Of a DNA stretch of 64,000 nt, positions 1 to 64,000 are shown piece after piece; within the stretch, counting starts at the first letter, position 1, and the number at the start of each line of letters is the position of its first letter. A model generated the notes under the pieces. It was not told the DNA's origin, made no database searches, and saw only the letters and a program-made list of their open reading frames with translations. The position numbers were made by a program, and so were the translations under genes. This DNA comes from Agromyces protaetiae (GTDB lineage: Bacteria > Actinomycetota > Actinomycetes > Actinomycetales > Microbacteriaceae), in contig NZ_CP133018.1 in the NCBI RefSeq assembly GCF_030866785.1, positions 2,356,001-2,420,000 on the forward strand, written 5' to 3'.

Positions 1-404
1 GCCCAGATCGTCGCGAGGTGCAGCCCGCGGGGCAGCTTGTCCCAGCCGAAGATCCAGAGGCCGATGAAGGTCGCCTCGAAGAAGAACGCGAGCAGGCCCT
101 CGAGCGCGAGCGGGGCGCCGAAGACGTCGCCGACGAATCGCGAGTACTCGGACCAGTTCATGCCGAACTGGAACTCCTGCACGATGCCGGTGACGACGCC
201 CATGGCGAAGTTGATCAGGAAGATCTGGCCGAAGAACCGCGTGATGCGCAGGTACTCGGCCTTCCCCGTGCGGTACCACGCGGTCTGGAAGATCGCCGCC
301 GTGGCGGCGAGGCCGATGGTGAGCGGGACGAAGAGGAAGTGGTAGATGGTCGTCAGACCGAACTGCCAACGAGAGAGGAGCAGCGGGTCGAGCAGCTCAT
401 TCAC
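1..404 (-). CDS. cydA: Cytochrome bd ubiquinol oxidase subunit I, N-terminal part
   Basis: Subunit I of the bd-type terminal oxidase, which oxidises quinol and reduces oxygen in the membrane. Only the first 134 codons are in the window; the gene runs off the left edge. The protein starts [20 protein letters not shown] and follows the family closely. It has the N-terminal His in [12 protein letters not shown] that ligates heme b595, the segment [17 protein letters not shown], and the two conserved glutamates in [17 protein letters not shown]. The GTG start at 404 is preceded by AAAGGGG about 7 nt upstream. The gene diverges from the blaI-like repressor, and two BlaI-type operators lie in the shared 100-bp spacer. 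Identification is very secure; regulation by the neighbour is inferred. Confidence 0.95.
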
Positions 405-435
405 GTCAGGCCCCTTTCAGCGGCGCGTGTGATGT

Positions 436-474
436 TTCTACTCATCGTAGAACTTTCTTCTACCGGGCGTAGAA
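436..474. promoter_or_regulatory. Two tandem BlaI-type operators in the cydA/blaI divergent promoter
   Basis: Two perfect 17-bp dyads TTCTAC-N5-GTAGAA lie at 436-452 and 458-474, with centres 22 bp apart (two helical turns). The spacers differ (TCATC and CGGGC) while the 6-bp arms are identical, as expected for protein binding sites. CTAC/GTAG half-sites resemble the TACA/TGTA dyads of BlaI/MecI repressors. The right-hand site lies about where the -35 element of blaI should be, since a -10-like TATCGT is at 493-498. Binding by the adjacent repressor is inferred. Confidence 0.75.
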
Positions 475-504
475 AGTGTTTCGAAGACGAGGTATCGTGT
501 GCAT

Positions 505-879
505 ATGGCCAATCTCGGGGACCTTGAGCGCGCCGTCATGGAGCAGCTCTGGGCGAGCGACACCACGCTCACCGCCAATGAGCTGCGCGACCGTCTGACG
601 ATCGTCGGCGATGCCGGCGATCGCTCCCCCGCGACGACCACCGTGCTGACGGTGCTGGCCCGGCTCGAACGCAAGGGATTCGTCGCGCGCACGCGCGACG
701 TTCGCCCGCACCGCTACCGCGCGCTGCTCTCGCGCGAAGAGCACACCGCCGAGCTCATGCACGAGGTGCTCGACCGCTCGAGCGATCGCGACGCCGCCCT
801 CGCGCGCTTCGTCGGCACGGCGACCGCCCACGAGACCGCGACCCTGCGGCGCCTGCTCGACGAGCTCGCGCGACGCTGA
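505..879 (+). CDS. BlaI/MecI/CopY-family winged-helix repressor
   Basis: Dimeric winged-helix repressor of the BlaI/MecI/CopY family, normally inactivated by a partner M56 membrane protease. The protein (124 aa) begins MANLGDLERAVMEQLW, the family's N-terminal signature, followed by the recognition region (TTTVLTVLARLERKGFVAR) and a C-terminal dimerisation helix pair. The M56 gene follows 2 nt after the stop, so the two form an operon. Start choice: ATG 505 lies 6 nt after a -10-like TATCGT (leaderless arrangement). GTG 499, with GAGG 6 nt before it, is a possible alternative that adds two residues. Two tandem dyads upstream suggest autoregulation and control of cydA. No beta-lactamase gene is nearby. 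Confidence 0.9.
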   Translation: MANLGDLERAVMEQLWASDTTLTANELRDRLTIVGDAGDRSPATTTVLTVLARLERKGFVARTRDVRPHRYRALLSREEHTAELMHEVLDRSSDRDAALARFVGTATAHETATLRRLLDELARR

Positions 880-881
880 CC

Positions 882-1808
882 GTGAGCGCCGTCGCCGCGC
901 TGCTCGGCGTGCTGGCGGTCGCGCTGGCGTGGCCGGTACCCGTCGCGCTCTCGCGCGCGGCCTGGCCGGCCCGCGCACCCGGCCTCGCGCTCGCACTCTG
1001 GCAGGCGGTCGCGCTCGGCGGCGCGCTCTCGATGATCGGATGCCTCGTCGTGATCGGCACCGCACCCGACGGGTCGATCACCGACGCGGCCTCGGCGCTG
1101 CTCCCCCACCTGCTCACCGGCCCCCTGCCTCCCGAGTTCGGGGTCATCGACCTCGCCGCGCTCACGCTCGCCGCCGGCCTCGCCGTACACCTGCTGCTCA
1201 ACGTGGCCGCCACCGCCGTCCGCGCGGAACGCGAACGTCGTCGCCAGCACCAGCTGATCCAGATGCTGAGCGACCCCATGCCGGGCGAGCCCGGGACCCG
1301 GGTGCTCGCACACCCGGTTCCGCTCGCCTACTGCGTGCCGGGCCTTCGCACGGCGACGGTGCTCACCGAAGGGCTCGTGGCCGCACTGTCACGCGACGAG
1401 CTGCGCGCGGTCGTCGCGCACGAGCGCACGCATCTCGACCAGCTGCACCACCTGGTCCTGCTCTCGTTCCGGGCCTGGCATTCGGCCCTGCCGTGGTTCC
1501 CGATCGCCAATCGCGCCGAGCGGTCGGTGACGGTGCTAACCGAGATGCTCGCCGACGACGGCGCGCGACGCGCGACGGGCTCGGCTCCGCTCGTGAGCGC
1601 GCTGAGCCGGCTCGGCAGCACCGCCGAACCCGGTGCGTACGCCGACGCCGGCGGCATCGCGCCGGACCGCGAGATGCTGGTCGACCGGCTCGCGCGTCTC
1701 GAATCCCCCGCCGGCCGGCTCGCACCGTGGGCCGGCGCGCTCATCGTCACCGCCGCCGCGCTGATCGTCGCGATCCCGCTCGGATCGATGCTCACCATCC
1801 TGCACTGA
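882..1808 (+). CDS. M56-family membrane metalloprotease (BlaR1/MecR1-like)
   Basis: Predicted integral-membrane zinc protease of family M56 (308 aa). It has hydrophobic segments near residues 1-20, 30-55 and 85-110, the zinc motif HERTH (HExxH) within VVAHERTHLDQLHH, a downstream ETSVT-like helix (VTVLTEMLADDGARR), and a last membrane helix at the C-terminus. It lacks the penicillin-binding sensor domain of BlaR1, so the signal it senses is not a beta-lactam bound by a PBP-like domain. It starts with GTG 2 nt after the repressor's stop and so is translated with it. By analogy with BlaR1 it probably cleaves or controls the adjacent BlaI-type repressor; this is inferred. Confidence 0.88.
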   Translation: MSAVAALLGVLAVALAWPVPVALSRAAWPARAPGLALALWQAVALGGALSMIGCLVVIGTAPDGSITDAASALLPHLLTGPLPPEFGVIDLAALTLAAGLAVHLLLNVAATAVRAERERRRQHQLIQMLSDPMPGEPGTRVLAHPVPLAYCVPGLRTATVLTEGLVAALSRDELRAVVAHERTHLDQLHHLVLLSFRAWHSALPWFPIANRAERSVTVLTEMLADDGARRATGSAPLVSALSRLGSTAEPGAYADAGGIAPDREMLVDRLARLESPAGRLAPWAGALIVTAAALIVAIPLGSMLTILH

Positions 1809-1911
1809 TGCCGCCCCGCGCAGACGCGCGGCCCGGCCCGCAACGATGGAGAGCTGACGATCATCCCGGAGACCGATGGTTCGCCCAGGCAGGGGCCGTA
1901 GGCTCGGAACT

Positions 1912-2658
1912 GTGAACGACGTGCTGGACTGGATCCTCGACACGGTGCAGTCGGTAGACCCTGTCCTGCGCACGATCCTCGCGGGCGTGGCGATCATGCT
2001 CGAGACCTCGGTGCTCATCGGCCTCGTCGTGCCCGGCGACACCGTCGTGATCGTCGCTTCCACCGCGATCGGCGGACCCGTCGAGTGGCTCGCGCTCGCG
2101 CTCACGGTCATCGTCGGCGCCATCGCCGGCGAGACGATCGGCTTCATGCTCGGCCGTTGGTTCGGGCCCAGGATCATCACCTCACGCCTCGGACGCAGGA
2201 TCGGCGAGGAGAACTGGGCCCGCGCGCAGCGCTACCTCGACCGGCGAGGCGGCCCGGCCGTGTTCATCTCCCGCTTCCTGCCGGTGCTGCACTCCCTCGT
2301 GCCGCTGCTCGTCGGCATGAGCACCATGCGGTATCGACGGTTCATCGCCTGGACTCTGCCGGCGTGCGTGATCTGGTCGTTCGCCTACACGACGGTCGGC
2401 TGGCTCGCCGCGGGCAGCTACCGCGAGCTCAGCCAAGAGCTGCACTGGGCCGGCTACGTCTTCGTGGCCATCATCGCCGCGTTCGTGCTGCTCGTGTGGG
2501 GCATCAAGAAGCTCCTGGTGCGGATCGAATCGCGGCACATGGCGGTCGTGGACCCCGCGGCGGAGACGGACGAGGGGCCGGACACCGAAGCATCCGACCC
2601 CTCGATCGACGTGGGCGCGCGCGACCCGCGCGACGGCCCGCGCGGCGGCAGCCGCTAG
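1912..2658 (+). CDS. DedA-family membrane protein
   Basis: DedA (SNARE-associated/VTT) family membrane protein, a group linked to lipid-carrier flipping and envelope homeostasis. Seen in the sequence: an N-terminal hydrophobic hairpin with the PGD motif (LVVPGDTVV), the segment GETIGFMLGRWFG, and the basic stretch FISRFLPVLHSLVPLLVGMS typical of the family, followed by two further membrane helices and an acidic, hydrophilic tail. GTG 1912 is preferred because a -10-like TAGGCT (1899-1904) lies 7 nt before it, giving a leaderless mRNA. An ATG at 1876 is in frame but would precede that promoter. The stop shares the sequence CTAG with the stop of the opposite-strand gene. Confidence 0.87.
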   Translation: MNDVLDWILDTVQSVDPVLRTILAGVAIMLETSVLIGLVVPGDTVVIVASTAIGGPVEWLALALTVIVGAIAGETIGFMLGRWFGPRIITSRLGRRIGEENWARAQRYLDRRGGPAVFISRFLPVLHSLVPLLVGMSTMRYRRFIAWTLPACVIWSFAYTTVGWLAAGSYRELSQELHWAGYVFVAIIAAFVLLVWGIKKLLVRIESRHMAVVDPAAETDEGPDTEASDPSIDVGARDPRDGPRGGSR

Positions 2659-3584
2659 AAGAGGGCCTTCTCGCTCAGCCAGTCGGCCGCGATGTCTTCC
2701 GCCGAACGCTCGTCGTTGACGCTCTCGGCGTTCATGGCGACGAGGTCTTCGGCGGTGAGCGCCGCGCTCACCGCGTCGATGACGGCGGCGACGTCGTCGG
2801 TGACCTTCTCACTCGCGACGGGCACGACGTTCGATGCGAGGAAGAGCCCCTTGGGATCCTCGAGCGTGACGAGGTCGTTGGTCGCGATGTTCGGGTCGGC
2901 GCTGTAGATGTTCACCATCTGCACCTGGTCGTCGACGAGCGCTTTGACGGTGAGCGCGCCGCCGCTGTCTTCGATGGCCGTGAAGCCCACGTCGACGCCG
3001 TACGTCGCCTGCAACCCCTCGGGTCCGTAGGGACGCGTCTCCAGCTCGGCATTGCCGCCGAGCGTGATGGGCTCGGGCACGCCCGCGAGGTCCTCGAGGC
3101 TCGTGACGCCGAACTCCTCGGAGAACGCCGCGGTGACGTTGTACGAGTCCTGGTCGGTGGCCGGCGCCTGGTCGAGCACGTGCAGCCCCTCGGGCAGCGC
3201 ACCCTCGAGCTCGGAATACACCTCATCGCTCGTGCGCGCCTCGGTGTCGGGCACGTAGTACTGGAGCAGATTGCCCGTGTACTCGGGGAAGAGATCGATC
3301 TCGCCCGACTCGATCTCGGGCAGGTACACCTCGCGTTGACCGATACGGAACTGACGATCGACCTCGAAGCCGTTCTCTTCGAGCGCCTGGGCGTAGATCT
3401 CGGCGATGATCTCGTTCGAGTAGTAGTCCTGCGAGCCGATCACGATCGCGCCCCCGGTCGCGGCCGACTCGCCGCCCGATCCCTCGTCGAGCGGATCACC
3501 GGATGCGCACCCTGCCAGGGCCACTGTCGCCCCGACCGCGACCGCCGCCAGAGCGACGAGCCGGCCTTTTCCTGCTGTGAACAT
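2655..3584 (-). CDS. Glycine betaine/quaternary amine ABC transporter substrate-binding lipoprotein
   Basis: Extracytoplasmic binding protein of the OpuAC/ProX/OsmF type (309 aa). It has a lipoprotein signal peptide ending in a lipobox (ALAGC), a low-complexity linker, then a substrate-binding fold starting GGAIVIGSQDYYSNEIIAEI and including EIDLFPEYTGNLLQYY, a segment typical of betaine/choline/carnitine binders. The ATG at 3584 has AAGGGA about 6 nt upstream; an in-frame ATG at 3599 is less well placed. It is the last gene of a four-gene operon (ATPase, two permeases, binding protein), 24 nt after the second permease. Role: capture of an osmoprotectant such as glycine betaine. The exact ligand cannot be read from sequence. 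Confidence 0.9.
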   Translation of the reverse strand: MFTAGKGRLVALAAVAVGATVALAGCASGDPLDEGSGGESAATGGAIVIGSQDYYSNEIIAEIYAQALEENGFEVDRQFRIGQREVYLPEIESGEIDLFPEYTGNLLQYYVPDTEARTSDEVYSELEGALPEGLHVLDQAPATDQDSYNVTAAFSEEFGVTSLEDLAGVPEPITLGGNAELETRPYGPEGLQATYGVDVGFTAIEDSGGALTVKALVDDQVQMVNIYSADPNIATNDLVTLEDPKGLFLASNVVPVASEKVTDDVAAVIDAVSAALTAEDLVAMNAESVNDERSAEDIAADWLSEKALF

Positions 3585-3608
3585 TGCGTTTCCCTTCATT
3601 TGGTGGGA

Positions 3609-4328
3609 TCACCCCACAGTCGCGCGCGGCCGGGATGGCCGGGTGCGAAGCGATGCGGACCCGCGCCGGACGCGGACACCCTCAGGAACAACAAGGCGCT
3701 GGACCAGCGCGAACATTCCGTCGAGGACCAGCGCGAGCGCGATGATGAGGATCGAGGCGCCGAGCATGACGGTGTAGTCCCGGGTCTTCAGCCCGAGGAA
3801 GATGTACGTGCCGAGCCCGCCGAGGCCGATGTACGACGCGAGCGTGGCCGTCGCGATCACCTGCAGCACGGCGGCCCTGATGCCGCCGATGATGGTCGGC
3901 AGCCCGAGCGGCAGCTCGACCCGGAGGGCGATCTGGAGCTCGGTCATGCCCATCGCGCGCGCCGCGTCGACGGTCGATCGGGAGACACCGCCGATGCCCG
4001 CATAGGCGCCCGCGAGCACCGACGGCACGGCGAGGACCATCAGGGCGAGGTATGGCGCGCCGATGACGAGGCCGAGCCAGAGCGCGAGAAGCGTGAGCAG
4101 GCCGAGCGTCGGCAGTGCACGGAGCGCGCCCGAGACGACGACCGCGGGCTCGCGGCCGCGCCCGGTATGGCCGATGACGATGCCGATCGGCACCGCGATC
4201 ACAATTGACCCCGCCACGACGGCCAGGCTGAACACGATGTGGAAGACGAGCCGGGCGCCGATGCCATCGGGACCTTCCCAGTTCGCGGGGTCGGTGAGCC
4301 AGGCGAGGGCGTCCGTGAAGAGGTTCAC
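3609..4328 (-). CDS. Quaternary-amine ABC transporter permease (OpuCD/YehY type)
   Basis: Membrane permease of the betaine-type importer (239 aa). It starts MNLFTDALAWLTDPANWEG and has about six hydrophobic segments. The cytoplasmic EAA loop that contacts the ATPase is seen as GGVSRSTVDAARAMGMTELQIALRVELP. It overlaps the upstream permease gene by 4 nt (stop and start share ATGA), which implies translational coupling. It pairs with that permease to form the heterodimeric channel, with the lipoprotein encoded next. The C-terminal tail is Arg-rich. Confidence 0.9.
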   Translation of the reverse strand: MNLFTDALAWLTDPANWEGPDGIGARLVFHIVFSLAVVAGSIVIAVPIGIVIGHTGRGREPAVVVSGALRALPTLGLLTLLALWLGLVIGAPYLALMVLAVPSVLAGAYAGIGGVSRSTVDAARAMGMTELQIALRVELPLGLPTIIGGIRAAVLQVIATATLASYIGLGGLGTYIFLGLKTRDYTVMLGASILIIALALVLDGMFALVQRLVVPEGVRVRRGSASLRTRPSRPRATVG

Positions 4329-5032
4329 GCGGCCACCTCCGGCCGGGCATCGCTGTGGCGGGCTTCGCGTCGCCGGGCGTCACGTCGCCGACGGGCGCGC
4401 GCCGGCTGACTCCAGGGCAGCAGCCACCGGCCGACGAGGACCACCAGACCGTCGAGCACCACCGCGAGGAGCATCGTCGCAAGGACCCCCGCCCAGATCT
4501 CGCCCGCGATGCCACGCTGGAACCCGTCGGTGAACAGGCTCCCGAGGCTCTGCACGCCGATGAGCGCGCTGATGGTCGCGAGGCTCACGGTGCTCACGAT
4601 GACGACCCGGAGACCCGCGAGCAGCCCGGGTCCGGCGAGCGGCAGCTCCACGCCCGAGAAACGCCGCCAGGGCGAATACCCGACCGCGGTGGCCGACAGC
4701 CGGATGTCGGCGTCCACGTCGGCGAATGCATCGGCGGCGGTCCGGACCATCAACGCGATGCCGTAGAGGGTCAGCGCGACCACGAGGTTCAGCGGAGAGC
4801 GCAGCGAGACCCCGATGACGCCGGGCAACGCGATGAGCAGCGGCAACGACGGGATCGCGTAGAGGATGCCGCAGACGCTGAGCAGCACGCCGCGCGACCA
4901 CCGGTACCGCCAGGCGAGCCAGCCGATGGGCACCGAGATCACGAAACTCAGGATGATGGCCGGCACCGACAGTGCGAGGTGGACGAGGATCAGTTCACCG
5001 ATGCGGTCGAGGTTCGACCAGATCCAGTTCAC
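4325..5032 (-). CDS. Quaternary-amine ABC transporter permease (OpuCB/YehW type)
   Basis: First of two membrane permeases in the betaine-type importer (235 aa). It begins MNWIWSNLDRIGELILVHL and has an EAA loop in the stretch DADIRLSATAVGYSPWRRFS, followed by VELPLAGPGLLAGLRVV. About six membrane segments end in a basic, Arg-rich tail. It overlaps both the ATPase gene upstream and the second permease downstream by 4 nt, so all three are translationally coupled. Function follows from the family and the operon; substrate range is inferred. Confidence 0.9.
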   Translation of the reverse strand: MNWIWSNLDRIGELILVHLALSVPAIILSFVISVPIGWLAWRYRWSRGVLLSVCGILYAIPSLPLLIALPGVIGVSLRSPLNLVVALTLYGIALMVRTAADAFADVDADIRLSATAVGYSPWRRFSGVELPLAGPGLLAGLRVVIVSTVSLATISALIGVQSLGSLFTDGFQRGIAGEIWAGVLATMLLAVVLDGLVVLVGRWLLPWSQPARARRRRDARRREARHSDARPEVAA

Positions 5033-5841
5033 GAGGCGAGCACCCCGGCGGGACGGCCGTCGTCATCCACGACGATGCGGCGCCCGTCGACCTCTGCGAC
5101 CCTGAGCAGGCGGCGGCCCCGGTCGGCGCCGATGAACCCCGCGACGAACTCGTCAGCCGGATTCGCGAGGATCGCCGCCGGGGCGCCCCGCTGCACCACA
5201 CGACCACCCTCACTGAGGATGACGACCTGATCGCCGAGCCGGAACGCCTCGTCGATGTCGTGCGTGACGAACACGATGGTCTTGCCGAGTTCGCGCTGCA
5301 GGCGGAGGAGTTCGTCTTGCAGCTCGGTGCGCACGAGCGGGTCGACGGCACCGAAGGGCTCGTCCATGAGCAGGATGTTGGGATCGACCGCGAGGCCTCT
5401 GGCGACGCCCACCCGCTGCTGCTGACCGCCGGAGAGCTGGGCGGGGTACCGGTCGGCGAGCGACCGGTCGAGCCCGACGGTGTCCATCAGCTCGAGCGCA
5501 CGGGCGCGGGCGGCCCGCTTCGACTCGCCACGCAGCACCGGGACGGTCGCGATGTTGTCGACGACCTTCCGGTGTGGCAGCAGTCCGCTGTTCTGCATGA
5601 CGTAGCCGATCGACCGGCGGAGCTTCACGGGGTCGACCGTGGCCACGTCGGCGCCGTCGATGAGCACCTGGCCCTCGGTCGGGTCGACCATGCGGTTGAT
5701 CATGCGCAGCAGCGTCGTCTTGCCCGAGCCGGACGAGCCGACGAGCACGGTCGTCTGATGCGGAGGCATCTGCAGGTCGACCCGCTCGACGGCGACGCTG
5801 CCGTCGGGGAACTGCTTGCGCACGCCACGGAACTCGATCAT
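5029..5841 (-). CDS. Quaternary-amine ABC transporter ATP-binding protein (OpuCA type)
   Basis: ATPase that powers the importer (270 aa). Motifs in order: Walker A GSSGSGKTT, Q-loop region VMQNSGLLPHRKV, ABC signature LSGGQQQR, Walker B ILLMDEPFGAVD and the switch His in FVTHD. The short C-terminal part (about 40 residues) resembles the remnant of a CBS-type regulatory region rather than the full tandem CBS of OpuCA. ATG 5841 is chosen because GGAGGG lies 8 nt upstream; upstream in-frame codons add only a non-conserved extension. It is first in the operon. A GC-rich hairpin (CCGCGGG, AATCC, CCCGCGG) sits just before the ribosome binding site and might modulate its access. Confidence 0.93.
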   Translation of the reverse strand: MIEFRGVRKQFPDGSVAVERVDLQMPPHQTTVLVGSSGSGKTTLLRMINRMVDPTEGQVLIDGADVATVDPVKLRRSIGYVMQNSGLLPHRKVVDNIATVPVLRGESKRAARARALELMDTVGLDRSLADRYPAQLSGGQQQRVGVARGLAVDPNILLMDEPFGAVDPLVRTELQDELLRLQRELGKTIVFVTHDIDEAFRLGDQVVILSEGGRVVQRGAPAAILANPADEFVAGFIGADRGRRLLRVAEVDGRRIVVDDDGRPAGVLAS

Positions 5842-5876
5842 GCCGCCCACCCTCCGCGGGGGATTCCCGCGGTCCA

Positions 5877-5908
5877 AGCCAAACATGCCCCACCGACACG
5901 TTCAACGT
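5877..5908 (-). promoter_or_regulatory. Candidate promoter and palindromic operator of the betaine importer operon
   Basis: Reading the minus strand, TTGAAC (5905-5900) and TTGGCT (5882-5877) are spaced by 17 nt, fitting a -35/-10 pair. The -35 lies inside a perfect odd palindrome ACGTT-C-AACGT at 5898-5908, placed where a repressor would block RNA polymerase. The tetR-type gene ends 24 nt further upstream and is a candidate binder. This is a motif-based proposal only. Confidence 0.4.
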
Positions 5909-5932
5909 CCGGTGCGGAGTGTGCCCGATGTG

Positions 5933-6595
5933 CTAGGCGGCCGAACCGTCCTCCGTCAGCGGAGCGAGGTGTTCGGAGAGGTAGTGGCGGACCACGGCCT
6001 TCGCTTCGTCGATGTACCGGGAATCGCCCTGCGGGTCACGCGAGTGCGCGCGGTAGACCAGCGCCTCCACCAACTCCATGGCGACGCCGAACCGGAATCG
6101 CAGCTCGGGCGTGTCGGCGATGCCGGCGAACTCCGCCGCGAGCACGCGCACCATGCGGCTGGCGAACTCCGGCTCCTCGCCGTCGTCGGAGAGCTCACGG
6201 TCCGCCGCGTGGACGACGGTGAACCCGGGCTCGTCGCGGTAGAGCCCGTCGAGCGCGTCGACCGCGGTCTCCACGAGCTGCCACCACGTGGTCAGGTCGA
6301 TCTCCGCGAGCCGCTCGGCCACACGCGCCCGATACCGGTCGATCGAGCGCTCACGCAGGCCGTGCAGCACCGCGACCCGGTCCGGGAAGTACCGGTACAC
6401 CGTCCCGATCGAGGCGCCGGCGCGCTCGGCGACCATCTGCGTCGTCAGCCGCTCGAAGCCGACTTCGTCGACCAGTTCGGCGGCCGCGTCGAGCAGTGCG
6501 TCCAGTCGTTGGGTGCTGCGTCGCTGGGTCGGCTCGGTGCGCACGGTGCTGATGCGCCCATGATCGGCCCCCAGGATCAGGTCGATGTTCGGCAC
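5933..6595 (-). CDS. TetR-family transcriptional regulator
   Basis: TetR-type repressor of about 220 aa. The N-terminal helix-turn-helix is clear: LLDAAAELVDEVGFERLTTQ, then MVAERAGASIGTVYRYFPDR (recognition helix in SIGTVYRYF). The C-terminal ligand-binding domain is helical and not assignable to a known ligand. The start is uncertain. GTG 6595 has GGAGG a few nt upstream, and a -10-like TAATAT at 6627-6622 just before it argues against the longer TTG start at 6619. It lies in the same orientation as the betaine importer operon, 91 nt upstream of it, and diverges from the App1-type gene. Either could be a target. Confidence 0.88.
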   Translation of the reverse strand: MPNIDLILGADHGRISTVRTEPTQRRSTQRLDALLDAAAELVDEVGFERLTTQMVAERAGASIGTVYRYFPDRVAVLHGLRERSIDRYRARVAERLAEIDLTTWWQLVETAVDALDGLYRDEPGFTVVHAADRELSDDGEEPEFASRMVRVLAAEFAGIADTPELRFRFGVAMELVEALVYRAHSRDPQGDSRYIDEAKAVVRHYLSEHLAPLTEDGSAA

Positions 6596-6619
6596 GGAAC
6601 CTCCAGTCGATAACGGCAA

Positions 6620-6639
6620 CTATATTACCGGGCATGTAG
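6620..6639. promoter_or_regulatory. Imperfect palindrome overlapping the tetR promoter
   Basis: A 20-bp imperfect dyad with outer arms CTA/TAG, inner arms AT/AT and core CCGG; 7 of 10 positions are symmetric. It overlaps the TAATAT box read on the minus strand and sits between the divergent tetR and App1-type genes. Its length and position suit a TetR-type operator, but this is inference only. Confidence 0.35.
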
Positions 6640-6703
6640 ACGGCGGGTGACCAGCCCCGCCGCCCGGCACGCGAGACGCGAACGGGCATGACAGACTGGA
6701 GGG

Positions 6704-7795
6704 ATGCCGGAGACCTCCCCCTCCCCGGTCGGAGCCCGTCAGCGCACGACTCGTCACGGCGCGGCGCGTATCGAAGACTGGCTGCACGACGTCCGCGAGC
6801 GATTCGCGCGACGACGCGGACACCTCCCCACGGTGGTGCCGTACACCGGCTACGGCTCGACCGAGTGGGTCAGGGTCCTGTGCCGGGTGCTGCTGTCGAA
6901 ACCGGTGCCGGCCGGGGCTGGCGGCAGACGTGGGCGGACCCGCGCGCAGAGCATCCGCGGATGGCGGAGCTTCACGAGCGTGCCGGTCGGCGACGTGCCC
7001 GTGATCATCGAGGTCGGCGGCCAGCGTCTCGAGGTGCTCGCCGACCGCGGCGGCGTCGTCGACACCAAGGTGCCCGTGCGGCTCGAGCCCGGCTGGCATC
7101 GCGCACAGTTGCACACCGAGGGCTCCGAGCCGGTCGAGGCGCCGGTGCACGTGATCGATCCGGAGGCTCGTTTCGGGGTCATCTCCGACGTCGACGACAC
7201 CGTCATGGTGACCGCGCTCCCCCGCCCGCTGGTCGCGGCGTGGAACACGTTCGTCCTCGACGAGCACGCGCGCATCCCGACGCCCGGCATGGCCGTGCTG
7301 TTCGAACGCCTGGTGCGCGACCACCCCGGCGCGCCGGTGATCTACCTGTCGACCGGCGCGTGGAACGTCGCGCCGACCCTCACGCGCTTCCTCGACCGCA
7401 ACCTCTACCCGGCGGGCCCGCTGCTGCTCACCGACTGGGGGCCCACCCACGACCGATGGTTCCGGAGCGGGCGTGCCCACAAAGAGGAGAACCTGCGGCG
7501 GCTCGCCGAGGAGTTCCCCGACGTACGGTGGCTGCTCGTCGGCGACGACGGCCAGCACGACGAGGAACTCTACGCGCGCTTCGCGGCCGATCACCCCGGC
7601 CGGGTCGCCGCCGTCGCGATCCGCCGCCTGTCGACCGGCGAGGCCGTGCTCGCGGGTGGCCGCACCAAGGCGGACGAGCACACGGACGAGGTGCCGTGGG
7701 TCTCGGCCGGCGACGGGTCCACCCTCGCCGACCAGCTCGCCGAGGCCGGCATCATGCACCCCGGCCCGCCGCAGCCCGAGCCACCCCTCGCCTGA
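6704..7795 (+). CDS. App1-type phosphatase (DUF2183, HAD-like catalytic domain)
   Basis: Protein of 363 aa with the conserved App1/DUF2183 C-terminal domain. The HAD-like catalytic motif SDVDDTVMVT lies near residue 162 in FGVISDVDDT. Later motifs are VIYLSTGAWNV (Thr motif II), the Lys in HKEENL (motif III) and LLVGDDGQHD (motif IV). Yeast App1 is a phosphatidate phosphatase; for bacterial members the substrate is generally unknown. The N-terminal half contains a separate beta-rich region (VPVGDVPVIIEVGGQRLEVL). There is no signal peptide, so it is probably cytoplasmic. GGAGGG precedes the ATG closely. It converges with pyrD, with 33 nt between the stops. Confidence 0.85.
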   Translation: MPETSPSPVGARQRTTRHGAARIEDWLHDVRERFARRRGHLPTVVPYTGYGSTEWVRVLCRVLLSKPVPAGAGGRRGRTRAQSIRGWRSFTSVPVGDVPVIIEVGGQRLEVLADRGGVVDTKVPVRLEPGWHRAQLHTEGSEPVEAPVHVIDPEARFGVISDVDDTVMVTALPRPLVAAWNTFVLDEHARIPTPGMAVLFERLVRDHPGAPVIYLSTGAWNVAPTLTRFLDRNLYPAGPLLLTDWGPTHDRWFRSGRAHKEENLRRLAEEFPDVRWLLVGDDGQHDEELYARFAADHPGRVAAVAIRRLSTGEAVLAGGRTKADEHTDEVPWVSAGDGSTLADQLAEAGIMHPGPPQPEPPLA

Positions 7796-7828
7796 GCCCG
7801 GCGAGCGGATGCCCCGGCGCCCGCGGGG

Positions 7829-8896
<1,068 letters not shown>

Positions 8897-8938
8897 GCCG
8901 CGGCCCAGAGTATCCGAATCGTGACCTGCGCGTCGTGG

Positions 8939-9412
8939 CTACTCGACCGGCCGCGCCGGGAGCCGTCCGTGTTCGGCTCTGAGGGCCTCGATCGCCGACT
9001 CGAAGTCGTCGAGCGACTCGAACGCCTGGTAGACGCTGGCGAACCGCAGGTACGCCACCTCGTCGAGCTCGCGGAGCGGCGGCAGGATCGCGAGGCCGAT
9101 GTCGTTCGCCTCGATCTGCGACGCGCCGGTCGAGCGGATCGTCTCTTCCACCCGCTGCGCGAGGACCGCCAGGTCGGCGTCGGTGACCGGGCGCCCCTGG
9201 CACGCCTTCCGCACGCCGAGCACGACCTTCTCGCGGCTGAACGGCTCGACGACACCGCTGCGCTTGATCACCGACAGGCTCGCGGTCTCGGTCGTGGAGA
9301 ACCGTCCGCCGCACTCGGGGCATTGGCGACGTCGCCGGATCGAGAGACCGTCGTCGCTCGTGCGCGAGTCGATGACCCGTGAATCGGGGTGACGGCAGAA
9401 GGGGCAGTACAT
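8939..9412 (-). CDS. nrdR: Transcriptional repressor NrdR
   Basis: Repressor of ribonucleotide reductase genes; it senses (d)ATP through an ATP-cone. The protein (157 aa) has an N-terminal zinc ribbon with Cys3, Cys6, Cys31 and Cys34 ([16 protein letters not shown] ... CPECGGRF), then the ATP-cone starting [20 protein letters not shown]. Full length. A -10-like TAGGCT (9427-9422) lies 9 nt before the ATG, so it may have its own promoter with a very short leader in addition to readthrough from hisD, which ends 12 nt upstream. No nrd genes are in the window. Confidence 0.96.
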
Positions 9413-9424
9413 GGTGGCCCCAGC

Positions 9425-10768
9425 CTACCCGCGCGCTGCGCGCGGGGACTCGCCCGCACGCTCCGCCGTGAAGCGCGCCGTGACCGCCTCGCCGTGCGCG
9501 GGCAGGTCTTCTTCGGCCGACAGTGCGGCGATCACCGGGGCGACCTCGCGGAGCGCCGGCTCGTCGTACCGGACGACCTGCTGCGGGCGCAGGAAGGTCG
9601 CGGCCGAGAGGCCGGACACGTAGCGGGCGGTGCCCCCGGTCGGCAGGACGTGGTTGGAGCCGGCCGCGTAGTCGCCGAGGCTCACCGGCGAGTAGGGACC
9701 GACGAAGATCGCGCCGGCGTTGTCGATGCGCGTGAGCACGGCCTCCGCGTCGGCCACCTGGATCTCGAGGTGCTCGGGCCCGAAGGCGTTCGCGAAGGCG
9801 GCGGCCTGCTCGAGGTCGTCGACCAGCACGACGGCCGATTGCGGCCCGGTGATCGACTGGCGCACGCGAGCGGCGTGCCGGGTGCCCGCGACCCGCTCGG
9901 CGAGCCGGCCGGCGACGGCCTGGGCCAGCTCGACGGAGTCGGTCACGAGCACGGCTGCGGCGAGCTCATCGTGCTCGGCCTGGCTTACGAGATCGGCCGC
10001 GACGAAGTCGGCGTCGGCGGTGCCGTCGGCGATCACGAGGATGTCGGTGGGCCCGGCCTCAGCATCGATGCCGGTGACGCCGGCGACGAGACGCTTGGCG
10101 GCGGCCACGAAGACGTTGCCCGGCCCGGTGACCCGCTGCACGGGCTCGAGCCCGATGTCGGGCACGCCGTACGCGAACGCGCCGATCGCGCCGGCGCCGC
10201 CCATCGCGTAGACCTCGTCGATGCCGAGCAGCGCCGCGACGCCCGCGACGGTCGGGTGGACCCGGCCGCCGTGGTCGGCCTGGGGTGGCGAGGCGAGGGC
10301 GATCGACCGCACGCCGGCGACCTGGGCGGGCACGACGTTCATGACGACGCTCGAGGGGTACACGGCCTTGCCGCCCGGCACGTAGAGGCCGACTCGGGCG
10401 ACGGGCTGCCACCGTTGCTCGATCACCGCGCCCGGCGCGAGCACCGTCGTCTGGGCCGCGGGCACCTGCGCGAGGCTCGCCGCCCGCACGCGCTCGATCG
10501 TCGCCTCGATCGCCGCGCGGACCTCCGGGTCGAGCGCGACGAGGGCGGCGGCCAGCTCATCGGCCGGGACGCGGATCGTCGCGGGGCGTGCCCGGTCGAA
10601 CCGTTCGGCCTGGTCGAGGAGCGCCTGCTCGCCGTGCGCACGCACCGCATCGATGAGCTCGCGCGCGGGCTCGAGCGCGGCCTGCACGTCGGTCGCCGCC
10701 CGCGGCACGAGGCCGAGCAGCTCGGAGGGGGTCGGACGGGTCCCGCGGAGATCGATGGTGCGCAGCAT
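9425..10768 (-). CDS. hisD: Histidinol dehydrogenase
   Basis: Last two oxidation steps of histidine synthesis, converting histidinol to histidine with NAD and zinc. The protein (447 aa) starts MLRTIDLRGTRPTPSELLG and carries YVPGGKAVYPSSVVMNVVPA, VTGPGNVFVAAAKRLV, EAGPTDILVIADGTAD, the zinc-binding QAEHDELA and FGPEHLEI. Full length. It stands without other his genes, 23 nt downstream of dnaE on the same strand. Confidence 0.97.
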   Translation of the reverse strand: MLRTIDLRGTRPTPSELLGLVPRAATDVQAALEPARELIDAVRAHGEQALLDQAERFDRARPATIRVPADELAAALVALDPEVRAAIEATIERVRAASLAQVPAAQTTVLAPGAVIEQRWQPVARVGLYVPGGKAVYPSSVVMNVVPAQVAGVRSIALASPPQADHGGRVHPTVAGVAALLGIDEVYAMGGAGAIGAFAYGVPDIGLEPVQRVTGPGNVFVAAAKRLVAGVTGIDAEAGPTDILVIADGTADADFVAADLVSQAEHDELAAAVLVTDSVELAQAVAGRLAERVAGTRHAARVRQSITGPQSAVVLVDDLEQAAAFANAFGPEHLEIQVADAEAVLTRIDNAGAIFVGPYSPVSLGDYAAGSNHVLPTGGTARYVSGLSAATFLRPQQVVRYDEPALREVAPVIAALSAEEDLPAHGEAVTARFTAERAGESPRAARG

Positions 10769-10791
10769 GATGCGTCAAGCGTACCGAGCGC

Positions 10792-13700
10792 TCAGGTGAG
10801 ACAGCCCGGACCGAGCAGGCTCTTCAGCTCGCCGTAGAAGTCCGCGGTGACCCGCACGGGGTAGGGCACCTCGAACACGCGGGCGGCCTGCCCCTTCGTG
10901 AGTTTCAGCCGGACCTCGGTGTCGCCACGGTGCCGACTGAGCACCTCGCCGAGCGCCGAGATCGTCTCGGTCGTGGCGCGCACGTCGGGCATGGAGATCA
11001 TGACCGGCCCGCTCTCGTCGCTCTGTCCGAACTCGGGCGTCATCACGCTGTACGCGTGCAGGTTCATACCGTCGTCGCGCATGCTGACCCGGCCGCGGAC
11101 CACGGCGATCGAGTCGGCGACGAGGCCTGGCGCGAACTCCTGGTAGGCCTTGCCCATGAACATCACGGTGATCGAGCCGGAGAAGTCCTCGACCTCGATC
11201 ATGCCGTACTGGTTGCCGGACTGGCGTGCCACCCGATGCTGGACGCTCGTCACGAGCCCCGCGACCGTGACGGTGTCGCCGTCTTGCGTGGCGTCGGACG
11301 AGGTGAGGTCGAGAATGGTCGTCGAGGCGTGCTTCGCGAGCGGCGCCTCGAGGCCGTCGAGCGGATGCTCGGACACGTACAGGCCGAGCATCTCGCGCTC
11401 GAAGGCGAGCTTCTGCTTCTTCGCCCATTCGGGCCGCTCGGGCACCGGCGAGGGCGCCGCCTCGCGTTCATGATCTTCGAACAGGCTGTCGAAGTCGAAG
11501 CCGACATCGCCGTTCTCGGCGGCCCGCTTCTCCTTGACCGCCGACTCGACCGCGGACTCGTGGATCTCGACGAGCGAACGCCGGGTGTGCCCGAGCGAGT
11601 CGAATGCGCCGGCCTTCACGAGCGACTCGACGGTGCGCTTGTTCGCGACCTGGATCGGCACCTTCTTCAAGAAGTCGTGGAACGTCTCGAATCGCCCCTC
11701 GGTGTCGCGCGCCGCGCGGATCGCGTCGACGACGTTGAACCCGACGTTGCGGACCGCGCCGAGCCCGAAGCGGATGTCGTCGCCGACGGCCGCGAAGAAC
11801 CCGATCGACTCGTTGACGTCGGGCGGCAGCACCTTGATGCCCATCCGCCGACACTCGTTGAGGTAGAGCGCGAGCTTGTCGCGCGCGTCGCCCACGCTCG
11901 TGAGCAGCGCGGCCATGTACTCGGCAGGGTAGTGCGCCTTGAGGTACGCGGTCCAGTAGCTGAGCACGCCGTAGGCGGCCGAGTGCGCCTTGTTGAAGGC
12001 GTAGTCGGAGAAGGGCAGCAGGATGTCCCAGAGCATCTTGATCGCGGCCTCGGAGTAGCCGTTGGCGATCATGCCGCCCGAGAAGCCCTCGTACTGCTTG
12101 TCGAGCTCGGACTTCTTCTTCTTGCCCATGGCGCGGCGCAGGATGTCGGCCTGACCGAGCGAGAACCCCGCCACCTTCTGCGCGATCGCCATGACCTGCT
12201 CCTGATAGATGATCAGGCCGTAGCTCGTGTCGAGGATGTCCTTCAGCGGTTCGGCGAGCTCGGGGTGGATCGGGGTGATCTCTTGCAGGCCGTTCTTGCG
12301 CAGGGCGTAGTTGATGTGCGAGTTCGCGCCCATGGGGCCCGGCCGGTAGAGCGCGATGACGGCCGAGATGTCTTCGAAGTTGTCGGGCTTCATCTGACGG
12401 AGGAGCGAACGCATGGGCCCGCCGTCCAGCTGGAACACGCCGAGCGTGTCGCCCCGCGACAGCAGTTCGTACGCCGCGCGATCGTCGAGATCGAGGTCTT
12501 CGAGCACGGGCCGGAACCCGCGGTTGGCCTCGATGTTGTCGAGCGCGTCGTCGATGATCGTGAGGTTGCGGAGCCCGAGGAAGTCCATCTTGATCAGGCC
12601 GAGCGACTCGCACGCGGGGTAGTCGAACTGCGTGACGATCTGGCCGTCCTGCTCGCGCTTCATGATCGGGATGATGTCGATCAACGGGTCGCTCGACATG
12701 ATGACGCCGGCCGCGTGCACGCCCCACTGGCGCTTCAGGTTCTCGAGGCCGAGCGCCGTCTCGAAGACCGTCTTCGCCTCGGCGTCGGTCTCGATGAGCG
12801 CACGGATGTCGCCGGCCTCTTTGTACCGGGGGTGGTCCTTGTCGAGGATGCCGGACAGCGGGATGTCTTTGCCCATGACGGCCGCGGGCATGGCCTTGGT
12901 GAGCTTCTCCCCCATGCCGAACGGGAAGCCCAGCACGCGGCTCGAGTCCTTCAGCGCCTGCTTGGCCTTGATCGTGCCATAGGTGACGATCTGCGCGACG
13001 CGTTCCTCGCCGTACTTCTCGGTGACGTACTTGATCACCTCGCCGCGACGACGCTCGTCGAAGTCCACGTCGAAGTCGGGCATCGAGACGCGGTCGGGGT
13101 TCAGGAACCGCTCGAAGATGAGTCCGTGCTGGAGCGGATCGAGGTCGGTGATCTTCATCGCGTACGCGGCCATGGACCCGGCTCCGGACCCGCGACCGGG
13201 CCCCACGCGGATGCCGTTGTTCTTGGACCAGTTGATGAAGTCGGCGACCACGAGGAAGTAGCCGGGGAAGCCCATCTGGCTGATGACGCCGGTCTCGTAG
13301 TCCGCCTGCTTGCGAACATCTGCGGGGATGCCGTCGGGGTACCGGTCGTGCAGGCCGCGCTCGACCTCCTTGATGAACCAGCTCTCTTCGTTCTCGCCCT
13401 CGGGCACCGGGAAGCGCGGCATGTAGTTCGCGCTGGTGTTGAACTGGACGTCGCACCGCTCGGCGATCGCGAGCGTGTTGTCGCACGCTTCGGGATGGTC
13501 GCGGAACACGTGGCGCATCTCGGCCGCCGACTTCAGGTAGAACTCGTCGGCGTCGAACTTGAACCGATTCGGGTCGTCGAGCGTCGAGCCCGACTGCACG
13601 CAGAGCAGCGCCGCGTGACTCTTCGCGTCGTGCGCGTGCGTGTAGTGCAGGTCGTTCGTGGCGACGAGCGGCAGCGAGAGGTCTTTCGCGAGCCGCAGCA

Positions 13701-14310
13701 GGTCGTCCATGATGCGCTTCTCGATGCCGAGCCCGTGGTCCATGATCTCGGCGAAGTAGTTGTCGGCGCCGAAGATGTCGCGGAAGTCGGCGGCGGCCTT
13801 GACCGCCTCGTCGTACTGGCCGAGCCGGAGTCTGGTCTGCACCTCGCCCGACGGGCAGCCGGTCGTGGCGATGAGGCCCTTCGAGTAGGTCTGCAGCAGC
13901 TCACGGTCCATGCGCGGCTTGAAGTAGTACCCCTCGATCGACGCGCGGCTCGAGAGCCGGAAGAGGTTGTGCATGCCCTCTGTCGTCTCCGACAGCAGCG
14001 TCATGTGCGTGTACGCGCCAGAGCCGGAGACGTCGTCACCGCCACCGTTGCCCCACCGGATACGCGTCTTGTCGCTGCGGTGGGTGCCCGGCGTGACGTA
14101 GGCCTCGGTGCCGATGATGGGCTTGATGCCGGCGTCGGTCGCCTGCTTCCAGAAGTCGTAGGCGCCGAACACGTTGCCGTGGTCGGTCACCGCGACGGCC
14201 GGCATGCCCTCGGCGACGGCCGCCTTCATGAGCTCGCCCACCCGGGCCGCACCGTCGAGCATCGAGTACTCGGAATGGACGTGCAGATGAACGAAGGAAT
14301 CGGCGGCCAC
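10792..14310 (-). CDS. dnaE: DNA polymerase III alpha subunit
   Basis: Replicative DNA polymerase catalytic subunit (1172 aa), DnaE1 type. It begins with the PHP domain (FVHLHVHSEYSMLDG, AVTDHGNVFGAYDFW). The polymerase active site is seen as PDFDVDFDERRRGEV with the glycine-rich VGPGRGSGAGSMAAYA before it. Further on are the fingers (AYNFNK-type segment DYAFNKAHSAAYGVLSYWTA), a helix-hairpin-helix region and a C-terminal OB fold (VTVAGLVTSVQHRVARQSG). The reading frame stays open far upstream, but GTG 14310 is the start: AAGGAG lies 4 nt before it and the PHP domain begins at once. Normal length for actinobacteria. Confidence 0.97.
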   Translation of the reverse strand: MAADSFVHLHVHSEYSMLDGAARVGELMKAAVAEGMPAVAVTDHGNVFGAYDFWKQATDAGIKPIIGTEAYVTPGTHRSDKTRIRWGNGGGDDVSGSGAYTHMTLLSETTEGMHNLFRLSSRASIEGYYFKPRMDRELLQTYSKGLIATTGCPSGEVQTRLRLGQYDEAVKAAADFRDIFGADNYFAEIMDHGLGIEKRIMDDLLRLAKDLSLPLVATNDLHYTHAHDAKSHAALLCVQSGSTLDDPNRFKFDADEFYLKSAAEMRHVFRDHPEACDNTLAIAERCDVQFNTSANYMPRFPVPEGENEESWFIKEVERGLHDRYPDGIPADVRKQADYETGVISQMGFPGYFLVVADFINWSKNNGIRVGPGRGSGAGSMAAYAMKITDLDPLQHGLIFERFLNPDRVSMPDFDVDFDERRRGEVIKYVTEKYGEERVAQIVTYGTIKAKQALKDSSRVLGFPFGMGEKLTKAMPAAVMGKDIPLSGILDKDHPRYKEAGDIRALIETDAEAKTVFETALGLENLKRQWGVHAAGVIMSSDPLIDIIPIMKREQDGQIVTQFDYPACESLGLIKMDFLGLRNLTIIDDALDNIEANRGFRPVLEDLDLDDRAAYELLSRGDTLGVFQLDGGPMRSLLRQMKPDNFEDISAVIALYRPGPMGANSHINYALRKNGLQEITPIHPELAEPLKDILDTSYGLIIYQEQVMAIAQKVAGFSLGQADILRRAMGKKKKSELDKQYEGFSGGMIANGYSEAAIKMLWDILLPFSDYAFNKAHSAAYGVLSYWTAYLKAHYPAEYMAALLTSVGDARDKLALYLNECRRMGIKVLPPDVNESIGFFAAVGDDIRFGLGAVRNVGFNVVDAIRAARDTEGRFETFHDFLKKVPIQVANKRTVESLVKAGAFDSLGHTRRSLVEIHESAVESAVKEKRAAENGDVGFDFDSLFEDHEREAAPSPVPERPEWAKKQKLAFEREMLGLYVSEHPLDGLEAPLAKHASTTILDLTSSDATQDGDTVTVAGLVTSVQHRVARQSGNQYGMIEVEDFSGSITVMFMGKAYQEFAPGLVADSIAVVRGRVSMRDDGMNLHAYSVMTPEFGQSDESGPVMISMPDVRATTETISALGEVLSRHRGDTEVRLKLTKGQAARVFEVPYPVRVTADFYGELKSLLGPGCLT

Positions 14311-14385
14311 GGAACTCCTTGGGCGGTGCTGAGGGGTGGTGCGAACGGATGGTTCGGGGGCGTGTGCTGCGAGTCTAAGCGCACC

Positions 14386-14414
14386 CGCCGACACGAGCGG
14401 ATGCCTCGTCGGCG
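14386..14414 (-). terminator. Hairpin downstream of rluD
   Basis: Arms 14405-14414 and 14386-14397 pair (CTCGTCGGCG with CGCCGACACGAG, one bulged base) around a 7-nt loop. It lies 10 nt past the pseudouridine synthase stop and before dnaE. No U-run follows, as is usual in actinobacteria. The loop and one arm contain a copy of the recurrent 11-mer CGGATGCCTCG. Confidence 0.5.
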
Positions 14415-14423
14415 AGCCCGCGC

Positions 14424-15344
14424 TCAGTCGCCGCTGAGCAGATCGAGCGCACGCTGCAGGTCGGCCGGGTAGTCGCTCGTGAACACGGCCCACTCCCCCG
14501 TGCCGGGGTGCACGAACCCGAGCTCGCGCGCGTGCAGCCACTGCCGGCCGAGCCCGAGTCGCTCGCTCAACCTGGGGTCGGCGCCGTACATGGCGTCGCC
14601 CGCGCAGGGGTGCCGCTGCGCGGCCATGTGCACGCGGATCTGGTGGGTGCGGCCGGTCTCGAGGTGGATCTCGAGCAGCGACGCGTATGGGAACGCTTCG
14701 ATCGTCTCGTAGTGGGTCACGGCGTGCTTGCCGTCGGCCGTGACCGCGAACTTCCAGTCCGAGCGGGGGTGCCGGCCGACCGGTGCGTCGATCGTGCCCG
14801 AGAGCGGGTCGGGATGCCCCTGGACGACGGCGTGGTAGATCTTCTCGACCTCGCGGTCGTGGAACGCCCGCTTCAGCGCCGTGTAGGCGCGCTCGGACTT
14901 CGCGACGACCATGAGCCCGCTGGTGCCGGCGTCGAGCCGGTGCACGACGCCCTGTCGCTCGGGTGCGCCCGATGTGGAGATGCGGAACCCGGCGGCGGCC
15001 AGTGCCCCCACGACGGTCGGTCCCGTCCATCCGACGGACGGATGCGCGGCGACGCCCGCCGGCTTGTCGACGACGACCAGGTCGTCGTCGTCGTGCACGA
15101 TGCCGAGGTCGGGCACGGCGATCGCCTCGACCTCGAGCGGCCGGGGCGGCTCCCAGCTCACGTCGAGCCACGCCCCCGCGTGCAGGCGATCGGACTTGTC
15201 GACGACGCGGCCGTCGACGAGCACGCCGCCGGCGGTCGCGACGTCGGCCGCTTGCGTCCGGCTGAACCCCAACAGCTTCGCGAGGCCCGCATCGACGCGG
15301 GCGCCCTCGAGCCCGTCTGGGACGGGAAGCGCGCGATGCTCCAT
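14424..15344 (-). CDS. RluA-family pseudouridine synthase (RluD-like)
   Basis: RNA pseudouridine synthase of the RluA/RluD family (306 aa). It has an N-terminal S4 domain ([30 protein letters not shown]) and the catalytic motif [19 protein letters not shown], whose Asp is the nucleophile, plus [15 protein letters not shown] near the end. It lies immediately downstream of lspA, as in many bacteria. ATG 15344 is preferred because the longer in-frame start would overlap lspA. The likely target is 23S rRNA helix 69, from the family; not shown here. Confidence 0.93.
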
Positions 15345-15360
15345 CAGCGTGTGCCGCCCA

Positions 15361-15891
15361 TCAGGCCTCCGCCGCGGGCTGAGCCACGGGCGCCTCATCG
15401 GCCGACCGTCGCTCGCGCGAACCGTCGAGCCCGATGCCGCGGATGGTGAGGATCATGAAGAGCACCATGCTCGACACGATCGCGATGTCGGCGAGATTGT
15501 AGATCGCCGGCAGCAGCCACGGCGTCCAGATGAAGTCGATGACATGCCCGAGCCCGAAGCTCGGCTCCCGGAACAGCCGGTCGGTCAGGTTGCCGAGCAC
15601 GCCGCCCAGCAACAACCCGAACACCAGCGCCCACGCGACCGAGCGGATGCGCCGTGCGAACCACACGATGAACGTGATGACCGCTGCGGCGAGGATCGTG
15701 AAGATCCAGGTCATCCCGCTCGCGATGGAGAACGCCGCGCCCGGGTTCCTGACGAACTGCCACTGCAGCACGGTGCCGAGCACCGGAACCGCCTCGCCCT
15801 CGGTGAGGTGGGCGACGACGAGGGCCTTGCTCAGCTGATCGAGCCCGTACGCCGCGATGGCCGCCCCGAAGAGGACGGCCAACGCGGTCAC
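15361..15891 (-). CDS. lspA: Signal peptidase II (lipoprotein signal peptidase)
   Basis: Aspartic membrane protease that removes signal peptides from lipidated prolipoproteins. The protein is about 176 aa with four membrane helices. Conserved elements are [36 protein letters not shown] (first catalytic Asp region) and [12 protein letters not shown] (second catalytic Asp). GTG 15891 is chosen since upstream in-frame codons overlap wag31; a TTG at 15927 is an alternative. The C-terminus is hydrophilic. Substrates in this window would include the two binding lipoproteins. Confidence 0.92.
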
Positions 15892-15916
15892 GGTACTCGC
15901 GGCGCGAGCGCTTCGG

Positions 15917-16624
15917 TCAGCCGCCAAAGCCCTGGAACGTCGGCGACGGTGCGGCCTCGCCCTGACGGTTCGCACCCGAGCCGGAGAAGCCCTGGTTGCC
16001 CGAGACCTGGACCGGCGTCGCGGTGTCGAGCTCGCGCAGCTGGACCTCGATGTAGCTCTTGAGCTTCTGGCGGTAGTCGCGCTCGAAGACCCGCAGCTCG
16101 TCGACCCGCTTCTCGAGCGCGATGCGCTCCTGATCGAGGATGTTCATCTGCGCGCGCGACTTGGCCTCGGCCTCGGCGACGACGCGCGCCGCCGTGGCGT
16201 GGCCCTCGGCGATGAGCGCATCGCGCTTCTCGACGCCCTCGCGCACGTGCTCCTCGTGCAGCCGGCGGGCCAGCTGCAGCAGGTTCGTGGTGCTGGTCTG
16301 CTCGTCGATCTCGGACTGCGGCGTGGCCTGCTGGGTGGGCACGGCCACGGTGGGCGGCGGCGCGGCCGGCTCAGCGTAGGCCGTGGCGGGCGTCGGCGCC
16401 GAGACGGCCGGCGCCGGCGCGACCGGGGCCGTGCGCGACGAGTCGCCGCCGCGCGCCTCGGCGGCAGCGAGCCGCTGGCGCAGCTCCTCGTTCTCCTGGT
16501 TCAGGCGGCGCAGCTCGACGACCACCTCGTCGAGGAAGTCGTCGACCTCGTCCTGGTCGTAGCCCTCGCGGAACTTCGTTGCCTGGAAGCGCTTGTTGAC
16601 CACATCTTCCGGAGTTAGCGCCAT
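15917..16624 (-). CDS. wag31: DivIVA/Wag31 polar growth scaffold
   Basis: Coiled-coil protein that marks cell poles and septa and organises apical wall growth in actinobacteria (235 aa). It begins MALTPEDVVNKRFQATKFRE, the DivIVA membrane-binding N-terminus, followed by DQDEVDDFLDEVVVELRRL and a coiled coil. A Pro/Ala-rich linker (PVAPAPAVSAPTPATA) and a second long coiled coil follow. The tail is Gln/Gly-rich. GAGGG lies 8 nt before the ATG. It is placed between yggT and lspA at the end of the dcw cluster. Wag31 of mycobacteria is a Ser/Thr kinase target; whether that holds here is unknown. Confidence 0.96.
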   Translation of the reverse strand: MALTPEDVVNKRFQATKFREGYDQDEVDDFLDEVVVELRRLNQENEELRQRLAAAEARGGDSSRTAPVAPAPAVSAPTPATAYAEPAAPPPTVAVPTQQATPQSEIDEQTSTTNLLQLARRLHEEHVREGVEKRDALIAEGHATAARVVAEAEAKSRAQMNILDQERIALEKRVDELRVFERDYRQKLKSYIEVQLRELDTATPVQVSGNQGFSGSGANRQGEAAPSPTFQGFGG

Positions 16625-16760
16625 GGCTGCAACCCTCACATCTGTCGAACGGTTCGGAACGGATTTGCTCACGATATCAGCCTCGCCCGGTGGGTCGCAG
16701 TGCGTGCGGTCGCACCGGGTCACGCTCGCAGCAGATCGTCAGGCGCCCGGTGGGCACACG

Positions 16761-17081
16761 TCAGGCGGCGGCGACGGCCGTGGCCGCCGACAGCCCGGAG
16801 ACGATGGTCATCAGCACGATGACCACGAGCATGGCGAGGCTCCAGCCCAGATCCAGCGCGATCTGCCCGATGCGGATCGGCGGCACGAGCCGCCTGAAGA
16901 ACCGCACGGGCGGGTCGGTGACGGTGTACACCAGCTCGACGACGACCAGCCAGAACCCGGTCGGCCGCCAGTGCCGGTTGAAGGTTCGGACCAGGTCGAG
17001 CACGAAGCGCGCCCACATGACGAAGAAATAGATCAGGAGGAGCGTCGAGAGGATGCTCCAGACGACCGAAAGTGCTCCCAC
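16761..17081 (-). CDS. YggT-family membrane protein
   Basis: Small membrane protein (106 aa) with two YggT-type hydrophobic hairpins: LSVVWSILSTLLLIYFFVMW near the start and LGWSLAMLVVIVLMTIV near the end, joined by the conserved loop containing TDPPVRFFRRLVPP. The family is found next to sepF and divIVA in Gram-positive bacteria and is thought to act in envelope or division functions, but its biochemical role is not established. The GTG start lies 11 nt after the sepF stop. Confidence 0.9.
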   Translation of the reverse strand: MGALSVVWSILSTLLLIYFFVMWARFVLDLVRTFNRHWRPTGFWLVVVELVYTVTDPPVRFFRRLVPPIRIGQIALDLGWSLAMLVVIVLMTIVSGLSAATAVAAA

Positions 17082-17092
17082 GACGGGAGAGT

Positions 17093-17587
17093 CTACGCGT
17101 GTGCGAAGAACGTCGCGTCCGCGTCGCCCTCGCCGCTGCCGGTTTCGCCCGAGACGACCACGTGCGCCGGTGACAGCAGGAACACCTTGCTCGTCACGCG
17201 CTCGATCTTGCCGTGCAGGCCCTGCGACAGGCCGCTGGCGAAGTCGATGAGGCGCCGAGCGTCGTTGTCGGACATCTGCGACAGGTTGATGATCACCGGC
17301 ACGCCCTCGCGGAACGACTCGGCGATGACCTGGGCGTCGCGGTACTGGCGCGGGTGGACCGTGAGGATCTCGTTCATATCCGCCTGCAGGGTCGTGGGGA
17401 CGGGCTGCGGCTGCGACTTCCGCAGCGGCGTCACTGCGGCGCCGCCCTTGGGGGCGGGTGCGGCCTGGACGACGGGCGCGGGCGCGGGCTGGCTCGCGGC
17501 CGGGGCGTGCGCCTGCGGCGTCTCGGCCTCGAGTTCCTCGTCGGCGAGTCCGAGGTAGACCATCGTCTTCTTCAGCGGGTTCGACAT
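17093..17587 (-). CDS. sepF: Cell division protein SepF
   Basis: Membrane-tethering partner of FtsZ, essential in actinobacteria where FtsA is missing. The protein (164 aa) begins [18 protein letters not shown], the amphipathic membrane-binding helix, has a Pro/Ala-rich linker, and ends with the SepF core ([59 protein letters not shown]). GGAGGG-like sequence precedes the ATG. It sits between yggS and yggT. Confidence 0.95.
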
Positions 17588-17630
17588 CGCTGCCCTCCGT
17601 GGTTCGTGAAAATCTGTTTCGAGGCTAACC

Positions 17631-18356
17631 TCAGGCGGGCCGATTCCCCGTGATTGCCGTGCCGATGCGAAGGTGTGTCGCGCCTTCGAGAATCGCGTCG
17701 CGGTAGTCGTGGCTCATGCCCATCGACAGCGCACCTGCGTCGGGCGCGAGCCGGCGGACCCGTTCGGAGAGCTCACGAACGCGCGCGAACTCGGGTCGGG
17801 CGGGGACACCGAGCGGTGCGACCGCCATCAGGCCGCGCAGCCGCAGCCCCGGCGTGGCCAGTACGCGCTCGACGAGCGCGTCGAGCTCGCCGGGCGCGAC
17901 GCCGCCCCGCCCGGGATCGTCCGTCAGGTTCACCTGGACGAACGCGTCGACGGATGCCTCGTCGGAGCGCAGCGCGTCGACGAGCGCCGCACGGTCGACC
18001 GAGTGGATCGCACTCGCGTACGCGCGCACCTGTCGCGCCTTCTTGCTCTGCAGCTGCCCGACGAAGTGCCAGCGGAGATCGGGCCAGCTGGGCCCGAGCT
18101 CGGCGGCCTTCGCCTGGGCCTCCTGATGGCGGTTCTCGCCGACATCGCCGACGCCGAGCGCGGCGAGCTCGGCGACGAGCGAGGCGGGGTGGAACTTGGT
18201 CACAACGATCGTCGTGATCTCCTCGGCGCTGCGGCCGGCCTCCGCCGCGGCATCCGCCACGCCCTCGCGCACCCGCGCGAGCCGTCCGCCGAGCCCGCCC
18301 GGCTCACCCGGCCCGCCCGCCTGGGCGGGCCCGGTCGTCGGCGGCTCGGTGGTCAC
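17631..18356 (-). CDS. PLP homeostasis protein (YggS/PROSC family)
   Basis: Pyridoxal phosphate-binding TIM-barrel protein of the YggS/PLPBP family (241 aa), without known enzymatic reaction and linked to vitamin B6 balance. The PLP lysine is Lys54 in [10 protein letters not shown]. Also seen are [40 protein letters not shown] and the C-terminal [23 protein letters not shown]. The first 22 residues are a Gly/Pro-rich extension. The GTG start overlaps the ftsZ stop (GTGA), a coupling common in actinobacteria. Confidence 0.93.
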
Positions 18357-19588
18357 TTCAGGAAGTCGGGGATGTCGAGGTCGTCGCCGTCGTCGTCGAA
18401 CGCCGGGTCGGTGACGATCTGATCGCCGGCAGGCGGGTCGATCTCGCCCCAGTTGGCGGTCTCGACGAGCTCTTCGATGTCGATCTCGGAGGCCAGCTCG
18501 CCGCCGTCGGCGATCGAGCCGCCGAGGGCGCCCGCACCGCCGAGCGCACCGGCGCCGCCGACGGCCGCGCCGACCGCCGCCGGCACAGCGGCGGTACGCC
18601 GCGCCTCGGACTGGTCCTCGAGCTGTGCCTTGGCCTGCGGTTCGCCGCCGTCGAAGCCCGCGGCGATGACCGTGACCCGGACCTCGTCGCCCAGGGTGTC
18701 GTCGATGACGGCACCGAAGATGATGTTCGCCTCGGGGTGCACGGCCTCCTGGACGAGCCGGGCGGCGTCATTGATCTCGAAGATGCCGAGGTTCGATCCG
18801 CCCTGGATCGAGAGCAGCACGCCGTGCGCGCCATCGATCGAGGCTTCGAGCAGCGGGCTCGCGACCGCGAGCTCGGCGGCCTTGATCGACCGGTCGGCAC
18901 CGCGTGACGAGCCGATGCCCATGAGCGCGGAGCCCGCGCCCTGCATGACCGACTTGACGTCCGCGAAGTCGAGGTTGATCAGGCCGGGGGTCGTGATCAG
19001 GTCGGTGATGCCCTGCACACCGGCGAGCAGCACCTGGTCGGCGGTCGAGAACGCCTCGAGCATCGAGATCCCGCGGTCGCTGATCTCCAGCAGCCGGTCG
19101 TTCGGCACCACGATGAGGGTGTCGACCTCTTCCTTCAGCCGGCCGACGCCCTGCTCGGCCTGGGTCTGCCGGCGCTTGCCCTCGAAGCTGAACGGCTTCG
19201 TCACCACACCGATCGTGAGCGCGCCGATCGACTTGGCGATGCGGGCGACGACGGGCGCGCCGCCCGTGCCGGTGCCACCGCCCTCACCGGCGGTCACGAA
19301 GACCATGTCGGCGCCCGCGAGCGCCTCCTCGATCTCCTCGGCGTGGTCCTCGGCGGCGCGACGGCCCACCTCGGGGTCGGCGCCCGCGCCGAGGCCTCGC
19401 GTGAGGTCTCGGCCGACGTCGAGCTTCACGTCGGCGTCCGACATGAGCAGCGCCTGTGCATCGGTGTTGATCGCGATGAACTCGACGCCGCGCAGACCGA
19501 GCTCGATCATGCGGTTCACCGCGTTCACACCGCCGCCGCCGATGCCGACGACTTTGATGACGGCGAGGTAGTTCTGGTTAGTCGACAT
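18353..19588 (-). CDS. ftsZ: Cell division GTPase FtsZ
   Basis: Tubulin homologue that forms the Z-ring (411 aa). Present are [19 protein letters not shown], the tubulin signature [13 protein letters not shown], the T7-loop segment [11 protein letters not shown] and the conserved C-terminal peptide [10 protein letters not shown] that binds SepF and FtsW-type partners. An Ala/Gly-rich linker (about residues 325-355) separates core and tail. ATG 19588 has GGAGG 7 nt upstream. The 178-bp gap before it holds a likely promoter and a striking palindrome, so ftsZ is probably also transcribed independently of ftsQ. Confidence 0.98.
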
Positions 19589-19616
19589 TTCCGGCCCTCC
19601 GTGCGAACTCTGAACC

Positions 19617-19640
19617 TTGAACCTTCACCTGAAGGTTAAA
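19617..19640. promoter_or_regulatory. 24-bp palindrome in the ftsZ leader
   Basis: Near-perfect dyad with arms TTgAACCTTCA and TGAAGGTTaAA around a central CC; only one arm pair mismatches. It lies 29-52 nt before the ftsZ start. A -10-like CATACT (minus strand, 19655-19650) sits directly upstream, so the dyad would fall at about the start of the transcript. It could be an operator or a 5'UTR stem-loop. A further AACCTT lies beside it. FtsR, encoded at 51463-52152, is a candidate regulator by analogy with Corynebacterium. Confidence 0.55.
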
Positions 19641-19766
19641 GTCTTGCCGAGTATGCAATTCCTGCGACGACGGTACGGTGTGCGAGCTGTTCCGCTCGGC
19701 AAGGCGCACCCGCGTGTCGCGATCCCCCGGCCAAACCCATCGGAAGCCGACGCGCGGCGCGGCGCG

Positions 19767-20918
19767 TCATCCGATCAGCCCGGGGCTCATCGGCGCAGAG
19801 ACGTCGTAGGTCGTGACCGTTCCGGGCGGTGCCGAGCGCATGAGCTGAGCCAGCACCGTCGCCTTGAGCGTGGACTCCTCGGCGCTGCCCCACACGACCG
19901 CCGCGTCGCCAGCGAGCACGAGCCGCACATCGTCGGCCGTCTCGGCACTGGCGTGCACGACCTGCGCGCGGACGTCGGCCGGCAGGCTGCGGATCACCGC
20001 GGCCGCCGCCCGGAACCCTTCGCTCGTCACGGGACCGGCACTGATCACCGGCTGCCCCTCGGGCCGCTCGGCCGGCCGCTCGATGACCACGCCGGCCGCG
20101 TCGACGAGCTCGAGCCCGGCCGGCGTCTCGAGCACCCCGACGGGCACCCGCTCGACGATGCGGACCACGAGCGTCCCGGGCGGCAGGGTCTCCGTCGAGT
20201 ACGTCTCGATCAGCGGGAACGCCTCGAGGGCCGACTGCACCTCGGCCGAGGTGATCAGGGGCAGCGGCGTGCCGAGATCCTCCGCGAACGCGGCCTGGAT
20301 CTCAGCGACGGGGATGCGCGCCGCCCCCTCGATACGCACCTCACGGAGCGCCATCACCGGCGAGTACGCGATCGCGAGCAGACCCACCGACACCAGCAGC
20401 ACCGAACCGGCGCCGATCAGCCAGGCCCGGCGGCGGCGGCGCGACCGCTCGGTGAACCGGCGCACCTCCTGCCGCTCGTACCGCTTCCGCGCCGCGCGCG
20501 CTCGCGCGAGGGCGCGCCTCGCCGCCCGCACGTCGGTCCACGCGGACCCTGCGCCGCCGGATCCGGACGGTGCGGATGCCTCGGACGAGTCGGGCGGCGA
20601 TGAATCCGCGGATGACGGAGCATCCGGCTCGGAGCCGGCCCGCGAGCGGCCGGCCCGGAATCCCCGACGCGGCGAACCCGTGCCCTCGCGGATCAGCGGC
20701 TCGATGGGCTGCGTGGCGTCGGCGTCCTCCACCGGCGGGGCCGGGTCCGGACGCTGCACCGGAATCGGCTCGGTGGTGGCGCGTTCGCTCGCGGTGCGCG
20801 ACGCGCGCGCCCCGCGCGCCCGGCCGCTCCCCCGCTCGGTCACCGCGCCCGCCGTCTCCGGGACCGGTTCCGGATGCCGCGACCGAGGCGGCCCGTCGAA
20901 CCCCTGCGGCCGCCTCAC
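19767..20918 (-). CDS. ftsQ: Cell division protein FtsQ/DivIB
   Basis: Bitopic divisome protein (383 aa). A long, charged, Pro/Ser-rich cytoplasmic region of about 155 residues is followed by one membrane helix (RAWLIGAGSVLLVSVGLLAI), a POTRA domain starting LREVRIEGAARIPVAEIQAA and the FtsQ domain (TLPPGTLVVRIVERVPVGVL). The cytoplasmic part is longer than in Gram-negative FtsQ, as is common in actinobacteria. GTG 20918 follows the murC stop by 13 nt. Confidence 0.93.
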   Translation of the reverse strand: MRRPQGFDGPPRSRHPEPVPETAGAVTERGSGRARGARASRTASERATTEPIPVQRPDPAPPVEDADATQPIEPLIREGTGSPRRGFRAGRSRAGSEPDAPSSADSSPPDSSEASAPSGSGGAGSAWTDVRAARRALARARAARKRYERQEVRRFTERSRRRRRAWLIGAGSVLLVSVGLLAIAYSPVMALREVRIEGAARIPVAEIQAAFAEDLGTPLPLITSAEVQSALEAFPLIETYSTETLPPGTLVVRIVERVPVGVLETPAGLELVDAAGVVIERPAERPEGQPVISAGPVTSEGFRAAAAVIRSLPADVRAQVVHASAETADDVRLVLAGDAAVVWGSAEESTLKATVLAQLMRSAPPGTVTTYDVSAPMSPGLIG

Positions 20919-20931
20919 GCGGGTGCCGCCC

Positions 20932-22335
20932 TCACTCGCGCTCCCGCTCGAGCGCGGCGAGCAGCTGCGGCACGATGCGGTACACGTCGCCGCAGCCCAA
21001 AGTGATCACGAAGTCGCCGTCGCGTGAGATCCGCGCGGTGTGGTCGGCGGCCGCCTGCCAGTCCGCGATGAACGCGACATGCGACGCGTCGGCGAAACGC
21101 TCGCTGACCAGTTCGCCCGTGACCCCCGGCACGGGGTCCTCGCGCGCGCCGTACACGTCGAGCACGACCGTCTCGTCGGCGAACCGCTCGAGCACCTCGG
21201 CGAACTCGGTCGCGAACGCCTGCGTGCGGCTGTAGGTGTGCGGCTGATGCACGGCGATGATCCGGCCGTCGCCGACGACCGTGCGGGCGGCCTCGAGCGC
21301 CGCGGCGACCTCGGTCGGGTGGTGCGCGTAGTCGTCGTAGACGCTCACCCCGCCGACGGTGCCGTGCAGCTCGAAGCGGCGGCCCGTGCCGCCGAACCGT
21401 TCGATGCCCGCGAGCGCCGCGGCCGGATCGTGCCCGAGCCCGACGAGCACGGCGAACGCCCCGGCGGCATTGATCGCATTGTGCCGTCCCGGCACGCGCA
21501 GCCGCGCCCGGTAGGTCCGGCCGTCGTAGTCGATCGCGAAAGCCACGGGACCGTCGGTCTCGACGGAGTGCACGCGCACCGTGGCATCCGCCGCCGCACC
21601 GAACGTGACGACCGCGCCGTGCGCGAGCCGATCGCGCACCCGGGTCGCGCCAGGGTCGTCGGACGAGATCACGACGAGCTCGCGGGCCCGGTCGGCGAAG
21701 TCGACGAACGCCTGCTCGAACGCCTCGCGCGAGCCGTAGTGGTCGAGGTGGTCGGGGTCGACGTTCGTGATGAGCGCGACGGACGTGTCGTACAGCAGGA
21801 ACGAGCCGTCGGACTCGTCGGCCTCGACTACGAAGAGCTCGTCGCGCCCCGACGCCGAGCTCACACCGAGGTCGGCGATGACCCCGCCGTTCACGAAGTT
21901 CGGGTCGGCGCCCACGCCGAGCAGGCCGGTCACGATCATGCCCGTCGACGTGGTCTTGCCGTGCGCACCCGCGACCGAGACGAGCCGGCGCCCGCCGATC
22001 AGCGCCGCCAGCGCCTGCGAGCGGTGCAGCACGGGCAACCCGCGCTCGAGCGCCAGCTGGTACTCGGGATTGTCCTGCCAGAGCGCACCCGTGACGACGA
22101 CCGTGTCGGTGTCGTCGGGGAGGTTCGCCGCGCGATGTCCGATCGCGACCGCGGCCCCGAGCTCACGAAGCGCGGCGATGTTCGCCGAGTCGCGCACATC
22201 CGAACCGGTCACGCGGTGACCGTCGCCGAGCATGAGCCGGGCGATGCCGCTCATGCCGGACCCGCCGATGCCCACGAAGTGCACGTTGCCGAGTTCGGCG
22301 GGGATCCTCACTGAGGGGTCGGGCTTGATGGTCAC
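20932..22335 (-). CDS. murC: UDP-N-acetylmuramate--L-alanine ligase
   Basis: Adds the first amino acid to UDP-MurNAc (467 aa). It starts [20 protein letters not shown] followed by the Rossmann [15 protein letters not shown]. The ATP loop is [15 protein letters not shown], and later motifs are [35 protein letters not shown] and [12 protein letters not shown]. The GTG at 22335 fits the family start; its ribosome site (GAAAGG, 11-12 nt away) is poor. If this organism has group B peptidoglycan, the residue added may be glycine rather than alanine; that is taxonomic inference. Confidence 0.96.
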
Positions 22336-22417
22336 GTCGGTTCGGGCCTTTCGCGGTCGCGTCCGGCGGGCCTCCCGCCGGTGGATGCCCCGCGCGGGAC
22401 ATCTCGCTCCTTCAACG

Positions 22418-23518
22418 TTACGCGGGATCGCCCGCAGCGCGGGCTCCCCCGCCGAGCGCGCGATCGACGAGGGCGACCATGCGGTCGGTGCCGTCGCGGA
22501 AGCCCGCCGCTGCGGCGGCACGCGCCATGGCGGCGACGCCCGGCGCGTCCTCGAGGAGCGGCGCGAGCGTCGCGGTCACCCATTCGGGCGTGAAGGCCTG
22601 ATCGGCGACCAGCAGCCCGCCGCCCGCGGCGACCACGGGCGCCGCATTGAACCGCTGCTCGCCGTTGCCGACCGGGTAGGGCACGTAGACCGCCGGGATG
22701 CCGAGCGCGGCGAGCTCGCTCACGGTGCCGGCTCCCGCGCGCGACACGGCGGCGTCCGCCAGCGCGAGCGCGAGGTCCATGCGGTCGGCGTACTCCACCA
22801 TGCGATAGCCCTCGAGCCCCGGATCGGCCACCTCGCTCGACCCGCCGGTCAAGTGCAGCACCTGCCACCCGGTCGCCAGCAGCCGTTCGGCCGAGTCCAC
22901 GACGGTCGTATTGATCCGGCGTGCCCCGAGCGATCCGCCCGTGACGAGCAGCACCGGGCGATCGGCGTCGAGCCCGAATGCCAGCGCCGCCTCGGCGCGC
23001 GACGCGACCCGGTCGAGGCGCTCGATCTCTCGTCTGAGCGGCATACCCACGACCTCGGCTCGCGGCAGCGGCGTACCCGCGAACGCGACCCCGGTCGCGG
23101 CCGAGAACCGCGCGCCGAGCCGGTTCGCGAGCCCGGGCCGGGCGTTCGCCTCGTGGATGGCCACGGGGACGCGGGCCCGGCGCGCGGCGAGGTACGCGGG
23201 CGTCGAGACATAGCCGCCGAAGCCGACGACCACGTCGACGCCGTGCGCGCCGATCAGCCGGCGCACGTCGTCGATCGACTGCCGGAACCGGGCCGGGAAC
23301 ACCACGGCCTGGCGGTTCGGCCGCCGCGGGAACGGCACCTTCGCGATCGTCAGCAGCTCGTAGCCGCGAGCCGGCACCAGTCGCGACTCGAGTCCTTCGG
23401 CGGTGCCGAGCACGAGCACGTCCACGTCGGGATCGCGCTCGCGGAGCCGGTCGGCGACCGCGAGCAGCGGGTTCACATGACCGGCGGTGCCACCGCCGGC
23501 GAGCAGGTAGGTCGTCAC
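22418..23518 (-). CDS. murG: UDP-N-acetylglucosamine transferase MurG
   Basis: Glycosyltransferase that makes lipid II from lipid I on the inner face of the membrane (366 aa). It has [20 protein letters not shown] at the N-terminus, [16 protein letters not shown], the acceptor region [19 protein letters not shown], and the donor site [15 protein letters not shown] plus [27 protein letters not shown] 23518 overlaps the ftsW stop (GTGA). A GC-rich hairpin (8-bp stem, 22363-22381) lies between this gene and murC. Confidence 0.96.
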
Positions 23519-24759
23519 GTGGTGGTGCTCCTCGCACGTCGGCCCGTGAACGGCATCGAGAACCGAGCAGTGCCCTCGGGATCCCGCGCGACCGAGAGCA
23601 CGACACCGATCGCGAACAGCGTCGTGAGCAGGGCGGTGCCGCCCGCGGAGACGAGTGGCAACGGCACGCCGAGCACGGGGAACACCTTCAGCACGACGCC
23701 GATGTTCACCAGCGCCTGCCCGATCACCCAGACGGTCACCGCGGCGGTCGCCGCCCGGCCGAACGGCGTCTGCGCGCCGCGCAGCACGCGCGCGAGCGCG
23801 ACCGCGAGCAACGCGAACAGGCCGATGACGACGATCGCCCCGATCAATCCGAGCTCCTCGCCGATGATCGCGAAGATGAAGTCGTTGTCGGCCGCGGGCA
23901 GCCACGACCATTTCGCCGCCGAGTTGCCGAGCCCGACCCCGAAGATGCCGCCGTTCGCGAGCGCGAACATGCCGTGCTGGCTCTGCCAGCAGTCCTCCTG
24001 GTCGATCGTCGTGCAGTTCTCCTGGAGGAACGAGGTGATGCGTCGCAGCCGGCTGTCGCTCGATACCGCGACGATCCCGAACAGGACGGCGCCGACGATC
24101 ACCGGGACGAGCAGCAGTCGCAGTTTCACGCCGATCAGGAACAGCGCGCCGAGCAGCATGCCGGCCATCACCATGACGGTGCCGAGGTCGCCGCCGAGCA
24201 GCACGAGGCCGATCGCACCGCCGCCCACGAGCAGGATCGGGAGCAGGCCGTGCACGAAGTCGTCGAGCTTGTCCTGTTTCTTGGTCACGATGAGCCCGAG
24301 CCAGAGCACGAGCGCGACCTTGATCGCCTCGGACGGCTGGAACGAGAACGACCCGAGCGCGAGCCAGTTCCTATTGCCGCCCACCTCGATGCCGAGCGGG
24401 GTGGCGACGACGAGCACCTGCATCACGCACGCGACCGCGAGCGCCGGCCACGCGAGCGCCATCCAGAACTTCTGCGGCATCCGGCTGGCGAAGAGCATGA
24501 TCGGCACGCCGAACAACGCCCACAGGCCCTGCCTGCTGGCCTGGCCGAGGAAGTCGCCCTCGTCGAGCTTGGACTGGACCAGCGACGACGACAGCACCAT
24601 CACGAGTCCGAGTGCGACGAGGAAGATCGTCGTGCCGAGCAGCAGGAAGTAGTCGCCGGACTCCGCGCGCAGGACCCGGCCGAGCCGGATACGAGCCGCG
24701 TGGACGCCCGACGCCTCAGTGGTCTTCGCGGGGCGCGAGGCCTTGGGTGGAGTCGTCAC
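23515..24759 (-). CDS. ftsW: Peptidoglycan polymerase FtsW (SEDS family)
   Basis: SEDS glycosyltransferase that polymerises lipid II at the septum together with FtsI (414 aa, about ten membrane helices). Typical motifs are VMVLSSSLVQSKLDEGDF, GNRNWLALGSFSFQPSEAIK, GGDLGTVMVMAGMLLGALF, DFIFAIIGEELGLIGA and GVPLPLVSAGGTALLTTLFA. GTG 24759 has GGAGG 8 nt upstream. It overlaps the end of murD by 44 nt. Confidence 0.95.
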   Translation of the reverse strand: MTTPPKASRPAKTTEASGVHAARIRLGRVLRAESGDYFLLLGTTIFLVALGLVMVLSSSLVQSKLDEGDFLGQASRQGLWALFGVPIMLFASRMPQKFWMALAWPALAVACVMQVLVVATPLGIEVGGNRNWLALGSFSFQPSEAIKVALVLWLGLIVTKKQDKLDDFVHGLLPILLVGGGAIGLVLLGGDLGTVMVMAGMLLGALFLIGVKLRLLLVPVIVGAVLFGIVAVSSDSRLRRITSFLQENCTTIDQEDCWQSQHGMFALANGGIFGVGLGNSAAKWSWLPAADNDFIFAIIGEELGLIGAIVVIGLFALLAVALARVLRGAQTPFGRAATAAVTVWVIGQALVNIGVVLKVFPVLGVPLPLVSAGGTALLTTLFAIGVVLSVARDPEGTARFSMPFTGRRARSTTT

Positions 24760-26251
24760 CAGCCTCACCTCCGAGCATCGCCTGCACCGCGTGATGGAAC
24801 CGCCGGCCTCGGTCGGCGTAGTCGGCGAACTGATCCATCGACGCGGCCGCCGGAGCGAGGAGCACGGTGTCCCCCTCTTCCGCCACGGTCGCCGCGAGGG
24901 CGACCGCTTCGGGCATCACCTGCTCAGTGTCGTCCGCGGTCACCTCGAACAGCGGCAGCCCGGGCGCGTGTCGGCCGAACGCGGCCACGAGCGCCGCACG
25001 GTCGCGACCGATGACCACCGCGGCGCGCAACCGCCCGACGTGCGCGGCGACGAGCGAGTCGGCGTCGACACCCTTGAGCAGGCCGCCGACGATCCATACG
25101 ACGCGCCCGAAGGCGGTCAGCGACGCCTGCGCGGCGTGCGGATTGGTCGCCTTCGAGTCGTCGATCCAACGGATGCCTCGGGCGAGCGCCACGGTCTCGA
25201 TGCGATGCGCGTCCAGACGGAAGTCGAGGAGCGCGTCGTGGATCACGCCCACCGGGACCCCGAACGACCGCGCGAGCGCCGACGCCGCGAGGATGTTCTG
25301 CACGATGTGCGGCGCTGCGAGGCCGCGCGGCTCGAGCTCGCCGAGGGTCGTGATCTCGAGGGCGGCCGTGTGCCGCTCCTCGAGGAACGCGCGATCGCAG
25401 AGGATGCCCTCGACGACGCCGAAGTCGCTCGGCCCCGGCGTGTCGAGGCCGAAGCCGATCGCGCGCGCGCCCTCTTCGACCTCGGCGTCCTCGACCATGC
25501 CGCGCGTGACCTCGTCAGCCCGGTTGTAGACGCACGCCACGCGCGTGTTCGCGTAGACCTTGGCCTTCGCCGCACGGTACGCCTCGAACGAGCCGTGCCA
25601 GTCGAGGTGGTCGTCGGCAAGATTGAGGCACACGCTCGACCACGGGTGGAGCGCGCCGGGCCCGGTGGTGCGCAGATGGTGCAGTTGGTAGCTCGAGAGC
25701 TCGACCACGAGCACGTCGAAGCCGCCCGGGTCGCGCACGGCATCGAGCACCGGCACGCCGATGTTGCCGCAGGGCGCTGCGCGCAGACCGTTCGCCGCGA
25801 GCAGGGTCGCGGTGAGCTGCACCGTGGTCGTCTTGCCGTTCGTGCCGGTGACGAGGATCCAGTCGGCGGGGCGCACCTTGTCGCGCACCCGCCAGGCGAG
25901 CTCGATGTCGCCCCACACGGCGATGCCACCCGCGGCCGCCCACTCGAGGACCGCGTGGTCGGGATGGAACCCAGGGGACGCGATCACGAGCTCCGGCGCG
26001 AAGTCGACGAGCGCCGGCGGCGCCGTCTCGAGCGGGTCGACGACGAATCCGGCACCGATCACATCGAGGATCCGTGCACGCTCGTCGTCGGGCTTGGACG
26101 CGAGCACGAGCACGTCGGCGCCGAGCTCGGTGAGCGTGTCGGCGACCGCGAACCCGGTGACCCCGAGGCCGAGCACCGCGACGCGGAGTCCGCTCCAGTC
26201 GGCGTGCCAGCTGGTGAGCCCGTCGAGGCGGGTGGGCGAGACATCCGTCAC
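24716..26251 (-). CDS. murD: UDP-N-acetylmuramoylalanine--D-glutamate ligase
   Basis: Adds D-glutamate to the muropeptide precursor (511 aa). Present are [20 protein letters not shown], the ATP loop [81 protein letters not shown] and [14 protein letters not shown] 26251 overlaps the mraY stop by 4 nt (GTGA) as elsewhere in the cluster; ATG 26263 is in frame and possible. The body is a little longer than usual (about 450-500), mainly in the C-terminal domain. Confidence 0.95.
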
Positions 26252-27345
26252 TGCTGGAGCCATTCGAAGTAGAAGCTGCCGACGCCGGCGGCCACGAGGA
26301 GCCCGCCGATGATCCAGAAGCGCACGACGATGGTGACCTCCGCCCACCCCTTCAGCTCGAAGTGATGGTGGATCGGGCTCATGAGGAAGATACGTTTGCC
26401 GCGCGTGAGCTTGAAGTACGCCCGCTGCACGATCACCGAGCCGGTCTCGATCACGAACAGACCGCCGATGAGCAGCAGCAGCAGCTCGGTGCGGCTGAGG
26501 ATCGCGAGCGCCGCGAGCGCGCCGCCCAGCGCGAGCGACCCGGTGTCGCCCATGTAGATGTGCGCGGGATTGGTGTTCCACCAGAGGAAGCCGATGAGTC
26601 CACCCACGATCGCCGTCGCGACGATCGCGAGGTCCAGCGGATCGCGCACGTCATAGCAGCGGTACGCGTCGGCCGGGTCGAGGCTCTCGCTGAAGCAGGA
26701 CTGATTGAACTGCCAGAAGCCGATGATCACGAACGAGCCGATCGCGAGGATCGAGGCGCCGGCCGCGAGTCCGTCGAGGCCGTCCGTCACGTTCACCGCG
26801 TTGGACGCCGCCGCCGTCAGCAGGCAGATCCAGATCACGTACAGCACGATGCCGACGACCGTGCCGAACACCATGAAATCGAGCGGCAGGTCGCGGATGA
26901 ACGAGATCTTCGTCGTGGCAGGCGTCGCGTTCTGCGCGTTCGGGAACTGCAGGGCGAGCAGCGCGAACGCGCCGGCGACGACGACCTGGCCGCCGACCTT
27001 CGCCCAGCCACCGAGTCCGAGGCTCTGCTTCTTTCGGGTCTTCAGGAAATCGTCGACGAACCCGACGATGCCGAGGCCGACCATCATGAACAGCACGAGC
27101 AGTCCGGAGGGCGTCGGCGGCTCGTTGCTCACCAGCAGCGTCGCCACGAAATAGCCGAAGAGCGCACCGAGGATGAAGATGATGCCGCCCATCGTGGGCG
27201 TGCCGCGCTTCACGTGGTGCGACTGCGGGCCGTCATCGCGGATGAACTGCCCCCACCCGATGCGACGGAACAGCCGAATGAACAGCGGCGTCAGGAACAG
27301 CGTGAAGGCGAGCGACAACGCTCCGGCGGTCAGCAGTGCTCTCAC
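26248..27345 (-). CDS. mraY: Phospho-N-acetylmuramoyl-pentapeptide transferase
   Basis: Integral membrane enzyme that forms lipid I from undecaprenyl phosphate (365 aa, about ten helices). It begins [20 protein letters not shown]. The catalytic aspartates lie in VGFVDDFLK and [12 protein letters not shown], and the C-terminal HHH motif in [14 protein letters not shown]. The GTG start at 27345 overlaps the stop of the preceding 23-codon reading frame (GTGA), whose GGGGAG serves as ribosome binding site 7 nt before the start. Confidence 0.97.
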
Positions 27346-27413
27346 TCGGACACTCCCCGTCGGTCGCTGAGGCAGCCGAGCCCGCGGATCATCAGTGCTG
27401 CTGCGCCGCTCAT
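27342..27413 (-). CDS. Mini-ORF 2 between murF and mraY (23 codons)
   Basis: A 23-residue reading frame beginning [13 protein letters not shown] and ending SDRRGVSE. Its ATG overlaps the stop of mini-ORF 1 (ATGA) and its stop overlaps the mraY GTG (GTGA), so ribosomes could pass from murF to mraY without a break. Its last codons supply GGGGAG as mraY's ribosome binding site. It is a near copy of mini-ORF 1. No known family; the peptide has no clear membrane segment and may matter only as a translated linker. Confidence 0.6.
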
Positions 27414-27481
27414 GCGGACACTCCCCGTCGGTCGCTGAGGCGGCCGAGCCGGCGGATCATCAGTGCTGCTGCGCCGCTCAT
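27346..27481. repeat. Tandem duplication, 2 x 68 bp, at the murF/mraY junction
   Basis: Two direct copies (27414-27481 and 27346-27413) differ at only about three positions. Each copy encodes one mini-ORF. The end of the unit (CTCaGCGACCGACgGGGAG on the minus strand) matches the murF 3' end with about two differences. The start of the unit (GCACTGaTGAtC then CGCCGG) resembles the first codons of mraY. The unit therefore looks like a copy of the murF/mraY boundary. Confidence 0.85.
27410..27481 (-). CDS. Mini-ORF 1 between murF and mraY (23 codons)
   Basis: A 23-residue reading frame beginning [13 protein letters not shown] and ending SDRRGVSA. Its ATG overlaps the murF stop (ATGA), with GGGAG of the murF 3' end 10 nt upstream, and its stop overlaps the start of mini-ORF 2. 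It is a tandem copy of mini-ORF 2, with two internal base changes and a different last codon. I do not recognise the peptide. The exact fit of both frames into the chain of 4-nt overlaps is why they are reported as translated. Confidence 0.6.
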
Positions 27482-28890
27482 GCGAACCATTCTCCCAGTC
27501 GGTCGCCGAGGTGGCGGAGCCCCGCCGAGTTCGACGATTTGACGAGCACGGTGTCTCCGGGCTGGAGGGAGGCCAGGACGAGATCGTACGCCTCGTCGGC
27601 GCTCTCCACGAACGCCGACTCGCCGGCCCACGAGCCCTCGTTGATCGCCGAGATGTGCAGTCGCCTGGCGCCCTGCCCCACCACGATGAGCTGCGAGATG
27701 CCGAGCCGCACCGCCAGCAGCCCGATGCGGTCGTGCTCCTCACCGGAGAACTCGCCGAGCTCGCTCATCTCGCCGAGCACCGCCACGGTGCGGGCGCCCG
27801 GGCGCTGCACCTGGGCGAGGGTCTTCAGCGCCGCGGCCATCGAGTCGGGGCTCGCATTGTACGCGTCGTTGATGATGCTGATGTCGTCGCGGCCGCCCAT
27901 GAGCTGCATGCGCCAGCGTTCGGCGAGGGTCACCTGTTCGAGCGCTTCGGCGACGGATGCCACGGGCACCCCGAGTTCGATGGCGGCCGCGGTGGCGGCG
28001 AGGGCGTTCATGACGTGGTGCTCGCCGAGCACGCCGAACCGCACGCGCGCGGTCTCCCCGCTCGGCACGACGATCGTGAAGTCCGTGCCGCGCGCGTGCG
28101 CGACGAGATCGATCGCCCGCACATCGGCGGCGTCACCGAGGCCGAACCAGACCACCCGGGCGGGAGTGAGCCCGGCCATCGGCACCACACGGGGGTCGTC
28201 CGCGTTCAGGATCGCGACCCCACCGGGAAGGAGGTCGGTGACCATCTCGGACTTCGCGCGAACGGTCTGCTCGATGCCGCCGAACTCGCCGGCGTGCGCG
28301 AGTCCGACCTTCAGCACGATCCCGATGTCGGGCCGGGCCATGCGGACCAGGCGAGCGATCTCGCCGACCGCGGACGCTCCCATCTCGGCGACGAGGAACT
28401 CGGTGTCCTCGGTCAGCTCGAGCATCGTGATCGGGCCGCCGACCTCGTTGTTGAAGGACTTGCGCGAGGCGACGGTCGGGCCGGCGTGCTCGAGGATCGT
28501 GCGCAGCAGGTTCTTCGTCGTGGTCTTGCCGTTCGATCCCGTGACCCCGATCACGCGAAGCCGGCCGAGGGCGCGCACGCGGGCGACCACCTCGGTCGCG
28601 AGGGCGCCGAGCGCGTCGACCGAGTCCGGGACGACGATCTGCGCGACGGGCAGCTCGAGCGCCCGCTCGACGACGAGCAGTGCCGCACCCCGTTCCGCCG
28701 CGGACGGCGCGAACCGGTGACCGTCGTCGAACTCGCCGCGCTTGGCGAAGAACACCCCACCGGGTTCGATCTCGCGTGAGTCGGTCGTGACGGCGCCGTC
28801 GACGACCGTCTCGGGCGTGGCATCCGCCCCGCCGATGCGGAGCTCGCCGCCGACCGCCGCAGCGATCTCGGCCAGAGTGAGCGCGATCAT
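27478..28890 (-). CDS. murF: UDP-MurNAc-tripeptide D-alanyl-D-alanine ligase
   Basis: Adds D-Ala-D-Ala to the precursor (470 aa). It starts MIALTLAEIAAAVGGELRIG. Motifs are GGVFFAKRGEFDDGHRF, the ATP loop GVTGSNGKTTTKNLLRTIL, TEFLVAEMGASAVGEIA, ILNADDPRV, NALAATAAAIELGV and IINDAYNASPDSMAAAL. The ATG overlaps the murE stop by 4 nt (ATGA). Its last codons encode [14 protein letters not shown], and the DNA for this stretch recurs, diverged, in the downstream tandem repeat. Confidence 0.96.
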   Translation of the reverse strand: MIALTLAEIAAAVGGELRIGGADATPETVVDGAVTTDSREIEPGGVFFAKRGEFDDGHRFAPSAAERGAALLVVERALELPVAQIVVPDSVDALGALATEVVARVRALGRLRVIGVTGSNGKTTTKNLLRTILEHAGPTVASRKSFNNEVGGPITMLELTEDTEFLVAEMGASAVGEIARLVRMARPDIGIVLKVGLAHAGEFGGIEQTVRAKSEMVTDLLPGGVAILNADDPRVVPMAGLTPARVVWFGLGDAADVRAIDLVAHARGTDFTIVVPSGETARVRFGVLGEHHVMNALAATAAAIELGVPVASVAEALEQVTLAERWRMQLMGGRDDISIINDAYNASPDSMAAALKTLAQVQRPGARTVAVLGEMSELGEFSGEEHDRIGLLAVRLGISQLIVVGQGARRLHISAINEGSWAGESAFVESADEAYDLVLASLQPGDTVLVKSSNSAGLRHLGDRLGEWFA

Positions 28891-30440
28891 GCGGGCCACC
28901 CCGCCTCGCGGAGGGCCAACCGGGCATCGTCTCGCGCCGAGTAGGGGATCTTGACTCCGTTCACCTCGTGGTAGTCCTCGTGGCCGGGCCCCGCGTACAG
29001 GATGACGTCACCCTCCGAGGCGAGCGCGAGTGCGGCGCGGAACGCGGCGCGGGGGTCGGCGACCTCGTGGATCTCGCGGTCGGGCACGGCCTCGCGCGCG
29101 CCCGCGATCAACGCGGCTCGGATCGCCGCGGGGTCCTCGGTGCGCGGGTGGAAGTCGGTCACCACGACCACGTCGGCCCCGCGCGCGGCGATCGCGCCCA
29201 TCTCGGCGCGTTTGGTCGTGTCGCGGTCGCCGTCGGCGCCGAACAGCATGATGATCCGCCCCACGGCGAACCGCCGGATGGCGGCGAGCGTCTGCAGGAA
29301 CGCATCGGGGCTGTGACCGTAGTCGACGTAGACCACCGGACCGTGGTCGCCCGACACGCGCTCGGCACGCCCGGGGATGTACGCACGGATGCCGCCGTCA
29401 CGACGGAGCGCCTCGGAGATCCGCTCGAACTCCACGCCCGCCTCGACGAGCAAAACGATGGCGAGGGCCGCGTTCGCGGCCATGTACCGCCCGAGCAACG
29501 GGACCCGCGTCGCGACGAGGCGCCCGTCGCGCGCCGCGAGGGTGAAATCGGTGTGCGTCGCCGTCTCGGCGCCGAAGTCCACGCGCCAGTCGGCGTCGAC
29601 GTCGGGCACGGTCGAGATCGTCGTCACCGGGATCGCCGCCTCGGCGGCCAGCCGGCGTCCCCACTCGGAGTCGACGGTCACCACGCCGCGCCGGGCCCGG
29701 TCGGGCTGGAACAGGTCGAGCTTGGCCTCGAAGTAGGCCTCCATCGACGCGTAGTCGTCGAGGTGATCGTGCGTGAGGTTCGTGAAGCCCGCCACGTCGA
29801 ACACGAGTCCGTCGACGCGGTGGCGCGACAGCGCCTGAGCCGACACCTCGACGCCGACCGCGCGCGCGCCCAGTTCGCGCCCGCGCGCGAGCAACGCGTG
29901 CAGCTCGCTGGCCTCTGGCGTGGTGAGCGCACTCGTGACCGCCTCGTCGGCGATGCGCCGCTCGGCCGTCGAGGTGAGCCCGGCGACCTCACCGAGCTGC
30001 TGCAGGATGCCGAAGAGCAGGTAGACGACGCTCGTCTTGCCATTCGTGCCCGTGACCGCGATCAGCGTCGCCCGGTTCTCGTCGGTCCGGTACACCCAGC
30101 TCGCGACACCGCCGAGTGCCGCGCGAGCGTCGTCGACCACCAGCACCGGCAGACCGGGCGCGGCGTCAGCTGCGCGCGCGGCGCCGACCGCATCCGTGAG
30201 CACGGCGACGGCGCCGCGCTCCACGGCCGCTGCGGCGAAGTCCGCGCCGTGCGCGTGGCGCCCGGGGACGCCCACGTAGAGGTCGCCCGGCTGCACCGCC
30301 CCCGAGGCGAGGCTCACGCCCGTCACCTCGAGGCCGTCGAGGTCGCCACGGACCTCGAGCGCGAACGCGTCGGCGAGGCCGCGGAGCGATCGCGGACTCG
30401 GATGCTGCGGCCGAAGGGCAGCCGAAGACGATCCGGTCAC
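28887..30440 (-). CDS. murE: UDP-N-acetylmuramoyl-tripeptide synthetase MurE
   Basis: Adds the third, diamino residue to the muropeptide (517 aa). Present are DLYVGVPGRHAHGADFA, the ATP loop [52 protein letters not shown] and LFGADGDRDTTKRAEMG. The specificity loop reads VVVTDFHPRTEDPAAI: at the place where meso-DAP enzymes have DNPR, this one has FHPR. Group B peptidoglycans of Microbacteriaceae carry diaminobutyrate, ornithine, lysine or homoserine instead of DAP, so the substrate is probably not DAP (inference). The GTG start is 13 nt after the ftsI stop. Confidence 0.95.
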   Translation of the reverse strand: MTGSSSAALRPQHPSPRSLRGLADAFALEVRGDLDGLEVTGVSLASGAVQPGDLYVGVPGRHAHGADFAAAAVERGAVAVLTDAVGAARAADAAPGLPVLVVDDARAALGGVASWVYRTDENRATLIAVTGTNGKTSVVYLLFGILQQLGEVAGLTSTAERRIADEAVTSALTTPEASELHALLARGRELGARAVGVEVSAQALSRHRVDGLVFDVAGFTNLTHDHLDDYASMEAYFEAKLDLFQPDRARRGVVTVDSEWGRRLAAEAAIPVTTISTVPDVDADWRVDFGAETATHTDFTLAARDGRLVATRVPLLGRYMAANAALAIVLLVEAGVEFERISEALRRDGGIRAYIPGRAERVSGDHGPVVYVDYGHSPDAFLQTLAAIRRFAVGRIIMLFGADGDRDTTKRAEMGAIAARGADVVVVTDFHPRTEDPAAIRAALIAGAREAVPDREIHEVADPRAAFRAALALASEGDVILYAGPGHEDYHEVNGVKIPYSARDDARLALREAGWPA

Positions 30441-30453
30441 GAACCCAACTTTC

Positions 30454-32268
30454 TCACCAGGTAGCTGGCAGCTCGGGCGCCGGGGCGCCGGATGGAACGG
30501 TCCGATATTTCTTCAGCACCTGGCTCATCACGTCTCGGAACACGGGCGCGGATGCAGCGGACGAATTCATCTTAACGGGATTCATGATGCTCACCGAAAC
30601 GACGAACTCCGGGTCATCCGCGGGCGCGAAACCGGACACTGACACGAGATATCCGCTCTGGTAGCCGCCCTGCCCATCGGGGACCTGGGCGGTGCCGGTC
30701 TTCGCCGCGACCCGGTATCCGGGGATCTCCCACTCCTTCGCGAGCCACCCCTCGGCGTACACGCGCTCGAGCATCTGCGACGTCTGCTGCGCGGCCTGCG
30801 GCGAGACGACCGCGTTGCCCTCGGTCGACGGCTTCTCGGTCACGGTTCCGTCCTCCTGGACGCATCCGTCGACCAGCGTGACCGGCATCCGCACGCCGTC
30901 GTTCGCGATGGCCTGGTAGGCGCTCGCGATCTGGATGGCCGTCGTGGTGAGTCCCTGCCCGAACATCGTGGCGTACTTGGTCTGGTCGTCCTCGGCCCAC
31001 ACCTCGGGTCCGCCGTGCAGATCGCCGGACGCCTCGGCCGGGAATCCCACCTCGGTCTGGACACCGAGACCGAAATCGAGCATGTCCTGATAGCGCTGCT
31101 CGTCGGACACGCGTTCCCCGAACAGGGACATGCCCGTGTTCGACGAATCGATCATGACGCCCGTGAGGGTGAGCCGCTCGTCGCCGTGCATGTACGAGTC
31201 GTTGATGTCGGCGTTGCCCGGCGTGATGCGGTACGGGGCGACCACCTGGCTGGTCGGGTCGCCCTGGCCCGCATCGATGACGGATGCCGCGGTGAGGGCC
31301 TTGAACGTCGACCCGGGCTCGAACGGCGCGGTGAACGCGCGCGAGCCGCGATTCTCGGATGCGATGGCCGCCGGGGTGTTGGGATCGACCGTGGGCACGT
31401 CGACGACGGCGAGCAGCCGCCCCGTCTTCGCCTCCATCACGGTCACCGTGGCCCAGTCGGCACCGGTCGCCTCGACCTGCGCCGCGGCGGTGCGCTGCAC
31501 GGAGTACTGCAGGTCCGAGTCGATCGTGAGCTGCAGCGAGCCGCCCGCGCGGGCCTCCTTGACGACGTGCTCGCTCCCCGGGATCGTGACCCAGTCGCGG
31601 AGCGATCGCAGATGCCTCGTGCTGCCGTCCTCCCCGGCGAGACATGCGTCCTGCGCGAGCTCGAGTCCCGCGACGGGATTGGCGTCCGGGTCCACGAACC
31701 CGATCAGGTTTCCGGCCACCGCCCCGTTCGGGTACCGGCGGCTCGGGTTGTCCAGCGGGTAGACCCAGGGGATGCCGAGTTCACGCACCCGTTCGAGCGT
31801 CTCGGTGTCGACGACCTTCGCGACGTAGGCGAAGTCCGAGTCGGGGTCGGCCGCGAGGTACTCGTCGATGATGCCGAGGACCTGGTCGGGCGGGAGGCCC
31901 AGCGCCGCGGAGAGCTCGGTCGCCGCCTGCTCGGTCGTCACCTCGACGTCGACGGTCTTGGACGCGTCCGCCGGATCGGGGGTCTCCCGCTCGAATCCAC
32001 CGCCCGACCGAGCCTGCTTGGGAGAGATGGTGATGTCGTAGCGCATGACCGTGTCCGCGAGCACGACGCCGTTCGCGTCGACGATGTCACCCCGCGGGCC
32101 ATAGACGGTCTGCGTCGTCGAGCGCACGTCCTGCGCGGCCTCGTTGTACTCTTCGGCACGGACCACCTGGATGTCGACGAGCCGGGTCACGAAGACGCCG
32201 GCCACCGCCACGAGCACCACCCCGAGAGCGATGATGCGCCGCATGGGGTGCTTGCTCGTCCGTCGCAT
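30454..32268 (-). CDS. ftsI: Septal peptidoglycan transpeptidase FtsI (class B PBP)
   Basis: Class B penicillin-binding protein that cross-links septal peptidoglycan with FtsW (604 aa). A short basic N-terminus and one membrane helix (IIALGVVLVAVAGVFVTRLV) precede the dimerisation domain. The transpeptidase domain has the active-site Ser in FEPGSTFKALT (about residue 320), SSNTG, and AAKTGTAQVPDG (about 520). ATG 32268 has GAGGGA 7 nt upstream. It ends ELPATW. Confidence 0.96.
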   Translation of the reverse strand: MRRTSKHPMRRIIALGVVLVAVAGVFVTRLVDIQVVRAEEYNEAAQDVRSTTQTVYGPRGDIVDANGVVLADTVMRYDITISPKQARSGGGFERETPDPADASKTVDVEVTTEQAATELSAALGLPPDQVLGIIDEYLAADPDSDFAYVAKVVDTETLERVRELGIPWVYPLDNPSRRYPNGAVAGNLIGFVDPDANPVAGLELAQDACLAGEDGSTRHLRSLRDWVTIPGSEHVVKEARAGGSLQLTIDSDLQYSVQRTAAAQVEATGADWATVTVMEAKTGRLLAVVDVPTVDPNTPAAIASENRGSRAFTAPFEPGSTFKALTAASVIDAGQGDPTSQVVAPYRITPGNADINDSYMHGDERLTLTGVMIDSSNTGMSLFGERVSDEQRYQDMLDFGLGVQTEVGFPAEASGDLHGGPEVWAEDDQTKYATMFGQGLTTTAIQIASAYQAIANDGVRMPVTLVDGCVQEDGTVTEKPSTEGNAVVSPQAAQQTSQMLERVYAEGWLAKEWEIPGYRVAAKTGTAQVPDGQGGYQSGYLVSVSGFAPADDPEFVVSVSIMNPVKMNSSAASAPVFRDVMSQVLKKYRTVPSGAPAPELPATW

Positions 32269-32308
32269 CCTGTCGTCCCTCACTCGTTCTTCATGGGCAC
32301 CGGGCGGT

Positions 32309-32902
32309 TCAGTGGGTGGCCGGCGTGGGCAATCCGTCGCTCGGCGGAGCGACGGGCGCCGTGTCGACCGGTGCCGTCGCGACCGGTGCGGCGACGACGT
32401 CCCCTGGTGCGGCTGCGTCACCGCCAGTCTCCCCCGCCGACTGCTCCGTGACGAGCGGCGCGTCGGCGATCAGCGAATTCGCCACCGAGCCCGCGGCACC
32501 GACGGCGCCGCCGGCCGCGGCCGTCGGCTGGCCGAGCACGGCGCCGTCGGAGAGTCGCAGGTACACGGGCGCCGCGTTCGGCACCATGCCGAGCGCCTCG
32601 GCGTTCGCCGCGAGGAACTGCGGCGACTCGAGCGCATCGATCTGCTCGCGGAGCACCTGGGTCTCGCGGTCGAGCTTGGCTTGCGCCACGCGGTACCCGT
32701 CGATCTCGTAGGCACCCTCGGTCATCGCGACCGAGAGCAGCAGCTGCGCGACGACGATCGCGACGATGCCCGCGAGCGCGGTGACGGCGTACGCGAGTCT
32801 GGGCCGTCTGCGCTGGTCGGGCACGGGCCGGAGCCGGGGCTGCTCGCGCGGCGCGCGATCGGGCCGGAACTCGGGAAGGGACATGGCCGGCACGGCACTC
32901 AT
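32309..32902 (-). CDS. FtsL-like divisome protein
   Basis: Small bitopic protein (197 aa) in the ftsL position between rsmH and ftsI. It has a proline/arginine-rich cytoplasmic part, one membrane helix ([20 protein letters not shown]) and then a coiled-coil-like segment ([20 protein letters not shown]) followed by the FtsL/DivIC-type ending [21 protein letters not shown] long Ala/Pro-rich extracytoplasmic tail of about 75 residues is unusual for FtsL. Its ATG overlaps the rsmH stop (ATGA). Assignment rests on topology, the short motif and gene order. Confidence 0.85.
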
Positions 32903-33852
32903 GACCGCCTCCTCACACGTTCGGCGGCGCGCAGACGCACCGGTTTCGCACGCGGGTTCTCCGCCTGCTCGGTCTCGCTCGCAAGCTCCGCACCTCGGAC
33001 GAGGAGCCGGAACTGCGGGCGGTGCTCGGGAAGCTCCATCGGCAGCCCCGCGGGCGCGGTGGAACTGGTGGCGGACTGGAGCGCGCGCTTCACGATCCGG
33101 TCCTCGAGCGACTGGTAGGCGAGCACGACGGTGCGCCCGCCCACGGCCAGCACGTCGAGCGCGGCGGGCACCGCGCGTTCGAGCACCGACAGCTCTTCGT
33201 TGACCTCGATCCGGAGCGCCTGGAACACCCGCTTCGCGGGGTGCCCGGCGCGCTTGACGGCGGCGGGCGTCGCGTCGTCGAGGATCTCGACCAGCTCGGC
33301 CGAGCGCGTGATCGGCCGTTCGGCGCGAGCGCGCACGATCGCCCTGGCATAGCGGGGCGCGAGCTTCTCCTCGCCGTAGTCGAAGAAGATGCGCCGGAGC
33401 TCGGCCTCATCCGACTCGGCGATGACCTCGGCTGCGGTGCGGCCGCTGGTCGCGTCCATGCGCATGTCGAGCGGGGCGTCCTTCGAGTAGGCGAAGCCCC
33501 GCTCGGCCCGGTCGAGCTGCAGCGACGAGACGCCGAGGTCGAACAGCACGCCCTGCACCTCGTCGAATCCCTCACCGCGGACCGCCTCGCCGATGCCGTC
33601 GTACACGGTGTGCACGAGTCGCGCTCTGGATCCGAACGGCTTCAGCCGCTCCGCGGCGATCGCGAGCGCGTCGGTGTCGCGGTCGAGGCCGATCACGGTG
33701 AGCTTCGGGAAGCGCTCGAGCAGGGCACGGCTGTGCCCGCCCATGCCGAGGGTTGCGTCGACCAGCACGGCCCCCTCCTCCCCGATGGCGGGGGCGAGGA
33801 GCTCGACGGTGCGCTCGAGCATGACCGGGGTGTGGATGCGTTCGATGTCCAT
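32899..33852 (-). CDS. rsmH: 16S rRNA (cytosine-1402-N4) methyltransferase
   Basis: SAM-dependent RsmH/MraW methyltransferase of 16S rRNA C1402 (317 aa). It starts [20 protein letters not shown]. The SAM-binding motifs are [20 protein letters not shown] and [14 protein letters not shown]. Also present are [42 protein letters not shown] and [20 protein letters not shown] lies 4 nt before the ATG. It is the second gene of the dcw cluster, 100 nt after mraZ. Confidence 0.96.
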
Positions 33853-33952
33853 GATTCCTTCGGGACGTCAGGTCCCGGGCTCCGATCCCCATCCGTTCGT
33901 CCTGACGCGGGGAAGTGCGCCAGGCGCGTACGGCTGGGAGTCGCAACCCGGG

Positions 33953-34384
33953 CTAGAACAGCCCGGGGATCACCTCCTCCGCCGTCTCTGCGAAGGCCGC
34001 TTCCTGCTCGGCGAGATAGGTCTGCCACGCCGCCGCGTCCCAGATCTCGACCCGGCTTCCGGCGCCGATGACCGCCAGGTCGCGGTCCAGGCCGGCGTAG
34101 GTGCGGAGGGTGGTGGGGATGGTCAGCCGGTGCTGCTTGTCGGGCGTCTCCGCGGAGGCGCCCGAGAGGAAGACGCGCATGTAGTCGCGCGCCTGCTTGC
34201 TCGTCACCGGGGCCTGCCGGATCTTCTCGTTCATCGTCTCGAACTCGCGAGCGCTGAACACGTAGATGCAGCGTTCCTGGCCACGGGTGAGCACGAGGCC
34301 GCTGGAGAGCTCGTCGCGGAATTTGGCAGGGAGGATGATCCGGCCCTTCTCATCGAGCTTCGGCTCATAGGTCCCGAGAAACAC
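33953..34384 (-). CDS. mraZ: Transcriptional regulator MraZ
   Basis: DNA-binding double AbrB-like protein that controls the dcw cluster (143 aa). It begins [20 protein letters not shown], and the second half repeats the fold ([20 protein letters not shown]). The GTG at 34384 has GGAAGGGGG 7 nt upstream; the frame is open further upstream, but that part is the promoter. Three GTGG boxes precede the gene, so autoregulation is likely. Confidence 0.95.
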
Positions 34385-34423
34385 CGCGTCACCCCCTTCC
34401 CTCCCGCCAGGTTCCAGGTAGCA

Positions 34424-34493
34424 CCACTTTACTCCACTTTCATCCACTACATCAAGAAGAGCGCTCGTATTTGTGGGAATCCACCGGTGACAA
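34424..34493 (-). promoter_or_regulatory. mraZ promoter with three 10-bp-spaced GTGG boxes (MraZ box)
   Basis: Read on the minus strand, AGTGG occurs three times with exact 10-bp period (CCAC on the plus strand at 34444-34447, 34434-34437 and 34424-34427). Regular short direct repeats of this kind (TGGG or GTGG with about 10-bp spacing) are the known MraZ-binding arrangement. A likely -35 TTGTCA is at 34493-34488, with a weak -10 TACGAG at 34469-34464 (18-nt spacer). That puts the boxes just downstream of the start site, a repression position. Confidence 0.7.
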
Positions 34494-34623
34494 AGCGCGA
34501 AAATGCGCGGGAGAACGGCGGTGGAGGACGGTGGAGGGAAAATCCACACTGTGGGGGTCGAGCGGCCCCCGCGAACCTCAGTCGAGGGTCGCGCGGGCGC
34601 CAGTCACCGGCGCCGGGCGCACG

Positions 34624-34654
34624 AAAAACGGGCCGATCATCCGATCGGCCCGTT
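34624..34654 (-). terminator. Rho-independent terminator of the DUF3040 gene
   Basis: A perfect 12-bp stem (34627-34638 with 34643-34654, arm AACGGGCCGATC) and a 4-nt loop, followed on the minus strand by a run of five U (plus-strand AAAAA at 34624-34628). It lies 22 nt after the DUF3040 stop and separates that gene from the mraZ promoter. Confidence 0.85.
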
Positions 34655-34676
34655 CAGGTGGTGCGAAGTGGAGGGG

Positions 34677-35054
34677 TCAGCGCTCACCGTCTTGACGACG
34701 GTCCCAGCGCTCGTTCAACCGGTCCATGAACCCGGCGTTCGAGCGCCCGGTCGGTGCCGGTCGGGGCGCGTGACCCGCGGGCGGAGCACCGGCGCCGCGC
34801 TTCGACGGGGTGATCGCGAGCAGAACGCCCGCGAACATGACGGCGAAGCCGATGATGCCGACGACGAGCAGTTGCAGGGCGACGCCGGCGATGAGCCCGC
34901 CGATGCCGGCGAGGGCCAGCAGCACACCGAGCACGATGGAACGATAGTTCGGTCTTCCTCGCCCGCTGACGGCCGCGACGAAGTCGGCGTCATTTCGATA
35001 GAGATTGCGCTCCATCTCGTCGAGAAGACGTTGCTCCTGCTCTGATAGCGGCAT
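34677..35054 (-). CDS. DUF3040 membrane protein
   Basis: Small protein (125 aa) beginning MPLSEQEQRLLDEMERNLYR, the DUF3040 signature. A short soluble N-terminus is followed by two membrane helices (SIVLGVLLALAGIGGLIAGV and QLLVVGIIGFAVMFAGVLLA) and a basic, Pro-rich cytoplasmic tail. The family is confined to actinobacteria and its function is unknown. It commonly sits near mraZ. GAGGGG lies 8 nt before the ATG. It is divergent from the prenyl synthase gene. Confidence 0.9.
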   Translation of the reverse strand: MPLSEQEQRLLDEMERNLYRNDADFVAAVSGRGRPNYRSIVLGVLLALAGIGGLIAGVALQLLVVGIIGFAVMFAGVLLAITPSKRGAGAPPAGHAPRPAPTGRSNAGFMDRLNERWDRRQDGER

Positions 35055-35129
35055 CTCATTCCCCTCAGGTCCGGGCTCGACGCGTCGTCCCATCATTCTA
35101 GCCCCGCGGCCCATCAGTAGGCTAGGCGA

Positions 35130-36227
35130 GTGGCTCACGGTTCCCGGCTCGTCGACCTCGTACAACATCGCATCGAGGACTTCCTCGCCGACCGCTCTTC
35201 GATTCTCCGCTCCATCAGCCCCGACCTGGTGCCGCTGGACGCATTCTCGAAGCGATTTCTCAGCGGTGGCAAGCGATTCCGGGCCAGATTCTGCTACTGG
35301 GGCTTCGAGGCGGTGGCCGGTCGCGGGACGCCCGAGCCCGCCGACCTGTACCCGATCGTCTCGGCGGCGGCCGCGCTCGAGCTGTTCCATGCCGCAGCGC
35401 TCCTGCACGACGACCTCATCGACAACTCGGACACCCGGCGCGGCGCACCCTCGGCGCACCGGCTCTTCGAACGACTGCACGTCGAATCCGGCTGGGCCGG
35501 CGACGCGTCCGAGTACGGTCGTGCTGCGGCGATCCTGCTCGGCGACCTCCTGCTCGGGTGGAGCGACGAACTGCTCGACGAGGGGCTCGAGGCCCAACCC
35601 GACCGCGGCCGTGCCCGGGCGGCACGTGCGGAGTTCATCCGCATGCGCACCGAGGTGACGGCAGGCCAGTACCTCGACATCCTCGAGGAGCGCGCGTGGC
35701 GCACCCGCGGCGACCACGAGCAGCGGGCCCGCGCCGAGCGGGTCATCGTCTTCAAAGCCGCGAAGTACTCGGTGGAGGCTCCGCTCGCGATCGGGGCCGC
35801 GCTCGCGGGCGCGACCTCGCACCAGCTGCAGTCGCTCCGCGACTTCGGACTGCCGCTCGGCATCGCCTATCAGCTGCGCGACGACCTGCTCGGCGTCTAC
35901 GGCGACCCCGAGGTGACCGGCAAGCCCGCCGGAGACGACCTGCGTGAGGGCAAGCGCACGATGCTTGTCGCGATCGCACGCGAGCGCCTCGCGGCGGGGC
36001 CGAGGAACCTGCTCGACGAGCTGCTGGGCGACCCCGGGCTCGATGCCGACCAGATCAGCATGCTGCAGCGCACCATCGAAGGCTGCGGCGCGGTCGACGA
36101 GATCGAGGAGCTCATCGGCGCGTGGCTCGCGAAGGCCACCGACGTGCTCGCCGACGCGCCGATCGACGGCGCCGCGAAGGCCGAGCTCGGGGCGCTCGCG
36201 AGCGACGTCGCACGACGCGCGAGCTGA
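35130..36227 (+). CDS. Polyprenyl (geranylgeranyl/farnesyl) diphosphate synthase
   Basis: Trans-prenyltransferase that elongates allylic diphosphates with isopentenyl diphosphate (365 aa). It has SGGKRFRARFCYW near the N-terminus, the first Asp-rich motif LLHDDLIDNSDTRRG, and the second YQLRDDLLGVYGDPEVTGKP with the basic GKRTMLV. It resembles IdsA-type enzymes; chain length cannot be told, although it could feed menaquinone or lipid-carrier synthesis. The GTG start lies 6 nt after a -10-like TAGGCT (35118-35123) and lacks a ribosome binding site, so the mRNA is probably leaderless. The order idsA, Rv2175c, pknL, aroG is conserved with mycobacteria. Confidence 0.93.
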   Translation: MAHGSRLVDLVQHRIEDFLADRSSILRSISPDLVPLDAFSKRFLSGGKRFRARFCYWGFEAVAGRGTPEPADLYPIVSAAAALELFHAAALLHDDLIDNSDTRRGAPSAHRLFERLHVESGWAGDASEYGRAAAILLGDLLLGWSDELLDEGLEAQPDRGRARAARAEFIRMRTEVTAGQYLDILEERAWRTRGDHEQRARAERVIVFKAAKYSVEAPLAIGAALAGATSHQLQSLRDFGLPLGIAYQLRDDLLGVYGDPEVTGKPAGDDLREGKRTMLVAIARERLAAGPRNLLDELLGDPGLDADQISMLQRTIEGCGAVDEIEELIGAWLAKATDVLADAPIDGAAKAELGALASDVARRAS

Positions 36228-36252
36228 ACGGGCGCCGACGCCGGCTCGCCGA

Positions 36253-36591
36253 TCAGGCGAGTGCCTGTGCGACCCGTCGCACCTCGGTCTTCCGGCCGGC
36301 GTGCAGCGCCGCGATGGGCGTCGTGCCGAGACTGTCCTCGTCGCCGATGAGCCATCGCAGCGCCTCCTCATCGCTGAACCCCGCGTCCGCGAGCACCACG
36401 GCGGTGCCGTGCAGTTCGGGCAGCGGGCCGTCCTCCCGGAGGAAGACGGCGGGCACCTTGAGCACGCCGTCGATGCGGGCGGCGAGCAGGTAGCGCTCGT
36501 CGATCAGCCGGCGGATGCGGCTCGGGCTCTGCCCAAGTCGTTCGACGAGGTCGGGAACGGTCAGCCAGTCGGTCTCAGCGGCGTCGGTCAC
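36253..36591 (-). CDS. Rv2175c-family DNA-binding protein
   Basis: Protein of 112 aa homologous by sequence pattern to M. tuberculosis Rv2175c, a winged-helix DNA-binding protein phosphorylated by PknL. It begins TDAAETDWLTVPDLVERLGQ followed by the helix-turn-helix SPSRIRRLIDERYLLAARID and VPAVFLREDG. It ends with FSDEEALRWLIGDEDSLGTT and PIAALHAGRKTEVRRVAQAL. It lies two genes from pknL, as in mycobacteria. Phosphorylation here is inferred. Stop codons of this gene and of the prenyl synthase are 25 nt apart (convergent). Confidence 0.88.
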   Translation of the reverse strand: MTDAAETDWLTVPDLVERLGQSPSRIRRLIDERYLLAARIDGVLKVPAVFLREDGPLPELHGTAVVLADAGFSDEEALRWLIGDEDSLGTTPIAALHAGRKTEVRRVAQALA

Positions 36592-36736
36592 GTCGTCAAT
36601 GCTGCCACGACGGGGGCCGGCTTCGGAAGACGACCGATCTGCCCGCGGCGTCGCGTGACGCGCGGCGAGGTCGTTGACTCGGGATACCCCGCATGGAAAC
36701 GTGACCCGAACAGGGGTCGTCGACGAGGGGAACACG

Positions 36737-37825
36737 ATGGGTGACAGGACCGGCAAGACCGGGCCGAGCGACGGACGCGAGCGGGCGCGTGCGGCGAACG
36801 ACGGCGGGCGCCTCCGCCGGGTGCTCGCCGTGCCGGTGGCCATCGCGAGCACCCTCGCCGTGACCCTCGGCATCGTCCAGCCGGCGAACGCCGCTGCATC
36901 ACCGGTCCCGAAACGCCAGCCGAATCCCAAGGGCGTCGTGCCGGGCGCACCGAACGCGGTCGTCACCGCCGCGGCGACGCAGACGAACGTCGCACCGAGT
37001 GAGTACACGGTCGCCGAGGGCGACACCGTCTCCGGCATCGCCGAGCGCTTCGGTCTCGCCACCCCCGACGTGCTGGCGCTCAACGGCCTGGGCTGGTCGT
37101 CGCTGATCTTCCCTGGCCAGCGGCTGGTGCTGCGGGCCGCCTCGGCCGCGCCGCAGCCTGCGCCGGCACCGCCCGCCCAGGCGGAGATCCCCCGGCACGT
37201 CGTCGTCGAGGGCGACACGATGAGCGGCATCGCCGCGCAGCACGGCCTCGGACTCGACGCGCTGCTCAGCGCGAACGGTCTGAGCCGCACGAGCCTCATC
37301 TTTCCCGGACAGTCGATCGTGCTGCCGCCCGCGGATGCGGCACCCGCACCCGCACCCGCCGCCCCCGCGGCCGCGCCCGCACCCGCGCCGGTCGAATCGG
37401 TCGTCGCCGTCTCCGCACCGCTCACGGACGAGATGAGGCAGCACGCGCGCGTCATCGTCGACGTCGGCCGTTCGCTCGGCGTCCCCGAGCAGGGCCTCGT
37501 GGTGGCCCTCGCGGCGGCCGCCCAGGAGTCCGGTCTCAGAAACGTCGACTACGGCGACCGTGACTCGCTCGGCCTCTTCCAGCAGCGGCCGAGCCAGGGG
37601 TGGGGCACCCCCGAGGAGGTGCGCGATCCCACGCGCGCCGCGCTCGCGTTCTACGGCGGGCCGACGAATCCGAATCCCGGTCGCACACAGGGGCTGCTCG
37701 ACATCGACGGCTGGCAATCGATGACGGTCACCCAGGCGGCGCAGGCCGTGCAACGGAGCGCGCACCCCGATCTCTATGCGAAGTGGGAGCAGCAGGCGCG
37801 CGCCTGGCTCGTCGAACTCGGCTGA
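36737..37825 (+). CDS. Secreted LysM peptidoglycan-binding protein with lytic transglycosylase-like domain
   Basis: Exported wall protein (362 aa). A basic N-terminus and signal peptide (VLAVPVAIASTLAVTLGIVQ, then PANAAA) lead to two LysM domains (EYTVAEGDTVSGIAERFGL and HVVVEGDTMSGIAAQHGLGL). A Pro/Ala linker is followed by a C-terminal domain with LVVALAAAAQESGLRNVDYG and DSLGLFQQRPSQGWGTPEEV. This domain is common in actinobacterial wall proteins and resembles lytic transglycosylases, with the Glu of QESGL as candidate catalytic residue. GAGGGG lies 6 nt before the ATG. It stands between the Rv2175c homologue and pknL. Enzyme activity is not proven by sequence. Confidence 0.88.
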   Translation: MGDRTGKTGPSDGRERARAANDGGRLRRVLAVPVAIASTLAVTLGIVQPANAAASPVPKRQPNPKGVVPGAPNAVVTAAATQTNVAPSEYTVAEGDTVSGIAERFGLATPDVLALNGLGWSSLIFPGQRLVLRAASAAPQPAPAPPAQAEIPRHVVVEGDTMSGIAAQHGLGLDALLSANGLSRTSLIFPGQSIVLPPADAAPAPAPAAPAAAPAPAPVESVVAVSAPLTDEMRQHARVIVDVGRSLGVPEQGLVVALAAAAQESGLRNVDYGDRDSLGLFQQRPSQGWGTPEEVRDPTRAALAFYGGPTNPNPGRTQGLLDIDGWQSMTVTQAAQAVQRSAHPDLYAKWEQQARAWLVELG

Positions 37826-37925
37826 CGCGCGGCTCGACCGCCCGAGGTATCACGGTCGAGTTTCGATTCGAGCCGCACCCGGTGTCTATCCGGCTTCGGG
37901 CATGTCCGGTTCGTACACTGGTACG

Positions 37926-39863
<1,938 letters not shown>

Positions 39864-40131
39864 GTGACCCTCCGGCACGCTCATTCTCGAACGATTCCTC
39901 GCTCGGTGAGCAAGCGCCGCGGAGCGTATCGACACCCGGTGGGCCGCCCGTGCGACCGGCTCACCGGCCGTCGACACGCGCGCTCGTTCTTCGCTCGCCT
40001 CGCGTCCGACGAGAACAGCGCGAGGCATCCGTCATCGACGTCGGATCCCTCGCCCTCCTGCGTGGCGCGCGCCCGAGGCATCCGCCGACCGTCGCGAGCG
40101 CAACGCGTTCCCGACCGTCGCGCGCGAAACG

Positions 40132-40220
40132 CGCTTGCTCAGGAAGATCCATGCGACACGCCGCGCCCGCGGCACGCGCGAACCGCGTGCCTCTCGCATC
40201 TTCCTGAGCTGGGTGCGCGC
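40132..40220. repeat. 89-bp palindromic repeat, copy A
   Basis: Copy A of a pair of direct repeats, starting CGCTTGCTCAGGAAGATCC and ending TGAGCTGGGTGCGCGC. The ends pair as GCTCAGGAAGAT / ATCTTCCTGAGC (12 bp perfect), with inner CACG/CGTG pairing, so the RNA or single strand can fold into a long hairpin. No open frame or transposase is associated. It resembles a REP/MITE-like element. Confidence 0.75.
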
Positions 40221-40277
40221 TGGAGGCATCCTCCCGGCCCGCACACCCGGCCCGCACACGCCCGCGCCCGCACCACC

Positions 40278-40366
40278 CGCTTGCTCAGGAAGATCCACGC
40301 GACACGCCGCGCCCGCGGCACGCGCGAACCGCGTGCCGCCCACGTCGTCCTGAGCTGGGTGCGCGC
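40278..40366. repeat. 89-bp palindromic repeat, copy B
   Basis: Second copy, exactly the same length and 146 bp downstream of copy A, with about seven differences. The left part is almost identical. Most changes lie in the right arm (GTCGTCCTGAGC instead of ATCTTCCTGAGC), so its hairpin is weaker. The copies are separated by a C-rich stretch. Confidence 0.75.
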
Positions 40367-40373
40367 CCAGCAC

Positions 40374-40419
40374 GACGAGGGCGCGAGACATCCGTGATCG
40401 GATGCCTCGCGCCCTCGTC
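40374..40419 (-). terminator. 21-bp stem terminator between pknL and aroG
   Basis: Arms 40374-40394 and 40399-40419 are complementary with a single mismatch (20 of 21) around the tetraloop TGAT. It lies 20 nt past the aroG stop and would also stop transcripts from pknL. The right arm contains CGGATGCCTCG and the left arm its one-base variant, so the stem is made of two inverted copies of the recurrent 11-mer. No U-run. Confidence 0.75.
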
Positions 40420-40439
40420 CGTGCGTCGCGCGCGCCGGC

Positions 40440-41810
40440 TCAGCTGGCCGAGAGCTCCTCGGCCACCAGGAACGCGAGCTCGAGCGACTGCATGTGATTG
40501 AGCCGCGGGTCGCACAGCGACTCGTAGCGCGTCGCCAGGGTCGCCTCGTCGATGTGCTCCGACCCGCCGAGGCACTCGGTGACGTCGTCGCCCGTGAGCT
40601 CGACGTGGATGCCGCCGGGGTGCGTGCCTGCGGCGCGGTGCGCCTCGAAGAACCCCTTGACCTCGTCGACCACGTCATCGAACCGGCGGGTCTTGTAGCC
40701 CGTCGGCGTGGTGATGCCGTTGCCGTGCATGGGATCGGTCACCCACAGCGGGTTGGCGTCGCTGGCCTTGATCGCCTCGAGCAGGGGCGGCAGCGCGTCG
40801 CGGATCTTGCCGGCGCCCATGCGCGTGATGAACGTCAGCCGCCCGGGCTCGCGGTTCGGGTCGAGCTTCTCGACGAGCTCGAGCATGACCTCGGGCGTCG
40901 TCGTCGGGCCGAGCTTCACGCCGATCGGGTTGCGCACGCGCGACAGGAAGTCCACGTGGGCGCCGTCGAGCTCACGCGTCCGCTCGCCGATCCACAGGAA
41001 GTGCGCCGACGTGTTGTACGGCGTGCCCGTGCGCGAGTCGATGCGGGTCATGGGCCGCTCGTAGTCCATGAGCAGGCCCTCGTGCCCCGTGTAGAACTCG
41101 GTGCGCTTGAGCTCGTCGAAGTCGGCCCCGCACGCGTCCATGAACTTCACGGCCTTGTCGATCTCGCGCGCCAGCTTCTCGTACCTGGCGTTCGCCGGGT
41201 TCGCGGCGAAGCCCTGGTTCCACTGGTGCACCTGCCGCAGGTCGGCGAAACCGCCCTGGGTGAAGGCGCGGATGAGGTTCAGTGTGGAGGCCGCGGTGTG
41301 GTAGCCCTGCACGAGTCGGCGCGGGTCGGCCGCGCGTGACTCGGGCGTGAAGTCGTACCCGTTCACGATGTCGCCGCGGTAGGCCGGCAGCGTCACCTCG
41401 CCGCGGGTCTCGGTGTCGCTCGAACGCGGCTTCGCGAACTGGCCGGCCATGCGGCCCATCTTCACGACGGGCATCGAGGCGCCGTAGGTCAGCACGACGG
41501 CCATCTGCAGCACGGTCTTCACCCGGTTGCGGATCTGATCGGCCGTCGCACCCGCGAAGGTCTCGGCGCAGTCGCCGCCCTGCAGCAGGAACGCCTCACC
41601 GCGTGACGCGGCGGCGAGCCGGTCGCGCAGCATGTCGACCTCGCCGGCGAAGACCAGCGGCGGCAGGGTCGCAAGCTCGGCCGATGCCGCGTGCGCCGCC
41701 TCGGGGTCCGGCCAGGACGGCTGCTGCTTGATCGGCAGGGTCCGCCAATAGTCGAGCCCCGCGATCACCGAGGGATCTGCGTTCACGAAGGGCTCGACGA
41801 GCTGGGTCAC
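40440..41810 (-). CDS. aroG: 3-deoxy-7-phosphoheptulonate synthase, class II
   Basis: First enzyme of the shikimate pathway (456 aa), class II (plant/mycobacterial) type: condenses PEP and erythrose 4-phosphate. Motifs are QQPSWPDPEAAHAASAELAT, FLLQGGDCAETFAG, KMGRMAGQFAKPRS, FTQGGFADLRQVHQWN, EFYTGHEGLLMDYERPMTR, HFLWIGERTRELDGAHVDF, VKLGPTTTPEVML, WVTDPMHGNG and GGIHVELTGDDVTECLGG. AAGGA lies 8 nt before the GTG. In mycobacteria this enzyme complexes with chorismate mutase, which is not in this window. Confidence 0.97.
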   Translation of the reverse strand: MTQLVEPFVNADPSVIAGLDYWRTLPIKQQPSWPDPEAAHAASAELATLPPLVFAGEVDMLRDRLAAASRGEAFLLQGGDCAETFAGATADQIRNRVKTVLQMAVVLTYGASMPVVKMGRMAGQFAKPRSSDTETRGEVTLPAYRGDIVNGYDFTPESRAADPRRLVQGYHTAASTLNLIRAFTQGGFADLRQVHQWNQGFAANPANARYEKLAREIDKAVKFMDACGADFDELKRTEFYTGHEGLLMDYERPMTRIDSRTGTPYNTSAHFLWIGERTRELDGAHVDFLSRVRNPIGVKLGPTTTPEVMLELVEKLDPNREPGRLTFITRMGAGKIRDALPPLLEAIKASDANPLWVTDPMHGNGITTPTGYKTRRFDDVVDEVKGFFEAHRAAGTHPGGIHVELTGDDVTECLGGSEHIDEATLATRYESLCDPRLNHMQSLELAFLVAEELSAS

Positions 41811-41916
41811 TGGAATGGTCCTTGCGGATCGGGCGCCGGTCCGGCGCGGGATGGGGGCAGGCGACGCCGCAGAGCGCGAGCGGCCGCCGAAGCGAGCCTA
41901 CCGCGATCGGCGGCAC

Positions 41917-42606
41917 CTAACGCGACGGTGCCGCGCGCTGCTCCTTGACCGAACTCGCATACAGGTCGACGTATTCCTGGTCGCTGAGCTGGCGCAGTTC
42001 GTGCACGAGCTCATCGGTGACGCTCCGCAGCACGAACCGGTCGCCCTCGAGCCCCTCGAAGCGGCTGAAGTCGAGCGGCTCACCGAGGATGATCCCGATG
42101 CGACGGATCTTGGGCAGCCGGGTGCCGATCGGCATCACGTGCTCGGTGCCGATCATGGCGACCGGGATCACGGGTGCACCGGACTCGAGCACCATGCGCG
42201 CCACGCCCGTGCGGCCGCGGTACAGTCGCCCGTCGGGGCTGCGTGTGCCCTCGGGATAGATGCCGAGGATCCGCCCCTCGGAGAGCACACGGAGGCCCGT
42301 GTTGAGCGACGCCTCGGAGGCCTTGCCACCGGAGCGGTCGATCGGCAGCTGACCCGTCGCCTGGAAGAACAGGCGCGTCGCCCAGCCCTTCAGGCCCTTG
42401 CCGGTGAAGTACTCGCTCTTCGCGAGGAAGACCACCGGCCGGTCCACGACGATCGGCAGGAACACCGAATCGATGAACGACAGGTGGTTGGAGGCCAGGA
42501 TCACCGGCCCGTCCTTGGGCACGTGCTGCAAGCCCACAACCCAGGGGCGGAAGATCGCGAGGAGGATCGGGCCGACCACGACGTTCTTCATGATCCAGTA
42601 GAACAC
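41917..42606 (-). CDS. plsC: 1-acyl-sn-glycerol-3-phosphate acyltransferase (PlsC family)
   Basis: Acyltransferase of phospholipid synthesis (229 aa), transferring an acyl chain to lysophosphatidate. It starts MFYWIMKNVVVGPILLAIFR. The catalytic NHLSFID (NHx4D) is in VILASNHLSFIDSVFLP, the acceptor site in GILGIYPEGTRSPDGRLYRG (residues GIYPEGTRS), and PVIPVAMIGTEHV follows. It lies 49 nt downstream of the ROK kinase on the same strand and upstream of aroG. The Rv2182c-like position agrees with mycobacterial order. Confidence 0.92.
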   Translation of the reverse strand: MFYWIMKNVVVGPILLAIFRPWVVGLQHVPKDGPVILASNHLSFIDSVFLPIVVDRPVVFLAKSEYFTGKGLKGWATRLFFQATGQLPIDRSGGKASEASLNTGLRVLSEGRILGIYPEGTRSPDGRLYRGRTGVARMVLESGAPVIPVAMIGTEHVMPIGTRLPKIRRIGIILGEPLDFSRFEGLEGDRFVLRSVTDELVHELRQLSDQEYVDLYASSVKEQRAAPSR

Positions 42607-42655
42607 CCGGCCTCCTTCCAGCTGGACTGAGCCAGCCTACTCCTCAGCGATCCGC

Positions 42656-43606
42656 TCACGCGTGCTCGGCCACCCACACGCGGGCGAGGTCGGCGGCACC
42701 CACGACACCGGCGTCGTTGACGAGCTCGGCGATGACGAAGTCGGGCTCGGGATGGTAGCCGCGCGCCGGAAGGTGCTGCAGGTAGGACTCGCGGATCGGC
42801 TCGAGCAGCAGCTCCCCGGCGACCGCGACCCCGCCGCCGAACACGAAGCGCTGCGGGTCGAGCACCGCCGACAGACTGGCGGATGCCTCGCCGAGCCAAT
42901 GCCCGAGCTGTCGCAGCGCCGAGACGGCGCCGGGGTCGCCCTGCTCGATGAGCGCACCGACGAGCTGACCGTCGAGCCCGCCCTGCGCGGCGCGCACGCG
43001 CGCCAGTTCCTGCCCGATGCCGCCGGCGTCGGCGATCTCGTTCGCCATGCGCAACAGGGCGCGACCGGAACCGTACTGCTCGATGCATCCGTGCTGGCCG
43101 CACCCGCAGGCGATGCCGCCGGGCACCACCCTCAGGTGCCCGAGCTCGGCGCCGGCGCCGAAGCCCCCGCGGAAGAGCCGGTCGCCCGCGACGATCGCGC
43201 CGCCGACCCCCGTGCCGATGGTGAGCATGACCATGTCGCTCACGAGGCGACCGGCGCCGAACCGGAACTCGGCCCAGCCGGCCGCGTTGGCGTCGTTCTC
43301 GACCACCACCGAACCGCCGACGCGCCGCTCGAGCTTCTCGCGGAAGGGCTCGTTGCGCCAGTCGATGTTCGGCGCGTAGTACACGGTCGACTGCGCGGCG
43401 TCGATGAACCCGGCCGCCGCGACACCGACCGCGGTGATCTCGTCGTGTGCGCGGAGCGCCTCGATCATCGCGACGACCGCGTCTTCGAGACGCCCGGTGT
43501 CGGCGGGCGTCGGCACGCGGTCGGCCCGGACGATCTGGCCGAGCTCGTCGACGACCGCACCCGCGATCTTCGTCCCGCCGATGTCGATGCCGATCGCATA
43601 CGTCAC
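42656..43606 (-). CDS. glcK: ROK-family glucokinase
   Basis: Sugar kinase of the ROK family (316 aa), most like actinobacterial glucokinase. It starts TYAIGIDIGGTKIAGAVVDE (ATP site DIGGTK), with VVENDANAAGWAEFRFGAGR (catalytic Asp in NDAN), TIGTGVGGAIVAGDRLFRGG, the zinc-binding ROK motif GIACGCGQHGCIEQYGSGRA and FGGGVAVAGE. AAGG lies 10 nt before the GTG. It phosphorylates glucose to glucose 6-phosphate, which would also feed on glucose freed by the GH1 enzyme at the far end. Other ROK sugars cannot be excluded. Confidence 0.92.
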   Translation of the reverse strand: MTYAIGIDIGGTKIAGAVVDELGQIVRADRVPTPADTGRLEDAVVAMIEALRAHDEITAVGVAAAGFIDAAQSTVYYAPNIDWRNEPFREKLERRVGGSVVVENDANAAGWAEFRFGAGRLVSDMVMLTIGTGVGGAIVAGDRLFRGGFGAGAELGHLRVVPGGIACGCGQHGCIEQYGSGRALLRMANEIADAGGIGQELARVRAAQGGLDGQLVGALIEQGDPGAVSALRQLGHWLGEASASLSAVLDPQRFVFGGGVAVAGELLLEPIRESYLQHLPARGYHPEPDFVIAELVNDAGVVGAADLARVWVAEHA

Positions 43607-43779
43607 GAGGGCCGCCTTCCGGTGTTTCCGTCTGGGTGTCGAGGAGGTGGGTGCCACGAGACCGCGCTCGACCGCACGCCGAGGGGCCCGCGGAATGCAC
43701 CGAGTAGAGTGTAGTCAACCCCATGCCGAGGTCCGCACGGCCCGACCCCGGGCGGCCTCCCGGTACCGAAGGAGCTACC

Positions 43780-45609
43780 GTGACCGAATTCGAAACCCCG
43801 GCTGTCGTCGCCGCCGACCCCGACGCGAATGCGACGGACCTGCTCGTGCAGCGGCTGGCGGAGACCCCCGACCGTGTGCTGTTCTCGCTGCCGACCGCTG
43901 ACGGCGGGTGGTCGCCCGTGACGACGCGCGAGTTCTACGACGAGGTGATCGCACTCGCGAAGGGATTGGTGGCGGCCGGCATCCAGCCCGGTGACAAGAT
44001 CGGGCTGATGTGCAAGACCCGCTACGAGTGGACCCTCATCGACTTCGCCACGTGGTTCGCCGGTGCGGTCCTGGTTCCCGTCTACGAGACCAGCTCCCCG
44101 TCGCAGGTGCGCTGGAACCTCAGCGACTCGGGTGCGATCGCGTTCATCGTCGAGACGCCCGACCATTTCGCGCGCTTCGACGAGGTGCACCCCGAGCTCC
44201 CGGCCATCCGCAGCGTATGGCAGATCGACCTCGGCGACCTCGACAAGCTCCGCGCCGGCGGCGCCGACGTCCCCGACGACGAGATCGAGCGACGTCGCTC
44301 GCTCGCGGTCGGCTCCGACATCGCCACGCTCATCTACACCTCGGGTTCGACCGGCAAGCCCAAGGGCTGCGTGCTCACGCACGCGAACTTCGTCGAGCTC
44401 TCGCGCAATTCGGCCGTCGCGCTCGAAGAGGTCGTCCTCGACCCCGACGGCGCCTCGACGCTGCTGTTCATCACGACCGCGCACGTGTTCGCGCGATTCA
44501 TCTCGGTGCTGTGCGTGCACGCTGGCGTGCGCGTCGGCCACCAGCCCGACACCAAGCAGCTGTTGCCGAGCCTCGGCACGTTCAAGCCGACGTTCCTGCT
44601 CGCGGTGCCGCGCGTGTTCGAGAAGGTCTACAACGTCTCCGAGCAGAAGGCCGAGACCGGCGGCAAGGGCAAGATCTTCCGGTCCGCGGCCGACACCGCG
44701 GTCGCGTACTCGCAGGCGCTCGAGCGCGGCAGTGTGCCGCTCGGCCTGAAGCTGAAGTTCCGGCTCTTCGACGCGCTCGTCTACAAGAAGCTCCGGCACG
44801 CGATGGGCGGCCATGTGAAGTACGCGGTGTCGGGCTCCGCCCCGCTCGGCCCGCGCCTCGGGCACTTCTACCACGCGCTCGGCATCACCATCCTCGAGGG
44901 CTACGGCCTCACCGAGACCACGGCGCCCGCGACCGTGAACCTCGCCACCAAGTCCAAGATCGGCACGGTCGGCCCGGCTCTGCCGGGCGTCGCGGTGCGC
45001 ACCACCGACGACGGCGAGATCCAGGTCAAGGGCATCAACGTGTTCAAGGAGTATTGGAAGAACCCCGAGGCGACCGCCGAGTCGTTCGACGGCGAGTGGT
45101 TCAAGACGGGCGACCTCGGCAGCTTCGACGCCGACGGGTTCCTGACGATCACCGGCCGGAAGAAGGAGATCATCGTGACGGCCGGCGGCAAGAACGTCGC
45201 GCCGGCCGCGTTGGAGGATCCGATCCGGGCGAACCCGCTCGTCGGTCAGGTCGTCGTGGTCGGCGATCAGAAGCCCTTCATCGCGGCCCTCGTCACGCTC
45301 GACCCCGAGATGCTGCCGGTGTGGCTCAACAACAGCGGCGAGGACGCCGCCATGAGCGTCGACGAGGCAGCGAAGCACCCGGTCGTGCTCGCGGAGGTGC
45401 AGCGCGCGATCGACGCGGCGAACGAGACCGTGTCGCGTGCCGAGTCGATCCGCAAGTTCACGATCCTGCCGATCGAGCTCACCGAGGCGAGCGGGCACCT
45501 CACGCCCAAGCTCAGCATCAAGCGCAACATCATCCTCGACGACTTCGCGGTGCAGATCGAAGAGATGTACGTGGGCGCGCCCGCCACCGAGAGCACCTCG
45601 ATCATCTGA
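43780..45609 (+). CDS. fadD: Long-chain fatty acid--CoA ligase (AMP-forming)
   Basis: Acyl-adenylate-forming enzyme (609 aa) of the FadD15/ACSL type that activates fatty acids to acyl-CoA. Motifs are the P-loop TLIYTSGSTGKPKGCVLTHA, the adenylate site ILEGYGLTETTAPATVNLA, WFKTGDLGSFDADGFLTITG and the catalytic Lys region GHLTPKLSIKRNIILDDF. GTG 43780 has AAGGAG 5 nt upstream; a -10-like TAGAGT at 43705-43710 suggests a leader of about 70 nt. It is divergent from glcK and convergent with def. Confidence 0.94.
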   Translation: MTEFETPAVVAADPDANATDLLVQRLAETPDRVLFSLPTADGGWSPVTTREFYDEVIALAKGLVAAGIQPGDKIGLMCKTRYEWTLIDFATWFAGAVLVPVYETSSPSQVRWNLSDSGAIAFIVETPDHFARFDEVHPELPAIRSVWQIDLGDLDKLRAGGADVPDDEIERRRSLAVGSDIATLIYTSGSTGKPKGCVLTHANFVELSRNSAVALEEVVLDPDGASTLLFITTAHVFARFISVLCVHAGVRVGHQPDTKQLLPSLGTFKPTFLLAVPRVFEKVYNVSEQKAETGGKGKIFRSAADTAVAYSQALERGSVPLGLKLKFRLFDALVYKKLRHAMGGHVKYAVSGSAPLGPRLGHFYHALGITILEGYGLTETTAPATVNLATKSKIGTVGPALPGVAVRTTDDGEIQVKGINVFKEYWKNPEATAESFDGEWFKTGDLGSFDADGFLTITGRKKEIIVTAGGKNVAPAALEDPIRANPLVGQVVVVGDQKPFIAALVTLDPEMLPVWLNNSGEDAAMSVDEAAKHPVVLAEVQRAIDAANETVSRAESIRKFTILPIELTEASGHLTPKLSIKRNIILDDFAVQIEEMYVGAPATESTSII

Positions 45610-45649
45610 CGGGCGCGGCGCGGTCGCCGCGTCACACGCGTGGGAAGTC

Positions 45650-45697
45650 GAAAAGTGGGTTGGAAGTCGGGAGTTCCCGGCTTCCAACCCACTTTTC
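45650..45697. terminator. Bidirectional terminator between fadD and the def side
   Basis: Two 23-nt arms (45650-45672 and 45675-45697) are complementary with one mismatch and almost no loop. The base of the stem is A-rich on one side and T-rich on the other (GAAAAG / CTTTTC), giving a U-run in either direction. It starts 41 nt after the fadD stop and 148 nt past the def stop. Confidence 0.8.
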
Positions 45698-45712
45698 ATC
45701 GGCGATCGCACC

Positions 45713-45838
45713 GGGTGCGGCGGTCACATCGGGTGCGGCGGTCACACCGGGCACCGCGGTCACACCGGGTGCGGCGGTCACACCGGGCGCGGCCAGCACA
45801 CTGTGCGCGGTGAACACACCGAGTGCGGCGATCACATC
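45713..45838. repeat. 18-bp minisatellite, seven units
   Basis: Seven tandem 18-bp units with consensus close to GGGTGCGGCGGTCACACC, at 45713, 45731, 45749, 45767, 45785, 45803 and 45821. A partial eighth unit reaches the def stop codon, and a partial unit precedes the array. The first units are nearly identical; units 5 and 6 are the most diverged. 18 bp keeps reading frames open on both strands: the minus strand gives a VTAAPG-type hexapeptide repeat, but no gene is evident. Confidence 0.9.
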
Positions 45839-45845
45839 GGGTGCG

Positions 45846-46337
45846 TCAGAACCAGTCGGACTCGCGGACCTGACGCATCGCGACGCGGCGTTCGTCCTTC
45901 TCCAGCCGGTCGAGGTACAGCAGACCGTCGAGATGGTCGACCTCGTGCTGCAGCGCCTGCGCGAGCACGCCGGTGCCCGAGACCTCGACGGGGCGGCCGT
46001 CGAGGTCGATGCCGCGGACGCGGGCGAACGGATGCCTCGGGGTCTTGTGCCAGTTCTCCGGCACCGAGAGGCAACCTTCGTCGATCTTCTCGGGCTCGCC
46101 GCCGAGCTCGACGATCTCCGGGTTGATCACGTACCCGACCGCACCGTCGACGTTGTAGCTGAAGACGCGCAGGTTCACACCGATCTGGGGCGCGGCCACG
46201 CCGGCGCGCCCGGGCACCCGCACGCTGTCGAGCAGGTCGGTCACCAGTGCGCGCACACGGTCGTCGACCTCGCCGACGGGTGTCGAGACCGTCTTCAGGA
46301 CGGGGTCGCCGAAGAGTCGGATCGGGCGTTCCGGCAC
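45846..46337 (-). CDS. def: Peptide deformylase
   Basis: Metalloenzyme that removes the formyl group from nascent protein N-termini (163 aa). The three family motifs are present: GVAAPQIGVN (motif 1, GxGxAAxQ form), EGCLSVPE (motif 2, metal Cys) and QHEVDHLDG (motif 3, HExxH). It ends RESDWF. It lies 13 nt downstream of pyc, so it is probably cotranscribed. The stop codon borders directly on the minisatellite, so unit changes would alter its 3' UTR. Confidence 0.96.
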   Translation of the reverse strand: MPERPIRLFGDPVLKTVSTPVGEVDDRVRALVTDLLDSVRVPGRAGVAAPQIGVNLRVFSYNVDGAVGYVINPEIVELGGEPEKIDEGCLSVPENWHKTPRHPFARVRGIDLDGRPVEVSGTGVLAQALQHEVDHLDGLLYLDRLEKDERRVAMRQVRESDWF

Positions 46338-46350
46338 GTGGACGCTCCGA

Positions 46351-49300
46351 TCAGTTGCCGCGCGGGCGGACGACGACGAGGAGATCCCCGGCCTCGACCT
46401 GCTGGGTCTTCGGGATCGCGACGCGTTCGATCACGCCGGAGATGGGAGCCGTGATCGCCGCCTCCATCTTCATGGCCTCGATCGACGCGACCGCCTGGCC
46501 GGCCTCGACCTCGGCGCCGGCCTCGACCTGCAGCGTCACCACGCCGGAGAAGGGTGCGGCGATCTGGCCGGGCTGCGAGGCGTCGGCCTTCTCGGCCGCA
46601 CGCGTCTCGACCACGATCGAGCGATCGCGCACGAAGACCGGGCGCAGCTGGCCGTTGAGGATGGTCATGACGGTGCGCATGCCCTTGTCGTCGGCCTCGC
46701 CGATCGCCTCGAGCCCCGCGTACAGCCGCACGCCGCGCTCGATCTCGACGACGTGCTCGGTGCCGACCTGCAGACCGTAGAGGTAGTCGGCCGTGTCCAC
46801 GACCGACAGGTCCCCGAACAGCTCGCGGATCTGCTCGAACTGGCGCGTCGGCGCCGGGAAGAGCAGCGTGTTGAGCGTCGAGCGCCGCGTCGCGCTGTCA
46901 CCCTCGAGCCCGGCGCGCTGCTCGTCCGTGAGCTCGGTCACGCCGACGCGGACCTCGCGGCCGGCGAGCACCTTGGAGCGGAACGGCTCAGGCCAACCGC
47001 CCGGCAGGTCGCCGAGCTCGCCCGCCATGAAGCCGATCACCGAGTCGGGCACGTCGTACTTCTCGGGGTTGGCCTCGAAGTCGGCCGGGTCGGCCTTGAC
47101 CGCCGCGAGGTGCAGCGCGAGATCGCCGACGACCTTGGACGACGGCGTGACCTTCGGCACCCGGCCCAGGATGTTGTTCGCCGCGGCGTACATGTCCTCG
47201 ATGAGCTCGAAGTCGTCGGCGAGGCCGAGCGCGATCGCCTGCTGCCGCAGGTTCGACAGCTGCCCGCCCGGGATCTCGTGGTGGTACACCCGGCCGGTGG
47301 GGCCCGGCAGCCCCGACTCGAACGGCTTGTACAGCCGGCGGACCGCCTCCCAGTACGGCTCGAGATCGGACACGGCGTCGAGCGAGATGCCCGTGTCACG
47401 CTCGGTGTGCGCGAGCGCGGCGACGAGCGACGACGCCGAGGGCTGGCTCGTGGTGCCCGCCATCGGCGCGCTCGCGACGTCGACCGCGTCGACGCCCGCA
47501 CGGCTGGCCGCGAGCAGCGTCGCGAGCTGGCCGCCGGCGGTGTCGTGCGTGTGCAGGTGCACGGGAAGGTCGAACCGCTCGCGCAGCGCGGCGACGAGCT
47601 TCTCGGCCGCAGCGGGACGCAGCAGCCCGGCCATGTCCTTGATCGCAAGGATGTGCGCGCCCGCGTCGACGATCTCGTCGGCGAGGCCCAGGTAGTAGTC
47701 GAGCGTGTAGAGGTCCTCGGCGGGGTCGAGCAGATCGCCCGTGTAGCAGAGCGCGACCTCGGCGACGGCGGTGCCGGTCGCGAGGACCGCGTCGATCGCC
47801 GGTCGCATCTGCGAGACGTCGTTGAGTGCGTCGAAGATCCGGAAGATGTCGACGCCCGTCGCGGCGGCCTCACGCACGAACGCGTCGGTCACCTCGGTCG
47901 GGTACGGCGTGTAGCCGACCGTGTTCCGGCCGCGGAGCAGCATCTGGATGTTCAGGTTGGGCAGCGCCTCGCGGAGCGCGGCGAGCCGGTCCCAGGGGTC
48001 TTCGCCGAGGAAGCGCAGCGCGACGTCATACGTCGCCCCGCCCCACGCCTCGACGGACAACAGTTGGGGCGTCAACCGGGAGACGTACGGCGCGACCGCG
48101 ACCAGGTCCTTCGTGCGCACGCGGGTCGCGAGCAGCGACTGGTGGGCGTCCCGGAAGGTCGTCTCGGTGACCGCGAGCGGGGTCTGCGCGCGGAGCGCGG
48201 CCGCGAACCCGGCCGGCCCGAGCTCGAGGAGCCGCTGGCGCGACCCGTCGGGCGCGGGCGTCGTCAGGTCGAGCTTCGGCAGCTTGTCGACCGGTGCGAC
48301 GTTGATCGGCGCCGCGCCGTTCGGCTGGTTCACCGTGACATCCGCCAGCCAGTTCAGGATCTTGGTGCCGCGGTCCTTCGAGACGCGGCCGCGCATCAGC
48401 TGCGGACGCTCGTCGATGAACGACGTGCTGAGGTCGCCCGCGATGAACGCCGGGTCGTCGAGCACGGCCTGCAGGAACGGGATGTTCGTCGAGACGCCAC
48501 GGATGCGGAACTCCGCGAGTGCGCGCCTCGCCCGGGTCACGGCCTGCGGGTAGTCCCGGCCACGGGTGATGAGCTTGGCGAGCATGGAGTCGAAGTGCGG
48601 GCTGATCTGCGCACCCGGGTTGACCGTGCCGCCGTCGAGGCGGATGCCGGCGCCGCCCGGAGACCGGTAGGTCGTGATCTTGCCGGTGTCGGGGCGGAAG
48701 TTCGCGGTCGGGTCCTCCGTCGTGATGCGGCACTGCAGGGCCGCACCGCGCAGCTGGATCTGCTCCTGCCGCAGTCCGAGCTCGGCGAGCGTCTCACCGG
48801 CCGCGATGCGCATCTGCGAGACCACGAGGTCGACGTCGGTGACCTCCTCGGTCACGGTGTGCTCGACCTGGATGCGCGGGTTCATCTCGATGAACACGTG
48901 CTGACCTGCACGGTCGCCCGCGGTGTCGACGAGGAACTCGACGGTGCCCGCGTTCACGTACCCGATGGACTTCGCGAACGCGATCGCATCACGGTGGAGG
49001 GCCTTGCGGATGTCCTCGTCGAGGTTCGGCGCGGGCGCGATCTCCACGACCTTCTGATGACGCCGCTGCACGGAGCAGTCGCGTTCGAAGAGGTGCACGG
49101 TCTCCCCCGTGGCGTCGGCCAGCACCTGCACCTCGATGTGGCGCGGCCGCAGGACGGCCTGCTCGAGGAACATCGTGGGGTCGCCGAACGCGCTGTCGGC
49201 TTCGCGCATGGCCTCTTCGAGCGCGGGCCGCAGGTCGGCCTTGGTCGCGACCCGGCGCATGCCCCGGCCGCCGCCGCCGGCCACGGCCTTCGCGAAGATC

Positions 49301-49761
49301 GGGAACCCGATCTCGTCGGCCTGCGCCAGCAGCTGCTCGATGTCGCGCGACGGCTCCGTCGACTTCAGCACCGGGACGCCGGCGGCGATCGCCTGCGACT
49401 TCGCCGTCACCTTGTTGCCCGCCATCTCGAGCACCCGCGTGGGCGGCCCGATGAAGGTGATGCCGGCGTCGGCTGCCGCCTGCGCGAGCTCGGGGTTCTC
49501 GGAGAGGAAGCCGTAGCCCGGGTAGATGGCGTCGGCGCCCGACTCCCTGGCGACCCTGATGATCTCGTTCACGTCGAGATAGGCGCGCACCGGGTGGCCC
49601 GGCTCACCGATCTGGTAGGCCTCGTCCGCCTTGAGTCGATGCAGTGAGTTGCGGTCTTCGAAGGGATAGACCGCAACGGTCTTCGCACCGAGTTCGACGG
49701 CCGCACGGAACGCCCGAATGGCGATTTCGCCGCGATTGGCAACCAGGATCTTCGTGAACAT
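46351..49761 (-). CDS. pyc: Pyruvate carboxylase
   Basis: Biotin enzyme (1136 aa) that carboxylates pyruvate to oxaloacetate, the main anaplerotic step in many actinobacteria. Domains in order: biotin carboxylase (KILVANRGEIAIRAFRAAVE, ATP loop VAGGGGRGMRRV, EMNPRIQVEHTVTEEVTDVD), carboxyltransferase (TTFRDAHQSLLATRVRTKDL, MLLRGRNTVGYTPYPTEVTD, LHTHDTAGGQ), the allosteric/tetramerisation part, and the biotin carrier domain with the biotinyl Lys in EAMKME (about residue 1096). ATG 49761 has GGAAAGG closely upstream. Divergent from the parA-like gene across an 87-bp spacer. Confidence 0.97.
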   Translation of the reverse strand: MFTKILVANRGEIAIRAFRAAVELGAKTVAVYPFEDRNSLHRLKADEAYQIGEPGHPVRAYLDVNEIIRVARESGADAIYPGYGFLSENPELAQAAADAGITFIGPPTRVLEMAGNKVTAKSQAIAAGVPVLKSTEPSRDIEQLLAQADEIGFPIFAKAVAGGGGRGMRRVATKADLRPALEEAMREADSAFGDPTMFLEQAVLRPRHIEVQVLADATGETVHLFERDCSVQRRHQKVVEIAPAPNLDEDIRKALHRDAIAFAKSIGYVNAGTVEFLVDTAGDRAGQHVFIEMNPRIQVEHTVTEEVTDVDLVVSQMRIAAGETLAELGLRQEQIQLRGAALQCRITTEDPTANFRPDTGKITTYRSPGGAGIRLDGGTVNPGAQISPHFDSMLAKLITRGRDYPQAVTRARRALAEFRIRGVSTNIPFLQAVLDDPAFIAGDLSTSFIDERPQLMRGRVSKDRGTKILNWLADVTVNQPNGAAPINVAPVDKLPKLDLTTPAPDGSRQRLLELGPAGFAAALRAQTPLAVTETTFRDAHQSLLATRVRTKDLVAVAPYVSRLTPQLLSVEAWGGATYDVALRFLGEDPWDRLAALREALPNLNIQMLLRGRNTVGYTPYPTEVTDAFVREAAATGVDIFRIFDALNDVSQMRPAIDAVLATGTAVAEVALCYTGDLLDPAEDLYTLDYYLGLADEIVDAGAHILAIKDMAGLLRPAAAEKLVAALRERFDLPVHLHTHDTAGGQLATLLAASRAGVDAVDVASAPMAGTTSQPSASSLVAALAHTERDTGISLDAVSDLEPYWEAVRRLYKPFESGLPGPTGRVYHHEIPGGQLSNLRQQAIALGLADDFELIEDMYAAANNILGRVPKVTPSSKVVGDLALHLAAVKADPADFEANPEKYDVPDSVIGFMAGELGDLPGGWPEPFRSKVLAGREVRVGVTELTDEQRAGLEGDSATRRSTLNTLLFPAPTRQFEQIRELFGDLSVVDTADYLYGLQVGTEHVVEIERGVRLYAGLEAIGEADDKGMRTVMTILNGQLRPVFVRDRSIVVETRAAEKADASQPGQIAAPFSGVVTLQVEAGAEVEAGQAVASIEAMKMEAAITAPISGVIERVAIPKTQQVEAGDLLVVVRPRGN

Positions 49762-49848
49762 GAGGCCTTTCCGAGATGGTTCGGAGACGGATTTGCGCAC
49801 AGCGAACGTTTAGGTATCGCCCAACGTCTAAAGGTAACGTATCTGTTC

Positions 49849-50694
49849 GTGCATGTTCTCTCCGTCAGCTCCCTCAAGGGCGGCGTCGGCAAGACCACCG
49901 TGACCCTCGGACTGGCGTCGGCGGCCTTCGCCCGCGGCGTCCGCACGCTCGTCGTCGACCTCGACCCCCAATCGGATGTCTCGACCGGCATGGACATCCA
50001 GATCGCCGGCCACCTGAACGTGGCCGATGTGCTGGCTTCGCCGAAAGAGAAGATCGTCAGGTCGGCGATCGCCGCGAGCGGCTGGTCCAAGTCGAACCCG
50101 CAGGGCACCATCGACGTCATGATCGGCAGCCCGGCTGCGATCAACTTCGACGGGCCGCATCCGTCGATCCGCGACATCTGGAAGCTCGAGGAGGCGCTCG
50201 CGAACGTCGAGTCCGACTACGAGCTCGTGCTCATCGACTGCGCACCCTCACTCAATGCGCTCACGCGCACGGCGTGGGCCGCGAGCGACCGTGTGGCCGT
50301 CGTCACCGAGCCAGGGCTCTTCTCGGTCGCCGCCGCCGACCGCGCGCTCCGCGCGATCGAAGAGATCCGCCGCGGCCTCTCACCTCGACTGCAGCCGCTC
50401 GGCATCGTCGTGAACCGGGCCCGCGTCCAGTCGCTCGAGCACCAGTTCCGCATCAAAGAGCTGCGCGACATGTTCGGGCCCCTGGTGCTCTCGCCCCAGC
50501 TCCCCGAGCGCACCTCGCTGCAGCAGGCGCAGGGCGCGGCGAAGCCGCTGCACATGTGGCCCGGCGAGAGCGCCGAAGAGATGTCGGCGCACTTCGACCA
50601 GCTGCTCGATCGCGTGCTGCGCACCGCGCGCATCGGCGAGTATGCGAACGGTGAGCCGGCCGAGGAGCCGCTCACGGTCGAGCGCGCCGGCTGA
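49849..50694 (+). CDS. Orphan ParA-family ATPase
   Basis: Deviant Walker A ATPase of the ParA/MinD family (281 aa). It starts HVLSVSSLKGGVGKTTVTLG (Walker A KGGVGKTT), with VDLDPQSDVSTGMDIQ (Walker A' region) and LVLIDCAPSLNALTRTAW (Walker B). There is no ParB gene next to it and it is remote from an origin-type gene set, so it is probably not the chromosomal ParA. The cargo is unknown. The GTG start lies 8 nt after a TAACGT box. It is convergent with the merR-type gene. Confidence 0.88.
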   Translation: MHVLSVSSLKGGVGKTTVTLGLASAAFARGVRTLVVDLDPQSDVSTGMDIQIAGHLNVADVLASPKEKIVRSAIAASGWSKSNPQGTIDVMIGSPAAINFDGPHPSIRDIWKLEEALANVESDYELVLIDCAPSLNALTRTAWAASDRVAVVTEPGLFSVAAADRALRAIEEIRRGLSPRLQPLGIVVNRARVQSLEHQFRIKELRDMFGPLVLSPQLPERTSLQQAQGAAKPLHMWPGESAEEMSAHFDQLLDRVLRTARIGEYANGEPAEEPLTVERAG

Positions 50695-50775
50695 GCGTTC
50701 ATTGGGCGGGTCGCGGGTGACGATCGCGACCACGGATCGAGAGCACACGGCCAGGCGGCCGTGCGAGCACCGGTC

Positions 50776-51330
50776 CTAGGAGATGCGTCGCGTCTTCGCG
50801 CCGCGTCGCGCGGCGAGCTCGTCGATCGGGTCGGCGGGCTGGGTGCCGATCTCGACGAGCGTCGATTCGACCTCGCGGAGCACTTTGCCGACGGCGATGC
50901 CGAAGACGCCCTGTCCGCGGTTGACGAGGTCGATGACCTCGTCATCGGACGTGCACAGGTAGACGCTCGCGCCGTCGCTCATCAGGGTCGTCTGCGCGAG
51001 ATCCTGGACGCCGGCCTCGCGGAGCTGGGTCACCGCCGTGCGGATCTGCTGCAGCGAGATGCCGGTGTCGAGCAGGCGCTTCACGAGCTTGAGGACGAGG
51101 ATGTCGCGGAACCCGTACAGGCGCTGCGAACCCGAGCCCGCGGCCCCGCGAACGGTCGGCTCGACGAGACTGGTGCGCGCCCAATAGTCGAGCTGCCGGT
51201 AGCTGATGCCCGCGGCGCGAGCCGCGACCGCACCGCGGTAGCCGCCGCCGTCGTCGTGCTGGGGCAGTCCGTCGGTGAAGAGCAGGCCGAGGTCGTAGCG
51301 CGTTCGATCGCTCCGCTCGAGCTCAGTCAT
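50776..51330 (-). CDS. MerR-family regulator (Rv1830-like)
   Basis: MerR-type transcription factor (184 aa). The DNA-binding part reads GYRGAVAARAAGISYRQLDY then WARTSLVEPTVRGAAGSGSQ, RLYGFRDILVLKLVKRLLDT and GISLQQIRTAVTQLREAG. The C-terminal part (VYLCTSDDEVIDLVNRGQGV) resembles the actinobacterial Rv1830 group. GAGGGG lies 7 nt before ATG 51330. It is the fourth gene after pgsA, garA and ftsR, the same order as in M. tuberculosis but without the gene for the DUF151 nuclease in between. Effector and targets unknown. Confidence 0.87.
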   Translation of the reverse strand: MTELERSDRTRYDLGLLFTDGLPQHDDGGGYRGAVAARAAGISYRQLDYWARTSLVEPTVRGAAGSGSQRLYGFRDILVLKLVKRLLDTGISLQQIRTAVTQLREAGVQDLAQTTLMSDGASVYLCTSDDEVIDLVNRGQGVFGIAVGKVLREVESTLVEIGTQPADPIDELAARRGAKTRRIS

Positions 51331-51462
51331 CCGGGTGCCCCTCACTGTTCCACGCGTCGTGCTCGGCGCGTGACCCCAACGCTACCGAGCGGACGAACCC
51401 CGGCCAAACACATCCGGCCGATCGTCACGGCGTGTCGCGTCGGCCTCGCGGGTTCGCGTGCG

Positions 51463-52152
51463 TCAGCGCGTCGGTTTCGTGAGCGCGCTGCGCAGGATGC
51501 TGCCGTGGATCGTCTCGAGTTGCCGCCCGAGGTCGAGCGCGCGTTCCATGGAGCGCGCGCGCCCGGCAGGGTCGTTGCGCCTCGCCGGGGCAATGGCGCG
51601 TTCGATCAGTGCGGCGTCGCGCTCCGCGGCGAACCGGACCCCGCGAAGGTGGCGCGGTTCGATGCCGACGGCTCTGAGCATGGCGAGGGCCTGCATGACC
51701 TCGAGCGCATCGTCACCGTAGTCGTCGGCGGCCGGGAGCAGCCCCGCGGAGACGGCTTCGTCGAGCAACGACGGCGGCGCGCCGGCCGCTCGCGCGAGCT
51801 CGTCTCGGCGGAACCTCGGCGCACGGGTGACCTGCGCCGCCGGTGCGGCGCCGGGCAGCGCGGGCGTCTCGCCGGCGTCGATCGCCTCGAGGTGGGTGCG
51901 GATGACCTTCAGGGGAAGATAGTGGTCGCGTTGCATCGCGAGCACGAACCCGATGCGCTCGACGTCGCCCGGGGCGAACTTCCGGTAGCCAGACGGGGTG
52001 CGCGCGGGAGTCACGAGCCCCTGCTCTTCGAGGAACCGGAGCTTCGAGGGCGTCAACTCGGGGAACTCGGGCTGCAGCCGGGCGAGCACCTGCCCGATGC
52101 CGAGCAGCGGCACGCCGCGGCCCGCGGCCTGCGATGCGGCCGAACGGGCCAC
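51463..52152 (-). CDS. ftsR: MerR-family regulator FtsR (Rv1828-like)
   Basis: MerR-type regulator (229 aa) with the FtsR pattern: LLGIGQVLARLQPEFPELTP, SKLRFLEEQGLVTPARTPSG, YRKFAPGDVERIGFVLAMQ and DHYLPLKVIRTHLEAID. The C-terminal half carries a second helical region (RFRRDELARAAGAPPSLLDE). In Corynebacterium the homologue activates ftsZ. The GTG start shares a base with the garA stop (TAGTG). A near-perfect palindrome before ftsZ in this window is a candidate target (inference). Confidence 0.88.
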   Translation of the reverse strand: MARSAASQAAGRGVPLLGIGQVLARLQPEFPELTPSKLRFLEEQGLVTPARTPSGYRKFAPGDVERIGFVLAMQRDHYLPLKVIRTHLEAIDAGETPALPGAAPAAQVTRAPRFRRDELARAAGAPPSLLDEAVSAGLLPAADDYGDDALEVMQALAMLRAVGIEPRHLRGVRFAAERDAALIERAIAPARRNDPAGRARSMERALDLGRQLETIHGSILRSALTKPTR

Positions 52153-52661
52153 TAGCCGCCCGCCACCGACGCGAGGTCTCGGCGCGAGGCGTAGAACGTG
52201 AGGCGATACTTGCCGATCTGCACCTCGGCGCCGTCGGAGAGCAGCGCGGTCTCGATGCGCACGCCGTCGAAGTAGGTGCCGTTCAACGAGCTCAGGTCTT
52301 TCACCTCGAACGCGGTGCGGTGACGGAGGAACTCGGCGTGCTTGCGCGAGACCGTCACGTCGTCGAGGAAGATGTCGGCGTCAGGGTGCCGGCCGACGGT
52401 GGTCACATCCTGGTCGAGGAGGAAGCGGGCGCCGCTGTTCGGCCCGCGGCGCACGATGAGCAGGGCTGAGCCGGACGGCAGCGCCCCGATCGCCTCCTGC
52501 TCTTCGGCCGAGACATCGGCGTCGAGCGCGCTCAGCTGCGCTGCGGCTTCCCTGCTGAACCCGATGGTCGTGTCGTCGGCCCGTCCCGCGCCCTGCGCCG
52601 GGTCGAGCGGAGTGCCCGCATCCATCGTGTCGCCGGCCTGGGTGTTGTCGGAATCCGCCAC
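52152..52661 (-). CDS. garA: FHA-domain protein GarA
   Basis: Forkhead-associated regulatory protein (169 aa). In mycobacteria GarA binds and controls 2-oxoglutarate and glutamate enzymes and is switched off when kinases phosphorylate an N-terminal Thr-Thr motif. Here the FHA domain runs over about residues 70-160 (GARFLLDQDVTTVGRHPDAD, DDVTVSRKHAEFLRH, VKDLSSLNGTYFDGVR). The N-terminal part has DDTTIGFSREAA, matching the phospho-acceptor place (ETTS in mycobacteria). GGGAGG lies 6 nt before the GTG. It is directly downstream of pgsA, with 2 nt between. Confidence 0.9.
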   Translation of the reverse strand: MADSDNTQAGDTMDAGTPLDPAQGAGRADDTTIGFSREAAAQLSALDADVSAEEQEAIGALPSGSALLIVRRGPNSGARFLLDQDVTTVGRHPDADIFLDDVTVSRKHAEFLRHRTAFEVKDLSSLNGTYFDGVRIETALLSDGAEVQIGKYRLTFYASRRDLASVAGG

Positions 52662-52663
52662 GG

Positions 52664-53287
52664 CTAACCTCCCGATCCCAGCGTATCGGATCCTGCGTCG
52701 CTCGCCACCCGCGGAATGCGGATGACGCGAGCGGTCTCGATCGCATAGATGACGCCCGCCCACCAGTAGAGGAAGGCGCCCCAGAGGGTGACCGCCCAGC
52801 CGATCGGTGCGCTGACCGCCTCGACGGCGGGGAACGCCGCACCGAGCATGAGGATCGGCAGCCCGGTGAACAGGGCGAACGTGGCGACCTTGCCGAGTTG
52901 ATGCACGGGCAGCGGACCGTAGCCGAAGTTCGCGAGCACGACGCCGAGCACGACGAGGAGCGCGTCGCGCGCGACGATGACCGCGACGATCCACCACGGA
53001 ACGAGATCGCGCGCGGCGAGCCCGATGAGCGCCGCGAAGATGTAGAGCCGGTCGGCCGCCGGGTCGAGGAGACGCCCGAGCTTGGTGATCTGGTTGAGGC
53101 GCCGTGCGAGATATCCGTCGAGCAGATCCGAGATGCTGGCGACGATGAGCACGACGAGCGCCGCGACATAGTCGCCGAGCACGATGAACACCAGGAACAC
53201 CGGGACGAGCAGCAGGCGCAGCATGCTGAGCAGGTTCGGGACGGTCCAGATGCGGTCGCTCTCCCCCGCCGCTCCGTCCCCGTTCAC
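52664..53287 (-). CDS. CDP-alcohol phosphatidyltransferase (PgsA-like)
   Basis: Membrane phospholipid synthase (207 aa) that joins CDP-diacylglycerol to an alcohol, most likely glycerol 3-phosphate (phosphatidylglycerol or cardiolipin synthesis). The CDP-OH-P motif is complete: SDLLDGYLARRLNQITKLGR then LLDPAADR. About five to six membrane helices. The position before garA and ftsR matches mycobacterial pgsA2. The GTG start lies 6 nt after a -10-like TAGGAT (53299-53294), consistent with a leaderless transcript for the operon. Confidence 0.92.
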   Translation of the reverse strand: MNGDGAAGESDRIWTVPNLLSMLRLLLVPVFLVFIVLGDYVAALVVLIVASISDLLDGYLARRLNQITKLGRLLDPAADRLYIFAALIGLAARDLVPWWIVAVIVARDALLVVLGVVLANFGYGPLPVHQLGKVATFALFTGLPILMLGAAFPAVEAVSAPIGWAVTLWGAFLYWWAGVIYAIETARVIRIPRVASDAGSDTLGSGG

Positions 53288-53343
53288 ACGTCGATCCTAG
53301 CGACGCCCACGAAATCGATGAGCGAGGTCCTAGAATCGCGCAC

Positions 53344-54174
53344 ATGAACGCCCTGACCGTGTGTCTCGTGCTGTGCGGCGTCGTCACCGCCGGCACCTGG
53401 CTCGCCAGCGTCGTCACGCGCGAGCACTCCTGGGTCGATCGAATCTGGTCGATCGCGCCGATCGCCTATGCCTGGATCCTCGCTGCAGGGGGCGGCTTCG
53501 AGCCCCGGCTCGTGCTGATGGGCGTGCTCGTCACGCTCTGGGGCATCCGGCTGACCTTCAACTTCTGGCGCAAGGGCGGCTACCGGCCTGGCAGCGGCGA
53601 GGACTACCGCTGGGCGGTGCTGCGCGGCCGCATGCCGGGCTGGGCCTTCGCCCTGTTCAACCTCGGCTTCATCTCGATCTACCAGAACGCGCTCATCCTC
53701 GCGTTCTGCCTGCCGGTGTACACGGCGTCGCAGTCCGGCGCGCCGCTCGGGGCGTGGGACATCGTGCTCGCGGTCGGATTCCTCGCGCTGCTCGCGGGCG
53801 AGACGATCGCCGACCAGCAGCAGTGGCGTTTCCACCAGTGGAAGGCCGCGGAGCGCGTGGCCGGCCGGGCCCCGCAGCCGGGCTTCTTGCAGCAGGGCCT
53901 CTTCCGCGTCTCGCGGCACCCGAACTTCTTCTTCGAACAGGCGCAGTGGTGGGTCTTCTACGGGTTCGCCGTGGCGGCGACGGGCGTATGGCTGCACTGG
54001 ACCGTCGCGGGCGCTGCGCTGCTCACCCTGCTGTTCATCGGCTCGACGATCTTCACCGAGTCGATCTCGCGAAGCCGCTACCCCGAGTACGACGACTACC
54101 GCCGTCGCACGTCGATGCTGGTGCCGTGGTTCCCGCGCCCCGCGCGGGCCCACGCCACCCCGGTCGCCGAGTAG
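53344..54174 (+). CDS. DUF1295 membrane protein (steroid 5-alpha reductase-like fold)
   Basis: Membrane protein (276 aa) of the DUF1295 family, related to steroid 5-alpha reductases and isoprenylcysteine methyltransferases. It starts MNALTVCLVLCGVVTAGTWL with HSWVDRIWSIAPIAYAWIL. The conserved C-terminal signature is GLFRVSRHPNFFFEQAQWWV and SRYPEYDDYRRRTSMLVPWF. About seven membrane helices. The bacterial function is not established. ATG 53344 lies 7 nt after TAGAAT (53331-53336), a leaderless layout divergent from pgsA. Confidence 0.9.
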   Translation: MNALTVCLVLCGVVTAGTWLASVVTREHSWVDRIWSIAPIAYAWILAAGGGFEPRLVLMGVLVTLWGIRLTFNFWRKGGYRPGSGEDYRWAVLRGRMPGWAFALFNLGFISIYQNALILAFCLPVYTASQSGAPLGAWDIVLAVGFLALLAGETIADQQQWRFHQWKAAERVAGRAPQPGFLQQGLFRVSRHPNFFFEQAQWWVFYGFAVAATGVWLHWTVAGAALLTLLFIGSTIFTESISRSRYPEYDDYRRRTSMLVPWFPRPARAHATPVAE

Positions 54175-54188
54175 GGCGCGAACCCGCG

Positions 54189-54638
54189 TCAGATCTTCGC
54201 GGCGAGCGCGGGCCAGGCTTCGGCGAAGCGCGGATGCAGCGGCAGCGCCGCGACCTCGTCCACGGGCACCCAGGACAGCGCGATGCTCTCGGGATCGCTC
54301 ACGACGGGCGGGAACCGTTCGACGGCGTCGGCGACGACGGTCGTGTACGACCAGTAGCCGAGGTCGAGCACCGTGCTGAACCGCACGACCAGGAGGCCGG
54401 CCGGCACACCGGCTTCCTCGGCGGCTTCGCGCACCGCGGCGTCGACCGCGCTCTCCCCCTCGTGCCGGGCGCCGCCCGGCATGCCCCAGGTACCGCCGAA
54501 ATGGCTCCACACCGCGCGGTGCTGCAGCAGCACTTCACGGCCGGGGCTGACCGCGAGCAGCCCGGCCGCACCGAACCGCCCCCAGTACCTCGCCCCGTCG
54601 GGGCCCTCGACCCAGGCATCGCCGCTCACGCCGCTCAT
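54189..54638 (-). CDS. Nudix hydrolase
   Basis: Small Nudix-fold pyrophosphatase (149 aa). It starts MSGVSGDAWVEGPDGARYWG with FGAAGLLAVSPGREVLLQHR. The Nudix box is complete: GGARHEGESAVDAAV then REAAEEAGVPAG (Gx5Ex7REx2EExG). The substrate cannot be predicted. The start at ATG 54638 is the best fit. It converges with the DUF1295 gene (14 nt) and diverges from the S4 gene. Confidence 0.9.
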   Translation of the reverse strand: MSGVSGDAWVEGPDGARYWGRFGAAGLLAVSPGREVLLQHRAVWSHFGGTWGMPGGARHEGESAVDAAVREAAEEAGVPAGLLVVRFSTVLDLGYWSYTTVVADAVERFPPVVSDPESIALSWVPVDEVAALPLHPRFAEAWPALAAKI

Positions 54639-54704
54639 CCGTCCAGCATGCCCCACTCGCCGCTGGTCGACGGCGAACCGCGTCACCCGACGTAGGGTGA
54701 GGGG

Positions 54705-55085
54705 GTGAGCGACGAGTCCCCGGTGCGCGTCGACGCCTGGCTCTGGGCGGTGCGGCAGTACAAGACGAGGTCGGCGGCGACGGCTGCGTGCCGCGCCGGA
54801 CACGTGCGCGTGAACGGCGAGCGGGCGAAGGCCGCGCAGCAGGTGCGCCCAGGCGACGAGCTGCGGGTCCGCGTGAACGGCTTCGATCGATTGCTGGTCG
54901 TGCGGCGGACGATCGTCAAGCGCGTGTCGGCCACGCTCGCCGCGACCGCGGTGGAGGACCTCACGCCGCCCCCGCCGCCGAGGACCGAGCAGGCCCTCGC
55001 ACCCATGCGGGACCGGGGTGCCGGCCGGCCGACCAAACGTGAGCGCCGGGACCTCGAGCGGCTCCGCGGTCGCCCGGGCGCGTAG
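54705..55085 (+). CDS. S4-domain RNA-binding protein (Hsp15-like)
   Basis: Small RNA-binding protein (126 aa). The S4 domain is PVRVDAWLWAVRQYKTRSAA, TAACRAGHVRVNGERAKAAQ and QVRPGDELRVRVNGFDRLLV, the pattern of heat-shock protein 15, which rescues stalled 50S subunits in E. coli. The C-terminus is basic and Pro/Arg-rich. The GTG start lies 6 nt after TAGGGT (54693-54698). Confidence 0.9.
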   Translation: MSDESPVRVDAWLWAVRQYKTRSAATAACRAGHVRVNGERAKAAQQVRPGDELRVRVNGFDRLLVVRRTIVKRVSATLAATAVEDLTPPPPPRTEQALAPMRDRGAGRPTKRERRDLERLRGRPGA

Positions 55086-55095
55086 GCTGGATCGC

Positions 55096-55389
55096 GTGAA
55101 GAAGGACATCTCGCACGAACCCGATGCGCGGCGTTACGCCCTGCGCGTGAACGGCGAGCTCGCGAGCGTGCTCGACTACCGGGTGCTCGGCGACTCGATC
55201 GCCTTCACCCGGACCTTCACCAATCCGCCGTACCGCGGCAATGGTCTCGCGGGCGAGGTCGTCGCGTTCGCGGTCGACGACGTCGAGGCGGGTTCGAAGC
55301 GCACGATCGTGCCGGCGTGCTGGTACGTCGGCGAGTGGTTCGACCGGCACCCCGACCGTGCCCACCTGCTCGACCCGCGAACGAGCTGA
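55096..55389 (+). CDS. YjdJ-type GNAT N-acetyltransferase
   Basis: Short acetyltransferase-like protein (97 aa) of the COG2388 group. The protein starts KKDISHEPDARRYALRVNGE; TFTNPPYRGNGLAGEVVAFA contains the acetyl-CoA loop (RGNGLA), followed by VPACWYVGEWFDRHPD. Members are minimal GNAT folds with unknown substrates. GTG 55096 lies 7 nt after TAGGCT (55083-55088), again a leaderless layout, 10 nt after the S4 gene's stop. Confidence 0.88.
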   Translation: MKKDISHEPDARRYALRVNGELASVLDYRVLGDSIAFTRTFTNPPYRGNGLAGEVVAFAVDDVEAGSKRTIVPACWYVGEWFDRHPDRAHLLDPRTS

Positions 55390-55456
55390 CTGCCCCGCAC
55401 GGCCGGCGCTACGGTTGGGTGGACCCCGGATCGACCGGCGTCGGATGGGAACAGCG

Positions 55457-56122
55457 ATGGTCGACCGGGTGGAGGGCGGATTCGTGCCGGCGATCGCCAC
55501 CGAGCCTCCGCGAGGCGGGGTCGCGGATGCCGTGTTCGCCGCCCTGTGCGCGGCGATCGCCGACGGCAGCCTGACCTCGGGCATGTACGTGCACGAGGGC
55601 GCGATCGCGAAGGCGCTCGGCATCTCGCGGACCCCCGTGCGCGAAGCCGTGCAGCGGCTCCGCAGCCTGGGGCTCATCGACGCGCAGCCCGGCCATCACA
55701 CGCGAGTCGCGTTCATCACACCCGAGCGCACCGCACAGGCGCTCAGCGTCTTCGTCTCGCTGTTCCGGAGCGTCTGCCTCGAGGTTGCGCCCCGCGCCGA
55801 GGCATCCGTCATCGTTCCCATGCGTGCGGCGCTGGACGCGTTCGGCGCGGCCCGCGACGCGGCCGACGACGACGGCATGGCCGTCGCGAACTTCGGCTTC
55901 TACGATGCGGGCATCCGCGCGAGCCGGAACGCGGTGCTGCAGTCGGCGATCGAGCACGTGGTGTATCTGATCCGACTCGGGGGGTTGCAGCTCCCGGCAC
56001 GGATCGACGTCGAGGCGGTGCACGGCGCGCTTCGCGGCGTGCTGGACGGCTTCGAAGGACGCGATGCGAGCGTCGCGGTCGGTGCGCTCGATCTGCTCGT
56101 CGAGCTCCAGATCCCGCGCTGA
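55457..56122 (+). CDS. GntR-family transcriptional regulator (FadR/FCD type)
   Basis: GntR-type regulator (about 221 aa). The N-terminal winged helix is GVADAVFAALCAAIADGSLT, SGMYVHEGAIAKALGISRTP and VREAVQRLRSLGLIDAQPG. The C-terminal all-helical FCD-like domain would bind an effector. ATG 55457 has GGGA about 6 nt upstream; ATG 55445 is also in frame. A -10-like TACGGT is at 55410-55415. It lies just upstream of the surface-protein gene on the same strand. No metabolic genes beside it reveal the ligand. Confidence 0.88.
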   Translation: MVDRVEGGFVPAIATEPPRGGVADAVFAALCAAIADGSLTSGMYVHEGAIAKALGISRTPVREAVQRLRSLGLIDAQPGHHTRVAFITPERTAQALSVFVSLFRSVCLEVAPRAEASVIVPMRAALDAFGAARDAADDDGMAVANFGFYDAGIRASRNAVLQSAIEHVVYLIRLGGLQLPARIDVEAVHGALRGVLDGFEGRDASVAVGALDLLVELQIPR

Positions 56123-56132
56123 CGCAGAGCCC

Positions 56133-56161
56133 TTGAATGTGAGAGGCACCTCCGCTACGCT
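56133..56161 (+). promoter_or_regulatory. Candidate promoter of the glycine-rich surface protein gene
   Basis: TTGAAT (56133-56138) and TACGCT (56156-56161) are spaced by exactly 17 nt, 10 nt after the gntR stop. They give a leader of about 47 nt. Downstream, within the leader, is an A/T-rich imperfect dyad CCATTA/TAACGG, unusual in this GC-rich DNA. Confidence 0.45.
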
Positions 56162-56214
56162 CACGATCAACCATTATAACGGTGTTCCGGCGAGCAATCT
56201 GAGGACGACGACTC

Positions 56215-58137
56215 ATGACCCTTTCCCCGACGGCGTCGCTCGGCTTCCGACGAGTCCGGCGGGTCCCCCGCTGGTCGGCGGTGACCGCCTTCGGCGCGGT
56301 GTTCCTCGCGGCCGCGCTCATCACGCCGGCCGGCGCGGCATCCGGCGCCGAAGCCGGCAGCGCCGCGTGCGACTTCGACGCCGGGCTGTGCGTCGTCGAT
56401 CCATCGAACATCGCCGCGAACCCCTCGGTCATCGTGCCGGCCGACACGCACGTCATGACGGCGGTGGTCGTCGGCGGCAACGGCGGCGCGAACAGCACCG
56501 GCGTGCTCGGCGGGCAGGGCGGACTCACGGTGGCGACGTTCCCCGTCACGCCCGGCGAACAGTTGCGCATCATGCTCGGCGAGGGCGCCGACGGCCCGAC
56601 GCCGGGAGCCGGCTATTCATCGGGCGGCCGCGGCGGCCCGATCTCGGACACGCCGACCGGCATGCCGACCGGTGGCGGCGGTGGCGGCTCGACGGCCGTG
56701 CTCGACGCCTCGGACCAGCCGATCGTCGTGTCGGGCGGCGGTGGCGGGGCCGGCGGCGACATGGAGGGCAGCGGCGATGCGGGCGGCCAGGGCGGCAGCG
56801 GCGGCTCGCCGGCGAAAGACGGCTGGAACGGCGCACCCAATGAACAGAACACCGACGGCGCGGCCGGTGGCGAGGGCGGCGCCCACTCCACGCCCGACGG
56901 CGAAGACACCCACGGCATGCCCGCCAGCCCGACCACCGGGGCCGGTGGCGGCGGCTGGAACGGGAACGGCGGCGGTGGCGGTGGACACGGCGACACGGGC
57001 GCACCCATCGACGACGGCATCCAGTACGGCGCCGCGGGCGGTGGCGGCGGCGGCCAGTCCTACGTCAGCCCGGCCGTCACGACGTGGACCTTCCTCTCCG
57101 CCGGGCCGATGAACACGGGCGGCGACGGTGTCGTCGCACTGTTCCCGCGTTCCACGGCCGCGATCTACCAGTGCGCGGACGGCACCCAGGATTACGACCT
57201 CGCAGAGGGGGCAACACGCGTCTTCGGCATCGTCGGCGGCGGTGCCGGTGAATCCACGCGTGACAACGCCCAGGGTGGCGGCGGCGCGGTCGTCACGGGC
57301 ACCTTCGACGTCGCCGGACCGCAACAGCTCCAGGTCGTCGTCGGCTGCAGCGGCGAACGAGGCGGGTACGGCTGGTCCTCGGGCGGCGCAGGCGGGCACG
57401 GTGGCACCGCGGAGGTCTCGGGCGGCACCGGCGGCGGGTCGACGCAGATCGACATCACGGGCCTCGGCGGACCGAAGCTCGGCGCGGGCGGCGGGGGCGG
57501 CGCAGGCGGCGGCATCTTCGAACCGGTCTGCAACTGCCCAGGCGGCGACGGCGGGAGCGGCATCCCCGTTCCGGTCGCCGGTGGCGTGGGACAGGCCGGT
57601 GACGGTGGAGTCGGCGGCGGCGCGCTCGGCGGCAATCCGGGTCCGGGCGGAAATGCGAACGGCGCATCGGGTGACGACGGCCAGAACCACACCGACGGAG
57701 CCCCAGGCGGTGGCGGCGGCGGCGGCATCTTCAACGGCGGCAGCTTCGGCCGCGCCGGCGGGTTCTCCTCGTCCGGTGGCGGGGGCGGCGCCGGATCGTC
57801 CTTCGTCTCGCCGGATGCTGCGCTCGTCTCGGGCGGCACCCTCGACCCGCGCGACGGCTACGTGCTCGACGGCATCGCGGTGATCGTGCCGATCTTCGCG
57901 GCCGAGGACGCACCCGCGCCGTCGCCATCGCCCGGGCCGAACGATCCATCCGTGCCGCCGGCCGGTGGCGGCTCCGCAGCCGACCCGTCCGGATCGGGCC
58001 TCCGCGCCCTTCCGGCGACCGGAGCTGCGTGGACCGCCGAGAGCCTGATCGTGCTCATCGCGGCCGCGATCGCCGCGGTCGGCTGGGGCTCTGCCCTCGT
58101 CATGCGGCGAGCGCGTGGCCGGCGTGCCCAGATCTGA
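56215..58137 (+). CDS. Glycine-rich, sortase-anchored (LPATG) surface protein
   Basis: Exported protein (640 aa). A signal peptide (WSAVTAFGAVFLAAALITPA then GAAS) is followed by two related glycine-rich modules (about residues 75-310 and 325-575). Each has a beta-rich start (MTAVVVGGNGGANSTG; RVFGIVGGGAGESTRD), a PGEQLRIMLGEG/PQQLQVVVGCSG element and very Gly-rich loops, and ends in YVSP or FVSP motifs. A Pro/Ser/Ala linker leads to the wall-sorting signal: LPATG (about 600-604), a hydrophobic helix (SLIVLIAAAIAAVGWGSALV) and the basic tail RRARGRR. Likely anchored to peptidoglycan by a sortase, which is not encoded here. Function unknown; display, adhesion or matrix roles are possible. Confidence 0.87.
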   Translation: MTLSPTASLGFRRVRRVPRWSAVTAFGAVFLAAALITPAGAASGAEAGSAACDFDAGLCVVDPSNIAANPSVIVPADTHVMTAVVVGGNGGANSTGVLGGQGGLTVATFPVTPGEQLRIMLGEGADGPTPGAGYSSGGRGGPISDTPTGMPTGGGGGGSTAVLDASDQPIVVSGGGGGAGGDMEGSGDAGGQGGSGGSPAKDGWNGAPNEQNTDGAAGGEGGAHSTPDGEDTHGMPASPTTGAGGGGWNGNGGGGGGHGDTGAPIDDGIQYGAAGGGGGGQSYVSPAVTTWTFLSAGPMNTGGDGVVALFPRSTAAIYQCADGTQDYDLAEGATRVFGIVGGGAGESTRDNAQGGGGAVVTGTFDVAGPQQLQVVVGCSGERGGYGWSSGGAGGHGGTAEVSGGTGGGSTQIDITGLGGPKLGAGGGGGAGGGIFEPVCNCPGGDGGSGIPVPVAGGVGQAGDGGVGGGALGGNPGPGGNANGASGDDGQNHTDGAPGGGGGGGIFNGGSFGRAGGFSSSGGGGGAGSSFVSPDAALVSGGTLDPRDGYVLDGIAVIVPIFAAEDAPAPSPSPGPNDPSVPPAGGGSAADPSGSGLRALPATGAAWTAESLIVLIAAAIAAVGWGSALVMRRARGRRAQI

Positions 58138-58166
58138 CCTGATCGGCGACTGAGTCGGGACGCGAG

Positions 58167-58201
58167 AGCGGGGCGGTTGCCATTGATGCATCCGCCCCGC
58201 T
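58167..58201. terminator. Hairpin between the convergent surface-protein and ricin-lectin genes
   Basis: A perfect 10-bp GC-rich stem (AGCGGGGCGG at 58167-58176 with 58192-58201) and a 15-nt loop, 29 nt after one stop and 20 nt from the other. No U-run. It probably ends both transcripts. Confidence 0.6.
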
Positions 58202-58221
58202 TCCGGATCGCTCGGCGCGTC

Positions 58222-60450
58222 CTACTGGATCCCCTCCTTCACCAGCCGCCAGTCCTGGCACGCTGCGGCCGTCGGCCCCCATTGCTGGGCGACCGCGCCG
58301 TCGGTCGGCGAACACCCGTCGATCTCGAGCAGCTTGCCGCTGTTCGCATTGACGAGCTGCCAGAACCCGCCGCTCACGAGGTCGAGGTCCCAGCGTTGCG
58401 TCGCGTTCCCGGTCGGGCCCCACTGCACCGCATCCACGCCGTCGGCCGTCGCCGCCCCCGGGATCTCGAGCAGCTTGTGGCTGTTCTTGTTGACCACGTG
58501 GTGCGTTCCCGAGCTCGCGCTCTGCAGTTGCCAGACCTGCGTCGGATTGTTCGTCGGACCCCACTGGCCGACCGCAGCGCCGTCCGTGGTGAGCGCGGCG
58601 AGCACCTCGAGCAGCTTCCCGCTATTGCGGTTGACGATGTGGAACTCGGGATCGGGTGTGACGCCGGAGCGGAACACCTGGATCTGATCGATCTCGGCGT
58701 AGGTGCCCTGATAGCCGAACTGGATCGTGTTGGCTCCGGCGGCGAGGGTGGTCGTGAACTGCGCCCACAGATACCGACCCCAGTGCGCGGTCGGCGGATA
58801 GCTCACCGAGAACGCCGAGCCGCCGTTGACGCGGACCGCGTGACTGCTCGTGCCCGGCATACCGTTCGCGTAGCGGACGTTCACCGTGTAGGTCCCCGAC
58901 GCCGGCGCATCCACCGTGAACGCGACCGTGCTGTCTGAGAAGTTGATGTCGCCCACCTTCGATCCGTTGGAGGCGTCCGCGTGTGTGACGAGCGACACGT
59001 TCGAGAGGGTGGCGTTCTCCGCCTCGTACGCGATGGCGTTCAGCGGGACCGTGCCGACTCTGATGTCGTTGTACATGTAGGTCTCGCTGGGGTCGCTCGG
59101 GTTCGGGCGGTAGTTGTCGACGTTCGTGGCCTGGTAGAGGGTGCGCCCGTCGGGGCTGTAGTCGATGCCCTGCGCGAACCCGGTGATCGAGCTCGGACCG
59201 TCGAACGTCACCGCGAACGGCAGTCGTTCCCACGGCCCGGCGCCGAGGTTGTAGTTCACGAAGAAGTTCTGGCCCTGATAGACGTTGCCCGCCGGGTCCA
59301 GTCCCCACTTCGACGCGACCACGATCATGCCCTTCGGGCCGCCGGTGGGCACCCACTTCACGAACGGCGAGGATCCGATGCCGCTGCCGTCGGCGAGCTC
59401 GACCGGGGTGCCGAGACCCGTGGTGGTGCCCCAGTCGAGACCGTCCGGAGACGTCTTGAAGAACACCGGCGAGGCGTTGGGGTGGGCGTAGCCCACGGCG
59501 TTCACGACCTCGTACGTGGCGATGTAGCTGCCGTCGGGCAGCCGGTCGACCGTGATCATCCCGGGCCGGTGCGTGTTGTCGGTCGGTGCAGAGACGTTCG
59601 ACAGCGCTCCCCACGTCAGGCCGCCGTCGGTCGAGCGCCGGTAGGAGATCGCCTGCAGGACGCCGTCCGCCTTCTGCCGCTCGTCCGAGAAGTAGGCGAC
59701 GAGACCGCCGTACGCGTCGATCGCGAGCGTGGGCTCCCAGACGGTGGTGGTGGTCGAGGTCGGGCTCGGGTCGTAGACGGCGGGGCCGCCGGTGTCGATG
59801 GTGCTGAGGTAGGACCAGGATGCGCCGTGGTCGCTGCTCGAGTAGACGACGAGCTTGCTGACCGAGGCGGGGTCGTCGCGGTCTGCCGGCCGGATCTGCC
59901 CGGTGAGCAGAATCGTCCCGGCGGGGAGGTCACCCACCGCCTGCGGGAGCTCGTAGAGGAACGGCTGCGCGGTGCGGTCGAGCTGTGTGGTGTCCTCCTG
60001 ACCCGGGATGCCCGGGAAATCGGCGCCGGGATCGACCGCGGAGATCTTCTGCCAGGTCGCGCCGTCGTCGGTGCTCTCGAAGATCGGCCACTCCTGGTGA
60101 CAGGCAAGGAGCGGGTTCGCGAGGCACGCCTGGGTGTCGACGACGGGGTCGGGGCTGGGGCTGACGTCCTGGATGAGGCGGGCATCGTCGAAGGTGGCGA
60201 TGAGCGTGCCGTTGGCTGCGCCGCTGTGTTTCAGCGCAAGCACCTTGGCGTAGGCGGTGCCGGTCGCGTCGCCGCCCTCGTCGTTGAACGACGATCCGTT
60301 CGGCGGCGCATAGACCAGGGATCCATTGCCGGTCGTCACGGCGTGGGCCGGGCTCGCGACGAGCACCGGACCGATGAGGACTGCTGCGGCGATCACCGCC
60401 GCTCCGACGGCGGTTCGGGGTCGTGATGGTTGCGTACGAGAGTGCTTCAT
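58222..60450 (-). CDS. Secreted Asp-box (BNR) glycosidase-like protein with CBM and ricin-type lectin domain
   Basis: Exported multidomain protein (742 aa). The signal peptide (TAVGAAVIAAAVLIGPVLVA, then SPAHA) is followed by a beta-propeller with Asp-box repeats (STDDGATW, SSDHGASW, STDGGLTW; about residues 30-440). Then a CBM6/35-like domain (YEAENATLSNVSLVTHADAS, TYTVNVRYANG; about 450-590) and a ricin-B lectin domain with three repeats (KLLEVLAALTTDGAAV, QVWQL; LLEIPGAATADGVDAVQW; KLLEIDGCSPTDGAVAQQW). Such propellers occur in sialidases and in GH93 exo-arabinanases; the actual substrate is uncertain. AGGAG lies 6 nt before the ATG. It is divergent from the LacI gene. Confidence 0.85.
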   Translation of the reverse strand: MKHSRTQPSRPRTAVGAAVIAAAVLIGPVLVASPAHAVTTGNGSLVYAPPNGSSFNDEGGDATGTAYAKVLALKHSGAANGTLIATFDDARLIQDVSPSPDPVVDTQACLANPLLACHQEWPIFESTDDGATWQKISAVDPGADFPGIPGQEDTTQLDRTAQPFLYELPQAVGDLPAGTILLTGQIRPADRDDPASVSKLVVYSSSDHGASWSYLSTIDTGGPAVYDPSPTSTTTTVWEPTLAIDAYGGLVAYFSDERQKADGVLQAISYRRSTDGGLTWGALSNVSAPTDNTHRPGMITVDRLPDGSYIATYEVVNAVGYAHPNASPVFFKTSPDGLDWGTTTGLGTPVELADGSGIGSSPFVKWVPTGGPKGMIVVASKWGLDPAGNVYQGQNFFVNYNLGAGPWERLPFAVTFDGPSSITGFAQGIDYSPDGRTLYQATNVDNYRPNPSDPSETYMYNDIRVGTVPLNAIAYEAENATLSNVSLVTHADASNGSKVGDINFSDSTVAFTVDAPASGTYTVNVRYANGMPGTSSHAVRVNGGSAFSVSYPPTAHWGRYLWAQFTTTLAAGANTIQFGYQGTYAEIDQIQVFRSGVTPDPEFHIVNRNSGKLLEVLAALTTDGAAVGQWGPTNNPTQVWQLQSASSGTHHVVNKNSHKLLEIPGAATADGVDAVQWGPTGNATQRWDLDLVSGGFWQLVNANSGKLLEIDGCSPTDGAVAQQWGPTAAACQDWRLVKEGIQ

Positions 60451-60511
60451 TGCGTCTCCTCGGTAGACGTACCTGCGGAGTCCGGCGCACATGCAGAGCC
60501 GGTTCTCCGGT

Positions 60512-60619
60512 TTACATCGTTGCAATCGAAGGCTTGCACAACGTTGTACTCTCGTCAAGAGCGCCGTGTCACCTCCGCGCGCCGCCCGCGCGCCGACGCG
60601 CGCGCACGATACAACGATG
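60512..60619. promoter_or_regulatory. Three LacI-type operator-like motifs between the lectin hydrolase and LacI genes
   Basis: The 208-bp divergent spacer contains GCACAACGTTGTAC (60536-60549, perfect 10-bp core ACAACGTTGT with central CG), TTACATCGTTGCAA (60512-60525) and TACAACGATG (60610-60619, inverse of CATCGTTGTA). All share CG-centred half-sites typical of LacI-family operators. Control of both genes by the adjacent regulator is inferred. Confidence 0.55.
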
Positions 60620-60658
60620 GGAACGACCCATCGCCGACCACAGATGGAAGGGACGAGC

Positions 60659-61663
60659 ATGGCGGCAACGCTGCACGACGTCGCCAAACTGGCGGGCGTC
60701 TCCATCAAGACCGTCTCGAACGTCGTCAACGACTACGTGCATGTGCGACCCGAGACGAGGGAACGGGTGCAGCGCGCCATCGACGAGCTCGCATACCGGC
60801 CGAACCTGTCGGCGCGCAGCCTGCGGTCGGGCAAGAGCGGCGTGATCAGCCTCGTGCTCCCGGAGCTCGGCCTCAGCTACTTCGCGCAGCTCGCGGACGC
60901 GGTGATCGCCCGAGCCGACGCGCATGGCCTGATCGTGCAGGTCGAGCAGACCAACGGCGACCGTGAGCGTGAGATCGCGATGCTCTCGAGCCCGCGGCGG
61001 CAACTGGCCGACGGGTTGATCTTCAGCCCGCTCGGCATGGGACAGGAGGATGCCGAGCTGCTGCAGGTCGACTACCCGATGGTGCTGCTCGGCGAGCGCA
61101 TCTTCGGCGGGCCGGTCGATCACGTGACGATGCGCAACACCGAGGCGGCGAAGGCCGCCACCGAGCTGCTGCTCGCAGGAGGACGCCGTCGCGTCGCCGT
61201 CATCGGCGCGCACGAGAACGAGGTGATCGGCTCAGCGGGCCTCCGGCTCGAGGGGTACCGGCAGGCCCTCGACGCCGCCGGCATCGCGTACGACCCGCGT
61301 CTCGTGACGTACACGACGCTCTGGCACCGCGCCAACGGCGCCGAGTCGATGGCCGAGCTCATCGCGTCCGGCGCCGAGTTCGACGCGGTCTTCGCCATGA
61401 ACGACGCACTCGCACTCGGCGCCATGCGCGTGCTGCAGCACGCGGGATACCGGATCCCCGAAGACGTCCCGCTCGTGGGCTTCGACAACATCGAGGAGGC
61501 CGACTACGCCGTGCCGAGCCTCACGACGATCGATCCCGGGCGCGCACCCATCGCGGCCCGCGCGGTCGATCTCCTCGTCGAACGCATGGGCGATCCGGGG
61601 CGTCCCGAATCGGCCGAGGAGATCCTGGTCGACTTCGAGATCATCCGGCGCGAGTCGCACTGA
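60659..61663 (+). CDS. LacI-family transcriptional regulator
   Basis: LacI/GalR-type regulator (334 aa). It starts AATLHDVAKLAGVSIKTVSN followed by VVNDYVHVRPETRERVQRAI and the hinge ELAYRPNLSARSLRSGKSG. The periplasmic-binding-like effector domain follows (VISLVLPELGLSYFAQLADA, AVFAMNDALALGAMRVLQHA, VPLVGFDNIEEADYAVPSLT). AAGGGA lies 6 nt before the ATG. It lies between a secreted glycosidase-like gene and a GH1 gene, so its inducer is probably a sugar from the glycan they attack. The 3' end overlaps the end of the GH1 gene by 23 nt. Confidence 0.93.
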   Translation: MAATLHDVAKLAGVSIKTVSNVVNDYVHVRPETRERVQRAIDELAYRPNLSARSLRSGKSGVISLVLPELGLSYFAQLADAVIARADAHGLIVQVEQTNGDREREIAMLSSPRRQLADGLIFSPLGMGQEDAELLQVDYPMVLLGERIFGGPVDHVTMRNTEAAKAATELLLAGGRRRVAVIGAHENEVIGSAGLRLEGYRQALDAAGIAYDPRLVTYTTLWHRANGAESMAELIASGAEFDAVFAMNDALALGAMRVLQHAGYRIPEDVPLVGFDNIEEADYAVPSLTTIDPGRAPIAARAVDLLVERMGDPGRPESAEEILVDFEIIRRESH

Positions 61664-62903
61664 GCGACGCACGCGCCAGCGCGCGGAACCGGTCGGCGAC
61701 GGGTGTGTGCACGCGCCGCAGCGCACCGGTGTCATCGGGCTCGAGCGCCCAGAGCCCCATGCGGAGCCGGTAGTCCATCGGCGCCCCGTTCCCGTAGCGA
61801 TACGTCCACTCGACCATGTCCGTCAGCGACCACCAGGTATAGCCGACCAGGTCGACCCCGCGCGCGCGGAGCTCGTGCACGGCCTCGACCGAGGCATCCA
61901 GCCACGCCATGCGCTCCTCGACCGTCCCGGTGAAACCCGTCTCGGTGAGGAAGACGGGTTTGCCGTACCGAGCCGCGAACGAGGCGAGCACATCCGTGAG
62001 GCCGTCGGTCCACGCGTTCACGCGTGGTCGCAGCTCACCGGGCCCGCCGTGCAGGAACACTCCCGCCTCGAACACCTCGGTGGAGTGCTGCGGGTAGTAG
62101 TTCACGCCGACGACGTCGGGCTCGGCGACGTGCTCGCGAGCCCACGTGAGATCGTCGTCGGAGAACCCGTTGGCGACGAGGTACGGCACGAGCGGATGCT
62201 CCGCCCCCACGCGTCCCGTCACGAGATCCTGGACGACGTAGGCGCGGTGGCGGAGGTGCTCGGTGAGCTCGGGGTGGGCCGAGAGGTCACCGTCGAACCG
62301 GAACGACGCCTCGACGTGCACGAAGTCCGCAGCGGGATCCAGCTCGGCGATGGCCGACTGCGTCCGCACGATGCCCCGGGCGATCGATCGCAGCACGGTG
62401 ACGAAGCCCCGGTCCCCGGTGAGGTAGGGCGGCCAGTGGCCGAACTCGCCGCAGTACATCGTGTTCAGCAGCGGCTCGTTCGCCGGAGTGTAGTGCCGGA
62501 TGCGGCCCCGGTAGCGCTCGGCGACCGCCGCGCCGTACTCGGCCACCCGGCGGTCGTAGTCGGGGTTCGCGAACTCCCCCTCCAGCCAGAGCGGCGTCCC
62601 GTAGTGGATCAGGTCGGCGATGAGGTCGATCTGCTCCTCCTCGAGCCGGTCGACCACGCGGTCCAGCCAATCCCAGTCCCACACGCCAGGTTCGGGGTTC
62701 ACGCGGTACCAAGGGATACCCCAGCGCAACATGGTGGCGCCCGAGCGTGCCGTGAGCGCGAGGTCCTCCTCCCAGAACCGGTAGTGCTGCATGAGGTCGT
62801 ACTCGTCGAGCGCGCGCTGCCCGGGGCGGGTCTGCGGGACGAACGTGTCCTCGATGCCGACGGCGAAGTGCAGCCGGCCGTCCTGGAACCATGGCTGGGT
62901 CAT
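61641..62903 (-). CDS. Glycoside hydrolase family 1 (beta-glucosidase-like)
   Basis: Cytoplasmic retaining glycosidase of family GH1 (420 aa). The acid/base Glu143 is in YTPANEPLL (NEP motif) and the nucleophile Glu321 in VFLTETGFTG, where most GH1 enzymes have TENG. Other family features are the WGIPWYRVNPEPG segment, DVVGVNYYPQ and YTWWSLTDMVEW. No signal peptide, so it acts on imported oligosaccharides. It differs from typical beta-glucosidases in the N-terminal segment and may prefer another sugar. GGAGAG lies 7 nt before the ATG. It is downstream of the sugar-binding protein gene on the same strand. Confidence 0.88.
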   Translation of the reverse strand: MTQPWFQDGRLHFAVGIEDTFVPQTRPGQRALDEYDLMQHYRFWEEDLALTARSGATMLRWGIPWYRVNPEPGVWDWDWLDRVVDRLEEEQIDLIADLIHYGTPLWLEGEFANPDYDRRVAEYGAAVAERYRGRIRHYTPANEPLLNTMYCGEFGHWPPYLTGDRGFVTVLRSIARGIVRTQSAIAELDPAADFVHVEASFRFDGDLSAHPELTEHLRHRAYVVQDLVTGRVGAEHPLVPYLVANGFSDDDLTWAREHVAEPDVVGVNYYPQHSTEVFEAGVFLHGGPGELRPRVNAWTDGLTDVLASFAARYGKPVFLTETGFTGTVEERMAWLDASVEAVHELRARGVDLVGYTWWSLTDMVEWTYRYGNGAPMDYRLRMGLWALEPDDTGALRRVHTPVADRFRALARASLSATRAG

Positions 62904-62939
62904 GCGGGGTCTCTCCTGGGATCGGTGCGGTCGATCGGC

Positions 62940-62986
62940 GAGCTGACGGCCCGCGGGAGCACGCGTCTCTCGCGGGCCGTCAGCTC
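62940..62986 (-). terminator. Strong stem-loop between the sugar-binding protein and GH1 genes
   Basis: A perfect 16-bp GC-rich stem (62940-62955 with 62971-62986, arm GAGCTGACGGCCCGCG), 9 nt after the binding-protein stop and 36 nt before the GH1 start. It may terminate or attenuate transcription, or protect the upstream mRNA 3' end so that the binding protein is made in excess. No U-run. Confidence 0.6.
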
Positions 62987-62995
62987 GTGGCGGGG

Positions 62996-64000
62996 TCACT
63001 CGGCGAGCGTGGCCTCCATCTCGGTCTGCGCGGTCTGCAAGAGCTCGGCGATCGCTCCCCCGGCCATCGCCTTCTGGGTGGCGGTGTCGAGCTCGGTCAG
63101 GATGTCGGCCTGCGGGATGACGCCCGGCAGCAGCGCCACGCCGTACTGCGACTGCTCGGTGAGCGCGGCGACGACGGGGTTCTCGGCGACGTCCGCAGCA
63201 TCCACGTCGGTCGTGAGCGGGGGCCAGCCGGATGCGAGCGACCAGGTCACCATGTTCTCGGGCTGGTAGAACCACGTCAGGAACTGCTCGGCGGCGGCCT
63301 GCTCCTCGGCGCTCGCCTGCGCGGTCACCGTCATGTCCACGGCGAGCGCCGACGCCTTGATGCCCGCGGGGCCGGCCGGCAGCGCCGCGATGCCGTACTC
63401 GATACCCGACTCCTCGGCGATGCTTGCCATCCAGGGGCCACCGAGCGTCATGGCCGCCTTGCCGGCCTTGAACAACTCGTCCGCGTCGACGCCGGTGAGT
63501 CCGGTCGGCGAGATCTGGTGGTCGCGCACGGCTGCGGTCCAGTACTCGAGCGTCGCCACATTCTCGGGCGAGTCGACGAGCACCTCGCCCTCAGGGGTGA
63601 CCACGTCGCCGCCGCCGCTCTGCAGCAGCGAGATCCACACGCCGTTGCCGACGGTGGCGTTGTCCTGGAGCGCGAGCCCGTACTGCTCGGGCGTGCCGTC
63701 GCCGTTCTCGTCGACGGTGAGCGCGGTCGCCGCCTCGACCCATTCGTCCCAGGTCGTGGGCACCGCGACGCCGGCCTCGTCGAACAGCGTCTGGTTGATG
63801 AACATCGTGAGCGGCGTGAAGCTCAGCGGGGCGCCGAATCGCTCGCCGTCGGCGAGGCCCGTCTCCACGGCCTGCGGGTTCAGCGTGGAGGCGCCGCTGT
63901 CGGGCGAGTCGTACCACTCGTCGAGCGGCAGCAGCGCACCTCGCGAGGCATAGACCGGGATGTTCTCCGGCGGAAGGGCGAGCAGCTGCGGGCCGTTGCC
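62996..64000 (-). CDS. Sugar ABC transporter substrate-binding protein (family 1), partial
   Basis: Extracellular solute-binding protein of the carbohydrate (CUT1) family. The frame is open to the right window edge, so the N-terminus is missing; 334 residues are present. Seen are ALPPENIPVYASRGALLPLD, GAPLSFTPLTMFINQTLFDE, AGVAVPTTWDEWVEAATALT, FKAGKAAMTLGGPWMASIAE and AAEQFLTWFYQPENMVTWSL, all typical of these proteins. It would be a lipoprotein delivering an oligosaccharide to permeases encoded elsewhere. It is followed directly by the GH1 gene, which suggests that the imported sugar is a beta-glycoside. Confidence 0.92.
   Translation of the reverse strand, partial: GNGPQLLALPPENIPVYASRGALLPLDEWYDSPDSGASTLNPQAVETGLADGERFGAPLSFTPLTMFINQTLFDEAGVAVPTTWDEWVEAATALTVDENGDGTPEQYGLALQDNATVGNGVWISLLQSGGGDVVTPEGEVLVDSPENVATLEYWTAAVRDHQISPTGLTGVDADELFKAGKAAMTLGGPWMASIAEESGIEYGIAALPAGPAGIKASALAVDMTVTAQASAEEQAAAEQFLTWFYQPENMVTWSLASGWPPLTTDVDAADVAENPVVAALTEQSQYGVALLPGVIPQADILTELDTATQKAMAGGAIAELLQTAQTEMEATLAE

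Follow-up and report, generated by a model that had tools for sequence, protein, structure and literature searches.

Tandem mini-cistrons between murF and mraY in Agromyces as candidate relays of translational coupling

The comparisons reported here suggest that the short open reading frames found between murF and mraY in a minority of Agromyces species are relay cistrons resembling the MIRUs of mycobacteria, that they arose when the coupling junction was duplicated in tandem, and that their open frames are maintained to preserve the coupling of mraY; we put the probability of this reading at roughly two in three.

Results

The murF-mraY junction of Agromyces protaetiae

The stretch of DNA analysed here (64,000 nt, hereafter the window) is part of a complete 4.18-Mb genome. 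Pfam assignments along its minus strand give the gene order PBP transpeptidase, Mur ligase, murF, mraY, Mur ligase, ftsW and glycosyltransferase 28, and from the usual order we take the Mur ligase before murF to be murE, the one after mraY to be murD and the glycosyltransferase to be murG. Between murF and mraY lie two mini-ORFs, each of 23 sense codons plus a stop (72 nt), and the four frames of the chain are joined by overlaps of 4 nt each, ATGA, ATGA and GTGA (Table 1), as the first-pass annotation had described. It had also called the two mini-ORFs nearly identical, which their 94% identity at a period of 68 bears out, and the GGGGAG that it noted 7 nt 5' of the next start is found ahead of both the mini-ORF 2 and the mraY starts. 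The Shine-Dalgarno (SD) element of mini-ORF 1 is a GGGAG at 10 nt. What the first-pass annotation did not contain are a partial third copy of the repeat within the 3' end of murF, a likeness of the unit tails to the murF tail, and the recurrence of the arrangement across the genus. The end of murF in the window reads ...CGACTGGGAGAATGGTTCGC followed by ATGA, and its last ~40 nt, which resemble the unit tails, contain both an SD element and the ATGA overlap. With a score of 276 (vs 183 for the next), the array ranks first in the window in Tandem Repeats Finder, and neither of its two peptides matches a family in Pfam or NCBIfam with E up to 1. An 18-nt tandem repeat of 8.1 copies occurs elsewhere in the window (45700-45845). 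It lies just 3' of the stop of a peptide deformylase ORF on the minus strand (45846-46337) and is followed in turn by a long inverted repeat, a possible terminator.

Table 1. Features of the murF-mraY junction in window coordinates
Feature	Position	Strand	Remarks
murF	27478..28899	-	TIGR01143 (NCBIfam), E 5e-115; sequence
Partial third repeat copy within murF 3' end	27492..27522	-	84% identity to unit over 31 nt
Mini-ORF 1	27410..27481	-	23 codons; ATG start; 4-nt overlap with murF stop
GGGGAG within mini-ORF 1	27421..27426	-	7 nt 5' of mini-ORF 2 start
Mini-ORF 2	27342..27413	-	23 codons; ATG overlaps mini-ORF 1 stop; TGA overlaps mraY GTG
GGGGAG within mini-ORF 2	27353..27358	-	7 nt 5' of mraY start
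mraY	26248..27345	-	Last in chain; GTG start at 27345; TIGR00445 (NCBIfam), E 2e-94; Pfam

Inserts recur within Agromyces

All 60 Agromyces genomes searched, one per species, possess mraY, and the murF-mraY junction was examined in each. An insert of 58-244 nt is present in 15 of them, and 45 have the plain 4-nt murF-mraY overlap, G033 being judged from a contig-end piece (L144, -4). Nine genomes carry one mini-ORF (L014, L015, L017, L018, L020, L024, L123, L127 and L141), three carry two (the window, L002, with L010 and L137) and one carries four (L005), and in two others the units are fused, two or three in one ORF (L028, 52 codons; L004, 78 codons). Copy number, which the first-pass annotation had proposed to compare among relatives, does vary, from 1 to 4 units between Agromyces species. 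Because L001 duplicates L002 and L034 duplicates L024, 17 rows represent 15 genomes; the junction count leaves out the fragments of G033 as well as an additional mraY copy each in G034 (L136) and G042 (L114), which have no murF match in front. In all 15 inserts the chain runs from the murF stop to the mraY start, its links all being 4-nt overlaps, and the comparison agrees with the earlier proposal that ribosomes could translate the chain throughout, the predicted path to mraY being intact in 15 of 15 insert-bearing genomes.

Several further observations concern the junction in this genus. Pieces of mraY lie at the contig ends in contigs C5, C7 and C8 of G033, which suggests assembly breaks and not real fragments. 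The last ~20 nt of murF differ little at the DNA level across Agromyces, even at third codon positions, which would fit a role as the SD for mraY. In the two genomes where a second mraY occurs with no murF match in front (L136, L114), its GTGAGAGCACT start is immediately preceded by a short version of the SD box of the murF tail (GACTGGGAG.ATGGTTCTC), as if the SD box travels together with mraY. One gene further on, all 29 Agromyces loci examined have an in-frame start for murD placed at -4 relative to the mraY stop, a control that picks the in-frame start nearest -4 and shows the existence of such a start, no more.

Outside the genus we found no insert in any of 87 loci from other members of the family (74 genera), where murF and mraY lie -16 to 0 nt apart; these belong to a set of 88 family loci of which one is Agromyces (L147), the other 87 representing 87 of the 162 non-Agromyces genomes with a match. 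The 75 judgeable loci among 78 named non-Agromyces loci likewise have no insert (distance -7 to +3 nt), and the three unjudged ones have either no murF match (L054, L063) or a truncated one (L089); the genomes of this set may overlap with those of the 87-locus set. In 14 of the 88 family loci (L148, L149, L156, L161 and ten more) the extrapolated mraY start falls 7 nt inside murF, whose end there is often GTGGTAG, an alternative overlap solution. Every family locus that could be judged has murF and mraY at coupling distance. An insert may therefore be tolerable only as long as ribosomes reach the mraY start, and a copy of the junction of suitable length, in supplying an SD, a start and a stop, would pass this demand.

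Period, SD elements and overlaps are kept

The 21 open frames all have a period of 2 mod 3 (62, 68, 77, 65, 104 and 38 nt, with fused forms of 155 and 233), which is the class that -4 overlaps demand. Six unit lengths would all be 2 mod 3 by chance with a probability of (1/3)^6, about 0.001, if they were independent, although they are not fully so because many of the units look homologous. Aligned units differ in length by 15, 9, 3, 27, 12 and 24 nt, and across Agromyces the mini-ORFs range from 13 to 78 codons. A GGAG stands 5' of all 36 starts, at 10 nt in 33 of them, at 7 nt for mini-ORF 2 and mraY of the window, and as a GGAGG at 9 nt in one. The openness of the frames themselves is weak evidence of coding. 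In-frame stops number 0 in 575 codons, vs 41 in 554 in the +1 frame and 5 in 554 in the +2 frame, and 21 of the 41 stops of the +1 frame are the TGA built into the start overlap. Dinucleotide shuffles of the two window units stay open in frame at rates of 0.81 and 0.74 (0.40-0.86 per unit overall), and under substitution-only drift all seven 77-nt units remain open with P 0.42. Openness being too weak, our argument is built on the period, the SD elements and the overlaps.

These same features bear on the alternative of a neutral tandem repeat, a passive accident in which ribosomes would start mraY de novo from the SD of that gene, the mini-ORFs would be dispensable and the frame would reflect chance and shared descent. 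GC-rich DNA often yields open frames, an SD lies directly 5' of mraY in each species, and 45 of 60 Agromyces species do without the insert, all of which such an accident would accommodate. However, 2 mod 3 holds for every one of the six unit lengths, 15 of 15 chains are intact, and even where +1 insertions have fused neighbouring units (L004 and L028) the single ORF still ends on the mraY overlap; we therefore consider the neutral explanation unlikely. Stops or frameshifts within the units had been named at the outset as evidence against translation of the chain, and frameshifts do occur, as the +1 insertions of these two species, but forms that break the path are absent from the 15 insert-bearing genomes.

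The peptides show no sign of constraint

We did not detect purifying selection on the mini-ORF peptide: pN/pS was 0.87 for the 77-nt class (codons 2-17, 28 pairs) and 1.46 for the 62-nt class (codons 2-12, 10 pairs), vs 0.13 for a 300-nt part of murF from the seven species with the 77-nt class (21 pairs). For the 62-nt set, units 2 and 3 of L005 were omitted as copies of unit 1, and the identical L005 unit 4 and L014 unit were both retained. In shifted frames the ratio was 1.67 (+1) and 0.91 (+2) vs 0.87 in the true frame, and with the +2 value so near the true-frame value pN/pS fails to single out the true frame. Amino-acid changes in the units thus run near the synonymous rate, and the expectation that synonymous changes would dominate was not borne out. 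It appears from these alignments that peptide content drifts freely and the stop-start signals are retained.

The first-pass annotation had also raised the possibility that the peptides act themselves near MraY, and more generally small functional peptides acting on or near MraY or MurF could be pictured from the kept frame and the good SD sites. This is contradicted by the pN/pS values near or above 1, by the spread of lengths from 13 to 78 codons and by the lack of any family match, and the peptides are missing from 45 of 60 congeners; we rejected peptide function on the first three of these grounds and hold it to be extremely improbable.

Unit tails resemble the tail of murF

Each of the 21 units has a tail similar to that of its own murF (z 2.4-11.7). 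The own murF tail is the closest among 62 murF tails for 5 of the 21 units only, and for the two units of the window 5 and 6 murF tails of other species are closer than the own one, so that the tails there would be old or diverged copies. The clearest picture of how units are gained is offered by L005, with four units, and L014, with one, which are sisters on the tree. Unit 4 of L005 is the same as the sole L014 unit, and L005 units 1-3 are mutually identical and, leaving aside the final 4 nt, end in exactly the same 37 nt as the L005 murF tail. The new L005 units thus look like hybrids of an existing head and a murF tail, as expected from a tandem duplication that spans the murF/unit junction. 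As to the heads, a derivation from mraY is partly supported by the sequences: local likeness to the mraY 5' end, in P values uncorrected for multiple tests, reached 0.003 and 0.005 for the window units and a borderline 0.047-0.065 for six of seven 62-nt units (0.46 for the seventh), but the 77-nt class gave no support (P 0.30-1.0), nor did global alignment of unit heads to mraY (z -1.3 to 2.2).

On a tree of murF and mraY DNA from which the insert and its flanks were excluded (61 rows), insert presence changed at least 9 times, 6 of the changes being forced by the starred branches. G033 was left out of both trees, its junction being broken at contig ends, and G017 was left out of the second for its long branch. 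The insert-bearing rows formed one side of a branch in 0% of 200 bootstrap trees, and the inserts cluster more on the tree than they do under shuffling of the labels, where 1 of 500 was as low. A loss-only count comes to one gain and 14 losses. The 62-nt units of separate clades are alike, for which shared ancestry or an exchange of the locus is the probable source.

A mobile element of the MIRU type, inserted at the ATGA, would have the same anatomy as that given for MIRUs in a 2025 review (PMC12548453). Within its own genome, though, the unit was found at one place only. Among the best 15 candidates per genome in 60 genomes, the full-length 81-nt L018 unit matched only at murF-mraY, as did the 72-nt window unit at E below 1e-5, a search in which diverged copies could be missed, and weaker unit matches elsewhere extend up to 68 nt at E 1e-4 or worse. 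With no full-length copies elsewhere among these candidates, tails like the local gene and new units that look like local hybrids, we judge a mobile element to be very unlikely. A dispersed repeat was rejected on the same search, none being found elsewhere among the best 15 candidates per genome.

Control of mraY by an RNA structure, a riboswitch, a promoter or a terminator within the insert is conceivable in principle, and the mycobacterial senX3-regX3 array shows promoter activity according to PMC4213456. The insert nevertheless folds more weakly than its shuffles (z +1.79). No consensus promoter (sigma-70 type only) or terminator was found in the insert, and Rfam gave no match at gathering score, with one chance-level match inside mraY. 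The RNA element, the promoter and the terminator were all rejected, the fold, consensus and Rfam scans having given nothing, and we hold control of this kind to be barely credible.

Discussion

Taken together, the retained junction signals, the drifting peptide and the murF-like tails suggest a relay built from the coupling junction itself. The duplicated piece would be the murF tail with its SD element and overlapping stop/start, and every copy would come with an SD, a start and a stop of its own. A ribosome ending murF would restart on the ATGA, translate some 20 codons, end and restart again, and so reach mraY. Because a broken unit would uncouple mraY, selection would retain the period, the SD elements and the overlaps and leave the peptide free to drift, and the relay would in this way explain how the three are kept alongside a free peptide. 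Further duplication would add units, and deletion between direct repeats would remove them, restoring the plain 4-nt overlap. The interpretation offered in the first-pass annotation is, as a whole, partly supported.

A stronger version of the relay holds that the number of stop/restart steps is itself selected and sets the dosage of MraY relative to MurF. In its favour are the changes of insert presence on the tree, at least 9 in number, the range of 1 to 4 units, and the report, in PMC2734929, that a longer mycobacterial repeat before fpg1, in an arrangement other than a -4 chain, accompanied more fpg1 mRNA. Copy-number drift would however give an identical pattern, and the efficiencies of overlap coupling given in PMC6728339 and PMC12548453 differ by gene pair, so that the direction of a dosage effect is unpredictable; we treat this version as a possibility, though a doubtful one. 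If the array is indeed self-templated and reversible, it could, rather speculatively and in our view improbably, serve an essential cell-wall operon as an evolvable dial of MraY dosage which may differ between strains; on that reading each tolerated copy must leave the ribosome path open, and the array has been gained or lost at least 9 times.

Whichever of these applies, the locus presents a MIRU-like arrangement in another actinobacterial family, with a birth that may be partly readable in the murF-like tails and in the pair of sister species with four units and one. It also amounts to an experiment made by nature, on the number of stop/restart steps that an operon will bear and on the question of whether small ORFs of the kind seen in ribosome profiling can be pure relays. 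For annotation it carries a warning that short ORFs with a good SD and a kept frame need not encode working proteins. Among the matches listed in our literature search, whose coverage left subscription journals mostly outside, there was no paper on the Agromyces murF-mraY insert.

Of the known systems, MIRUs are the closest in anatomy. As described in the 2025 review (PMC12548453), they appear mobile, insert at start codons and contain an internal ORF coupled at -4 nt; they occupy 41 places in M. tuberculosis H37Rv according to PMC2734929, and the senX3-regX3 array holds 77-bp and 53-bp units in different strains, as given in PMC4213456. Judged by that description of MIRUs (PMC12548453), the Agromyces units are similar in being short, in lying by a gene start and in having an ORF coupled at -4 nt. 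The Agromyces copies are tandem and vary in number between species (1-4), similar to MIRU copies, which differ between strains (PMC4213456), and the 77- and 53-bp lengths from the same source are both 2 mod 3, as are the Agromyces units. However, MIRUs are scattered (PMC2734929), whereas the Agromyces units were found at one site with tails like the local murF, and the hosts belong to different bacterial families. Since the units were not found dispersed and their tails are like the local gene, we have not filed them as MIRUs.

A second comparison is with termination-reinitiation pairs, for which PMC6728339 reports coupling at overlaps, demonstrated with reporters, with variable help from the SD. 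The likeness lies in the 4-nt overlap and in an SD placed within the upstream ORF (PMC6728339 and PMC12548453), and in Agromyces the overlap is found at every link of the 15 chains and an SD before 36 of 36 starts. The cases in these sources are gene pairs, whereas Agromyces has one to four drifting mini-cistrons in between. Finally, the Agromyces units recall the short ORFs used for ribosome delivery, as in uORF delivery and bicistronic design, for which PMC12548453 proposes no role but that of driving the translation of the gene coupled to them; unlike those described there, the Agromyces ORFs sit inside an operon, 3' of a full gene, and are multiplied.
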